NCBI GenBank assembly: GCA_004297485.1
Contig: SCTM01000261.1
Span: 1 to 42,933, forward strand
Direction of reading: 5' to 3'
Source: Rhodospirillaceae bacterium
Lineage (GTDB): Bacteria; Pseudomonadota; Alphaproteobacteria; Rhodospirillales; Rhodospirillaceae
DNA: 42,933 bases
Shown here piece after piece: positions 1-42,933 of the stretch (positions within the stretch are counted from its first letter, which is position 1; each line of letters begins with the position of its first letter). Position numbers and translations under genes: made by a program. Under the pieces are notes generated by a model. That model had not been told where the DNA came from and searched no databases. It worked only from the letters and a program-made list of their open reading frames with translations.

Positions 1-1
1 C

Positions 2-241
2 ATCGTTCTCCAAGCCGGCCGCGTTATCGCCCAGGGCGCGCCTGATGATCTTATTCAGAGTTGCGCGTGGTTTGCGGAGTTTGCCGCCAGCGGCGTTGCT
101 CATGCGGAATTGGCTCAGCCGGAGACTGCTCCGGCATCTTCTTACCCCGAGGATGAAAGCGAAGACGACGAGCAGGCGGAGGATGATGGCGAAATGGAAG
201 ATTCGACCGACGTCGCAGACGAAGCGATAGCGAAGTCCTAA
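2..241 (+). CDS. ABC transporter ATP-binding protein, C-terminal end only (partial)
   Basis: This open frame enters from the left edge and stops at 239-241. Its first residues (IVLQAGRVIAQGAPDDLIQ, then CAWFAEFA) match the pattern that ends ABC ATPase domains just after the H-loop, where a 'G-R-hydrophobic-x-x-x-G-x-x-x-x-L' strand and helix close the nucleotide-binding domain. About 45 residues follow that are extremely rich in Asp and Glu, an unusual tail for such proteins. The TPR gene begins 19 bp downstream on the same strand, so the two are probably co-transcribed. Whether the protein is a fused exporter or a stand-alone ATPase cannot be told because the rest lies outside the window. 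The call rests on a short stretch. Confidence 0.6.
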   Translation: MVLQAGRVIAQGAPDDLIQSCAWFAEFAASGVAHAELAQPETAPASSYPEDESEDDEQAEDDGEMEDSTDVADEAIAKS

Positions 242-260
242 ATGGGAAGGCGATCATGCA

Positions 261-1205
261 ATGAATAGTGACGCCGATAAGCTGGTGGACTTGGTGCTCA
301 ACAATCCCGATGCGCGGCAGCGATTGGGGAAGGCGCTCGTTGATGATTTGCAGCGCGAGGCAATCCAATCCTGGTGGCATCGCGCGCGCCCATTTATGGC
401 CGGCGCTTCCAGCGCCCTGGTGGTGCTTCTCGCCTTTCTGATCCCCTCGATTGAAGAGCAGTGGAGCACTTACAAGATCCAAACCGCGGTCGATCGTTAT
501 GCGGAAATCGGGCGCAATCTCATGCGAGACGGTCACTACGAGTCGGCCGAACAAAGCTTCGCGCGGGCTTTGGAACTCGCCGGCACTCAACGTCTCGACC
601 TCCTCGATGCGCAAATCAAGGCCCGGGTTATGCGCGTCTATGAAGACCCCAATTGGCACGGCGCGATTTCCGACGATTTGCACGAAAGCGATTTTGTATA
701 TCTGCTGGAGATCGAGGATGCGGTGCATCATCCCCGGGATCGCGCGGCGACGCTCACCGCATACGCGACTTTCCTTGTGGGGCAGAACCGCTCGGCGGAA
801 GCGGAACAGTCACTTCAAGAGGCCATAAAACTCGACGCAACCGCTGCGGCTCCGCATATCCATCTCGGAAATCTGTACGACGATACCGGTCGTACCGAGA
901 ATGCCGAGGCCGAGTATCGGCGTGCGATTGCTCTTGATGGACGGGAGGCCAATGCACACTACGATCTGGGATTATTGCTCGCGGCGACACAACGGCCGCA
1001 GCTCGCAGAAGCGGAATTCCAGGCCTATATCGCATTTGCGCCGCTTGATGCCGCGGGGCCGTTGCAGTTGGCGCAGGCGTTGATGGCACAAAATAAGCCG
1101 AGCGCGGCACTCACGGCCGCCCAACAGGCGCTGAGGCTCGACCCGCGCAGCGAGGAAGCCCAGAAGCTGGTCCAATCGCTTCGGGCGGAGGGGGACGGAA
1201 AATAA
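261..1205 (+). CDS. Membrane-anchored TPR-repeat protein
   Basis: The protein has 314 residues. The first 40 are helical and charged. One hydrophobic segment at about 44-64 probably anchors it in the inner membrane. The rest is TPR-like, with a unit near 80-110 (GHYESAEQSFARALELAG) and consecutive units from about 170 to 305 containing the usual G/A-Y-A-P spacing (NRSAEAEQSLQEAIKLD, GRTENAEAEYRRAIALD, NKPSAALTAAQQALRLD). TPR arrays bind other proteins, so it is likely a scaffold or assembly factor, and its place 19 bp behind an ABC ATPase end suggests a link with that transporter. A GGGAAGG ribosome-binding site lies about 13 bp before the ATG. A GC-rich inverted repeat (GCGGCC...GGCCGC, 1210-1228) follows the stop codon but lacks a T-run. 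Confidence 0.8.
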   Translation: MNSDADKLVDLVLNNPDARQRLGKALVDDLQREAIQSWWHRARPFMAGASSALVVLLAFLIPSIEEQWSTYKIQTAVDRYAEIGRNLMRDGHYESAEQSFARALELAGTQRLDLLDAQIKARVMRVYEDPNWHGAISDDLHESDFVYLLEIEDAVHHPRDRAATLTAYATFLVGQNRSAEAEQSLQEAIKLDATAAAPHIHLGNLYDDTGRTENAEAEYRRAIALDGREANAHYDLGLLLAATQRPQLAEAEFQAYIAFAPLDAAGPLQLAQALMAQNKPSAALTAAQQALRLDPRSEEAQKLVQSLRAEGDGK

Positions 1206-1332
1206 GCACGCGGCCCCGGATCGGCCGCAAGAGGCCAGCGCATACCCGAGACACCGGTGAGGATGCGATTGCCGAAAGATGCAATGAGAACGTCAGATCG
1301 CTCAAACCAAATCATTATTGGGGGAATAAATT

Positions 1333-1833
1333 ATGACAATGCCACCGGGGACTGCCGCAGGTTCAGGTAACAATATGCTGAAACTGTTCGATGGCTTCGC
1401 GGGAAAAACACTGGAACAACGAGTGCAGGAGATCGTCGACCGCGAGGAGATCCGGGAACTGGCGGCCCGTTACGCACAGCGGGTCGTGCGGCGGCAATCC
1501 ATGGCGGATATGTTTACTGACGACGGTGTATTTATTGTTCGCCTTCCCGGTAAGCCGGTTCAAGAGGCGCGCGGGCGTGCGCAACTGGACCAAATCTTTG
1601 CGGCCGCCATCGCACAGCCGAGCCTGAACATGCCGGCCATCCACAACCATGTGATCTCCATTGCGGGGGACGAGGCGACCGAGCTGTGCTGGATTGAGCT
1701 CTACACCCTGGACGATAAGGGACGGCACTTCACTGGGGCGGGCTGCTACGAAGACCGGCTGCGGCGTGAAAATGGGTGCTGGAAATTCGTGGTCAGGGAT
1801 TGCACGGTTCTGGCGGTTGGAACGCCGCCATAG
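1333..1833 (+). CDS. NTF2/SnoaL-like protein
   Basis: The protein has 166 residues. From about residue 30 it shows the SnoaL_4/NTF2 pattern: a helix with REEIRELAARYAQ, then MADMFTDDGVFIV, then a helix and an antiparallel sheet ending in GCWKFVVRDCTVL. Such cone-shaped folds serve as small enzymes (isomerases, cyclases, dehydratases) or as ligand-binding subunits. Many lie beside catabolic or secondary-metabolism genes. The sequence does not define a substrate. There is a 127-bp gap from the upstream TPR gene, so it may have its own promoter. A GGGGG stretch lies about 12 bp before the ATG. An internal ATG at 1375 is an alternative start that would remove a low-complexity N-terminus. Confidence 0.7.
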   Translation: MTMPPGTAAGSGNNMLKLFDGFAGKTLEQRVQEIVDREEIRELAARYAQRVVRRQSMADMFTDDGVFIVRLPGKPVQEARGRAQLDQIFAAAIAQPSLNMPAIHNHVISIAGDEATELCWIELYTLDDKGRHFTGAGCYEDRLRRENGCWKFVVRDCTVLAVGTPP

Positions 1834-2118
1834 GGTTGCATCCGCGGCCCGCGCCTTCACGCTCATTGCCGAAGGCTGAGAAACACCAATTTTATCAACG
1901 CATTGGGTGAATGGCGATGTGCGGGTTGTCCCGATGGACGGAACCACAACCAATGCGATAGGCTCGATCCGAGGCTATAACCCTAAGCCTCCCCTGGGTT
2001 CCGTACATGCACGCGCCATGAGCGCGGTTCTTCTCTCGGGTTGTTTCCTGCGTTTTTACGAGGATCGCCAAAGCTCGCTGACTGAGTTTTGGATGAGGTA
2101 CGGAGCGACGACCACCCC

Positions 2119-4596
2119 ATGACGATAAATCGGATCGCAGCCCTCCTGTTTCTGTCAATTCTACAGCTGTTGCCCGCGCCCGCGCGCGCGGCGGCGCCAC
2201 CCTATGACAAAGTCGCACCCTACGATCTTAATGCGCTCGGCGTTCCGAAGTTCATCAATACGAATTTTATCGACTTGGCTGAAGTCGATCAGCTCACCAA
2301 GTTCCGGTCGGATGCCGGCCATGATTATTCTGACCTAACCCAGTTTAATGTCGAGGGCGTCCCCGACCTCGCCTCCAAATACAATAGAGAATCATGCCGG
2401 TCCATGAAGCACTACTTCTATGGCCCGGATAAGGGCACGCCCATGTATGCACCGGTGGCCGGTACGGTCACGAGCATAAGCGAGCCCAACGTTGCCAACG
2501 ATGTGCAGATTGGAATTCAGCCGGACGCGGAGCCGGCCTTTGGCATCAATATTTTTCACATCGTTCTCGATAAACCTCTCGTGGTCGGTCAGCACCTGAA
2601 CGAGGGCCAGCTCATTGGAACCGACCCGGGCGCGCCATATATCGCCACCGACATCGCGGTGTTCGTCAAGACCCCACAGGGTCTCCACCTGATTTCATAT
2701 TTCCAGGCGCTCACGGATGCGGCTTTCGCGCCCTACAAGGCGCGCGGTGTCGCGTCCCCCGACGCTCTCATTTATACGAAGGAACAGCGCGATGCGGCGC
2801 CCTATACCTGCGCCAACGGCTTCGCCTTCACCCCTCCGTCCCCTGATCCCAATCTCGACTATGTCGCTTTGTCAGGCAGCGCGGCGTCGCAAACAATCAG
2901 CTGGACTTATATCCCAGCCTTTATTCATGTTTCCGATCCACCGCTTGTGATCTCGGCAACGGCATCCTCGGGACAACCGGTCACCATCAGCACCACGACA
3001 CCAAATGCGTGCACAGTATCGGGTGCCTCCGTTACCGCCGTTGCCGCTGGCGTCTGCAACATCCTGCTCACCCAGGCGGGAATTCTCGATCAGCTTCATG
3101 CCGTATCGTACCAGATCAATATAACCGTACTCGCCGGCTTGAATCCCGGTCCCGTCTATTCCTCGGTCCAGGCGGATTTGCAATCATACCTGCGGTTCTA
3201 CAACACGGGCGCCGCGGCCGGCACGGTTGCCGTCACGCTATTTGATTCCACTTCCGGCCAATCTCTTGGCAAATGGATCAGCCCCTCCATTCCCGCCGGA
3301 GCGGAGCAGCAGTACCCCATCAGTACTTTGGAAAGCGCGCTGAGCCCGGGTGCGGTCAAGCCGCAATACTATTCGCTCCTTGTGCAAGCGGGGTTCACGG
3401 GCTTCTTCCAGCACGTACTGTGGCGGCCCACCGAGGGCGTGTATACGAACCTCACCGCTTGCGCATATGGGGCCGGTTCCGATCCCCTCAGTCTGAGCGG
3501 GGTTCACACCTCGCTCATAGGCGCCACCGGTAATCCCAGCTCCATCGTTGTCGCGAATATGGGCCCCGATGCTGCAGTCGCCCTCGACATCTATGATGCC
3601 CGCAGCGGTACCATGCTCGGCACGTACAAGACGGCGACAATTCCGAACAATGGCCGCGCGATTGTCGATGTTGCAGCCATGGAAGCGGCGATGAACATAA
3701 CGCCGACGCCGGGGATGATTCACTATGTGGTGAAAGTTGAAGGCCCTCTCAACGGCTTTCTTCAGCACCTGGTGCTTAATCAAAAGCTCGGCGTCACCAC
3801 CGACATGACGCGGCAGTGTACGTTGGACGGAAGCACCAACCCACTCAGCGTGTCGCTGCCAACACCGCTCCAACTGGGCCTCGTCTACTCGTCGGCCAAT
3901 CCCGCCTCACAATCTTATTTGAGAATTCGCAACCTTGGCGGTGCGCCCGGTACTGTCATCGTCACCTTAAGCGACCCCGCGTCGGGACAGCCCCTCGGCC
4001 AGTGGACGAGCCCAGCCATTCCCGGGAAGTATAATTACGCCCAGCAGTTTTCCGTCGCCGCCATGGAAAGCGCGCTTCCGGCGAATGCCGTGAAGCCGGC
4101 CTATTATGCCCTTGCCATTCAGTCGAACTTTGACGGAGAAATCCAGCATCTGGTTTGGAACCCAGCGGCCGGAGCCATTACAAATCTGAGCACATGCTCT
4201 ACCGCTTTCTCGACGAGACCGAAGGAGGTTGCGAGCGTCGACTCGTCACTTGTTTCGGGATATCCCAGCACCGTAATTGTCAACAGTGTGGGTTTCGCGA
4301 GCGCCACGAATACCTACTCGATCCCCGCGTATGCCGGCGATGGTCTCAGCAACAAGGACTATCTGGGTGGACCTGTCTATCAGTCGAGCCTGCCGGTGGC
4401 CGCCAACGGGGCGCTGTTCCTCGATACTAAAACCCTGGAAGCTACGTTCGCCAGCAAGCCAGTTGGCGTGTACTGGTACACCGTCACTATCTCGAATTTG
4501 AACGACCCGCCGCCGCCGTGGTTCCTTGAGAACATCGTTACGAGCCAACAGTCCGGCGTTATCGAGGACGCCACCGCCCGGTGTCAGCTGTACTAA
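2119..4596 (+). CDS. Secreted protein with degenerate LytM/M23-like domain and four beta-rich repeats
   Basis: I chose the ATG at 2119 because it gives a clean signal peptide (MTINRIAALLFLSILQLLP, then ARAAAP). An in-frame ATG at 2089 would bury it. Residues about 85-220 resemble a lysostaphin/M23 fold (KGTPMYAPVAGTVTSI, then VGQHLNEGQLIGTDPG). However, the final HxH metal motif is replaced by TDIAVFV and the usual YxH is FHI, so peptidase activity is unlikely. An Ig-like strand pattern follows (about 270-340). Four tandem units then start near nucleotides 3154, 3502, 3883 and 4237. Each is about 115 residues, opens with V-Y/D/H-S/T-S and carries a central LEAAM/LESAL-like helix and a Q-H-L/V strand; units 1-3 also end in a Cys-containing segment. 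It is probably an exported binding or surface protein. Its function is unknown. Confidence 0.75.
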   Translation: MTINRIAALLFLSILQLLPAPARAAAPPYDKVAPYDLNALGVPKFINTNFIDLAEVDQLTKFRSDAGHDYSDLTQFNVEGVPDLASKYNRESCRSMKHYFYGPDKGTPMYAPVAGTVTSISEPNVANDVQIGIQPDAEPAFGINIFHIVLDKPLVVGQHLNEGQLIGTDPGAPYIATDIAVFVKTPQGLHLISYFQALTDAAFAPYKARGVASPDALIYTKEQRDAAPYTCANGFAFTPPSPDPNLDYVALSGSAASQTISWTYIPAFIHVSDPPLVISATASSGQPVTISTTTPNACTVSGASVTAVAAGVCNILLTQAGILDQLHAVSYQINITVLAGLNPGPVYSSVQADLQSYLRFYNTGAAAGTVAVTLFDSTSGQSLGKWISPSIPAGAEQQYPISTLESALSPGAVKPQYYSLLVQAGFTGFFQHVLWRPTEGVYTNLTACAYGAGSDPLSLSGVHTSLIGATGNPSSIVVANMGPDAAVALDIYDARSGTMLGTYKTATIPNNGRAIVDVAAMEAAMNITPTPGMIHYVVKVEGPLNGFLQHLVLNQKLGVTTDMTRQCTLDGSTNPLSVSLPTPLQLGLVYSSANPASQSYLRIRNLGGAPGTVIVTLSDPASGQPLGQWTSPAIPGKYNYAQQFSVAAMESALPANAVKPAYYALAIQSNFDGEIQHLVWNPAAGAITNLSTCSTAFSTRPKEVASVDSSLVSGYPSTVIVNSVGFASATNTYSIPAYAGDGLSNKDYLGGPVYQSSLPVAANGALFLDTKTLEATFASKPVGVYWYTVTISNLNDPPPPWFLENIVTSQQSGVIEDATARCQLY

Positions 4597-4773
4597 ACAG
4601 GCACGCGAATGTCGCGGCGGCCTTTCAGGTCGCCGTTCCTGGCTCCCGGCTATCCCAGGGACTCCAGACCGGCGAATTTGATTTCCAAAGAATAGGCTGT
4701 AAGGTTTCGGGCTATGGAGAGGGGACGGCACAAGCTCTAACGGCTTGCGGTCGTATATGGGAAGGACTGGCTC

Positions 4774-6024
4774 ATGGCATCAGGCGCTTTCAGTAATTCG
4801 GCAACCAACCATCCGGGGACCAATCATGCGCTGGCGCCCCGCATGGCCGCGATCGCGTTCGTTTCGTACAACATGGCGCTTGCTAGCCTCTATGGAACGT
4901 ATGGCCTGCTGATTGGCCCGATCGAAGCCAAGCTGGGTGTAACCCGCGACCTGAGTTCGCTGGGGATTCCTCTGGCCATGCTGACGATTTCCATGACGGC
5001 GCCGGTTGCTGGCGTGCTCGCCGGCAAGGTCTCGATCCGTCTCCTGATGATGGTGGGAGCGTTGATGATGGCGGCCGGCTTCGCAGTGGCGGCCGCGGCA
5101 GGCACGATTACCATTTTTCTGGCGGCCTATGCGCTGTTGCTCGGCCCAGGCTTATGTCTCTCTGCCACCATCCTGCCGTCAACACTCGTCACGCGGTGGT
5201 TTAACGTCAACCGTGGACGCGCGCTCGGTATCGTCAATATGCCGATCCTGGCGGTGGGCTTACCGCCGCTTGCCGCGCTGGTGCTGCGCGATCACGGCCT
5301 CTCGACCACCTATTACATGTTGGCGACATTGATGGTGGTGTTGCTGGTACCGTTGCTCTTCGTTGTTGATTACCCACCCAGCACAATCGATCCCACCGGC
5401 GAGGACGTGGCTGCAGAAGCCGCCGCCGATCCTGGAATGCGTATCGGCGAATTGCTTCGCAGTATCCGTTTCTGGACGCTGACATTGGGATACGCGACCA
5501 TCGTATCCGGAACGACCATCATAGCATCCCATCTTGTGCCGATGGTGGTTGGCTGGGGTATCGATCCGACCAAGGCCGGCACCTTGCTTGCCATCAGCGC
5601 GGCCGGCGGGATGGCTGGATCGGTCATTTTTGGCTGGGTCGCCGACCGCATCGGAGGGGCGCTGACGCTTACGATGTTGGCCGCCAACGGCGCGATCTTG
5701 TGGGCCATCATGCTGCTCCAACCCCCTTATGCCGCACTTCTCGTGGTTGTCGCGCTGCTGGGTCTTAACGGGTCATCGGTGGCTACGGCTATGGGCATGG
5801 CGCTTTCCCAACGTTTCGGACAAGCCAGCTTTGGACGCGCCTTCGGCTTGAGCAATCTGGTGAGCCTGCCCTTCATGGTGTTGGGCGCACCCATAGCCGG
5901 ACACCTGTATGTGCTCACTGGTTCGTACACGGTCGCGGTGATTGGGCTGATCGGGCTGTTGCTGGTTGGAGCTCTGGCAGCTGCCGCGGGTCGGCGTGCG
6001 CAGCCGATGCCGGTGGCGGCTTAA
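4774..6024 (+). CDS. MFS permease, probable monocarboxylate/organic-anion type
   Basis: The protein has 416 residues and about 12 hydrophobic segments in two halves separated by a polar loop near residues 205-225 (DPTGEDVAAEAAADPGMR). The loop after segment 2 has the MFS signature in weak form (GVLAGKVSIRLLMMVGALMM), and the second half repeats it as GWVADRIGGALTLTM. The arrangement recalls the oxalate/formate antiporter and monocarboxylate transporter branch, so uptake or export of an organic acid across the inner membrane is a fair guess. A GGAAGGA ribosome-binding site lies 8 bp before the ATG. The stop codon overlaps the stop of the convergent receiver gene: TTAA at 6021-6024 serves both strands, with no room for a separate terminator. 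Confidence 0.85.
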   Translation: MASGAFSNSATNHPGTNHALAPRMAAIAFVSYNMALASLYGTYGLLIGPIEAKLGVTRDLSSLGIPLAMLTISMTAPVAGVLAGKVSIRLLMMVGALMMAAGFAVAAAAGTITIFLAAYALLLGPGLCLSATILPSTLVTRWFNVNRGRALGIVNMPILAVGLPPLAALVLRDHGLSTTYYMLATLMVVLLVPLLFVVDYPPSTIDPTGEDVAAEAAADPGMRIGELLRSIRFWTLTLGYATIVSGTTIIASHLVPMVVGWGIDPTKAGTLLAISAAGGMAGSVIFGWVADRIGGALTLTMLAANGAILWAIMLLQPPYAALLVVVALLGLNGSSVATAMGMALSQRFGQASFGRAFGLSNLVSLPFMVLGAPIAGHLYVLTGSYTVAVIGLIGLLLVGALAAAAGRRAQPMPVAA

Positions 6025-7133
6025 CCGGCAGACGCCACCTGGTTGGACGAAAGCCTGGCAACCTCAAGCTTCAACGCTTGGAACAATTGCTTTCCCACTT
6101 GGCCACCGTCACCGGTGATTTTCTCGCGGAGGACCGCGCGCATGGCGTCGATGTGGGCCTTGACGATCTCAAGTCCCGCATCGTCCTGTCGACACGGCGA
6201 TTGCGTCACTTCGTAGAGCGACTTCCCAAAGACGGTAATCAGCGGATAACCAAAGGTGCCGCCCTGGCCCCGCAATTCGTGGGCGATAATGTTGGTTTCC
6301 TCGAAGGTAACGGCACGATCCCCGCTCAATTGTTTGGCGAGAGTCACCTTTTTGGAAAGCTGATCCAGGTAGGCCTTGGCCCAGCCTGGGAAGCCTTCCG
6401 CCTCGCGCTTCAGATGCTGCTCGGCCGACGCCAGAACGGCTTCCGGCAAGACGAACGGCCGGTTCGCGTTCGTCATGCCCATCTTCAGCCTGAGATAGTT
6501 GGGCAGCTTGAACAGCCAGACCTCACTGGGGGCGGCGGTGAGCCAGATGCGATCCTTGGAATGGACGACGGTGGCGTGAGATTCATCGGGCTTGCGCCGC
6601 TCCATGCCTCTTGGCGGCCCGAGCTTGCTTGATCGGCGACGGTCAGGTCCGAAATAGGCCTGGGTGACAACGAACTGACGCGGCGTGTCGATGATCCGTT
6701 GCAGCACTTTGTATATGTTCTCGACGGCAAAGGGCTTGCCCATGAAGTCGTTGACGCCACGATCCCGGGCTTCTTCCACGTTCTGGCGATCGGCGGCGGC
6801 GGACAGCATGATGAACGGCATGAAGCGGTTGGGTGAAGCCTTGTCGTCCCGTAGCCATTGCAGAAGTTGCAATCCATTGACCGGCGACATCACCAAATCG
6901 GAGATGACGATGTCGATCGGCTCAACCGCGCCGTGGGTCGAGGCCTTGGCCGTCATCTTCAGATATTCCACGGCCTCTCTACCGTTGCGCGCCTTTTGGA
7001 CGCGCGTAAATCCGATCCGCTTCAGGCTATTGACGAGAATATCGAGCATGTACTCGTTATCCTCGACCACCAACATGGAGATCCGGTCCTGACCGAAATT
7101 TTCCTGTTTCTCATTGCTCAGCGTCGACGACAC
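6021..7133 (-). CDS. Response-regulator receiver protein with C-terminal Hpt-like domain
   Basis: The protein has 370 residues. Residues 18-145 form a receiver domain: acidic pair E24/D25, phospho-acceptor D79 (DIVISDLVMSP), S111 and K133 (MGKPF). A linker contains YFGPDRRR, a motif often seen between receiver domains and output regions in alphaproteobacteria. The C-terminal 150 residues are helical. They include H285 in AHELRGQGGTFGYPL, very close to the HxLKGxxxxxG pattern of histidine phosphotransfer domains. There is no DNA-binding domain, so this is likely a phosphorelay intermediate that can accept phosphate on Asp and on His. No histidine kinase is adjacent. Its stop overlaps that of the MFS gene. 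Confidence 0.85.
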   Translation of the reverse strand: MSSTLSNEKQENFGQDRISMLVVEDNEYMLDILVNSLKRIGFTRVQKARNGREAVEYLKMTAKASTHGAVEPIDIVISDLVMSPVNGLQLLQWLRDDKASPNRFMPFIMLSAAADRQNVEEARDRGVNDFMGKPFAVENIYKVLQRIIDTPRQFVVTQAYFGPDRRRSSKLGPPRGMERRKPDESHATVVHSKDRIWLTAAPSEVWLFKLPNYLRLKMGMTNANRPFVLPEAVLASAEQHLKREAEGFPGWAKAYLDQLSKKVTLAKQLSGDRAVTFEETNIIAHELRGQGGTFGYPLITVFGKSLYEVTQSPCRQDDAGLEIVKAHIDAMRAVLREKITGDGGQVGKQLFQALKLEVARLSSNQVASAG

Positions 7134-7240
7134 GGCAAACCCTTTGGAACGTGAACTTCGCCCCTACTATAGATTCCCATAGATTGTCGATTGGTTAGCG
7201 CCACGGGTGCCAATGAGCCTCGATGGAAAATTGCCGGGAA

Positions 7241-9397
7241 TCAGCTGGATAATGCGGCACGGACCTGGACGGGAATGCCCGAGAAGCGCGGCATGAAGTT
7301 GATCGGCTCAAGCCAGCGGTCGAGGGACGTCAGTTGGCCGACATTGGCGCCGCCATCGGCCATCGGGTCGGCGATGGACTTGATCGGACCGAACATGTGG
7401 GTCATGGACACGACGCCTCGCCGCAACCGATCCTCGGCCCTGGCTATGCCCACGATGCGTCCGGCCTCACTGACGATTTCGATCGTCGCACCGTCGGCGA
7501 TGTCCGCTTCGTGCATATCGTCGGGGTTCATATAAGCCCAGTTCACTGGATACTTACGCCGCGCCCGCGTGGAATCGCGATAGGCGCCATTCATCGCCTC
7601 AAGCACGCGTCGGCAGGTCAGGCGATAGGGAAAGCCGGCGACGGGCCGCTCCGCAAGGACCTTCGCAAGCTCAGCGGCGATATCGGGCGGGCATAGTTCC
7701 AGTCGGCCGCCCCGGTCCGGCCTCGGCGCGATGAACTGCTGCGGCCTTTCGGGCCGTACGCCACTGGGATTGGCGGCCAGCATCTCGAAGGGCACCGTAC
7801 TTTCCCGGCACAAGAAACGCATCATCTCGACGGGGTCAGGTTTGGCCTCAATCCCCAGTTCCAACCCCTCCGCGATGTCCTCGTAATTGAGGCCATAGGT
7901 CCAGTATTTGAGCGTCAGCGGCAACCTCATGCGGGCGGCGACACCCCAGAAAAATGCCCAGTCATGGATGACGCCTTCGGGCTTCGGCACCACCGGCGTC
8001 GCATATTGCGCGAAGGGCTCCGGGAACATGCCGTCGCCGGGGATGGTGATATCGTGCCGTTCATAAGGTTGGCTGGTCCCGATGACATAGTGGGACATGC
8101 GGCAGGTGTCGTTCATGCGCGGGTCGAGCGAGACCAGCAGCTCCAGATCCTCGAATGCCGGGACCGCACGATCCGGATCGCCCAACCCCATCAGCGGATT
8201 GCCGCCGAAATTGATCAGCGCTCTGATCCGGCCGGAGCCGGGCGTCAGTATTTCCTGCGGCAGCAGCGCGGTCGGAAACTCACCCATCAGCTTGCCGATA
8301 TCGGCGCTATGACACTTGATGCCTTTCTCCCAGGTCCGGGTCGGCGAAATCGCCATCTCGCGAACGATCTTGGGCTTGAGCGTGCCGGGATTGCGCACAA
8401 GATCACCGGCGCGCCGATACCCACCGACCAATGCGTTGACCGCCTCGATCATGTGATCGTTGAGATTGGAATGGTCCGACATGGAGGGTCCACTACCGCT
8501 GCCAACCAGCGGCCGTTTTGCCTCGCCCAGCCATTTAGCGGCTAGCTCGATCTGCTCCACCGGTATATCGGCGCGTGCAGCCGCCATGTCCGGCGTGAAG
8601 GCTGCGACTGCCGCGCGCAAGGCGTCCAGCCGGGTCACGAACTTGTCGCAGAACACGCGATTATATGTGCCGTCGCGCAGCAGGATGTGAGCGATCGCCG
8701 CGAACAGTGCCGCGTCATGGCCGGGTAACGGCTGGATCAAAAGGTCGGCATAGCGCGCGGTTTCCGTGCGGCGCGGATCGATGACGATGATGCGGCAGCC
8801 GCGCGCCTTGGCGGCCTCAAAGGCGCGTCCCGGCGCGCCGCTTTCGCCGGCGATAAACGGTGCGGTCTGGTGGCTCACCACCGGATTGTTGCCGGCGATC
8901 AGCGCGAGATCGACGTCGCGGATACTTGGCTTGCCGCTGGCCATCATGCCCAGCCGTCCCATGGTCACCCATTTCGCGGATTGGTCGATGGTCATGGTCG
9001 AAAAAAGATTGGGGCTGCCGATGGCGGCCAGAAATGCCTTCTCCAACAGCCCACCCAGCACGCTGCGATAGGCGCCGGTGCCGTGATAGACCGCGACCGC
9101 GCGCGGACCATGTTCGGCCACCAGCGCGGCTAGCTTCGTGGCGATTTCATCCATCGCCGTTTCGGCGTCGATCGCGGCGAAGGCACCGCTCGCCTGCCGC
9201 TTGAAGCTCCCCATGAGCCGGTCCTCGGCACCATTGTGGAAGTCGATGCTGGTCAAGCCCTTGGGGCAGAGATAGGGGCCATAAGGTGAAACCGAGCCGT
9301 CAGGGGCAGCGCCGGTCAGCCTGCCGCCTTCGAGCGTCAGCGTCATGGAGCATAGCGCGCCGCAATTGCGGCAAAAGGTCTTTACTGTTTCGACCAT
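7241..9397 (-). CDS. Molybdopterin-dependent oxidoreductase (bis-MGD, 4Fe-4S)
   Basis: The protein has 718 residues, a usual length for stand-alone DMSO-reductase-superfamily catalytic subunits. The N-terminal Fe-S motif is intact (C9, C12, C16, C44; FCRNCGALCSM and YLCPKG). It continues with the molybdopterin domain (ALIAGNNPVVSHQ, IIVIDPRRTETA, PLVGSGSGPSMSDHSN, INFGGNPLMG) and ends in a molydopterin-dinucleotide-binding barrel (about 600-715). There is no Tat signal, so it should be cytoplasmic. The region that usually supplies the Cys, SeCys or Ser ligand to Mo (TIDQSAKWVTMGRLG) has no Cys. It is downstream of an LLM oxidoreductase on the same strand. The substrate is unknown. Hydroxylation or reduction of an aromatic or N-heterocycle would fit the context. 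Confidence 0.9.
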   Translation of the reverse strand: MVETVKTFCRNCGALCSMTLTLEGGRLTGAAPDGSVSPYGPYLCPKGLTSIDFHNGAEDRLMGSFKRQASGAFAAIDAETAMDEIATKLAALVAEHGPRAVAVYHGTGAYRSVLGGLLEKAFLAAIGSPNLFSTMTIDQSAKWVTMGRLGMMASGKPSIRDVDLALIAGNNPVVSHQTAPFIAGESGAPGRAFEAAKARGCRIIVIDPRRTETARYADLLIQPLPGHDAALFAAIAHILLRDGTYNRVFCDKFVTRLDALRAAVAAFTPDMAAARADIPVEQIELAAKWLGEAKRPLVGSGSGPSMSDHSNLNDHMIEAVNALVGGYRRAGDLVRNPGTLKPKIVREMAISPTRTWEKGIKCHSADIGKLMGEFPTALLPQEILTPGSGRIRALINFGGNPLMGLGDPDRAVPAFEDLELLVSLDPRMNDTCRMSHYVIGTSQPYERHDITIPGDGMFPEPFAQYATPVVPKPEGVIHDWAFFWGVAARMRLPLTLKYWTYGLNYEDIAEGLELGIEAKPDPVEMMRFLCRESTVPFEMLAANPSGVRPERPQQFIAPRPDRGGRLELCPPDIAAELAKVLAERPVAGFPYRLTCRRVLEAMNGAYRDSTRARRKYPVNWAYMNPDDMHEADIADGATIEIVSEAGRIVGIARAEDRLRRGVVSMTHMFGPIKSIADPMADGGANVGQLTSLDRWLEPINFMPRFSGIPVQVRAALSS

Positions 9398-9439
9398 GGC
9401 GCATTTTAGGAATGGCGGCGGCCAAATGCACTCGGATTT
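9394..9439 (-). promoter_or_regulatory. Leader element before the molybdoenzyme, shared with 10521-10566
   Basis: On the - strand, GTGCATTTGGC, a GC-rich spacer, TAAAATGC and then the start codon ATGGTCGAA form a motif that recurs at 10521-10566 as GTGCATTCGGC, spacer, TAGAATGC, ATGGTCGAA. The GCATT and AATGC parts form an imperfect inverted repeat. TAAAAT or TAGAAT stands only 5 bp before the ATG. If it is a -10 box, transcripts would be leaderless. This is an inference from two copies. Confidence 0.35.
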
Positions 9440-9493
9440 ACTTGCCCATGGCTGAGCGGGATTACGATCATCGTCTATCCGACCGCTCCACCG

Positions 9494-10411
9494 TCAGCTC
9501 AAGCCGAGGCCTTTTGCCGCTTTCTCCAGCGCCTTAAATGACGATTCGTCGGTCATATCGTTCATGCCGACGATGATCCTTTTGACGCCGGCTTCCTCAT
9601 ACTCGCCAATCAATTGAGCCGCATCCTTGGGCGTCTCCTCGAGTCCGGCGAAAAAGGCCGGCCGGTCGCCGACGCCTAGGTTTATGGCCGGAACGATCAG
9701 CGAGATGTCCATCGCATCAAAGTCACGCCCCGCGGCATCGCAGTATTCCTTCAACTGTCTGAGCTGATCCTTCATTTGGTTCGGACTCAGGAACGCGGGC
9801 ACCCATCCGTCGGCGATTTCCGCCACCCGCTTGAGGGCACGCGTGTTGTCGGTGTTGTGGTTTCCAGATCCAATCAACATCGGGATGTGCGGCTTCTGAA
9901 ATGGCTTGGGGTAGGAATAAACCGGTGGGAAGGAAAAAAACTCTCCCGAGAAACTCGGCTTTTCCTCCGTCCACAAAGTTTTCAACGCACGGACGACCTC
10001 GGTCGACTTCCGTACGCGCTGCTTGAAGGGTACGCCCATGATCGCGGACTCTTCCTCGATCCAGCCATAGCCCACGCCGATGATCAATCGCCCCCTGGAA
10101 ACGTGATCCAACGTCGCCGCCTCCTTCGCCAGAACCAACGGATTGCGCTGGGTCACAAGGCAGACGTCCATACCGAATTTGAGCGTGGTGGTCGCTGTCG
10201 CCGCGGCCGCCATGGAAACAAAGACATCCGGCATGTGTTTATAATTTTCCGGCAACGTGACGCCGTGCCGGACCGGATTGGCGATATCGACCGGAATGAT
10301 GATGTGCTCTCCGGTCCACAAGGATTCAAAACCGAATGCCTCAATTGCCTTTGCCAATTCGGTAATCGGCGGACCGAACCAAACAAAATTGGCTGATATT
10401 CCGATCTTCAT
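9494..10411 (-). CDS. LLM-class (luciferase-like) flavin/F420-dependent oxidoreductase
   Basis: The protein has 305 residues with the TIM-barrel pattern of the bacterial-luciferase family: MKIGISANFVWFG, a GFESLWTGEHIIIP strand-loop, LVLAKEAATLDHVSRGRLIIGVGYGW and PHIPMLIGSGNHN. The VSRGR-x-x-x-G-x-G-x-G-W motif lies near residues 106-120 and helps to form the cofactor phosphate site. Families of this length (TIGR03619-like) are often annotated as F420-dependent, but the sequence does not settle FMN versus F420. It lies 96 bp upstream of the molybdoenzyme on the same strand. A second, diverged LLM protein occurs at 15481-16365, so the block has two. It probably oxidises or reduces an intermediate of the same pathway. 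Confidence 0.88.
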   Translation of the reverse strand: MKIGISANFVWFGPPITELAKAIEAFGFESLWTGEHIIIPVDIANPVRHGVTLPENYKHMPDVFVSMAAAATATTTLKFGMDVCLVTQRNPLVLAKEAATLDHVSRGRLIIGVGYGWIEEESAIMGVPFKQRVRKSTEVVRALKTLWTEEKPSFSGEFFSFPPVYSYPKPFQKPHIPMLIGSGNHNTDNTRALKRVAEIADGWVPAFLSPNQMKDQLRQLKEYCDAAGRDFDAMDISLIVPAINLGVGDRPAFFAGLEETPKDAAQLIGEYEEAGVKRIIVGMNDMTDESSFKALEKAAKGLGLS

Positions 10412-10520
10412 ACAACGCCCCCCTCATTATCCTAGGAACACTGGTGCGGAAGCGTTTTCTGCTCGCCGCGTCATGGCGCCCAAGGACCCGCGATCACGGC
10501 AAGTGGTCTCGCTGCTTCGA

Positions 10521-10566
10521 CCATGATGCATTCTAGGAGCGGTGCGAGCCGAATGCACCCGAAGAG
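10521..10566 (-). promoter_or_regulatory. Second copy of the leader element
   Basis: This segment aligns without gaps to 9394-9439, with about three quarters of positions identical, including TGCATT...GAATGCA, TAGAAT and the ATGGTCGAA that opens a 17-codon frame. It lies about 110 bp upstream of the LLM gene start at 10411, so it may be that gene's promoter and operator. Alternatively it is the remnant of a duplicated gene start. Confidence 0.35.
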
Positions 10567-10615
10567 ATGATTCGGCGGAAATTACAGGCCTCTGCCGTCG
10601 CCGCGAATTTGGGAA

Positions 10616-10669
10616 AGCGGGCGTCCGTCGGGGAGGGATTCGAAACGCCGCTCCGCCTTTGGCAAACAC
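10616..10669 (-). pseudogene. tRNA-Gly 3'-half-like relic (possible old attachment site)
   Basis: On the - strand this stretch reads TTGCCAA (the tRNA-Gly(GCC) anticodon loop), 14 bp, TTCGAATCCCT (T-loop region), 10 extra bp, then CGCCCGCT (acceptor end). The order matches the functional tRNA-Gly at 38498-38572, with nearly the same first spacing (14 versus 15 bp). The 5' half cannot be recognised and stems do not pair, so it is not a working tRNA. Chance similarity is possible. Confidence 0.25.
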
Positions 10670-10828
10670 CGAAACGAATTTTCGGTAACTGGCTTATGAT
10701 TTCGCTACCGGCTGCCGGAACAAGCTATAGAATGGCCTGAGCGGTCGCCAAAAATGCGACATTATCCGTGTTGCGGTACTCATCACCGGGACGACTGTAT
10801 CGCGTCAGGATGAAATGCGGAGCGTGGG

Positions 10829-10854
10829 GGCCTGTGTGTCCTTTCATACAGGCC
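10829..10854. promoter_or_regulatory. Inverted repeat, candidate operator of the CMD-like gene
   Basis: GGCCTGTGTG, six bases, CATACAGGCC forms a 10-bp inverted repeat with one mismatch, ending 41 bp before the ATG of the carboxymuconolactone-decarboxylase-like gene. The size and symmetry fit a dimeric repressor site. No regulator can be assigned. Confidence 0.4.
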
Positions 10855-10895
10855 GCGCACACTTTCACACACGATGACATTATCAGGAGCGAGCC

Positions 10896-11492
10896 ATGAG
10901 CAAGATTTCCCAGCTACCGATAGAGAAATGGGATCCCGAGTTACGTGCGTTGACTCAGGCGGACAGTGCTTCGGCTTTGGAGAAGAAGGGGATGGGTGTA
11001 ACGGCCCATGCGCCACATATGGCCAAGGCAATGGGCGCCTTCATGGCGAAAGCGATGAAGGACCACAAACTATCCCGCCGTCTGATCGAATTGGTGCGGC
11101 TGCGCGTGGCCTTTCACAACCAGTGCAGGACCTGCATGGCCGTTCGCTATCAATCAGCCGTGGACGATGGATTGACCGAAGACATGGTGTGTTCGCTGGA
11201 AAAGCCACAGGAGTCGCCCGATCTCACCGAACGCGAAAAGGCAGCCTTGGCGTATGCCGATCTCTTCGCAACCAATCACCTGGCCATTGACGACGAGATG
11301 TTCGACAACCTGCACCGGTATTACACGGAAGCCGAGATGGTCGAACTCATGCTGTTTGTCTCCTTCTTCGTCGGCTTCGGCCGTTTCGGTGCGGTTATAA
11401 ACGCGGTCGAAGAGCTGCCGAAAGGCTTTCAGGATAAGTCGAAGAAAGCCGCGCCCTGGCAAATTCGAGAGTCCGTGGTGGTGCGCGGCTAA
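10896..11492 (+). CDS. Carboxymuconolactone decarboxylase-like (AhpD fold) protein
   Basis: The protein has 198 residues. The family motif is present in altered form: E65 in LIELVRLRVAFHNQC, then C77-x2-C80 (CRTCMAVR). The His that usually follows the second Cys by four residues is Arg84. AhpD-type members use CxxC plus His as peroxidase or thiol-disulfide proteins. True decarboxylases lack the Cys pair. The altered motif leaves the activity open. An AGGAGCG ribosome-binding site lies 5 bp before the ATG. It is the only + strand gene between two - strand groups in the catabolic block and may protect the oxygenases or metabolise a lactone intermediate. Confidence 0.82.
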   Translation: MSKISQLPIEKWDPELRALTQADSASALEKKGMGVTAHAPHMAKAMGAFMAKAMKDHKLSRRLIELVRLRVAFHNQCRTCMAVRYQSAVDDGLTEDMVCSLEKPQESPDLTEREKAALAYADLFATNHLAIDDEMFDNLHRYYTEAEMVELMLFVSFFVGFGRFGAVINAVEELPKGFQDKSKKAAPWQIRESVVVRG

Positions 11493-11593
11493 ACAGTGAA
11501 AGCTGCTGCCCCACCGGTCCGTGCATACTTGTCGGCGCCTTGCGGGCGCAAAAGCGCCATGGGTCGCAGGCGAATCCGCGCCCCGTCGCGTGC

Positions 11594-12427
11594 TTACGCC
11601 ACTCTTTCCTCACCTTCGAGTGTCGCGCGCGTCATCAGTCGGCCACTGTCGATCGGGTATGGCTCGGCGCGATGCATCGTGCCCGTGTTGTCCCAGACCA
11701 ACAGGTCGCCGACATTCCATTTGTGCCCATACACAAACTGCGGCTGTGTCGCCCAGTCCTGAAGTTTGCAGAGCAACAGCCGCCCTTCCTCCAGGCTCAT
11801 GCCTTCCACATGCGAAGCCGTGGTTCCGAGCACGAGCGATTTCCGGCCTGATTGGTGCGTCCATACCAGCGGGTGGACCTTGGGTCTCTTGAATTCCTGC
11901 CATGCCTTGAGTTCGGCGTAGGTCGGTATCGGTTTGAAAACACGCTGCGAGTTCTCGAACGTATGGACAACACGCAGCTTTTCGAGAGTTTTCTTCTCGG
12001 ATTCAGGCAGATCATCCCAGGCGGCGTAGGTGTTCGCGAACAACGTGTCGCCGCCCGTATCCGAGAGTTTCCGTGCCACAAGGAAACAGGCGCGGCTCGG
12101 GACATCTTCCATTGCCATGTCGATGTGCCAGTAGAATGAGCCGATCAAATAATCGGCAAGCGCACCGTTGACACTTTTGTCGAGTGAGATGCTCAGAACT
12201 TCCTTGTTCCCCTGGAGCATCAACTTGCCCATGGTTTTAGCGAAGGCCGTTTGTTGATCCTCCGTGAGGTCAAGCCCGCGAAATACAAGAACTCCGCGCT
12301 GTTCCAAAGTCTCCCGGAGGTCGGCCGCGTACTTGCCGCTCAAAAGCGTTTCGATATCGCTCCGAATCTCGGTGCCGATCCGCGGCGTTAAATCTGTCTT
12401 CTTCAGCTTGAGCATGGCGACGGTCAT
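11594..12427 (-). CDS. TauD/TfdA-family Fe(II)/2-oxoglutarate dioxygenase
   Basis: I chose the ATG at 12427, preceded by GGAGG at 8 bp, instead of an upstream in-frame ATG that would add 34 residues without family similarity. The product has 277 residues, the usual length. The facial triad is visible: H101-x-D103 (FYWHIDMAMED) and the distal His in DNTGTMHRAEP. The 2-oxoglutarate-binding Arg is in GRLMTRATL near the C-terminus. Such enzymes hydroxylate or desaturate carboxylates, ethers or sulfonates, releasing CO2 and succinate. It follows the Rieske oxygenase and an amidohydrolase on the same strand, so it probably acts in that pathway. The substrate is unknown. Confidence 0.9.
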   Translation of the reverse strand: MTVAMLKLKKTDLTPRIGTEIRSDIETLLSGKYAADLRETLEQRGVLVFRGLDLTEDQQTAFAKTMGKLMLQGNKEVLSISLDKSVNGALADYLIGSFYWHIDMAMEDVPSRACFLVARKLSDTGGDTLFANTYAAWDDLPESEKKTLEKLRVVHTFENSQRVFKPIPTYAELKAWQEFKRPKVHPLVWTHQSGRKSLVLGTTASHVEGMSLEEGRLLLCKLQDWATQPQFVYGHKWNVGDLLVWDNTGTMHRAEPYPIDSGRLMTRATLEGEERVA

Positions 12428-12444
12428 TTCAGGCCTCCAGATCG

Positions 12445-12466
12445 TTGGATCATGACGCTTATCCAA
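12445..12466. promoter_or_regulatory. Inverted repeat upstream of the TauD gene
   Basis: TTGGAT, ten bases, ATCCAA lies 18 bp upstream of the TauD start codon, just before its ribosome-binding site. It could be an operator, or a translation-affecting hairpin within a polycistronic transcript. Confidence 0.25.
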
Positions 12467-12580
12467 ATGAGATGAAGACACTGCCACGGCGGCCAACATG
12501 CGTCCTTGATCTACATCAATGTCCACCATGCGCCGCGATGCGCTGATGCCTGGGACGCATGCCGCAGGCGGTGAAGATTT

Positions 12581-14008
12581 CTAAGCGCGCTGATGGTCGG
12601 AGTGGCAATCCGGTGATGCTGCATCGTCGTGAAAATATTGGCAGACCGCCCGATGGAAATTCGAAACGGTCGCTTCCTGTAATGGATTTGTACGCGCGCC
12701 TTTAAACCCGCGCGACCGCATGCCGCGCTGAACCTCGCCCATATTGTCGAAGTCCTGCTGCAGGATGATGCTGATTGACTTGAAGTTGCGCCACTCGCCG
12801 TCGCCGTGGAAGTACTTGCGCTCCAGTTTGGGCTCGGCCCCCGGCGCGTAGCGCTGCAGCGCATACACCTCAAAGATACAGGTGTCCGGGTCGGTCGCGT
12901 CCGGCAGGGCGCGATACGCAAGTACGCCATCAGGATAAGGCAGCATGATGAGGTTCGGGAACACGTGCCAATCGGTGCCGGCGTCGGCGAGCTGCTTCAT
13001 GGAGATGTCCGGCCAACCGGCACCGGCGGCGACGGCCGCTTCGCGCTGAAAGTCCATCATCTTCGTCATCATCATGCCTGGCGGCGTGCCTGGCTCCACT
13101 TCCGTCATCAGGCGCCGCACGGCCTCCACGTCGCGCTCGCTGAAAATGGCGCGAAGCGTGGTATTGTACATGTCGTAGTACGCGACGATGTTGGGCCGCA
13201 GGTCCTTCGGCGCCGGAATCCCCAAGTGCGGCGCCGGTGCGCCAAGCGGACACTCTGGATTGCCGGGATAGTAGAAGTTTCCGTGGCGGCCAAACGTCCT
13301 GTTGCGGGTAAGGACATCTCCATAGGTGGGGAGCAACTGCGGGTGCGTCGCCACAACGTGATAGGCCTCGTTGAAGGCTTCCAACCCGGTCTTCCAGTTG
13401 CACGGCACCCTAACCGAGACATACCAGCGATAGCGCATCTTCTGGATTTCAAACGGATCAAGGTAGTCCTGTACCGGCGAGAGATAATCCGCCAGCGGCT
13501 CGGCGCTGGAATCCATATTGATGAAAACCCAACCGGCCCAGGTGTCGACGCGGACCTCCCGCAGATGAAGATCCGCATCTCCGAAATTGGCGCAGCCGGC
13601 CCAGTCGTTGCGGTCGAGCACGCGCAAGACAGAGCCTTCGAGATCCCATTGCCAACCATGAAATTTGCAATGAAATCGGTTCAACTGGCCGCAGCCTGCG
13701 GTCAGCCGACGACCACGATGCGGGCAGACGTTGAAGTATGCCTTGAGTTGGCTATCCGACGCCCGCACCACGACGATGCTCTCGTCCATGATGTTGTAGG
13801 TGACATAGTCGCCGACGTTCGGCAGTTCCTCTTCACGGCACGCGACCTGCCATACGCGCGGCCACATATGCTCCTTCTCCAGTCGCAAGAACTCCGGCGA
13901 GATATAGTGGTCCGCGGGCACGAAATCGGTCCGCACCTCGGTTTGGTGCGCGTTTTGCGCCATCCGAAGATTCGCGGCCTTACGCTCAGATACTGTCGCA
14001 ATGTTCAT
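12581..14008 (-). CDS. Rieske non-heme iron oxygenase, alpha subunit
   Basis: The ATG at 14008 (MNIATVSERK) has a GGGGAG ribosome-binding site 9 bp upstream and gives 475 residues. The Rieske cluster motif is complete: C95-x-H97, then 16 residues, C114-x2-H117 (NVCPHRG and CKFHGW). The mononuclear-iron site shows N213, H217 and H222 (NEAYHVVATHPQ), with the acidic ligand probably in QQDFDNMGEVQRG near the end. Such subunits add O2 to aromatic rings or demethylate, using a reductase and ferredoxin. No beta subunit, ferredoxin or reductase is seen nearby, so partners must be elsewhere. It is 60 bp downstream of an amidohydrolase and upstream of a TauD gene on the same strand, a likely operon. 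Confidence 0.93.
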   Translation of the reverse strand: MNIATVSERKAANLRMAQNAHQTEVRTDFVPADHYISPEFLRLEKEHMWPRVWQVACREEELPNVGDYVTYNIMDESIVVVRASDSQLKAYFNVCPHRGRRLTAGCGQLNRFHCKFHGWQWDLEGSVLRVLDRNDWAGCANFGDADLHLREVRVDTWAGWVFINMDSSAEPLADYLSPVQDYLDPFEIQKMRYRWYVSVRVPCNWKTGLEAFNEAYHVVATHPQLLPTYGDVLTRNRTFGRHGNFYYPGNPECPLGAPAPHLGIPAPKDLRPNIVAYYDMYNTTLRAIFSERDVEAVRRLMTEVEPGTPPGMMMTKMMDFQREAAVAAGAGWPDISMKQLADAGTDWHVFPNLIMLPYPDGVLAYRALPDATDPDTCIFEVYALQRYAPGAEPKLERKYFHGDGEWRNFKSISIILQQDFDNMGEVQRGMRSRGFKGARTNPLQEATVSNFHRAVCQYFHDDAASPDCHSDHQRA

Positions 14009-14068
14009 CTGTAGGCGCTCCCCACGCCGGCTTACCACTACGCGGCTCAGCCGCGCGTTACCTTCCGA

Positions 14069-15190
14069 TCAGAGGCCGTAGAGGCGTGCCGCGTTTCCGC
14101 CGAGAACCTTCTTCGCCTTTTCGTGGCCGATCGTGTCGTAGATGCTCTTGGCTACGCTCCCGGCATAGCCGTAGACGCTTTCCGGATGCGGGTAATCGAG
14201 CGACCACATCACGTTGTCCGCACCAATACGGTCGATCATCTCCATGCCGATCGGATCGTTCATGAAGGTCGCGAAGCACTGCTTCTTCCAGTAGTAGCTC
14301 GGCATTTGCGGAAGCTGCGGCCGCAGGATGGAGTAGTAAGACCGGAAGACGAAATCCATGGACACCAGAGCGTCGGCGACCCAGGTCGCGCCACCTTCGG
14401 CAAAGACGACTTTGAGGTTGGGGTGGCGATCGAAGACGCCTGAGAAGGTCAGCTGCCCAAGCAACGGCCGGAACGGCGACAGGTTTCGCGTCAGGTTCGC
14501 ACCCAACGAGCCGTAGCCGAAGAACTCCTGGAATGCCGTGACGTGGAAAGACAGGGGAATTCCAGACTCTTCGATGGCGCTCCAGACCGGATCCATCTCG
14601 CGGCTGTTATAGCGAATCCCTTTCGGGTACGAGGGCATCATCACCGCCCGGTAGCCCAGCTGTTTCAGCTTTTGCATCTGATCGTGTGCGGTTGCCGGGT
14701 TCAGGAAAGCCGGTAGCATCGCTACGCCCATCAGCCGCTTCGCCGCCGGGCGGGTATATTCGATGAGCCACTCGTTATAGGCGTCCGCGCAAGCCGTATA
14801 GAGTTCCGGGTCCTCGCCGATGATGGCATTCAGCGATTGCAGTTGACCGTGATATAGCACAGAGGCCGCGATGCCCTCGGAATCCATGGCGCGCAATCTC
14901 TCGCCGATATCCCAGAACCCCGGGCATTCATGGCCGATGGTGCCGATACCGGGAGGGGCAAACGAGCGGCCTTTATACTCCATCACGACCAGGCCGGTGT
15001 TCTTATCGCGATAGAACTTGGGCGCGCGATCCTTGAATTTGGCGGGAAGACGCTCCTCGTAAAGATGATCCATCTCGAGATTGTGATCGTCTGCCGAGAT
15101 CATCCGGATGTCTGCCGGTGGCCGCCAGCTGTCCGCCGGAACCGTGCGTTGCGCGGGAACGGGGATCAGATCGAATTCGATAACGCCCAT
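14069..15190 (-). CDS. Amidohydrolase-2 family protein (ACMSD/gamma-resorcylate decarboxylase-like)
   Basis: The protein has 373 residues. The N-terminal metal motif is ADDHNLE, where most amidohydrolases have HxH, so one ligand is altered. Later motifs are typical of the amidohydrolase-2 branch: PLSFHVTAFQEF, HPNLKVVFAEGGATWV, and the C-terminal SLDYPHPES (metal Asp and His) with GGNAARLYGL. Members hydrolyse ring-opening intermediates or decarboxylate aromatic acids in the cytoplasm. A GGAGG lies 8 bp before the ATG. It is the first gene of the probable amidohydrolase-Rieske-TauD operon and is a distant relative of the protein at 19981-21102. Confidence 0.88.
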   Translation of the reverse strand: MGVIEFDLIPVPAQRTVPADSWRPPADIRMISADDHNLEMDHLYEERLPAKFKDRAPKFYRDKNTGLVVMEYKGRSFAPPGIGTIGHECPGFWDIGERLRAMDSEGIAASVLYHGQLQSLNAIIGEDPELYTACADAYNEWLIEYTRPAAKRLMGVAMLPAFLNPATAHDQMQKLKQLGYRAVMMPSYPKGIRYNSREMDPVWSAIEESGIPLSFHVTAFQEFFGYGSLGANLTRNLSPFRPLLGQLTFSGVFDRHPNLKVVFAEGGATWVADALVSMDFVFRSYYSILRPQLPQMPSYYWKKQCFATFMNDPIGMEMIDRIGADNVMWSLDYPHPESVYGYAGSVAKSIYDTIGHEKAKKVLGGNAARLYGL

Positions 15191-15480
15191 GTGTGAGTTC
15201 CTCCGGTGTGCTGCAGGCTGACATCGCGCAGGTCTTCGGAATGGCGACCCTCGACCATGCGCGCACGTTTATCTTTCTCCCCGTGGTGCCGTCCGGCATT
15301 GACGCAGATCAAGACGCGCGCGCATCTGGAGAACTGGTCGTGCTCGGTCGCACGAGAACAGATCAACCTCGCGCTCTCAATTGCGACTAAGGCGCAGTGC
15401 GCCGGGCTGCGCCTGCTAGAACAACATGGCGTAGCACTTTCTTCCGGATGCGCGCCGTCGTTGCTAAGAACGCAACACTG

Positions 15481-16365
15481 TCAGGTCTTGGCGATGACTT
15501 CGTCACCGAAGCGCAGCAGTTCGTCGCGCAGTTCTTTCGGATCGCGACTGTGGACACGTATGACCATGCGTGTGACACCGAGTTCTTCAAACCGTCCCAC
15601 GTTCTCGACGCGTCGCGTGCCGCCTGAGGTAATCTCGATGTCATCGGGGTTGCGTCCGGCCTCCATGGCCGCCTGCCGCATGGTCTGAATCAGTCCCGGC
15701 AGTCGCGCCCACAACTCCGTGTTCGGGAATATCGCCGGAAAGAAGCCGTCCCCCAGACGCCCGGCCCGGCGCGCGGCGATCTCGCCATGGCCGCCGATGA
15801 CGATCGGGATGCCGCGCTTATGCACGGGCTTTGGTGTCATCGTGATGTGCTGGAAGTTGGCAAACTCGCCCTGGAAGCTTGCTTCTCCGTCGCTCCATAA
15901 GGCACGCATGGCCGCGATGTATTCGTCACACCGTGCACCACGCCGTTCCCACGGCACGCCAACGGCATCGAACTCCTCACGCAGCCAGCCGACACCGATC
16001 CCGATGCTGACCCGGCCTTTGGAAAGCTGATCCAATGTGACCAGCTGCTTGGCGAACACGACGGGATTTCGCAGCGGCAGGATGACGACCCCCGTCGTAA
16101 AATTGATTCGCTTGGTGGCCTGGGCGACATAGGCAATCCAGATCAGCGGGTCAGGCATGATCGATTGGGCAGAGGCGTAGTCGTTGTCCGACATCTTGCC
16201 ATCGCTCGAAAACGGGTATGGCGATGTGTAGCGCGCCGGAATCACGATATGCTCACAGGCACACAGCGATTCGAACCCCGCCTCCTCGGCCGTCTGCGCC
16301 AGCAGGCAGGCGAGCTCTGGGTCCGTGAACGGACCCAAATTCGCGTATTGTATGCTCCATTTCAT
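15481..16365 (-). CDS. LLM-class flavin/F420-dependent oxidoreductase (second copy)
   Basis: The protein has 294 residues and the luciferase-like barrel pattern: GFESLCACEHIVIPA, INFTTGVVILPLRNPVVFAKQLVTLDQL, then LSKGRVSIGIGVGW and IPIVIGGHGE. It corresponds domain for domain to the protein at 9494-10411 but is clearly diverged. It is an old duplication or separate recruitment rather than a recent copy. The C-terminus (DIEITSGGTRRVENVGRFEELGVTRM) is typical of F420-linked members. The next gene on the same strand starts 290 bp further on, a gap in which I see no gene, so co-transcription is uncertain. It diverges from the SDR gene over an 84-bp spacer. Confidence 0.88.
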   Translation of the reverse strand: MKWSIQYANLGPFTDPELACLLAQTAEEAGFESLCACEHIVIPARYTSPYPFSSDGKMSDNDYASAQSIMPDPLIWIAYVAQATKRINFTTGVVILPLRNPVVFAKQLVTLDQLSKGRVSIGIGVGWLREEFDAVGVPWERRGARCDEYIAAMRALWSDGEASFQGEFANFQHITMTPKPVHKRGIPIVIGGHGEIAARRAGRLGDGFFPAIFPNTELWARLPGLIQTMRQAAMEAGRNPDDIEITSGGTRRVENVGRFEELGVTRMVIRVHSRDPKELRDELLRFGDEVIAKT

Positions 16366-16449
16366 GACCTTAATCCTCGTGACGCTGTTTATTATGGGCG
16401 CGAGCGCACATCGCTAACACATCGTATTACCGAGAGGGAGGGGCGGCAG

Positions 16450-17265
16450 ATGGACTTGCAACTGAAGGGCAGGCGCGTTCTCGTCACGGGCAGCAATATC
16501 GGGATCGGTGAAGGTATCGCGAACGTGCTTGTGCGTGAAGGCGCTGTTGTAGTCATTCACGGCCGGGATGAAAAGCGCGTTCAGGCCGTGACCCGCAAAA
16601 TCAAGGAAAGCGGCGGCCAGGCTTTTGCGGCCTTCGGTGATCTGTCGACGGATGCCGGCGTAAAACCGGTCGTGGATGCGACACGCGCGCAGGTCGGTGG
16701 TATTGATATTCTTGTGAACAATGCCGGCGGTGTTGAGCCGACGGCGCCAGGATGGTTTTCATCTACAACCGCCGACTGGGCCGCGGCCACAGAGAAAAAT
16801 ACGATCTCGTCCGTACGCCTTATCCACGCCTTCGTGCCGGAAATGCGCGAACGCGCCTGGGGCCGGGTGATCAATATCAGCAGCTCGGGCGCCGTCCAAG
16901 CCGTGCCCCATTCGGCCCACTATTGCGCGGCGAAAGCGGCACTCAACAACTTGACGCTGAGCTTATCCAAAGAACTATCGGGCACCGGCGTGACCGTCAA
17001 TGCGGTCAGCCCCGGCCCCATTCGCACGCCAACATTTGAGGTGTGGCTGACAAGCGTAGCGAAGTCGCGGGCCTGGGCCGGGGAAACCTTCGAGGATTTT
17101 GAAGCCATATATTTGAAGGAAATGGGTGCGCTTCGGTCAACCCGGATTGGGCGCGTCGAAGACATCGGAAATGCCGTGGCGTTTCTCGCAAGTCCCCTTT
17201 CGGACTTCATCACCGGCACAAACATTCGCGTCGACGGCGGTCAAATCTCGACCATAAACGGCTAG
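16450..17265 (+). CDS. SDR-family NAD(P)-dependent oxidoreductase
   Basis: I start at the ATG at 16450, where GGGAGG lies close upstream; the frame is open for 285 bp further without family similarity. The 271-residue product has the complete classical SDR set: T13-G-S-N-I-G-I-G cofactor motif, NNAG at 90-93, catalytic Ser near 144-146 (INISSSG), Y158-x3-K162 (YCAAK) and the PGPIRTPTF loop. It ends in the usual DFITGTNIRVDGG. It interconverts an alcohol and a ketone or forms a dihydrodiol-type product. It begins the rightward series of catabolic genes. Confidence 0.92.
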   Translation: MDLQLKGRRVLVTGSNIGIGEGIANVLVREGAVVVIHGRDEKRVQAVTRKIKESGGQAFAAFGDLSTDAGVKPVVDATRAQVGGIDILVNNAGGVEPTAPGWFSSTTADWAAATEKNTISSVRLIHAFVPEMRERAWGRVINISSSGAVQAVPHSAHYCAAKAALNNLTLSLSKELSGTGVTVNAVSPGPIRTPTFEVWLTSVAKSRAWAGETFEDFEAIYLKEMGALRSTRIGRVEDIGNAVAFLASPLSDFITGTNIRVDGGQISTING

Positions 17266-17390
17266 CGCATCCTGATCCGCCAGACCAAAGCGTTCCTGGC
17301 ATCCGCGCGACACAAGGCCGCTTGCTCGTGTGTTCACCGATCTCGTCGCGCTCTTGCGTAGACCGGCCGCATAAATTACGCCTTGTATCC

Positions 17391-18224
17391 ATGAGTGAGA
17401 ATCCAGAATCCTTTATTCGTGCGATCGATGCGCGCGCGACCCGCGTGGAAACGCCGTGCGGCGATGGCACGATGGTCTGGCGCCGTTGGGGCGATGGACC
17501 GCCGCTGGTCTTTTTCCACGGCGCTTCCGGCGCTTGGACCCATTGGATCCGGACGATCGAGGATCTATCCACTGATCATACACTGTGGATTCCAGATCTG
17601 CCGGGCAACGGCGAGTCGGTGCAGCCCATGCCGCACAATGATATCGATGCGGCCGCAGCAGCGGTTCTTCAGGGCCTCGACATTATTTTGCCGCGGGAGA
17701 CCTTCCGCGTCGTCGCCTTTTCGGCGGGTCTCGTGCTTGGCGCCGAAGCCGCGAGCCGACGCGCCGGGCGCGTCGACCAGCTCGTGGTCGCCAGTGCCGG
17801 TGCAGTGGGTCCGATTGTTCCCCTGCCCATGCGTTCATTGCGCGGGATCACGGATCCGGACGAGATCGATGCTGTGAACCGGCACAACCTCGCTACCTTG
17901 ATGCTGGCCGACCCCCACAATGTGGACGATCTCGCCCTGTTTATTCATCGCGAGAATTCACGCCGGGGGCGCTTTCATCTGCGTTACATCGAAGAGGGGG
18001 CGCCTGCCCTCGATCGCCTCAAAACGGTGCGGGCACCGGTCGCCGTGATCTGGGGCGGTCTGGACGCCGCCCGCCCGGACGTCACGCATTATCGGCAATT
18101 GTTCGACGAGCTACGGCCGGGCCTGCCGTTCCATGTCATCGACGGAGCGGGGCATTGGGTGATGTATGACGCGCCGGCCCGCTTCAATGCGACACTCCGG
18201 ACTCTTCTGGCCGGTAGACCATAA
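17391..18224 (+). CDS. Alpha/beta hydrolase
   Basis: Starting at the ATG at 17391 (MSENPES) gives 277 residues. The oxyanion HG motif is at 43-44 (VFFHGASGAWTHW). The nucleophile elbow reads AFSAG with S111, where the first Gly of GxSxG is Ala. The acid is probably in VIWGGLDAARPD and the catalytic His is in DGAGHWVMYDAP near the end. The layout matches meta-cleavage-product hydrolases and related C-C or ester hydrolases. It would be cytoplasmic. It lies 126 bp after the SDR and 77 bp before the regulator gene. The substrate is not defined by sequence. Confidence 0.88.
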   Translation: MSENPESFIRAIDARATRVETPCGDGTMVWRRWGDGPPLVFFHGASGAWTHWIRTIEDLSTDHTLWIPDLPGNGESVQPMPHNDIDAAAAAVLQGLDIILPRETFRVVAFSAGLVLGAEAASRRAGRVDQLVVASAGAVGPIVPLPMRSLRGITDPDEIDAVNRHNLATLMLADPHNVDDLALFIHRENSRRGRFHLRYIEEGAPALDRLKTVRAPVAVIWGGLDAARPDVTHYRQLFDELRPGLPFHVIDGAGHWVMYDAPARFNATLRTLLAGRP

Positions 18225-18265
18225 CCAATTGAAAATCATGACGTTTTCTCTTCGTCGGTCCCAGC

Positions 18266-18302
18266 TTGATCATTTTCGGAATGTCACGTATATTCAGAAT
18301 AT
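18266..18302 (+). promoter_or_regulatory. Promoter and palindrome overlapping the regulator start codon
   Basis: TTGATC (18266-18271), a 17-bp spacer and TATATT (18289-18294) form a good sigma-70-like promoter. It ends 6 bp before the ATG at 18301, so the transcript would start at or beside the start codon (leaderless). A perfect 13-bp palindrome, ATATTC-A-GAATAT, covers 18290-18302. A second partial GAAT...ATTC pair covers 18279-18295. A protein bound there would block the polymerase, so autoregulation by the gene it precedes is plausible. Confidence 0.5.
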
Positions 18303-18780
18303 GCTGGATATTGTAGCGCACGCGTTATCGGACGAGGAACGCAGCTTCATTCAGGAAGTGGCCGCGGTGTTCGCGCCCTGGGGCATGCCGCGGAGCGCGG
18401 GGCGGCTCTACGGCTATCTGCTCCTGAAGCAGGCGCCCATCAGCTTGGATCAGATCGCCACCGATCTGGAGATGAGCAAGGGCGGTGCGTGGAACGCGGC
18501 GCGCTTGCTCGAACGGTTCGGGAATGCGCGGAGCTACAGCGAGCCCGGCAGCAAGCGAATCCTTTATGGTCCTTCCGACACCTTCGGCGCGCCGCTTCTG
18601 GAGCAGGCGTCTATGATGGGCGCGCTTGGGAACCTACTTCAGGACGGCGCATCGACTCTCGCCACGGGAGGTGCCGCTGCGCGGCTTGCGGAGATGGGCC
18701 GATTCTATCTGTCGCTGCGGCAGACTATTGAAACCGCGATTCGGGAATTGAACACGAGCCGTTCGGGCGAGCGTGGATAA
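18301..18780 (+). CDS. GbsR/MarR-type winged-helix transcriptional regulator
   Basis: Starting at the ATG at 18301 the product has 159 residues; an in-frame ATG at 18238 would add 21 residues. Residues 15-85 show the GbsR pattern: an N-terminal helix (VAAVFAPWGMPRSAGRLYGYLLL), then a helix-turn-helix (ISLDQIATDLEMSKGGAWNAARLLE) and the start of a wing (GSKRILYGPSD). The C-terminal helices should form the dimer interface. GbsR/MarR proteins usually repress nearby genes and release DNA on ligand binding. Its position in the middle of the rightward catabolic genes, and the palindrome on its own promoter, suggest control of this block. It overlaps the next gene by 8 bp. Confidence 0.82.
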   Translation: MLDIVAHALSDEERSFIQEVAAVFAPWGMPRSAGRLYGYLLLKQAPISLDQIATDLEMSKGGAWNAARLLERFGNARSYSEPGSKRILYGPSDTFGAPLLEQASMMGALGNLLQDGASTLATGGAAARLAEMGRFYLSLRQTIETAIRELNTSRSGERG

Positions 18781-19819
18781 TATGGCAACAGAACCGCTCC
18801 GCAATTCCGCCGGACACGCGCCTCCGCGGCCTCACGGTTCGGCGCGCCGCACGTCCAGCATCGACACCTCCTGGCCGGAGGGTCGCGCGGGGAATATGCG
18901 CCTTGTCGGTCGGGCACGCGACATCGTCACGCCGCGATCCGGCGGTGCGCCGATTTCCTGTGCCGAGGATGGATTCACGGCCTACCTCAAGTCGGACCGT
19001 ACCATTGTTGCCATCGACTCCGACCCGGCGCGCCCGGCTTTGGAGCGCCTTGTCGGTCAACGGGGCGGCAACCATCTGCGCTATGTGCTGGACGAAGTCA
19101 TGCCGGAGGAGCGGCGCAACGCAACTCCCCTCCATCTCATTCTGGACGACATTTCCGGCGCGAGCCTGATCGCGGCCTGGGCATGGTCGCAGTGGAATCC
19201 GGGTTGGCTCACAGAGGTTCGTGCCGCCATGACGGAATCCGAACTGGCAAAAATGATGACAGACCGAGAAGGTATCTGTACCGGATTTGCCCCCGGTTCG
19301 AGCGCGCTCGATCCCAACCTGATGAATCGCAGTAGCACCGGCGGTGCGCCGACGACGGACTTGCGCCACCCGGAGGATCCGGAAGGCTGGCATGCATTTA
19401 CGGTTCAGGAGAACGTAGGCATGCGGCGGGCCCGTCGCATCGACGTGACCATGGGCAACGTCATCGAGATCGATGCTGCCTTTCAGGATAGCGCCTCGAC
19501 GCCGGACGGCAGCCGCAGGGCGTTGCATGAATATCGCCTGGCGGTGACGGCCGATCCGGTCTCGTTCCGGATCTTGTCGATCCAGGCCGATCCGCGCGTG
19601 CTTCCGTTTGCCGAATGTCCCTCTGCGACGTTGAACCTTAGGCGCCTCCTGGGTACGCCGCTGAGCGAAATGCGGGAAAAGGTGATTGCCGAACTGAAAG
19701 GAACTGCCGGCTGCACGCATCTCAATGACGCGCTACGCGCCCTTGCCGAAGCACCGGCCCTGTTGGGATATCTGCGCCACAACGAAGGCGGCTCCGCCGC
19801 CGCACGCCGGGCGGGATAA
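18773..19819 (+). CDS. DUF2889-domain protein
   Basis: The frame opens with GTG at 18773 inside the end of the regulator gene; an ATG at 18782 is the alternative. The product has 348 residues. The C-terminal part carries the DUF2889 hallmark GTAGCTHLNDALRAL and the preceding RIDVTMGNVIEIDAAFQDS with RILSIQADP strands. There is no signal peptide, membrane segment or known catalytic motif. DUF2889 proteins are uncharacterised but are often found beside CoA-dependent catabolic genes, as here. The tight coupling to the regulator suggests a shared transcript. The 161-bp spacer that follows has no gene. Confidence 0.75.
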   Translation: MDNMATEPLRNSAGHAPPRPHGSARRTSSIDTSWPEGRAGNMRLVGRARDIVTPRSGGAPISCAEDGFTAYLKSDRTIVAIDSDPARPALERLVGQRGGNHLRYVLDEVMPEERRNATPLHLILDDISGASLIAAWAWSQWNPGWLTEVRAAMTESELAKMMTDREGICTGFAPGSSALDPNLMNRSSTGGAPTTDLRHPEDPEGWHAFTVQENVGMRRARRIDVTMGNVIEIDAAFQDSASTPDGSRRALHEYRLAVTADPVSFRILSIQADPRVLPFAECPSATLNLRRLLGTPLSEMREKVIAELKGTAGCTHLNDALRALAEAPALLGYLRHNEGGSAAARRAG

Positions 19820-19980
19820 CGCGCCGCGCGATAGCGCCGCGAGCTATGTTTCTCCTGAGCGGTAAGCAGGGCCAGGCAATTGCGCTGGGAGAGCGGATTT
19901 GACATTCGCCCTTCAGGTAGCTGCGAAGCGAATGTTGGAATCGGGCCACCAGATTGGGGACGCACGTTCGGAGGTGTCGC

Positions 19981-21102
19981 ATGTCATTTGTCTTTAGCGC
20001 GGACGGCCACATCATCGAGCCGTCGGATCTCTTGACCGACGGCCTGCCGCCGTCATTGCGTCCCTATGGCGTACGCGCCGAGATACGTGACGGATTCAGG
20101 TACATGATGGCCGGCGACAAAATCACCAGCAAGGCGGCCCTGCACCGCCCGCCGCCCCGCATGGGGAAGGACGGGGAAGAGTTCGGCCGGGGCAACCTGC
20201 GTGGCCATCGCGAGGTCGCTGGACGGCTCTTGGACATGGAGATGGATGGCGTTGATGCCGAGATCGTTTTCCCATCGCTCGCGCTGACGGCATTCCTTAT
20301 CGAGAACCCGGAGGCGGAACTCGCGACGGCGCAGGTCTACAATGACTGGCTCAACAAGACGCTTTCGGGCCACCCGGACCGGTTCGTTCGTTGCGGCGTC
20401 CTGCCCGTACGCGATTTCGGCAACACGATCGCCGAGATCAAACGCCTGGCGGCCCTGGGCTTCACGGCCGCGATGCTGCCGAGCCTGATCGAGCCGTCGT
20501 CCGGACTGCCGACGTATAATAGCGAAGCCTGGGATCCGGTGTTTGCGGCCGGCCAAGCGGAAGGCATCGTGTTCGTCCTGCATACCGGCACCGGACGTGA
20601 GGATGTGCGCAGCCAGAAAGGCCCCGGCGGCGCCGTGATCAATTACACGATCCAGGCGTGCGACGGGATGCACTCGATCATGCATCTGGTGGCCGGTGGC
20701 GTTCTCGATCGCTTCCCAGACACGCGTGTGTGCTGCATTGAATCCGGAGCGAGCTGGCTCGCCGCGCTTGCCGAGCGCATGGACGAGGTCTACGAGGCGC
20801 ACGACGTCTTCGTGAGGCCGAAGCTCTCCCTCACGCCGCGGGACATCATCGCCCGGCAGGTGGCCTGCTCGTTCCAATTTGACCGCGCCTGCATCATGGC
20901 GCGCTCTGTCACCGGCACCAAGGCGATCATGTGGGGCGCGGACTATCCGCACCATGAAGGAACGTTTCCGCGCTCGAGGGAGGTGCTGGCGCACCTGTTC
21001 GACGATATCGAGATCAGCGAACAGGACAAGGCCGATATCATCGGCGGCAACGCGGCCCGCCTCTTTCGATTGCCGGGGTTCGCGCCGATCGGGCGCCCCT
21101 AG
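19981..21102 (+). CDS. Amidohydrolase-2 family protein (second copy)
   Basis: The ATG at 19981 is preceded by GGAGGTG at 5 bp and gives 373 residues; a start at 19954 would lack such a site. The N-terminal motif is SADGHIIEP, where HxH is again altered (D-G-H). Typical later motifs are GIVFVLHTGTG, VLDRFPDTRVCCIESGASWL and GADYPHHEGTFPRS, containing the metal His and Asp, then IIGGNAARLFRL. The family performs C-C or C-N hydrolysis or decarboxylation. It belongs with the CoA ligase that follows 45 bp later and is only distantly similar to the protein at 14069-15190. Confidence 0.88.
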   Translation: MSFVFSADGHIIEPSDLLTDGLPPSLRPYGVRAEIRDGFRYMMAGDKITSKAALHRPPPRMGKDGEEFGRGNLRGHREVAGRLLDMEMDGVDAEIVFPSLALTAFLIENPEAELATAQVYNDWLNKTLSGHPDRFVRCGVLPVRDFGNTIAEIKRLAALGFTAAMLPSLIEPSSGLPTYNSEAWDPVFAAGQAEGIVFVLHTGTGREDVRSQKGPGGAVINYTIQACDGMHSIMHLVAGGVLDRFPDTRVCCIESGASWLAALAERMDEVYEAHDVFVRPKLSLTPRDIIARQVACSFQFDRACIMARSVTGTKAIMWGADYPHHEGTFPRSREVLAHLFDDIEISEQDKADIIGGNAARLFRLPGFAPIGRP

Positions 21103-21147
21103 GTCAATGAGAATAGCCATGCTGGTCTTTGGCGGGGAGAGAGGGGA

Positions 21148-22800
21148 ATGACAAAGGTGACCACAGCGGCAGGTGAGCTTGCACGCCTTCGGTCCATTAC
21201 GATGTGGCAGGCCGTGACGGCCTCGGCGATGCACGATCTCGACCGTGATGCGCTGGTCGGCGCGAACGATGCGGGCCTTATACGCCGACTGACCTACGGG
21301 GAACTGGTCGAACGCGTCCGCAACCTTTCCGCCGGCCTCGCCAGCATCGGCGTGAAGCGCGGCGACAGGGTCGCGCTGTGGATGACCAACACGTTGGAGT
21401 GGGTGGTATCCGCCTTCGCGACAATGCGTCTCGGCGCCGCGCTGGTGCCGGTCAACACATTCCTGACGCCGCCGGAGATCAAGTACTGCCTCGTCCAGTC
21501 GGGCGCGCGCCATCTGATCATGATCGACGGCTTTCGCGCGTTGAATATGCCGAACATGCTGTGCGAGATCTGTCCCGAAGTGGCGACGGCGAAGACGCCG
21601 GGTGACCTCTGGGGTCACGAACTGCCGGATTTGCGCAACATCGTCCTTTTCCGGCGCGGCGGCGGTCGCCTCGCGTGTGCTTTTGACTTCGAAACACTCG
21701 CCCGGACCGAGGCGCGCGAAGCCCACGAAATCGCGGAGCGGATGGAGCGCGAAGTACGGTCGACCGACCTCGCCATGGTCAAATACACCTCTGGCAGCAC
21801 AGGCTTTCCAAAGGGCGTGATGCTGGAGCAAGGCGGGATTGTCGCGAATGGAATTCTGCACTCGCGCCGTATCGGTGCCGTCCAGTCCGACATCTACTTC
21901 AGCATGATGCCGTTCTTCCACGCCGGCGGCAGCGTCTATGGCCTCATGACGATGCTGTTGAACGGCGGAACGCTGATTTTCACGGAGGCCTTCAACGCGG
22001 CGCTTGCCACGGAGCTGATCGCCCGTGAACGTCCGACGTTCGTATTTGGTGTGTTGGGCGAGGAGGTGGTGCGGGCGGCAGTCGAGAAAGGCGTCAAATT
22101 CCCGTCGGTGCGCATGGCCGCCACGCCCGACGATAGTTCCCGCGCGGTCTATCCGAACGCGACCTTCTGCTTCTCGGCTTTCGGTCTGACGGAAACTTAT
22201 GGGCCTGCGGCCATCACCTGCGTCACCGATCCGCCAGAGAAGCGTGGGACGAGCGGGCGCCTGATGGATGGCAACGAGTGCCGCGTTGTGGATCCGGTCA
22301 CCGGCCGGGACGTCGGCCCTGGGGTGCCGGGCGAGGCATATCTGCGCGGCAACGTCACAAAGGGATACTGGAATATGCCCGAACAGACGGCGCGCCTCAT
22401 CGATAAGGATGGTTGGTTGCGCAGCGAGGACATCATTTCAGTGGATCGAGACGGTTACATCACCTTCGTTGGCCGGCTTAAGCTGATGTTGAAGGTGGGT
22501 GGCGAGAACGTCTCGCTTGAGGAGGTCGAGCGGGTCGTGGCCGGTCACGATGCTGTCGCAAGTTGTGGAGCGGTCGGTGTCCCCGATAAACGCAAAAACG
22601 AAGCCGTGCGCGTCTATGTGAGCCTGCTGCCGGGCCAGACGTTGACGGAGCAGGAGCTGAGTGCCTGGCTCACCTCGCGCCTTGCTCGCTTCAAGATGCC
22701 GCGCGACATCGTCTTCATGGAGGCGCTGCCGCGTCTGGCGAACGGCAAACTCGATCGGATGAGTTTGGCCGAGATGGCCAAGGACGAGGTTGCCGCATGA
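21148..22800 (+). CDS. Acyl-CoA synthetase (AMP-forming, ANL family)
   Basis: The protein has 550 residues. The ATP phosphate loop is intact (KYTSGSTGFPKGVM, about 213-226). The adenine motif is FGLTETYGPA (about 343). The C-terminal hinge and lid show DGWLRSEDI, VGRLKLMLKVGGENVSLEEVE, and the catalytic Lys in LANGKLDR. Such enzymes activate a carboxylic acid as an acyl-AMP and then an acyl-CoA thioester. The branch with MLKVGGENVSLEEVE is used for medium or long fatty acids, steroid acids and aromatic acids. Its stop overlaps the start of the DUF35 gene by 4 bp (ATGA), so the two are translationally coupled. It probably commits the pathway substrate to CoA-bound chemistry. Confidence 0.93.
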   Translation: MTKVTTAAGELARLRSITMWQAVTASAMHDLDRDALVGANDAGLIRRLTYGELVERVRNLSAGLASIGVKRGDRVALWMTNTLEWVVSAFATMRLGAALVPVNTFLTPPEIKYCLVQSGARHLIMIDGFRALNMPNMLCEICPEVATAKTPGDLWGHELPDLRNIVLFRRGGGRLACAFDFETLARTEAREAHEIAERMEREVRSTDLAMVKYTSGSTGFPKGVMLEQGGIVANGILHSRRIGAVQSDIYFSMMPFFHAGGSVYGLMTMLLNGGTLIFTEAFNAALATELIARERPTFVFGVLGEEVVRAAVEKGVKFPSVRMAATPDDSSRAVYPNATFCFSAFGLTETYGPAAITCVTDPPEKRGTSGRLMDGNECRVVDPVTGRDVGPGVPGEAYLRGNVTKGYWNMPEQTARLIDKDGWLRSEDIISVDRDGYITFVGRLKLMLKVGGENVSLEEVERVVAGHDAVASCGAVGVPDKRKNEAVRVYVSLLPGQTLTEQELSAWLTSRLARFKMPRDIVFMEALPRLANGKLDRMSLAEMAKDEVAA

Positions 22801-23264
22801 GCGCTCATGAACCATTGAGCGACCATGACGTTTTCGCGCTTTTTCCGAATGTCATGATCGACCGCGACAACATCGCCCATTACCGGGCGTTGGCTGCCGG
22901 TCATCTGGCGATCAATCGATGTGGCGACTGCGGCTATTGGGTTTATCCCCATCGGCCGATGTGCCCGGAATGCCTGTCATGGAATGTGACGCCGACCGAA
23001 GTGAGCGGCCAGGGCCGCGTGTTCATGTTCACGCTGATCCATCAATTACGCGATCCACACAGCAATATCATGGAACCGGTCGTGGTCGCTGCCATCGAAC
23101 TCGTAGAGCAGGCCGGCCTTCGTTATCTCAGCCGCATCGTCAACTGTCCGCTGGAAGAGATCACGCTCGACATGCCGGTATCTCTCACCTGGATTCCCGA
23201 GGGCGCGCCCCGCTCCCCCGCGTTTGAACCAGCCTCCGCACAAGGGCTAGAAGCGCGTGGCTAG
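22797..23264 (+). CDS. Zn-ribbon/OB-fold protein (DUF35, ChsH2-like)
   Basis: The protein has 155 residues. A zinc ribbon is formed by C42-x2-C45 and C56-x2-C59 (RCGDCGYWVYPHRPMCPECLSW). An OB-fold follows (SGQGRVFMFTLIHQ...VVVAAIELVEQAGLRYLSRIVNCP). DUF35 proteins partner thiolase-fold proteins; in steroid side-chain degradation the DUF35 part of ChsH2 activates the aldolase Ltp2. It overlaps both neighbours (4 bp with the ligase gene, 8 bp with the thiolase-fold gene), which supports a physical complex with the latter. Confidence 0.9.
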   Translation: MSAHEPLSDHDVFALFPNVMIDRDNIAHYRALAAGHLAINRCGDCGYWVYPHRPMCPECLSWNVTPTEVSGQGRVFMFTLIHQLRDPHSNIMEPVVVAAIELVEQAGLRYLSRIVNCPLEEITLDMPVSLTWIPEGAPRSPAFEPASAQGLEARG

Positions 23265-24459
23265 AAATCCTCTGAAGGACCGCCTCGCGGTCATCGGCGT
23301 GGGCTCGACGCCCTACGGACGCGACCTCCGGCGCAGTGAACTGTCACTGGGACTTGAAGCGGCCGTGCACGCGATCGAGGACGCAGGTATCGACCGTCAG
23401 GAGATTGATGGCATCTGCGGTTCGGGCATGACGCCGTTGGCCATGGGCGGCGCCGGTTTTCTAAGTCTGCAGGGTGCGTTGGGAATCGAACGCACCACGT
23501 GGGTCAAGAACGGGTGGCTCGGTTCGGCCTTTGTCTACGCGGCCGAGGCCGTGTTTTCCGGGCTTTGCGACACTGTTCTGGTTGTACAGACGTATCTGCG
23601 CGATATCAACATGTCGCGCTCGGCGGCGTCGGACCCATTCCGCCTGCGCGCCGCGCAGTTCAGCGACGTCGGCGGTGATGTCGGCATGGGCGATTTCGCG
23701 CGACGCTGGCTCCATTCCGGTGAGCCTTATGCCGGGTGGATCAGGCGCTACATGAAGGACTATGCCACCGACAAGAAGGCGTTTGCGCTGATGGCGGTGA
23801 ACAACCGCTCGCACGGTGCGCGGAACCCCGATGCGGTGATGAAGACGCCGATCACCCTGGATGACTATGATAACAGCCGCATGATCTGGGATCCGATGCA
23901 GATGCTGGATATGGACGTGCCGGTAGACTGTGGCGAAGCCGTCATCATCACCACCGCCGAACGTGCCAGGGACCTGGACGTCAAGCCTGTCTACATCCAT
24001 GCCATGTCCCTGGGCGGCTCGCGCGTTGGTGAGTTCTACGAGAACACGCTCGGCTGGACAGAAAACGCTTTCTGGATCGCGCTTGGGGGGCTGTGGGACC
24101 GCAGCGATCTCAAAATCGGGGACCTCGACATCTTCTTTCCCTATGACGGCTACAGTGTCGATGCCGTTGCGGTGACGGAGGCCGCAGGCTTTTGCAAGCC
24201 CGGTGAGGCGGGTGACTGCTTCACCGATTCATGGGACCGGAAAAACCAAATTCTGCGCCTGAATGGCCGCACCCTCGTCACCACCCATGGCGGGGGTCTG
24301 GCAATGGGACGGGCCGGTGGCGCCAACTTCTATGCCGAGGCCGTGCGGCAACTGCGCGGGAATGAAGGGCATCGCCAGGTACCCGGCGCCAAGACCGCGC
24401 TCATCGGCATCGGCAGTTTCTTTCACGATCCGGCGGCGGTCATGTTGCGGGTGGACTGA
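23257..24459 (+). CDS. Thiolase-fold protein lacking the canonical Cys and His (candidate CoA retro-aldolase)
   Basis: The start is GTG at 23257 inside the DUF35 gene. The 400-residue product has the SCP2-thiolase fold order. The active-site segment reads WVKNGWLGSAFVYAAEAV, where thiolases have N-C-S-T-G-S, so the acyl-Cys is Gly. Near the end THGGGLAMGRAGGA replaces the GHP motif with GRA, losing the His. The usual C-terminal CxG is IGIGSFF. A Tyr lies in FFPYDGYSVDAV, where thiolases have HDCFS. This combination with a DUF35 partner resembles Ltp2-type retro-aldolases that cleave beta-hydroxyacyl-CoA, rather than thiolases. The assignment as aldolase is an inference. Confidence 0.82.
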   Translation: MARNPLKDRLAVIGVGSTPYGRDLRRSELSLGLEAAVHAIEDAGIDRQEIDGICGSGMTPLAMGGAGFLSLQGALGIERTTWVKNGWLGSAFVYAAEAVFSGLCDTVLVVQTYLRDINMSRSAASDPFRLRAAQFSDVGGDVGMGDFARRWLHSGEPYAGWIRRYMKDYATDKKAFALMAVNNRSHGARNPDAVMKTPITLDDYDNSRMIWDPMQMLDMDVPVDCGEAVIITTAERARDLDVKPVYIHAMSLGGSRVGEFYENTLGWTENAFWIALGGLWDRSDLKIGDLDIFFPYDGYSVDAVAVTEAAGFCKPGEAGDCFTDSWDRKNQILRLNGRTLVTTHGGGLAMGRAGGANFYAEAVRQLRGNEGHRQVPGAKTALIGIGSFFHDPAAVMLRVD

Positions 24460-24471
24460 ACCCGATCGAAC

Positions 24472-24617
24472 GCATTTGGCTCGTCAGTTTCATGCACTAT
24501 GATCTTGGATATATCGACCTGGAGCAAAGGACATTGCAGCCCATCGACACCCCCTTCGGCTAAGGGTGTCACCCATGTCTCCGGTACCTTCCGTTACCCA
24601 TGTCTCCGGGCCGGACA
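24472..24617 (+). mobile_element. IS481-family remnant: transposase tail and terminal end
   Basis: This 146-bp segment matches 38338-38483 along its whole length without gaps but with several substitutions. Positions 24474-24563 encode the last 29 residues of an IS481-type transposase (IWLVSFMHYDLGYIDLEQRT, then LQPIDTPFG, stop). After the stop lie two direct copies of ACCCATGTCTCCGG and the terminal GGCCGGACA. The other end of the element is missing. It starts 13 bp after the thiolase-fold gene stop, so the host side was probably deleted or rearranged. Confidence 0.75.
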
Positions 24618-24626
24618 TGTGAAAAA

Positions 24627-24652
24627 TGGAGCGGGCGAAGGGATTCGAACCC
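24627..24652. repeat. attL: 26-bp copy of the tRNA-Gly 3' end
   Basis: These 26 bp are identical to 38498-38523, the 3' end of tRNA-Gly (CCA, acceptor strand and T-loop on the - strand). The sequence diverges immediately afterwards, so no complete tRNA can form here. A tRNA 3'-end duplicate about 13.9 kb from the intact gene is the expected product of site-specific integration. Confidence 0.75.
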
Positions 24653-24826
24653 GCCTCGTTTGGAAAGCGCACAATAGTGATGCTTTTCAGACTGTTAAGA
24701 ACTTCCCTGCCCTGGCTCAATCTTTTTGATGCGATACATCCGGCGCCTTGTGGAAGTGTTTGTGCCGAGGGGGGTGGACTCCGGCGTGCGACGTTGGCAG
24801 CGTATATGCGGTAGGGGAATTCGGCA

Positions 24827-27334
24827 GTGAACATTAGTTCTGACAAGGGTGTGAGCCAGGCTCAAATGCCTCTTGGCCACGCGACGAGCGCCGCGCCGAA
24901 AGTTGTAATCGTTATTACGAATTTCAACTATGCGCGCTTCCTTAGACCATGTGTTGAAAGCGCGCTCCGCCAATCGCATTCATCGATTGAAGTCATGGTC
25001 GTCGACGATGGCTCAGTCGACGATTCGCGGGATATCCTATCGGGTCTCCAAACCGATTATCCAGAGCTAAGGGTAATCTTCCAAGAGAACGCCGGCCAAG
25101 CCGCCGCAATGAATACCGGGTTCGCACAAACGGATGGCGACTGGATCATATTTCTTGACGCGGATGATGTTCTCGAACCCCTCGCTATAAGCACGGCGAT
25201 TACCGCCGCCAAAGATGGCGATTTTGTCACCCAGTTCTATCTACGCACGATAGACAGGGAAGGACACGCTATCGGGCTGCACCCTTTTTCCAACGTCCTG
25301 GAGAGTGGAAACGTTTTTCCGCAAATCTGCGCGTCGGGACATTTCCGATACATGCCGACCAGCGGCAACATGTTTCGACGCGCGCAAGTCGAAGCCATTT
25401 TCCCTATCCCCGAAAAGGAGTGGCGTATTTGTGCGGATACCTATCTTCTGCTCGCAGGCGCGTCGCGGGGAAGCGTTTGTACTGTTCCCGAAGTCTTGGG
25501 TTCATATCGTATTCACGACACCAACGCTTGGTATCAAGACTCGCCGGGTCCAGAAAGATTAAGACAGATAATCCGAAATCATCTCGTTGTGTGGCGTCAA
25601 GTACTGGAACTGCGTTCCTATTGGCCCGCATCATGTGATGACCATACCCTATTGAGTCTTGTGCGCCGCATTCTGGCTTCGTTGACGCTCCACCGCGCCT
25701 CGGGCGCGTTATCAAACGCTGAGATCGGAAGTCTGCGCCGAGTGTTGAGACGCATCATTTTCCGAGCCAGGGTACCGTTCGGCGAGAAATGTCTGCACTT
25801 CCTCCTGCTGCAGGCCGCCGGGAAAAAATCTTCGCGTCTGTTCCAAGACCTTTGCGTTCCGCCGTCCCGTGGATTGCTGCAGAAGGTGGTTGCCATCCTT
25901 CGTGCTCCCGCCCGGCACGCGTGGCTCGCTAGAACTCCGGCGCCCAGCGAAATCGGTGAGATGTCGATAGGCCGAATCGTCCATTTTGGGCAAGGCGGCG
26001 AAGGCCGGAAGTTTGAACATTATGGTTTCGGAACGACAGAAAATTGGCGAAGTTGGTCGTCTGCCGAGCGCGCGGGCTTGATTTTTCGCATTGCTGACCG
26101 GTCGGCCGGTCTTACCCTGTCTATGGATATCTTGCCTTATATTTCCCCACCGCGTTTGAAATCCCAGCGACTCGAGATTCGTATAAAAGGGCAAACCCTA
26201 TATGCGGGAGAAATTGATGGACGCGCGAAAATCTCCATCGATTTGACGGCCGAGATGATTGGTGCCGATGGAATCGTTGCGCTCGAATTCCTTTTTCCCG
26301 ACGCGGTCATTCCTGCTTTCATCGATCCAAAGAGCACTGTCACGCGCGTTACTGCCATTGCATTGGAGTCTGTGAGTGCGCGAACGCCAGATAACGGCTC
26401 GCGACGCGACCGATATCCCGTGCTGCAACTAGGCAAGACCGAGGCCGCCGCCAATCTCCTCATGCAGCAGCCGCATGGCGGTTGGGACTGTTCCGACGGC
26501 TATGGACGCCTCTACCGCCGCCGTGGACAGATCCGATTTGTAGTGCCCAACCCCGTGATGGAACGGTTTGTCATTCGGCTCGAGTTTGAACGCGTGCCGT
26601 ATCACAATCTTGGCGACTATCGCGTGGGCGTGGAGCTTATGAACATTGGGCGGGACACCATCGATTTACGCGAGACGGGGACCGCGTTGCTTATTATTCC
26701 GCGCGGCAAAGCGCCGAAATCGGGTCTTTTCGACATCATTTGTCATGCATTCGATATTCTTCCAGGATCGGCCGACCACGATATGCCACCGGGGCCACGC
26801 CTTCTGTCGCTTGTGCTCCAAAAGTTTGAGATTGGCCCGGGAAAGACCAGCTTGTGGCGTTCCCATCAAATTGTTGCTTTCTCGCAGGATGGCGAGGGGA
26901 AAAATTACATGTTGGCGGGCTGGCACCCGCCTGACCAACGTGGCGCATGGACTGCCGACACCAGGGCCACGCTCGGTGGACTGTATTTTGAAGATCCGGG
27001 AGAGGTGTTTCTAACATTGCGATTGGGCACCTGGTCTGCCGGCGCGTTGCCCAGCCAACGCGTGCGCATTCTGGCCAATTCCAAGGTGGTTTTTGATCGT
27101 GAAATCGGAGAAACCGAGGATGTTCTTGCCGTGGTGCCCGCCGCATTCATCGGCGATGACCGCTATTTGAAACTTGAGATCGAAAGCCTTTTCATCTTGT
27201 CGATGCGGATGCTCAACCAGGACGATTCGCCCCGCAATGTTGGCGTCTGCCTCGAAAAGCTGGTCATCGAACCGCTTGCCGCCAACCGCGTTTGCCGGCG
27301 TTTGGATATGTTGTCCGAGCACAACGCGGGTTGA
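24827..27334 (+). CDS. Family-2 glycosyltransferase with three C-terminal beta-sandwich modules
   Basis: The frame opens with GTG at 24827 (AGGGGAA about 11 bp upstream). The 835-residue protein starts with a GT-A domain (about 24-270): VVIVITNFNYARFLRPCVES, DDGS at 60-63, and the metal-binding DADD at 111-114. A helical stretch follows (about 280-370). From about 376 come three modules of roughly 145 residues rich in predicted strands. The first and third share a pattern: IVHFGQGGEG or IVAFSQDGEG, a G-F/G-W segment, W-x-S/T-A, a strand, then ILPY or LGTW, then QRLEIRIKG or QRVRILANS. The middle module is more diverged. They look like jelly-roll carbohydrate-binding modules. It has no membrane segment and probably modifies surface glycan or glycoprotein. 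Confidence 0.8.
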   Translation: MNISSDKGVSQAQMPLGHATSAAPKVVIVITNFNYARFLRPCVESALRQSHSSIEVMVVDDGSVDDSRDILSGLQTDYPELRVIFQENAGQAAAMNTGFAQTDGDWIIFLDADDVLEPLAISTAITAAKDGDFVTQFYLRTIDREGHAIGLHPFSNVLESGNVFPQICASGHFRYMPTSGNMFRRAQVEAIFPIPEKEWRICADTYLLLAGASRGSVCTVPEVLGSYRIHDTNAWYQDSPGPERLRQIIRNHLVVWRQVLELRSYWPASCDDHTLLSLVRRILASLTLHRASGALSNAEIGSLRRVLRRIIFRARVPFGEKCLHFLLLQAAGKKSSRLFQDLCVPPSRGLLQKVVAILRAPARHAWLARTPAPSEIGEMSIGRIVHFGQGGEGRKFEHYGFGTTENWRSWSSAERAGLIFRIADRSAGLTLSMDILPYISPPRLKSQRLEIRIKGQTLYAGEIDGRAKISIDLTAEMIGADGIVALEFLFPDAVIPAFIDPKSTVTRVTAIALESVSARTPDNGSRRDRYPVLQLGKTEAAANLLMQQPHGGWDCSDGYGRLYRRRGQIRFVVPNPVMERFVIRLEFERVPYHNLGDYRVGVELMNIGRDTIDLRETGTALLIIPRGKAPKSGLFDIICHAFDILPGSADHDMPPGPRLLSLVLQKFEIGPGKTSLWRSHQIVAFSQDGEGKNYMLAGWHPPDQRGAWTADTRATLGGLYFEDPGEVFLTLRLGTWSAGALPSQRVRILANSKVVFDREIGETEDVLAVVPAAFIGDDRYLKLEIESLFILSMRMLNQDDSPRNVGVCLEKLVIEPLAANRVCRRLDMLSEHNAG

Positions 27335-27519
27335 CCCGCGCTTGCCGAAAGCCGTGGAATGCGTCCTCTGATTGGAGCTTGGGAAGAATAAGAGGCGAGA
27401 GTGTTCTCGACCTCCGTCAAGGGCCATGTTACAAAATAAAGCACGCGGGCCAGATGATCGGAGGGGTTCATCTGTAACGCGTTGGGGATCTAGCTTGAGA
27501 CGCATATCTGGGGCGGTGC

Positions 27520-28896
27520 GTGTCGTTAAAGAAATCTCGTAAGCGGAATCGACAACACCGACGAAAACTCGGGCACCTTGGCGCGGTCGTCGTCACAGCG
27601 GTCAGCGAGATAGTTTACCTTTCTCCGACGCAAGCTCGTGAGAACGCGCCGGTCACAGATAGCTGGATGCTTCATCCAGTCCGAAGCATCGTCATGGCGG
27701 TGGATGCGACATCTGTCGATTCAATTTCTGCCAAATCCAGCGACTGGAATGTCAGTCTTCCAATTGCGACTGGCCATCACAAAGATATCGAGCTGGCGGC
27801 TGATTTCGACCATATCGTTGTGCCGTCGCCCGAGCTCAGTAAGGCGCAGAGGGCAATGGCGGCGGATGCCCATGTGATCGGTCCTATAAGTCAGGCTCTG
27901 CATAGTTATCAGATGACCCCCGTACAGATCATCTCGGTGCGTAATTACATCGGACAGTACGGCGAAGATACAAAAATTGTCGATGCGGGTTCATACAAGG
28001 GCGCCTCGGTATTTGGCATTAAGGATGCAAAATCCGGGGAATTCATTGGGCAGATTGAGGTCCGTGCGGGCGCCAATGGCGAAGTCGTGATCAACAAGAT
28101 GACGGCGGCTGAATTCGATACGAAAAAGAAGATCGAGTTCACGATCCCCGGTAAAGCCAGTGATGAAGACGCACAAAAGGTTCTGGGCGGAAGCGCCGCG
28201 CACTCCGTCTTCACGAACGAGGAAAAAAAGAACGCGCTCGACGTTGTAATGCCGGGCTTCGTCAATATTGAGGGCCATGCCGACTACGGCAGTGCGCGCG
28301 AAGCGACCGCGCACTTTTATCCTGACGGATCAGGTTACGAATACGGACTCGCGACCAAGATCGCTTCCGCTCAAGGCGAAGCCAAAGTGAATTTCGGCGC
28401 CTCCGTTGGTGCGGGCGCACGGGGTCCCGAGGTCGAAGGCTTTGTCAATTATTTCGGCAAGCCGGAAGCCGACGAGAACGCAAAATTCACGCGATCGGTG
28501 CTCGGCGGCACGGTCGATATGCACGCGACCCTGGCCGAAGTCCAAGCCAAGTACGGCTGTGAGTCCAACAAACCCTGCGAGATCAAAGGCGCGATTGGCG
28601 GATTGGGTGTCGGCGCCGGTGGTGGCCTCGCGTTCAGCCCGCATGTCGATATTCCGGTCCGGCCAGCCAATCAGATTGAGGATGGAGGCATAGCGACGCC
28701 GCCACCACCACCACCACCGCCGCCGCCAGATGAGCAGAAAGAATACGATGATGCGGTAAAGAGTGGCGACAGCACGAAGCTGGAGAGCTTTGTCGAGAAG
28801 CATCCGGAAAGTCCGCTCGCCGAAACCGCTGATGATCAAATCGACTATCACGTAACGGAAGATCCAGCCCAACCCATGCCCGTGGCGGGCTATTAA
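27520..28896 (+). CDS. Unknown exported protein with decaproline linker
   Basis: I do not recognise this 458-residue protein. It starts at GTG with GGGGCGG upstream. The N-terminus is strongly basic (KKSRKRNRQHRRK), followed by a hydrophobic stretch and PTQA-RE, which can act as a long signal peptide. The middle is rich in short strands and glycine (about 230-385: VNIEGHADYGSAREATAHFY, VNFGASVGAGARG, IGGLGVGAGGGLAF). A run of ten prolines lies near 394-403. The last 50 residues (DDAVKSGDSTKLESFVEKHP, then ESPLAETADDQI) resemble the short helical hairpin often attached to caspase-like or scaffold proteins. It lies between two glycosyltransferases, so it could be a glycosylated surface protein or an assembly factor. 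Confidence 0.6.
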   Translation: MSLKKSRKRNRQHRRKLGHLGAVVVTAVSEIVYLSPTQARENAPVTDSWMLHPVRSIVMAVDATSVDSISAKSSDWNVSLPIATGHHKDIELAADFDHIVVPSPELSKAQRAMAADAHVIGPISQALHSYQMTPVQIISVRNYIGQYGEDTKIVDAGSYKGASVFGIKDAKSGEFIGQIEVRAGANGEVVINKMTAAEFDTKKKIEFTIPGKASDEDAQKVLGGSAAHSVFTNEEKKNALDVVMPGFVNIEGHADYGSAREATAHFYPDGSGYEYGLATKIASAQGEAKVNFGASVGAGARGPEVEGFVNYFGKPEADENAKFTRSVLGGTVDMHATLAEVQAKYGCESNKPCEIKGAIGGLGVGAGGGLAFSPHVDIPVRPANQIEDGGIATPPPPPPPPPPDEQKEYDDAVKSGDSTKLESFVEKHPESPLAETADDQIDYHVTEDPAQPMPVAGY

Positions 28897-28936
28897 GCTC
28901 GCGGACGGGTCATGGTCATTGGAGCGTTCGTCATTG

Positions 28937-29791
28937 ATGCGAAGCGTATCTCCATTTTTCAGCGTTCTGATTGCCGTTCATAATCGGCACGATTTTCTTG
29001 TGCGCGCGCTTATGAGCGTGATCAATCAGGTGGAACACGACTATGAGGTTGTCCTCGTCGACGACGGCTCAACCGATGGCACATTCGATGTAGCTGAGCG
29101 TTTCTTCAAGACCAACAATATTGACGCGCGGACCCTGCGTCTCCCCAAGAATGTCGGTATTCCCCGCGCGCGCAACGCCTGCTTGAGCATGGCATCAGGC
29201 GCCATCGCGGCATTTCTGGACAGCGATGACATCTGGCATCCCCGGCACCTGTCGCTCCTAAGGCCGGCTTTTTCGCAGTCCAAGCAGCCAGTTTTCGTGT
29301 TTACGGATTATTTCAGCGAAGGCCCATCGTTTTCGGGACCGGTACGCCACTTTCGTAAGCCCCCGACTGAGCTTGACCCGATCGTACGCATGATAACCGA
29401 GCCATTCGTGCATACAATGAGTTGCTTCGCGGCGCCCATGAGCGCGATTCGCTCCGTCGGCGGTTTCACCGAGCGCCTTAGCCGGTTTTCCGATCTCGAT
29501 CTCTATGTGCGCCTCCTCGCAGGTCCCGATGATGCGGGCACGCTTGCCTGGCGGGAGCAGCCCATTGTGAACATTCCGCAGATCAGCGTGCTCAAGACGA
29601 TTCACCTGTTTGATCGCGACATCGACGACTACCAATGCGCGTGGGAGAAAGGCAAAAGAGATTTTCTCGATCAGATTTTTGCTTATCCCTGCCTTCGTGA
29701 CAGGTCGGCCCTACGCCAACAGTGTGAGGCTGCGCTTTTGGCGGGACAAAAACGGTTATTTGCGAACTTTCCCCGAGCGGCATCTTCCTGA
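28937..29791 (+). CDS. Family-2 glycosyltransferase
   Basis: I start at the ATG at 28937 (MRSVSPFFSVLIAVHNRHDF), 12 bp after GGAG; a TTG at 28919 would add six residues. The 284-residue product is a compact GT-A domain: FSVLIAVHNRHDFLVRALMS, the nucleotide-binding DDGS, VGIPRARNACL, and the metal-binding DSDD in AAFLDSDDIWHPRH. A later FSDLDLYVRLLA segment corresponds to the acceptor-side acidic motif. There are no transmembrane helices, so it works at the cytoplasmic face. It probably adds a sugar to the same glycan or protein as the large glycosyltransferase upstream. It converges with the radical SAM gene over a 100-bp gap that has no clear terminator. Confidence 0.85.
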   Translation: MRSVSPFFSVLIAVHNRHDFLVRALMSVINQVEHDYEVVLVDDGSTDGTFDVAERFFKTNNIDARTLRLPKNVGIPRARNACLSMASGAIAAFLDSDDIWHPRHLSLLRPAFSQSKQPVFVFTDYFSEGPSFSGPVRHFRKPPTELDPIVRMITEPFVHTMSCFAAPMSAIRSVGGFTERLSRFSDLDLYVRLLAGPDDAGTLAWREQPIVNIPQISVLKTIHLFDRDIDDYQCAWEKGKRDFLDQIFAYPCLRDRSALRQQCEAALLAGQKRLFANFPRAASS

Positions 29792-29891
29792 AAAAAGGCA
29801 GTAGGTTCATCTACAGCTTCGCCGCCTCAGCCACCTTCCGATGTAGCAAGACGACTGGTTCAAAGCACCGGTTGCCGATACATGGCACACA

Positions 29892-30893
29892 TCACCCCAG
29901 GCCAGGATGCGTCGAGGATGGCGTGTGAGCGCGCGGTAGACGGCGAGACGTCATAATATCGAGCAGGCACGTGCATGCATCCCGACCGCACTGAATTGGA
30001 TCGCGTGGGAATGCTGACAGCCCGATATTCGCGATATTGCCTAGCCTGCCACCCTCCCGACAAACGCCCCGATAGACATCTCCCCGGACATCGACAGAGA
30101 GAAGCTCGATGCCTGCATCACACTCCCAGCCGCGCCATCTATTTAATCCATTAACGACAAAACTTTGAGGCGTTACGCTTTTTTGTGCCCCATCGTCATA
30201 GAAGACCCGCATCTCTCCGCGAATGGACGAACTCGGTTTGCTGACCTTCGTATGATATTTATTGTCTCTAAGGATTTGAAGCTGGGTGGCCGTGTACGGA
30301 TATAGATTTGAACCGAATGCCACAAACATCGGTTTGAGTATGATCGAGACGCGCTCACAACGTGCCGCTATGTGTTCCGCTGCTGAAATCGAGGCGGCGA
30401 AGTTTTCCGGCAATGTTGTGACGTTTACGTGAGTCTCCACCGCCGTGCTTGCCAAAGTTACGACGTCCACGAAATGATCAAGATCTGCGAACTCTGGGTG
30501 GAATGTCAGTGTAACGGCGGATAGCAACGGCAGGGACTCGTGCCACCACCGCGATGTCCTCGAACCATTGGATATAAGGCCTATCCCGAACCCAAATTGT
30601 TTAAGGGACCGCAACATCTCCAGGAATTGGGGCCTTACCGTCACCTCACCGCCGGTAAATTGGATGTGAACGCGTTTTCCTTGCGTAGCTGCAACCGTAG
30701 ACAGGGTGGCTGCGAACGCGTCGACTATCCGCAAGTCATGCCAGGGGATACTTCCGTTGTGCAATCCCTCTGGACAATAAGAACAAGCATAGTTGCACGT
30801 ATTGCCGAGCATCCAATCGACAAACAATATACCGGCCCGCTCCGGCGACCCATGTTCGATACGTATCGGCTCCACCAAGATTCCTTTTCGCAT
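29892..30893 (-). CDS. Radical SAM protein with Cys-rich C-terminus
   Basis: The protein has 333 residues. The radical SAM cluster motif is C33-x3-C37-x2-C40 (GNTCNYACSYCPEG). Next come the SAM-binding GGE (IQFTGGEVTVRP) and a partial TIM barrel. The C-terminal part has CDAGIELLSVDVRGDVYRGV, then C, and CGRDACTC near the end, like a reduced SPASM/twitch auxiliary cluster region. It lacks the length of full SPASM peptide-modifying enzymes. No precursor peptide gene is evident next to it. It may modify a protein or small molecule encoded elsewhere in the island. It is transcribed alone toward the second glycosyltransferase gene. The specific reaction is unknown. Confidence 0.85.
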   Translation of the reverse strand: MRKGILVEPIRIEHGSPERAGILFVDWMLGNTCNYACSYCPEGLHNGSIPWHDLRIVDAFAATLSTVAATQGKRVHIQFTGGEVTVRPQFLEMLRSLKQFGFGIGLISNGSRTSRWWHESLPLLSAVTLTFHPEFADLDHFVDVVTLASTAVETHVNVTTLPENFAASISAAEHIAARCERVSIILKPMFVAFGSNLYPYTATQLQILRDNKYHTKVSKPSSSIRGEMRVFYDDGAQKSVTPQSFVVNGLNRWRGWECDAGIELLSVDVRGDVYRGVCREGGRLGNIANIGLSAFPRDPIQCGRDACTCLLDIMTSRRLPRAHTPSSTHPGLG

Positions 30894-31020
30894 GTTGTCA
30901 CAGTACGAAAGACGGTCGCTAAAAGAAGCTCGCTATAGGTTGCAGCATGACAGCTAACGACGCCTATTGCGGCTTTTATCTTGCGTCACCTCAACGCTCT
31001 TTATCGATCACGACATGTAT

Positions 31021-32136
31021 CTATCCGGGCGATACGGACACCAGAGGGCTCACGCGCGAAATATCGCTGCCTTCAAGCATCAACATGATATTCAGCAATC
31101 CGAACGTCGTTTTACTATCAAGGTCGGAATCGGCAATGAAATACCAGGTGTTCCGATACCGTACTTTGACAGCTGAGTCGCTCGGCTCTGCTGACGAAGA
31201 CAGAACCCTGAACAAATCTCCGGAGGCCCGGTCAAAAGGCCCGCCGCTGCTTTCGCGGGGCTTCACGTATCCCTTCTGCAAGTCGCCGGGCGGCACATCG
31301 ACTCCTTCCGATAGGAAGTAGAAGGCGGCATAAAGCGAGCGTGTCGTGAGGACGACCTTGCCACTCCCCGTCGGCGGCGCGCCAACGCCGATTTGAAGGC
31401 GCATCGCGCGTCCGTCGCAGCCGAGGCCCAACGTCTTGCAGACCTTCAGATAGGGCTCGCTCGCTATCGCGGTAGAGCTGGGCGTGAATACAAGGGTATC
31501 GACGCCCCCAGCACCACTCGCCTCCATGCTGGTGGTCAATAGGCCATCGCGCTGCAAATCCCTCAAGGCGTCAACCAAATCCCTGTACTGCGCATAAGGG
31601 GGTTGTCCATTACTGTCCCTGCCTGCGTTGGTGTTGCGAATGCCGTTTATGGAATCTCCCGCAACCATGAGCACGCGCTCGATGCTCCAGCCCGATTGCA
31701 GCAAAAGGGATATCGTCCTGATATCGATCTGCGTAAGGATCTGCCGCACGAATTTTTCCCCGGTATTCGGCGCATAAAAGATAATGGGACTCTCGGCGAC
31801 CGCGCCGCCCGTGCCTATGTTCCCTCCACCGAAGACAAAGCGCTGAAAATTAGCACCAAGACTGAGGTTCGCACTTCGCGTGGTGCTGTTCGAAATCGCT
31901 GTGACGTCAAGAAACATGACCGGGTCGGAATATCTCTGCCGCACGATATTCAACAAAAGCTGCTGCGCTTCGGTTTGTTGCAGCGCTTCATTATAATGTG
32001 TACGGCTCCAATCGATGGTGCTTGGTCCCAACGGCGCACAAGCCGATAGAGTGGAAGCTATAACTGCGGCGGCGACAGCGGCCACACCAAGGGCAGGTGA
32101 AGCGCTCCGTCTTGTGGGCCGTCCTGTGTTCATCAT
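31021..32136 (-). CDS. Lipoprotein, last gene of the phosphagen-kinase operon
   Basis: I start at the ATG at 32136 because GGAGG lies 7 bp upstream; a frame from 32181 would precede the ribosome-binding site. The 371-residue product has a signal peptide with lipobox LSAC (ASTLSAC-APLG), so it should be a lipid-anchored periplasmic protein. Right after the Cys comes SRTHYNEALQQTEAQQLLLN, then IVRQRYSDPVMFLDV, a pattern I associate with a widespread but uncharacterised lipoprotein family. The rest is mixed alpha and beta with no known catalytic motif. It follows the kinase gene by 125 bp on the same strand and is probably its partner in the cell envelope. Confidence 0.7.
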   Translation of the reverse strand: MMNTGRPTRRSASPALGVAAVAAAVIASTLSACAPLGPSTIDWSRTHYNEALQQTEAQQLLLNIVRQRYSDPVMFLDVTAISNSTTRSANLSLGANFQRFVFGGGNIGTGGAVAESPIIFYAPNTGEKFVRQILTQIDIRTISLLLQSGWSIERVLMVAGDSINGIRNTNAGRDSNGQPPYAQYRDLVDALRDLQRDGLLTTSMEASGAGGVDTLVFTPSSTAIASEPYLKVCKTLGLGCDGRAMRLQIGVGAPPTGSGKVVLTTRSLYAAFYFLSEGVDVPPGDLQKGYVKPRESSGGPFDRASGDLFRVLSSSAEPSDSAVKVRYRNTWYFIADSDLDSKTTFGLLNIMLMLEGSDISRVSPLVSVSPG

Positions 32137-32261
32137 AGATACGCCTCCAAAATCATCATTTAAGACCGTCGCCAGTTTCACTTCAGCTCAGTCCACACAA
32201 CATGCATGTGACTTGAACGAACCGCGACCGGCAAACGCATTTTCCGTTCAGGACAACAGTG

Positions 32262-33353
32262 TCAGTTGAGGTGAGCACGCGTCGTCGTCCGCGCCGCAAA
32301 AGACTTTTCCAGATCGATCAACTTCATGGCGCCCTCAAGGATTTCGTGAAGGCACTCGACTTCCGACAATCCGAGACGACGTTTGTTTGAGATATCGTAG
32401 ATATTTCCCGACATTGCAGATTGTTCGCCGAAGATACTTCGCACCGCGAGACGCTGTTGCATACATACATTCTGAAACTCTTGGCTCCCCCCGGACAAAG
32501 GAAGTCTCATATGAAAACTGGCGCGCAGGCCGGTGCCAAGATTTGTCGGACAGGAAGACAGATAGCCGTAGGTATCCGAGCGTTGAAATTCAAGAACGCG
32601 CTCGACGGTCTCGACGGCCTCGCACAAGCGCGCGAACGCGGCGGCAATGTCGGCGTTGCGTTGGATTGAGATCAGGCGCAGCTGATCTTCTTCGTTCACC
32701 CAGGCGAAAAAAGATCGTGCCTTATTGGCGAATACGCCTCGTCCGCCCGGCCAGTTCCGATTGAGGCCGGCAGCTTCCTGAAAGCGGTCGCCCCGCTCGA
32801 AAATGTGATCTTCGGCATCAGGCAGGTGGCTAGGGCTTGCGCCCCAATCCCCCACCGGCCGATAGGTGCCTGCCAAATCGCCAGAGAAAAGGGCTGCCGC
32901 ACTTTTTACCCGCTGCTCGACCTCCAGATCCTCATTCCCCGTTGCCGTCGGCCGCAGACGATAGCCGCAAATGTTGCGGGCGACCCGGATGCGGACCGAG
33001 ACAATAGAGTTTCCGTCCGGGTCGGGGTTGCCCGGCCGAAAGTGCTTTGCGTCCATGTCGCTGGGCTGCTGCCCGCCCTCGCGATAACCCGGATGGCATT
33101 CTGCGATCACCGGCGCAAACAAGGCCGCGAATACCGCATAACTTTCTGCATCTCCGGCATACACTCCAATTTTGCTGTCTGTGTTCTCAATCCCAGAGCG
33201 GATGCAATCGTACAAGCCAACGCCATTACGCGTTTTCCGGTCCTTAAGCTCATTCCAGACATCAAGCGTCAGATACGTCTTTAGCAACGAACGGCAACCC
33301 TCCGGAAACTCCGGAAAGCCGTCCGCCGATCGACCGCGAACTGAATCGGTCAT
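32262..33353 (-). CDS. ATP:guanido phosphotransferase (arginine kinase-like phosphagen kinase)
   Basis: The protein has 363 residues, the full length of animal arginine kinases, with both domains (bacterial McsB lacks the N-terminal one). The helical N-domain shows TLDVWNELKDRKTRNGVGLY and the substrate loop S60-K-I-G-V-Y65. The catalytic domain keeps the phosphate-binding arginines R121, R123 (SVRIRVARN), R226, R277 and R305. It also keeps E222 (NEED), C268 in CPTNLGTG, E310 and YDISNKRRLGL. In Limulus numbering these are R124, R126, R229, R280, R309, E225, C271 and E314. E310 in the flexible loop is typical of arginine rather than creatine specificity. His227 is Gln. It should reversibly form phospho-arginine from ATP in the cytoplasm. 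It sits inside an operon of binding proteins. Confidence 0.93.
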   Translation of the reverse strand: MTDSVRGRSADGFPEFPEGCRSLLKTYLTLDVWNELKDRKTRNGVGLYDCIRSGIENTDSKIGVYAGDAESYAVFAALFAPVIAECHPGYREGGQQPSDMDAKHFRPGNPDPDGNSIVSVRIRVARNICGYRLRPTATGNEDLEVEQRVKSAAALFSGDLAGTYRPVGDWGASPSHLPDAEDHIFERGDRFQEAAGLNRNWPGGRGVFANKARSFFAWVNEEDQLRLISIQRNADIAAAFARLCEAVETVERVLEFQRSDTYGYLSSCPTNLGTGLRASFHMRLPLSGGSQEFQNVCMQQRLAVRSIFGEQSAMSGNIYDISNKRRLGLSEVECLHEILEGAMKLIDLEKSFAARTTTRAHLN

Positions 33354-33396
33354 GCGCTGTTTTATTTTCTACGTGGTTGTGACGCGATTCATCGGC

Positions 33397-34131
33397 TCAC
33401 GGCGCGCGGCAATAGTCGTCTGCAGCCACCACCTTGGTAGCTTTAGCGGTGGTTGCTGGAGCGACTATGAATTCGGACGCGCCATAGTGTTTGGCATTTG
33501 CGGTGGGCGCCCAGTCGTAGGTGTAGCCCAATCGCGTGTAGGGATAGCCTGGGCCCTTCGGATTATCCACCACATAGGAGGCGGCCATTTGCTCGCCGAT
33601 AAAAGTACGCAATTCGGCCGATGTGCTTGAGCGCGCGTCAATCGTGCAGACGGGCTTCGTCGGGTCGGTTTCATCCACGCCCAGGCAAGGGCGCTCAATC
33701 CGCTCGCGCGGAATTTCAAGATCAACGAATTTCGTCTTGCGGTACTGCACTGGCGGGTCCATGGGAAGCCCGAGGAGTTGTTCCAATCGCCGCCGAAGGG
33801 CGTCCCCGTGCAAATTCCAGGTCCTGCAAATAGATTGCACCTCACCCCCGAGGGTTACCCACAACGGGGTGGCGCCGACTTTCATGTCGCACGGCAAAGC
33901 GTCGTTCGTGCAGGGGAGGCGTTGTTCTGTAACCCACGACACCATGGTGATCGTTGCGCCTGCGGGCAGAACGCGGAGGGGAGCCACCTTGCCGGGGCTA
34001 GCGACTGCCGCGTCGCTGATGGCAGCTCTATAGGCTTCCTGTGTGCTGACATTGTTCGGCGGCGTGGCCACGCAGCCAGCCAGCAAAGACGCGAGAACGA
34101 GCGGCAGATATAGTGACGTAAGTGCTCTCAT
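33397..34131 (-). CDS. Lipoprotein of unknown function
   Basis: The protein has 244 residues with a signal peptide and lipobox LLAGC (VLASLLAGC-VATPP). An AGGGAGG site that overlaps the end of the upstream TAXI gene gives strong translational coupling. The mature part has several Cys pairs (LPCTNDALPCDMKVGA, RPCLGVDETDP, VCTIDARS, final DDYCRAP), likely disulfides in the periplasm. I do not recognise the fold. It is 44 bp upstream of the phosphagen kinase and probably belongs to the same envelope complex as the binding proteins. Confidence 0.7.
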   Translation of the reverse strand: MRALTSLYLPLVLASLLAGCVATPPNNVSTQEAYRAAISDAAVASPGKVAPLRVLPAGATITMVSWVTEQRLPCTNDALPCDMKVGATPLWVTLGGEVQSICRTWNLHGDALRRRLEQLLGLPMDPPVQYRKTKFVDLEIPRERIERPCLGVDETDPTKPVCTIDARSSTSAELRTFIGEQMAASYVVDNPKGPGYPYTRLGYTYDWAPTANAKHYGASEFIVAPATTAKATKVVAADDYCRAP

Positions 34132-34145
34132 CTCAAAACGCCTCC

Positions 34146-35495
34146 CTAAACGGCGGTCTGGTGAATTCTGGCGCGCGCATCGGCAATTGCTAGCAGCAAG
34201 GCTTGCGGTAACAACGCGTTGTCCAGTCGCGCAGCACCCAACTTGCAGAGCGCTTCGGCCTTGATCGTTGAAAGTTGAGTCTGCATGGCGTCGACGAGTT
34301 CCGGAGGCATCGGGCTTTTCCCGGATTGCGAACGCGTGGCTTCAAATTGCTGCTCAATAGCAGCGACGTCATTGATCCAGGCGACAAAGACCGGATCGTC
34401 TGCCGGGGGCTTGGGCGGCTCGTACGCCTCGCCCCTGAACCACCTGAACGCCACCAGTGCCGTGGACAGCATTGAAAGCGACAACCCGACCAGCGCCTTG
34501 ATTTTGTCCAGTGTCGCCGAAGACAGTAGCGGATTCTTGCGTGCCAAGAATAACTGAGAACCTTCCGAAAGCGGATAGCCCGAAGGCGTCGTCAATTGGT
34601 TTTCGTCGATCTTAACGTTCGTGCGTACCGCAAGCGCCGGGCTATAGAGACTCTCCAGAACACGGAATATAGCGCGGGGCTCCACATCCTTATTGGCGAC
34701 CAGGTCCATATTGACGCCTATCGTTCTGATGTCGCGGCCGGGTACCGGCGGGGTGACGTTGTATGTGTATGCTAGAATCTTCGCGTCGGCGACCCAGCCG
34801 TACCTGAGTGCAAGCGAGGCCGGAAATGGAATCTCAAGTAGGTTGTAGCCCCGTTCCTTGACCAGGTACTCCGCTATGTCTGTGGGGGCGATCGCGGTGA
34901 CCATAACCGCGTCCGGCAGCTTGTCGTCACGCATGTGCAGCAACTCTTCCGTCGAGAAATTGGTTTCCACGTACTCGACGCCGTCATTCAGCCCTGAGAA
35001 CTGCAAGACTTCCTTGGCAACAATACGTGTCCCGCCCAGGCGAGAGCCGAGATTGACCAGTTTGCTTCGCAGTCCCGATATGTCCTTTATTTCGGGGCGG
35101 ACCAGCAATTGCAGTTGCTCGGGCGCGATGTAAGCCACGTGTCTTACATTCGGATATTTGTTTTCCAAGCCGCCCTGAATAAAGGCCAGATCCAGCTTTC
35201 CTTCGTTGAGCGCCATCAGTGCCTCTTGCGAGCCGGACATGGGGTACAGCCGCAAGGCCACGCCATTGTTGGCGGCTTCCTGCTGCAGTACGCGGGCGAT
35301 GAAATGGCGGCTGCTCAGGATGTCCCCGCCGGTGATCGAAAGCGCATATTGCTGCGGCAAAAAGTCGTAAAGAAACGACCCGGCAATTCCCAGCAGGCCC
35401 AGAACGGCGCACACGGCCAGACCCGTACGCACCTTCGCGTTTTTCTGAAGTCGCTCAAGGATTCCCTCCAGCAACTTATGGGCTTCGTTGGCCAT
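34146..35495 (-). CDS. TAXI-type solute-binding protein with two membrane anchors and a cytoplasmic tail
   Basis: The protein has 449 residues. A hydrophobic segment at about 23-45 is not a cleavable signal. Residues about 50-320 follow the TAXI family of TRAP binding proteins (YALSITGGDILSSRHFIA, SGSQEALMALNEGKLDLAFI, DISGLRSKLVNLGSRLGGTR). A second hydrophobic segment lies at about 333-352 (IKALVGLSLSMLSTALVAF). About 96 residues follow, mostly helical (AIEQQFEATRSQ, TQLSTIKAEALCKLGAARLD). This topology places the binding domain in the periplasm and a tail in the cytoplasm, unlike soluble TAXI proteins. No TRAP permease is nearby. TAXI proteins bind small carboxylates such as glutamate or related ligands. 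Here a sensory role is more plausible than transport. Confidence 0.82.
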   Translation of the reverse strand: MANEAHKLLEGILERLQKNAKVRTGLAVCAVLGLLGIAGSFLYDFLPQQYALSITGGDILSSRHFIARVLQQEAANNGVALRLYPMSGSQEALMALNEGKLDLAFIQGGLENKYPNVRHVAYIAPEQLQLLVRPEIKDISGLRSKLVNLGSRLGGTRIVAKEVLQFSGLNDGVEYVETNFSTEELLHMRDDKLPDAVMVTAIAPTDIAEYLVKERGYNLLEIPFPASLALRYGWVADAKILAYTYNVTPPVPGRDIRTIGVNMDLVANKDVEPRAIFRVLESLYSPALAVRTNVKIDENQLTTPSGYPLSEGSQLFLARKNPLLSSATLDKIKALVGLSLSMLSTALVAFRWFRGEAYEPPKPPADDPVFVAWINDVAAIEQQFEATRSQSGKSPMPPELVDAMQTQLSTIKAEALCKLGAARLDNALLPQALLLAIADARARIHQTAV

Positions 35496-35514
35496 GATGC
35501 CTGCTTATGCCTGC

Positions 35515-36354
35515 TCAATAAGTTGTAACGAACCGATGCGTATCGACGATGCTTTGGCCGGCGGCGCTCCGCGTGAAATCCACGAAGAGCCGTGCCGGAC
35601 TCTTCGGGTCGTCGTTCATGACCGCGAGGTATAGAGACTGCGTGTAAGGATAACGGTTGGATAAAATGGTTGCGGGTGAGGCATCGACGCCATTCACAAG
35701 CACGTGACGGACACTTTCGCCGTCTTGCCTGTCCTTGAACAAAATGCAGCCAATCGCGCGCGGATCGTTCGCGACTGTTTCAATGATCTGCTTCGGAGTG
35801 TCACACACGTGCGTTGTGACCGCGAGATCACCGCCGGCCAGAATCTCCTCTTCGATAAAATGTCGCGCTGGCGTACCATGCGCTCCGGCGACCACTTGAA
35901 CGGCTGCATTGGGTCCGCCCACACGAGCCCAGTTGACGATCTCGCCCGTCAGAAGGCCGCGGACTTGATCAGAGGTGAGTGAGCTTATTGTCGACTCGCG
36001 ATTAACCACAATATCGACGGCGTTGCGCGCGATCAGATAATTGCACAGCGACTTTTCATCCTCGCCTTCCGTCAAATCACGGTCCATCGCCGCGACATCG
36101 ATCGCACCGCGCTTCAGGGCAATCAACGCCGACAGCGAACTGCCTGCCTCGATAACCACATCGATGTGTGGATAACGCTTAGAGAACTCGACCGTCAAAG
36201 CCCGGTTTAGTTCGAACATGGCGGATGAGCCGGCAAGAAGCAAAGGTCGGCGTGAGGTGCGCCGGGAAAAAGGCCACGTCGTCACCTTTGCGGCATGAGC
36301 AGGAGTTGCCGTCGCAACTACACCAAGAAGGATCAGGGCATCGCGCCGTTTCAT
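35515..36354 (-). CDS. PstS-like periplasmic substrate-binding protein B
   Basis: The protein has 279 residues. Its N-terminus MKRRDALILLGVVATATPAHA is a signal peptide with an RRxxxL start that could be Tat-dependent. The mature part follows the phosphate-binding-protein family (PBP-like): LLLAGSSAMFELNRAL, VIEAGSSLSALIALKRGAID, then VRGLLTGEIVNWARVGGPNA, and a late YPYTQSLYLAV strand with FVDFTRSAAGQSIV. It lacks the neighbouring pstC, pstA and pstB. The ATG overlaps the stop of the upstream gene by 4 bp (36351-36354), so it is co-translated with protein A. Ligand could be phosphate or another oxyanion. Confidence 0.85.
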   Translation of the reverse strand: MKRRDALILLGVVATATPAHAAKVTTWPFSRRTSRRPLLLAGSSAMFELNRALTVEFSKRYPHIDVVIEAGSSLSALIALKRGAIDVAAMDRDLTEGEDEKSLCNYLIARNAVDIVVNRESTISSLTSDQVRGLLTGEIVNWARVGGPNAAVQVVAGAHGTPARHFIEEEILAGGDLAVTTHVCDTPKQIIETVANDPRAIGCILFKDRQDGESVRHVLVNGVDASPATILSNRYPYTQSLYLAVMNDDPKSPARLFVDFTRSAAGQSIVDTHRFVTTY

Positions 36355-37196
36355 GGTGCGGCGCCGTTCGGCGGCGTGTCGGCTTGGACTGCGATGAAGC
36401 CAGGAGACTGGAGGCGTCCGCTCACGCTTGAAAAATAGCCGACAAACGCGCGCGCGGCTGCGGCCGGATGTTCATTCGTTACCAGCATCAGCGGAGCAAC
36501 CAACACATAGCGCTTGGCGCGCACGTTCTCCTCATCGGCATTTTCGCCGTCTACCGTGAGGGCTTTGACGCGCCCGTCGAGGTCCCCATTTGAAATGAAT
36601 GAAACCGCGCCGAAATCGGCGGCGACCAGCTTAATCCTCTTTCTCTCATCAAGAATCGTGACCTTGGGCGTATGGGAATCGTCATCACCAATCAGTGTCG
36701 TCCGCCATGATTCGGTGAGCCCATCCGACGGCGGCCCTATAAGTACTTTTATGGGAAGATCTCTGCCCCCGATCTGTTTGAAGTTATCGACGCGGCCGGT
36801 AAATATGTCGCGCAGTTCCTCCATTTTCAGGTCATGCAACGTATTGCCTGGATTAACAACGGGGACCATGGCGACATAGCCAACGGTCGTACTCACAAAT
36901 TTGGGACTGCCTTGATTCAAAAAGGCAAGCGTTTGTTCCGTGGGCGCGCTACTCGCCATAGCGATGTCGGCCGTTCCGTCGATCAACGACTTGTAACCGC
37001 GAGCGGTCCCGCCCGCACTGACAACAATGCGCGCCTCCGCATGCTCGCGCATGTAGTTTTCAGCCACGCGCTGCAGCATCGGCATAAGGTTGGTAGAACC
37101 ACGAATATGCACCGTGGGCAGGGGAGATTCCGCCGCGGCGGTGCCAATATGTATGAGCACACACAGAAACACCCCCTTACTGAGATGACGTCTCAA
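36351..37196 (-). CDS. PstS-like periplasmic substrate-binding protein A
   Basis: The frame is open from an ATG at 37313, but I prefer the TTG at 37196. It has AAGG 7 bp upstream and yields a proper signal peptide (RRHLSKGVFLCVLIHIGTAAA). The mature protein shows VHIRGSTNLMPMLQRVAENY, IVVSAGGTARGYKSLIDGTA, then DIAMAS, MEELRDIFTGRVDNFKQIGG, and VAPLMLVTNEHPAAAARAF, all typical of PstS-like binding proteins. It is the first gene of the six-gene operon. It and protein B share an architecture but are clearly diverged. No permease or ATPase gene is in the island. Confidence 0.82.
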   Translation of the reverse strand: MRRHLSKGVFLCVLIHIGTAAAESPLPTVHIRGSTNLMPMLQRVAENYMREHAEARIVVSAGGTARGYKSLIDGTADIAMASSAPTEQTLAFLNQGSPKFVSTTVGYVAMVPVVNPGNTLHDLKMEELRDIFTGRVDNFKQIGGRDLPIKVLIGPPSDGLTESWRTTLIGDDDSHTPKVTILDERKRIKLVAADFGAVSFISNGDLDGRVKALTVDGENADEENVRAKRYVLVAPLMLVTNEHPAAAARAFVGYFSSVSGRLQSPGFIAVQADTPPNGAAP

Positions 37197-37763
37197 ATGG
37201 TGCCTTAATGAGTATGCCAATTGGCCTCCCGCAATGTGGGTAGACGCGGCGCGTGACCGGCGGTACCAAGCGAAAATCTTGCTTCGGACCCGGGATGATC
37301 TAACGCGCACCATGTCGGGTCGTTATTGGCCAAATTGAATTGGTGAGATGGATTGCAGATGACAATCAGCATGTCTCGACCAGTCGCTATGTGTCTCCAT
37401 GGCGAAGACATGAACACAGATAGAACCAATTTACATGTTACATGCACCAAGCGCTTTGTAAAACACAAAGGGCGTGGAGTCGCGTATCTTACGAGAATGC
37501 AGGTCGGCATCGATGTCTGCGAGGTCGCAGTTCGTGTTGGTTTTTAAGCTCGTGGGAAGAGGGGGGCAGCCCCGCCGTTGTGTGGCCCAGTAACGCCAGG
37601 CAGAGTCTCGTCGCCGAAGTGGACCCTCGCGGCGGCGGATTGACGATTGATTCGGCCACACGAAAGTCGATAGTGGTCGTGCGGTCACGGGTACCTAACC
37701 GTAGTCATGTCGAAGCTGATAAGGACGTGCATCTTGGAGTAGTTGTCCCATCTTCAGACGACG
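37197..37763. other. Intergenic region with probable promoter of the phosphagen-kinase operon
   Basis: Between the operon start and the integrase fragment I see no convincing gene. Short frames here lack ribosome-binding sites and family similarity. The region is visibly AT-richer than its neighbours, and the leftward promoter of the operon must lie in it. A small inverted repeat CTTTGT...ACAAAG occurs at 37454-37470 without a T-run. If the upstream ATG at 37313 were the true start of the first operon gene, the first 117 bp would be coding. Confidence 0.4.
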
Positions 37764-37964
37764 ATGGCGCATAAGCATGAGAAGGAAAAACGAGAACGTG
37801 AACGTGAACGCCGCGGATCCAATAAACCTCCTGGCCCTGCTCTGCCCGAATACGCGTGGGACAGTCAGACTCTCGGCTTCGGCGTCAAAGTAAGGTCCTC
37901 AGGTCAAATCACCTTCATCCTCTAGTACCGAACCACCGAAGGCGGCCGATCGGCACAGCAGCGG
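37764..37964 (+). pseudogene. Tyrosine recombinase (island integrase), N-terminal fragment
   Basis: The start MAHKHEKEKRERERERRG is charged and is followed by ALPEYAWDSQTLGFGVKVRS, then SGQITFIL, an amber stop (37923-37925) and YRTTEGGRSAQQR in the same frame. The W-D-x-x-x-x-GFGV-x-V-x-x-SG-x-x-x-F pattern is the N-terminal (DUF4102-like) opening of tyrosine recombinases that mobilise islands. The remaining core-binding and catalytic parts are absent because the frame runs into an IS481 transposase. The position beside tRNA-Gly supports identity as the original island integrase. Confidence 0.6.
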
Positions 37965-38483
37965 TGGTTCGGCATCGAGCGCATTAAGCCCGGCCATCCG
38001 CAGCAGAACGGCCGCCATGAGCGCATGCACCTGACCTTGAAAAAAGAAGCCATCCGGCCACCGGGCGTGAACAGCCTTCGGCAACAGGCCAGGTTCGATG
38101 TCTTCGTCGAGGAGTACAATATCGAACGCCCTCACGAAGCCCTCGCCATGAAGTGTCCGGCAGAGGTCTACATTCCCTCAAACCGCCCTTACCGCGGTCT
38201 GCCCGAACTCAGCTATCCCTTCCACGACACAGACATCGTCGTCACCGATTGCGGCCGCATCTGCATGCACCGCAAGAAAATCAACCTCTCGCTCGTATTC
38301 GCCGGTCAGACCGTCGGAATTAAAGAAGTCGACGACGGCATTTGGCTCGTCAGCTTCATGCACCATGATCTCGGCTATATCGACCTGGAGCAAAGGACCT
38401 TGCAGCCCATCGACACCCCCTTCGGTTAAGGGTGTCACCTATGTCTCCGGTACCTTCCGTTACCCATGTCTCCGGGCCGGACA
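37965..38483 (+). mobile_element. IS481-family remnant: transposase C-terminal half and one end
   Basis: In the same frame as the integrase fragment, 37965-38429 encodes the last 154 residues of an IS481-type DDE transposase. Visible parts are GIERIKPGHPQQNGRHERMH, carrying the catalytic-domain end, EYNIERPHEALAMKCPAEVY, and the C-terminal IWLVSFMHHDLGYIDLEQRT. After the stop come two copies of ACCCATGTCTCCGG and the terminal GGCCGGACA. The N-terminal DDE part and the other end are missing. The last 146 bp are duplicated at 24472-24617. An 11-bp inverted repeat (CCGAACCACCG at 37928-37938 and CGGTGGTTCGG at 37962-37972) marks the junction with the integrase fragment. Confidence 0.8.
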
Positions 38484-38497
38484 GTCATATTCGATAT

Positions 38498-38572
<75 letters not shown>

Positions 38573-38994
38573 TCATCTGGCGTTTTGCTGTTCCGGCGGC
38601 GGTGGAGGGGGTCTTGCCGGGGGCCCCGGCCGCGGAAAGGCGGGACTATAGCCATTCACGGCGCCATTGCAAGGGCCGGTCCCGCTCCTCGGGGTGGCCA
38701 TTTTTGGCCCCGAAGCCCCCATGAATTCAACCCTTTCACGGATTCCCCGGCGCGGCGCGGTCATGGTGCCAAAGTCGGGGAACCCCCTTGCCAGGACCTG
38801 GTTTCGGGCTCATTTAACTGTCGATTTCAACGCCAGAGCCCTTCCCGGCGCGGTGGAAGCACCGTGCCGGATAAGTAAGAAGGTCTCTGATTCGAATATT
38901 TAGAGCATGTTCCGGCCGGAAAAACCGGAAGATCACTTTTTCCGGAACATGCTCTAGGTATAAGGGCGTTGCTCAAATCGGTTCGAAAAATCAT
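38573..38994. other. Intergenic region upstream of tRNA-Gly and cnoX
   Basis: This 422-bp stretch holds the promoters of the leftward tRNA and the rightward thioredoxin-like gene. I see no convincing gene. A GC-rich part (38590-38800) contains short proline-rich frames without ribosome-binding sites. The only clear structure is the inverted repeat at 38901-38956. Confidence 0.5.
38901..38956. repeat. Long inverted repeat (hairpin)
   Basis: TAGAGCATGTTCCGG and CCGGAACATGCTCTA form a perfect 15-bp inverted repeat around a 26-bp centre that itself has CCGG...CCGG blocks. The AGAGCATGTTCCGG type is familiar as an interspersed intergenic palindrome in alphaproteobacteria. It lies 38 bp before the thioredoxin-like gene and could also affect its mRNA. 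Confidence 0.7.
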
Positions 38995-39987
38995 ATGCCT
39001 GCGGCCCGGCCGGACGGCTCCAAACCCTCCGGCCCGCTTAGCGGGCAGTTCCGTAAGGACGTCATATCGATGTTGTTGGATAGCAGCGCTGCGGACGGTC
39101 CGGCTCCGCCGAAAGACCTGATCAAGAACACCACGACGGCCACCTTCGTGGCCGACGTGATCGAGGAGTCCAAGACCACGCCGGTGATCGTGGATTTCTG
39201 GGCGGAATGGTGCGGGCCTTGCAAACAACTCGGTCCCATTCTTGAGAAGCTGGTCCGGCAGTACGCTGGCAAGGTCAAGATGGTGAAGATTGATGTGGAC
39301 GCCAACCAGCCCCTCGCCCAGCAGATGCGCGTTCAATCCATTCCGGCGGTCTATGCCTTCAAGGGCGGACGCCCGGTGGACGGCTTCATGGGCGCGGTGC
39401 CGGAAAGCCAGATCAAGCAATTCATCGAACGGCTGACGGGCGGCGGCGGATCGCCTTTGGACGAAATTCTGGCGGAGGCGGATGCCCTGGTCGCTGAAGG
39501 CCAGGCGGAAACCGCCATGTCGGTCTATCAGGAAGTGCTGGCCCAGGACCCTGTCAACGTGAAAGCCATTGCCGGCGCGCTCAAATGTTATCTCGCGCTC
39601 GGTCAGGACGACGAAGCGCGGGAGGTGCTCGGCCGGTTGCCCGACAAGATCAAGGACGCGGCCGAGATCGCCTCCGTGCGCACTACGCTGGAATTGAAGG
39701 CGGCCACCGCCGACAGCGGTGACGCCGGCAAGATCGCCGAACTGGAAGCCAAGGTGGCGGCGGAGCCCAAGAATATGGATGCGCGCCTTGAACTTGCCAT
39801 GGCCTATTACGGCGCCAATGATCGCGAGAAAGCCCTCGACGGCTTGCTGGAAATGGTGCGTCTGGACCGCGCCTGGAACGATCAGGCCGCGCGCAAGCAG
39901 CTGGTAAAACTGCTCGAAGCCTTCGGACCGACGGACCCGTTGACCACACAGGGCCGCCGCCGCTTGTCGTCCATACTGTTTTCCTGA
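38995..39987 (+). CDS. cnoX: Thioredoxin-domain co-chaperone (CnoX/YbbN type)
   Basis: The protein has 330 residues. A thioredoxin domain (about 45-150) holds the active-site WCGPC (FWAEWCGPCKQLGPI) and the cis-Pro in QSIPAVYAF. TPR-like helices follow (about 160-325), including AEGQAETAMSVYQEVLAQDP and LELAMAYYGANDREKALDGL. This order is that of CnoX/YbbN proteins, which protect clients from oxidation and hand them to chaperones in the cytoplasm. Two in-frame starts are possible: 38995, and the ATG at 39070, which matches the usual start of the family better; neither has a strong ribosome-binding site. It heads a run of conserved + strand genes. Confidence 0.88.
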   Translation: MPAARPDGSKPSGPLSGQFRKDVISMLLDSSAADGPAPPKDLIKNTTTATFVADVIEESKTTPVIVDFWAEWCGPCKQLGPILEKLVRQYAGKVKMVKIDVDANQPLAQQMRVQSIPAVYAFKGGRPVDGFMGAVPESQIKQFIERLTGGGGSPLDEILAEADALVAEGQAETAMSVYQEVLAQDPVNVKAIAGALKCYLALGQDDEAREVLGRLPDKIKDAAEIASVRTTLELKAATADSGDAGKIAELEAKVAAEPKNMDARLELAMAYYGANDREKALDGLLEMVRLDRAWNDQAARKQLVKLLEAFGPTDPLTTQGRRRLSSILFS

Positions 39988-39999
39988 CGCTCGCGGTCC

Positions 40000-40052
40000 G
40001 ATTCTAACACTTGCATCCCGGTTCGACGGGTTGACTTACGAATGTTAGAATC
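40000..40052. repeat. Inverted repeat GATTCTAACA...TGTTAGAATC
   Basis: Two perfect 10-bp arms (40000-40009 and 40043-40052) flank 33 bp that contain TTGACTTACGAA. It begins 12 bp after the stop of the thioredoxin-like gene and could be a weak terminator, an operator or an interspersed element. There is no T-run. Confidence 0.6.
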
Positions 40053-40059
40053 AAGAAGG

Positions 40060-40065
40060 TATAAT
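40060..40065 (+). promoter_or_regulatory. Consensus -10 box before the LON-domain gene
   Basis: TATAAT matches the sigma-70 consensus exactly and lies 45 bp before the ATG at 40111. The best -35 partner is poor: TTACGA with an 18-bp spacer. TTGACT at 40031 is too far away (23 bp). Confidence 0.4.
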
Positions 40066-40110
40066 TCGGGGATCGCCGCTTAAGAGTATGCACCAAAAGG
40101 GTTACCGGTA

Positions 40111-40833
40111 ATGCGCAGCCCGATCCAAACCCGCTTCGAGGACTTGCCGGAAATTCTGCCGGTATTTCCTTTGAGTGGCGCGCTGTTGTTGCCCTGGGGC
40201 CGTTTGCCCCTCAATATTTTCGAGCCGCGCTATCTCAATCTGGTGCTGGATTCCCTCAAGACCGGCCGTATCTTCGGCATGATACAACCGGACTACGACA
40301 AGGCCGATCGGTCCAAAACCACGCCGGCAAAACACGAAGCTGCCAACAGCAACGGCGAAGAGACCGACGCTGACGCACCGCCGGTTTACAACGTTGGTTG
40401 CGCCGGGCGCGTGTCGTCCTTCGAGGAAACCGAGGATGGCCGTCTGCTCATCACCCTCAAGGGCCTCGCCCGCTATCGCATTCAAGGCGAGGTGGAGGGG
40501 ATGAAGGGCTATCGGCGCATGCGTGTGTCCTACGACGAATTCAAGACCGACATGGAGCCCTTCGGCAAATTCGACCTCGACCGGGACGCATTGCTGGATC
40601 GCCTGCGGCCGTATCTCGATGCCAAGGGCGTGCGCCTCAATGTGGACGCCATCAAAGGATTGTCGGAAACGACCCTGGTAACGTCTCTGTGCATGATCTG
40701 TCCCTTCGATCCGCGCGAGAAGCAGGCGCTGCTGGAAACGCCTTCCATTGCCGAGCGGGCGAAAACACTGACCACGCTTTTGCAGATGGGCGCGTTCGAA
40801 TCCGGCGGCAAGCCGGACGGCCCGCCCCAATAG
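40111..40833 (+). CDS. LON-protease substrate-binding-domain protein
   Basis: The protein has 240 residues and consists almost entirely of a LON N-terminal (PUA-like) domain: LPVFPLSGALLLPWGRLPLN, then IFEPRYLNLV, GCAGRVSSFEETEDGRLLIT, then LKGLARYRI. There is no ATPase or protease part. Alphaproteobacterial members are common next to the thioredoxin-like gene and the Trm112-like gene, as here. The family is inferred to bind unfolded or exposed peptides, but its precise role is unknown. The C-terminal helices (TLVTSLCMICPFDPREKQAL) are typical of this branch. Confidence 0.9.
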   Translation: MRSPIQTRFEDLPEILPVFPLSGALLLPWGRLPLNIFEPRYLNLVLDSLKTGRIFGMIQPDYDKADRSKTTPAKHEAANSNGEETDADAPPVYNVGCAGRVSSFEETEDGRLLITLKGLARYRIQGEVEGMKGYRRMRVSYDEFKTDMEPFGKFDLDRDALLDRLRPYLDAKGVRLNVDAIKGLSETTLVTSLCMICPFDPREKQALLETPSIAERAKTLTTLLQMGAFESGGKPDGPPQ

Positions 40834-40863
40834 TTCGCTTTCTGTCATTCGCATTTAGGAATA

Positions 40864-41061
40864 ATGCCCATGCCAAGTCCCGCCACGGACATCGATCCCA
40901 AACTGCTGGAGATTCTTGTCTGCCCCATGACCAAGGGACCGCTCGAATACGATCGCGCCGCCTCCGAGCTTATCAGCCGCAAAGCCGGGCTCGCCTATCC
41001 GGTGCGTGACGGCATCCCGATCATGCTGCCCGACGAGGCGCGCCGCCTGGACGAGTCCTGA
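40864..41061 (+). CDS. Trm112-family (UPF0434) small protein
   Basis: The protein has 65 residues. It has the family pattern [20 protein letters not shown] and a C-terminal [19 protein letters not shown]. Only the first Cys of the possible zinc site remains, as in many bacterial members. Eukaryotic Trm112 activates methyltransferases; the bacterial role is less clear. AGGA lies 5 bp before the ATG. The next gene begins 8 bp after the stop. Confidence 0.9.
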
Positions 41062-41069
41062 GCCGGGTT

Positions 41070-41450
41070 GTGGATCGCGTGACCGGTTCTGCTGGCGATC
41101 CATGGCCCACGGATGTCGCCTACGATCAGGCGACAAAAATCCTGCGCGTTGTTTTCGACAACGGCGAAGCCTTCGACTTGCCGGCGGAATATCTGCGCGT
41201 GGAAAGCCCGTCGGCGGAAGTGCAGGGCCATAGCCCCGACCAGCGGGTGACCGTACCCGGCCGCCTTCATGTGGGCATCATCGGCATCGAGCCCGTGGGC
41301 AACTATGCCGTGCGTCTCATATTCGACGACATGCACGACACCGGCATTTATTCCTGGCGGTTGTTTCACGAACTGGGCCGTGAGCAACACCATCGATGGC
41401 AGACGTATCTCGATGCGCTGCGGGCCAAGGGATTGAAGCGCGAGCCGTAG
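41070..41450 (+). CDS. DUF971 (gamma-butyrobetaine-hydroxylase N-terminal-like) protein
   Basis: The protein has 126 residues, with a GTG start. The DUF971 pattern is clear: WPTDVAYDQATKILRVVFDN, GEAFDLPAEYLRVESPSAEV, the central GRLHVGIIGIEPVGNYAVRL and DTGIYSWRLFHELG. Proteins of this kind are stand-alone versions of the small N-terminal domain of gamma-butyrobetaine hydroxylase, and are sometimes linked to Fe-S or cofactor metabolism. It lies 8 bp after the Trm112-like gene and is convergent with the UbiH-like gene, with one base between the stop codons. Confidence 0.9.
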   Translation: MDRVTGSAGDPWPTDVAYDQATKILRVVFDNGEAFDLPAEYLRVESPSAEVQGHSPDQRVTVPGRLHVGIIGIEPVGNYAVRLIFDDMHDTGIYSWRLFHELGREQHHRWQTYLDALRAKGLKREP

Positions 41451-41451
41451 C

Positions 41452-42735
41452 CTACAAAGCTTCGCCGCGCATCAACCGCGGCAGATCGCCCACGGTTCCC
41501 ATGGCGTGACGCATGAGCAATTTTTTCACCGGCCGCAGCCTGTTGACTATGCTGAGACCGATGTCGCGGGCAATGCGGATCGGCGCCACGTCGTTGGAGA
41601 ACAGACGGTTGAGCAGATCGCAGGCCGTGGCCATGAGCAGATTGTCGGCGCGCCGCCAACGTTCATAGCGCGCGAGACCGGCGGGATGGGCGAGATCGAG
41701 ACCCAGGCGCTTGGCATCGACAATGATTTCAATGAGCGCGGCCACGTCGCGATAACCCAGATTGACGCCTTGCCCGGCGATGGGATGAATGCCGTGGGCG
41801 GCGTCCCCGGTCAGCACCAGGCGCCTGTCCACATAGCGCGAGGCGAACTGCAGGCCGAGGGGGTGGGAAAAACGTGGACCCATGAGCGACAGCTCGCCCA
41901 GAAATCCGCCCACGCGCCGATCGATTTCCGCCAGGAAGGTTTTCTCGGGCAGGGCGAGATAGCCGGCCGCGGCATCGGCGCGCTCCGTCCACACCAGCGA
42001 CGAGCGATGTTGGGAAGTTCCGTCGGCGCCATATTCATCGGCCAGGGGCAGAATGGCGAAGGGACCCGCCGGCAGGAAATGTTCATGGGCGATGCCGTCG
42101 TGGGGCCGGGCATGGCCGATGGTGGCGACAATTCCCACTTGATCGTATTTCCATCCGACCAGGGGAATGCCCGAGAGTTCGCGCAATGTGGATGTCCGTC
42201 CGTCGGCGGCGATCACCATGCTTGCATCGACCATGCGCCCGTCGGCGAGGGCAAGCGTCGCGCGATCCGGTCCTTGCGTGAGTCCGATAACCGTTGCCGG
42301 CGTCAGGCGGACGATGCGCTCGCTTTCCGCGGTGATGGCCGACGCCAGCGCGGTCCGCAGAACCCGGTTCTCCACCATATAGCCCAAGGGCTCGTCGCCC
42401 AGGTCGGCGTGGTCGTAGTGGAGGAAGAACAGGGAATCCCCGTCCGAGACGCGGATGTGGCGGATCGGTTCCGTGATCTTCACGCGCGGCCAGATGTCCA
42501 GGGCGGCGAGCAATCGCTGGCTGCTGAGAGCGACGGCAAAAGCGCGGCCGTCGAATCCCCGGTCCAGGGCAACGGCCGGATCGACCCGGTCGATCATGGC
42601 CACCCGCACGCCGTGGCGCGCCAAGCCTACGGCCAGGGCGCCGCCCACGAAGCCGCCGCCGGAGATGGCCACGTCCACGGTCAGGCGTTGTGGCGCTGAA
42701 TCGGCGCTTTTGCTCGGGTTCACGGTCGCATCCAT
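41452..42735 (-). CDS. UbiH/UbiF/COQ6-family FAD monooxygenase
   Basis: The protein has 427 residues. The FAD dinucleotide motif is VAISGGGFVGGALAVGLARHG near the N-terminus. The second motif is VIAADGRTSTLRELSG, and the flavin-binding GD motif is LTGDAAHGIHPIAGQGVNLG, followed by YRDVAAL. These are characteristic of ubiquinone-biosynthesis hydroxylases that hydroxylate the benzoquinone ring at the inner membrane. Which ring position (C5, C6 or C1) cannot be told from sequence. It is likely a core respiratory gene. Confidence 0.92.
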   Translation of the reverse strand: MDATVNPSKSADSAPQRLTVDVAISGGGFVGGALAVGLARHGVRVAMIDRVDPAVALDRGFDGRAFAVALSSQRLLAALDIWPRVKITEPIRHIRVSDGDSLFFLHYDHADLGDEPLGYMVENRVLRTALASAITAESERIVRLTPATVIGLTQGPDRATLALADGRMVDASMVIAADGRTSTLRELSGIPLVGWKYDQVGIVATIGHARPHDGIAHEHFLPAGPFAILPLADEYGADGTSQHRSSLVWTERADAAAGYLALPEKTFLAEIDRRVGGFLGELSLMGPRFSHPLGLQFASRYVDRRLVLTGDAAHGIHPIAGQGVNLGYRDVAALIEIIVDAKRLGLDLAHPAGLARYERWRRADNLLMATACDLLNRLFSNDVAPIRIARDIGLSIVNRLRPVKKLLMRHAMGTVGDLPRLMRGEAL

Positions 42736-42767
42736 GCCCCTGTCATAGGTCAGGTCCGGTTTTTGTG

Positions 42768-42806
42768 CCAGAGCGACCGGCCGGAACGACCGGCCAGAGC
42801 GACCGG
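42768..42806. repeat. Three tandem 13-bp repeats upstream of the UbiH-like gene
   Basis: CCAGAGCGACCGG, CCGGAACGACCGG and CCAGAGCGACCGG stand end to end, 32 bp before the start codon of the leftward monooxygenase gene. The first and third are identical. They could be a regulator-binding array or simple slippage. The remaining sequence up to the right edge holds no gene that I can support. Confidence 0.6.
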
Positions 42807-42933
42807 ATTGGCGGGATTCGGGTGCTCTCAGCCGGCGTTAACCTTCCGGCAAGCAACGGGCGCTTGCGCCGGACCGGCCCAGCCCGTAAGTTCCGCCCGA
42901 TTCCGGGCACCCCCTTCTTGCGCCCGATGTCAC

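Follow-up and report, generated by a model that had tools for sequence, protein, structure and literature searches.

A recurrent gene trio of two PstS-like proteins and a TAXI-like protein, linked to a phosphagen kinase in two proteobacterial classes

Five of the six genes of an operon in the 42,933-nucleotide stretch of Rhodospirillaceae DNA that we analysed (the window) belong to an arrangement that recurs in other bacteria. Its core is three genes, encoding PstS-like proteins A and B and a TAXI-like protein with two predicted membrane helices (together PPT), while a phosphagen kinase and two lipoproteins are variable additions. The linkage of the kinase to PPT is present in two proteobacterial classes. 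Because most of the arrangement recurs elsewhere, its occurrence in the window is more than chance. PPT combines three binding proteins from two families, one of them probably membrane-anchored; it spans several phyla and is apparently undescribed. A literature search found no description of the module or of an equivalent system, in agreement with the preliminary description of this DNA, whose author knew of none with such a composition.

All six open reading frames lie on the minus strand (Table 1). In operon order, the intergenic distances are −4, 19, 14, 43 and 80 bp, the last measured to the GTG start of lipoprotein 2; the ATG 45 bases further in gives 125 bp. This confirms the leftward run with short gaps and overlaps reported earlier, save for a one-base difference before TAXI and the kinase (19 and 43 bp versus 20 and 44). 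The TTG start of protein A is backed by the N-termini of aligned homologues. No signalling domain was detected in any of the six proteins by Pfam and a curated profile scan. The downstream radical SAM gene had no tblastn match in loci L103–L126 at E 1e-4, and its membership in the unit is not supported. We also considered the operon as a defence system, which is unsupported: PADLOC models matched none of its six proteins. Two further window proteins went through the same scan, and one of them, the radical SAM protein, touches on models for viperin.

Table 1. Features of the operon and the gene downstream of it (positions in the window).
Feature	Position	Strand	Pfam	Remarks
PstS-like periplasmic protein A	36351..37196	-	PF12849	TTG start; probable signal peptide
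PstS-like periplasmic protein B	35515..36354	-	PF12849	twin-arginine-like N-terminus by eye
TAXI-like binding domain protein	34146..35495	-	PF16868	domain between two predicted membrane helices
Lipoprotein 1	33397..34131	-	no Pfam family	lipobox Cys20
Phosphagen (guanidino) kinase	32262..33353	-	PF02807 + PF00217	full length
Lipoprotein 2	31021..32181	-	no Pfam family	
Radical SAM protein	29892..30893	-		127-bp gap downstream of operon

The names PstS and TAXI are valid at the superfamily level, since the scores fall under the curated TIGR cut-offs: the two PstS-like proteins, both matching PF12849, reach 136.6 and 122 bits against 206.6 for TIGR02136, and the TAXI-like protein reaches 42 bits against 84.35 for TIGR02122 (49.8 and 47.6 for its homologues in L103 and L107). 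By sequence, the nearest solved chains to the PstS-like proteins are phosphate-binding proteins. Protein A has no arginine at two pocket columns where the solved PstS chain 4gd5 has one, and all 18 rows of its alignment are without arginine in the column before the Ser-Gly-Thr motif, presumably a PstS pocket position. The pocket Arg157 column of protein B holds arginine in 19/20 family rows and glycine in the window copy.

A predicted model of the TAXI-like protein (mean pLDDT 84.6) shows the TAXI fold, with 8u79 as the best Foldseek match in the PDB (E 3.9e-17, TMt 0.80). It contains helices at residues 20–45 and 325–354 and three tail helices, and hydrophobic peaks in the sequence coincide with both predicted membrane helices. 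The second of these is the weakest part of the model (block pLDDT 52–69 over residues 321–360); the N-terminal helices have pLDDT 61–79. The protein is probably anchored in the membrane, in a topology that would place its C-terminal helical tail in the cytoplasm. Homologues in L106, L110 and L119 are short (367–372 aa) and lack this tail, which therefore is not the general output. Within the family, Arg63-His64 is invariant in 21/21 alignment rows. PMC11574862 names a glutamine as a main determinant in TAXI binding proteins; from our reading of the HMM alignment, it corresponds to Gln107, kept in 17/21 rows.

We surveyed PPT loci with a pattern-based scan. A search with a TAXI-only profile yielded 24 loci, and both PstS-like genes adjoin TAXI in every one; the order is A-B-TAXI in 23 and TAXI-A-B in L122. 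Seventeen of these loci sit on contigs unmatched by a preceding chimera search, which scored no more than two candidates from any genome (E 1e-6), so that absences in it are weak. The hosts are Alpha- and Betaproteobacteria, Myxococcales, relatives of Desulfovibrio, Paenibacillus and one Obscuribacterium MAG, and the linkage of the core is thus seen across phyla. TAXI had no match on plasmids. In the window's own family, 24/73 genomes matched the TAXI search, and those besides the window were weak and generic (best E 8.6e-8). Among the loci surveyed, the complete six-gene set was found in the window only. The earlier view of six genes as one unit hence stands for a recurrent core with lipoprotein 1 and the kinase, and not for the full six.

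Lipoprotein 1 carries six cysteines beyond that of its lipobox, kept in every row covering them. It follows TAXI in five betaproteobacterial loci (L103, L104, L105, L107 and L109), with 50–55% identity to the window copy. Its model is weak (pLDDT 65.1) and gave no fold match at E 0.001. Nine other lipoprotein 1-like stretches in the window's order (26–33% identity) had no other operon protein nearby. The link of lipoprotein 2, the sixth gene, to the unit is weak: a relative directly follows TAXI in one other PPT locus, and in genomes from the window's family other relatives have a large ABC transporter as neighbour. Seven plasmid records also hold relatives, and in the five annotated plasmids that we opened, genes for RND/TolC-type efflux or for metal transport are no more than about 8 kb away from them.

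The kinase scores over cut-off for both phosphagen kinase domains (94.4 bits for PF02807 and 185.1 for PF00217) and far under the cut-offs of two protein-arginine-kinase profiles (121.1 vs 385 and 111.5 vs 500). To our knowledge, little is known of what proteobacterial arginine kinases do. Ten of 14 catalytic positions checked in an alignment to arginine kinase numbering, with numbering and roles as we take them to be, are kept, including the equivalents of Arg124, Arg126, Glu225, Arg229, Cys271 and Arg280. The changes are Glu314 to Ala, Arg309 to Phe, Gly64 to Lys and Val65 to Ile. Its substrate is uncertain because the Glu314 equivalent is missing. As far as the accessible text of PMC6429109 goes, only a few proteobacterial arginine kinases are listed, their origin is called debated and no binding-protein context is described for them.

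Among the rows compared, the window kinase is nearest to eukaryotic arginine kinases (five eukaryotic segments), with a top identity of 46% to the solved arginine kinase 4rf6, which we take to be from a sea anemone. On this likeness in sequence, we do not conclude direct transfer from an animal. Trees place the window kinase beside animal arginine kinases and the kinases of Polaromonas in a group of their own, into which the first tree also draws L020, a bacterial kinase from a different order on a very long branch. A second tree omits the long-branched L020, L027 and L134 (3/21 rows); in it the animal rows alone are not a single clade. A clade of window and Polaromonas kinases was not rejected (p-AU 0.07), so the separation in the trees favours independent recruitment without establishing it. 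The same placement disfavours the view that the kinase was an ancestral component common to these operons.

A kinase gene comes next after lipoprotein 1 at L104 and L107 and, with a contig break in between, in a third Polaromonas genome; in each of these genomes it accompanies the PPT core together with lipoprotein 1. The neighbourhood search suggested in the preliminary description thus recovered the kinase together with TAXI and PstS-like genes in genomes other than the window's. Of 87 genomes of Polaromonas, the genus of G701, four contain PPT TAXI and three contain PF00217, all three within those four (hypergeometric 3.8e-5, with no correction for relatedness). Of 349 genomes sampled from the family of G701, only G701 itself had PF00217. 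The kinase is an accessory of PPT, present in 4/26 PPT genomes with the window's counted in. PF00217 occurs in 6/17 PPT genomes searched (three Polaromonas and three taken for McsB) and in none of eight other PPT genomes of the window's order. Across 317 genomes of that order, 8 have the kinase, 9 have PPT and 1 has both, no more than chance (p 0.21). An initial scan of genomes with only the kinase as query gave no relatives. A search of plasmids with it gave 21 records; coverage was close to full length in one, from Candidatus Bandiella (32.5%), and most of the remainder are annotated as protein arginine kinase.

Our best reading, which we hold tentatively and at rather less than an even chance, is that PPT acts as a receptor module in the periplasm whose outputs can be exchanged. 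The two PstS-like proteins and the membrane-anchored TAXI would bind ligands in the periplasm, probably a small anion. Occupancy could then be signalled through the two TAXI membrane helices and the tail on the cytoplasmic side. The receiving partner, in the cytoplasm or the membrane, would be exchangeable; in the window genome and three Polaromonas genomes it would be the phosphagen kinase, assisted in the periplasm by lipoprotein 1. In other lineages, a DASS-cNMP symporter fusion, a SulP protein with a cNMP domain or a CRP-type regulator may take this slot or its surroundings. L096, with PstS-like and histidine-kinase-like proteins upstream and a CRP-type regulator downstream, speaks for this reading. 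Topology, complex formation, ligand class, signal direction and coupling to the kinase are what we infer.

The PPT binding proteins may instead serve a transporter, since DASS or SulP genes adjoin some PPT loci. PPT would then be the binding part of an unrecognised system, delivering an anion to a cyclic nucleotide-gated DASS or SulP symporter or to a distant permease, with the kinase buffering ATP or storing phosphate as phosphagen. We consider this possible, and somewhat less probable than a receptor. In three betaproteobacterial loci (L103, L105 and L106), a DASS-cNMP fusion lies in line after TAXI or lipoprotein 1; the one in L106 overlaps the TAXI gene by its called start. In the window's order, a Pfam-checked SulP-STAS-cNMP protein lies divergent beside PPT in L097, and a divergent neighbour in L100 has a very similar start. 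Contig C191 of the window genome carries two PstC-family matches, below cut-off, followed by what by eye is an ABC ATPase. However, the window operon has no symporter, and the only other transporter group recurring in at least three loci by neighbour clustering is ABC ATPases, seen in six loci but constant in neither position nor strand. We also know of no use of binding proteins by the DASS and SulP families. Among 37 window ORFs scanned with Pfam, there was no ABC or TRAP permease and the sole transporter was an MFS protein (4774–6024); neighbour clustering, with Pfam on chosen neighbours, showed no recurrent TRAP permease group at other PPT loci. The earlier claim that the binding proteins lack a transporter holds for these window ORFs, but is qualified by the DASS and SulP genes elsewhere, which fit transport as well as sensing.

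It is unlikely, in our judgement, that the kinase was merely acquired horizontally and inserted, with no functional link, into an older PPT-lipoprotein operon in a lower-GC island. The operon region is indeed lower in GC, with a tRNA-Gly and a transposase-like fragment nearby, and window and Polaromonas copies are 30–35% identical for the kinase versus 51–53% for TAXI. For the seven further kinases in the window's order, none of the other five operon proteins was found nearby as far as the stretches reach, two of which are short. Yet in Polaromonas, too, the kinase comes immediately after lipoprotein 1, and the remaining 84/87 genomes of that genus gave no PF00217 match. Least probable is a mixed envelope- or phosphate-stress operon whose products each act alone under one regulator: neighbours of the core do vary between lineages, but its three genes are adjacent in 24/24 loci over several phyla, which argues for a joint product.

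Returning to the receptor reading, it is tempting to speculate, though we think it doubtful in this full form, that PPT represents a novel type of transmembrane receptor in which three solute-binding proteins, with TAXI as the membrane-spanning signal unit, accept plug-in outputs. Phosphagen kinases would have been recruited in two proteobacterial classes, possibly independently, and periplasmic anion sensing would control a cytoplasmic phosphagen pool. With its fixed place beside a conserved module for sensing or transport, the kinase offers a hypothesis on proteobacterial arginine kinases that can be tested directly, and the arrangement in distant bacteria could show the role of these rare animal-like enzymes.

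LuxP-LuxQ and BvgS are binding-protein-coupled receptors that use periplasmic binding proteins for sensing, as we propose for PPT; unlike them, the window has no fused histidine kinase or output domain, and has three binding proteins from two families. Its PstS-like proteins share PF12849 with the TIGR02136 group but fall below that cut-off, occur as two tandem copies with no PstCAB among the scanned window ORFs, and lack pocket arginines (in A) or one of them (in B). TAXI TRAP binding proteins such as VcGluP and TtGluBP have a common fold with the window protein (best structural matches 8u79, 1us4, 9ibo and 8s4j), which differs in its sub-cut-off TIGR02122 score, two predicted membrane anchors and predicted cytoplasmic tail, and has no TRAP permease beside it in the scanned ORFs; near the invariant Arg-His of the window family, TAXI proteins have Tyr-Tyr by our own motif reading, outside the HMM alignment. 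McsB shares the catalytic domain with the window kinase, which differs in having the N-terminal phosphagen kinase domain. Arginine and other phosphagen kinases of animals and a few proteobacteria share both Pfam domains and 10/14 positions with it, whereas the window copy is without the Glu314 equivalent and is encoded beside a binding-protein module.

The six genes of the operon are closely spaced (-4, 19, 14, 43 and 80 bp for our choice of start codons). Pfam assigned both PstS-like A and PstS-like B to PF12849 and the TAXI-like protein to PF16868, and it matched both PF02807 and PF00217 in the kinase. Lipoproteins 1 and 2 received no Pfam family, and the TAXI-like and PstS-like proteins fell below the NCBIfam cut-offs for TAXI and PstS. 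The operon lies inside a possible genomic island of lower GC, together with glycosyltransferases and a radical SAM gene; GC3 is 0.57–0.70 in the measured genes of this stretch versus 0.66–0.81 outside it, ranges that overlap. Viperin models matched the radical SAM protein weakly (49.1 bits in PADLOC; 49.3 in NCBIfam, where the cut-off is 180).

Features in the window and in loci of other genomes
Feature	Location	Strand	Remark
Six-ORF operon	window 31021-37196	- (leftward)	
Possible genomic island	window 24827-38572		
Radical SAM gene	window 29892-30893		
Short ORF	window 37743-37925		by eye similar to the N-terminal part of P4-type integrases; without Pfam match
Transposase-like fragment	window 38025-38429		rve_3 match below cut-off
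tRNA-Gly	window 38498-38572		close to lower-GC stretch
Lipoprotein 2 relative, then ABC transporter	L049 8814-13409		
Genes downstream of the trio	L098 5180-8617		
Phosphagen kinase homologue	L027 5893-6990		annotated hypothetical

PstS-like A, PstS-like B and TAXI (together, PPT) recur as a unit. When four operon proteins were run as a joined query over 317 genomes of the window's order, strong TAXI matches (E < 1e-80) appeared in nine genomes, the window's own among them, and in the remaining eight both PstS-like genes adjoin TAXI. A profile of seven TAXI proteins (A1), searched alone against genome contigs, returned at least 24 loci, a lower bound because the scan was pattern-based. Seven are contigs already found by the joined query (L111, L112, L115, L116, L119, L123 and L125, the last from Magnetospirillum sulfuroxidans, a member of the window's order) and 17 are new; two PstS-like genes adjoin TAXI in all 24. 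We regard this gene linkage as established. The hosts include Polaromonas, Rhodoferax, Oxalobacteraceae, Burkholderiales, Sheuella, Azospirillum, Magnetospirillum, Rhodospirillales and unplaced Alphaproteobacteria and Proteobacteria, and also Myxococcales, Fundidesulfovibrio, Desulfovibrio, Paenibacillus and Candidatus Obscuribacterium. Among 20 PstS-like B rows, 19 carry a pocket arginine that the window copy lacks; in PstS-like A, the arginine of the pocket column is absent in 18 rows.

The genes added around PPT differ between loci. Lipoprotein 1 directly follows TAXI in L103, L104, L105, L107 and L109, and the kinase comes next in L104 and L107. In the third Polaromonas genome, L109 ends inside lipoprotein 1 and another contig opens with its last 30 residues, followed by the kinase. 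The slot is taken in L103, L105 and L106 by a sodium:sulfate/dicarboxylate-type (DASS-type) symporter fused with a domain that binds cyclic nucleotides (by Pfam in L103 and L106, by clustering in L105) and then a binding protein of another kind (PF04392 in the L103 scan). A SulP-STAS-cNMP protein stands divergently beside PPT in L097, and L100 has a protein that resembles it in appearance. Lipoprotein 2 immediately follows TAXI in L102, which is on the same contig as L123. In the window's family its neighbour, of about 1175 aa, shares its direction in L049 and is divergent in L050 (as two ORFs), L051 and L052; the one large protein scanned, in L049, is a 1177-aa ABC transporter with a CRP-like domain. 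Transporters bearing cyclic-nucleotide domains thus turn up repeatedly around the PPT and lipoprotein genes. In L096, PPT is preceded by a histidine-kinase-like protein and a further PstS-like one and has a CRP-type regulator downstream. When the neighbours were clustered, 8 loci shared a two-component group and 6 an ABC-ATPase group, with positions that varied. Downstream of PPT in L098 lie a thiamine-phosphate-synthase-like gene and then a small protein and a trypsin-nSTAND NTPase, as occurs in conflict systems.

The kinase is rare in our samples. Its protein query matched in one of 73 genomes of the window's family, and PF00217 was found in 8 of the order's 317 genomes above the cut-off (10 with E 0.001 as the limit), in 2 of 385 of a class sample, one of these two being the window's, and in 1 of 349 of a sample of the Polaromonas family. 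Within Polaromonas, the three kinase genomes (of 87) all fall within the four that have PPT TAXI (p 3.8e-5); because these genomes are relatives, the overlap may reflect a single event. For the order, a single genome has both, which is not significant (p 0.21), and PF00217 had no match in its other eight PPT genomes in the search of 317. Six of the 17 PPT genomes searched via their loci have PF00217, three being the Polaromonas cases. We take the other three proteins (two from Paenibacillus, one from Obscuribacterium) for McsB on three grounds: the N-terminal match is missing, the tree sets them on a branch of their own and, where one neighbourhood was viewed, it held what by eye is a ClpC-like gene. 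Counting the window's own, 4 of 26 PPT genomes thus have a phosphagen-type kinase, in every case together with lipoprotein 1. Elsewhere, alphaproteobacterial arginine-kinase-like genes (L013, L016) adjoin a thioredoxin-domain gene, a context unlike the operon, and a plasmid of Candidatus Bandiella (Euplotes culture) carries a homologue (L027).

The window kinase is 46% identical to one domain of the solved arginine kinase 4rf6, which we take to be a sea anemone enzyme, and 30–35% identical to the Polaromonas kinases; in contrast, the window's TAXI is 51–53% identical to those of L104, L107 and L109. A first tree grouped the kinase with five eukaryotic rows and L020, a long-branched bacterial kinase from another order (support 94/93), and a second placed it beside 4rf6 (85/77). 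In the second, two alternatives passed the test without rejection: that the window kinase forms a clade with all eukaryotic rows (p 0.47), and that it does so with the Polaromonas kinases (p 0.07). Ten of 14 checked positions (arginine kinase numbering) are kept, including the equivalents of Arg124, Arg126, Glu225, Arg229, Cys271 and Arg280; the changes are Glu314 to Ala, Arg309 to Phe, Gly64 to Lys and Val65 to Ile. The Polaromonas enzymes share the lack of Glu314, as does one domain of 4rf6. The window kinase is plausibly active.

We propose that PPT would act as a periplasmic receptor, with TAXI as its membrane unit and outputs that vary between loci; complex formation, ligand, signal direction and coupling to the kinase are all part of this proposal. 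The main rival is that PPT serves transport via DASS/SulP-type partners. The binding proteins could also serve a PstC-type permease elsewhere in the genome, and PstC-family matches do occur on another contig of the window's genome (C191). No description of the PPT-kinase arrangement was found in the literature searched, from which subscription journals were largely absent.

The TAXI model (mean pLDDT 84.6) comprises a helix at 20–45, the TAXI domain and a helix at 325–354, and ends in a tail of three helices. Confidence is low for the second membrane helix (block means 52–69), and hydrophobic peaks coincide with both predicted membrane helices. The closest structural matches are TAXI proteins, and we consider the fold established. 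Neither Arg63 nor His64 varies among the 21 TAXI rows. We infer that the ligand is anionic. In VcGluP, a TAXI TRAP binding protein, Tyr45 and Gln93 are reported as main determinants (PMC11574862). Its glutamine appears retained in 17 of the 21 PPT TAXI rows; its tyrosine pair, by our reading of the motif, is replaced by residues that include Arg63.
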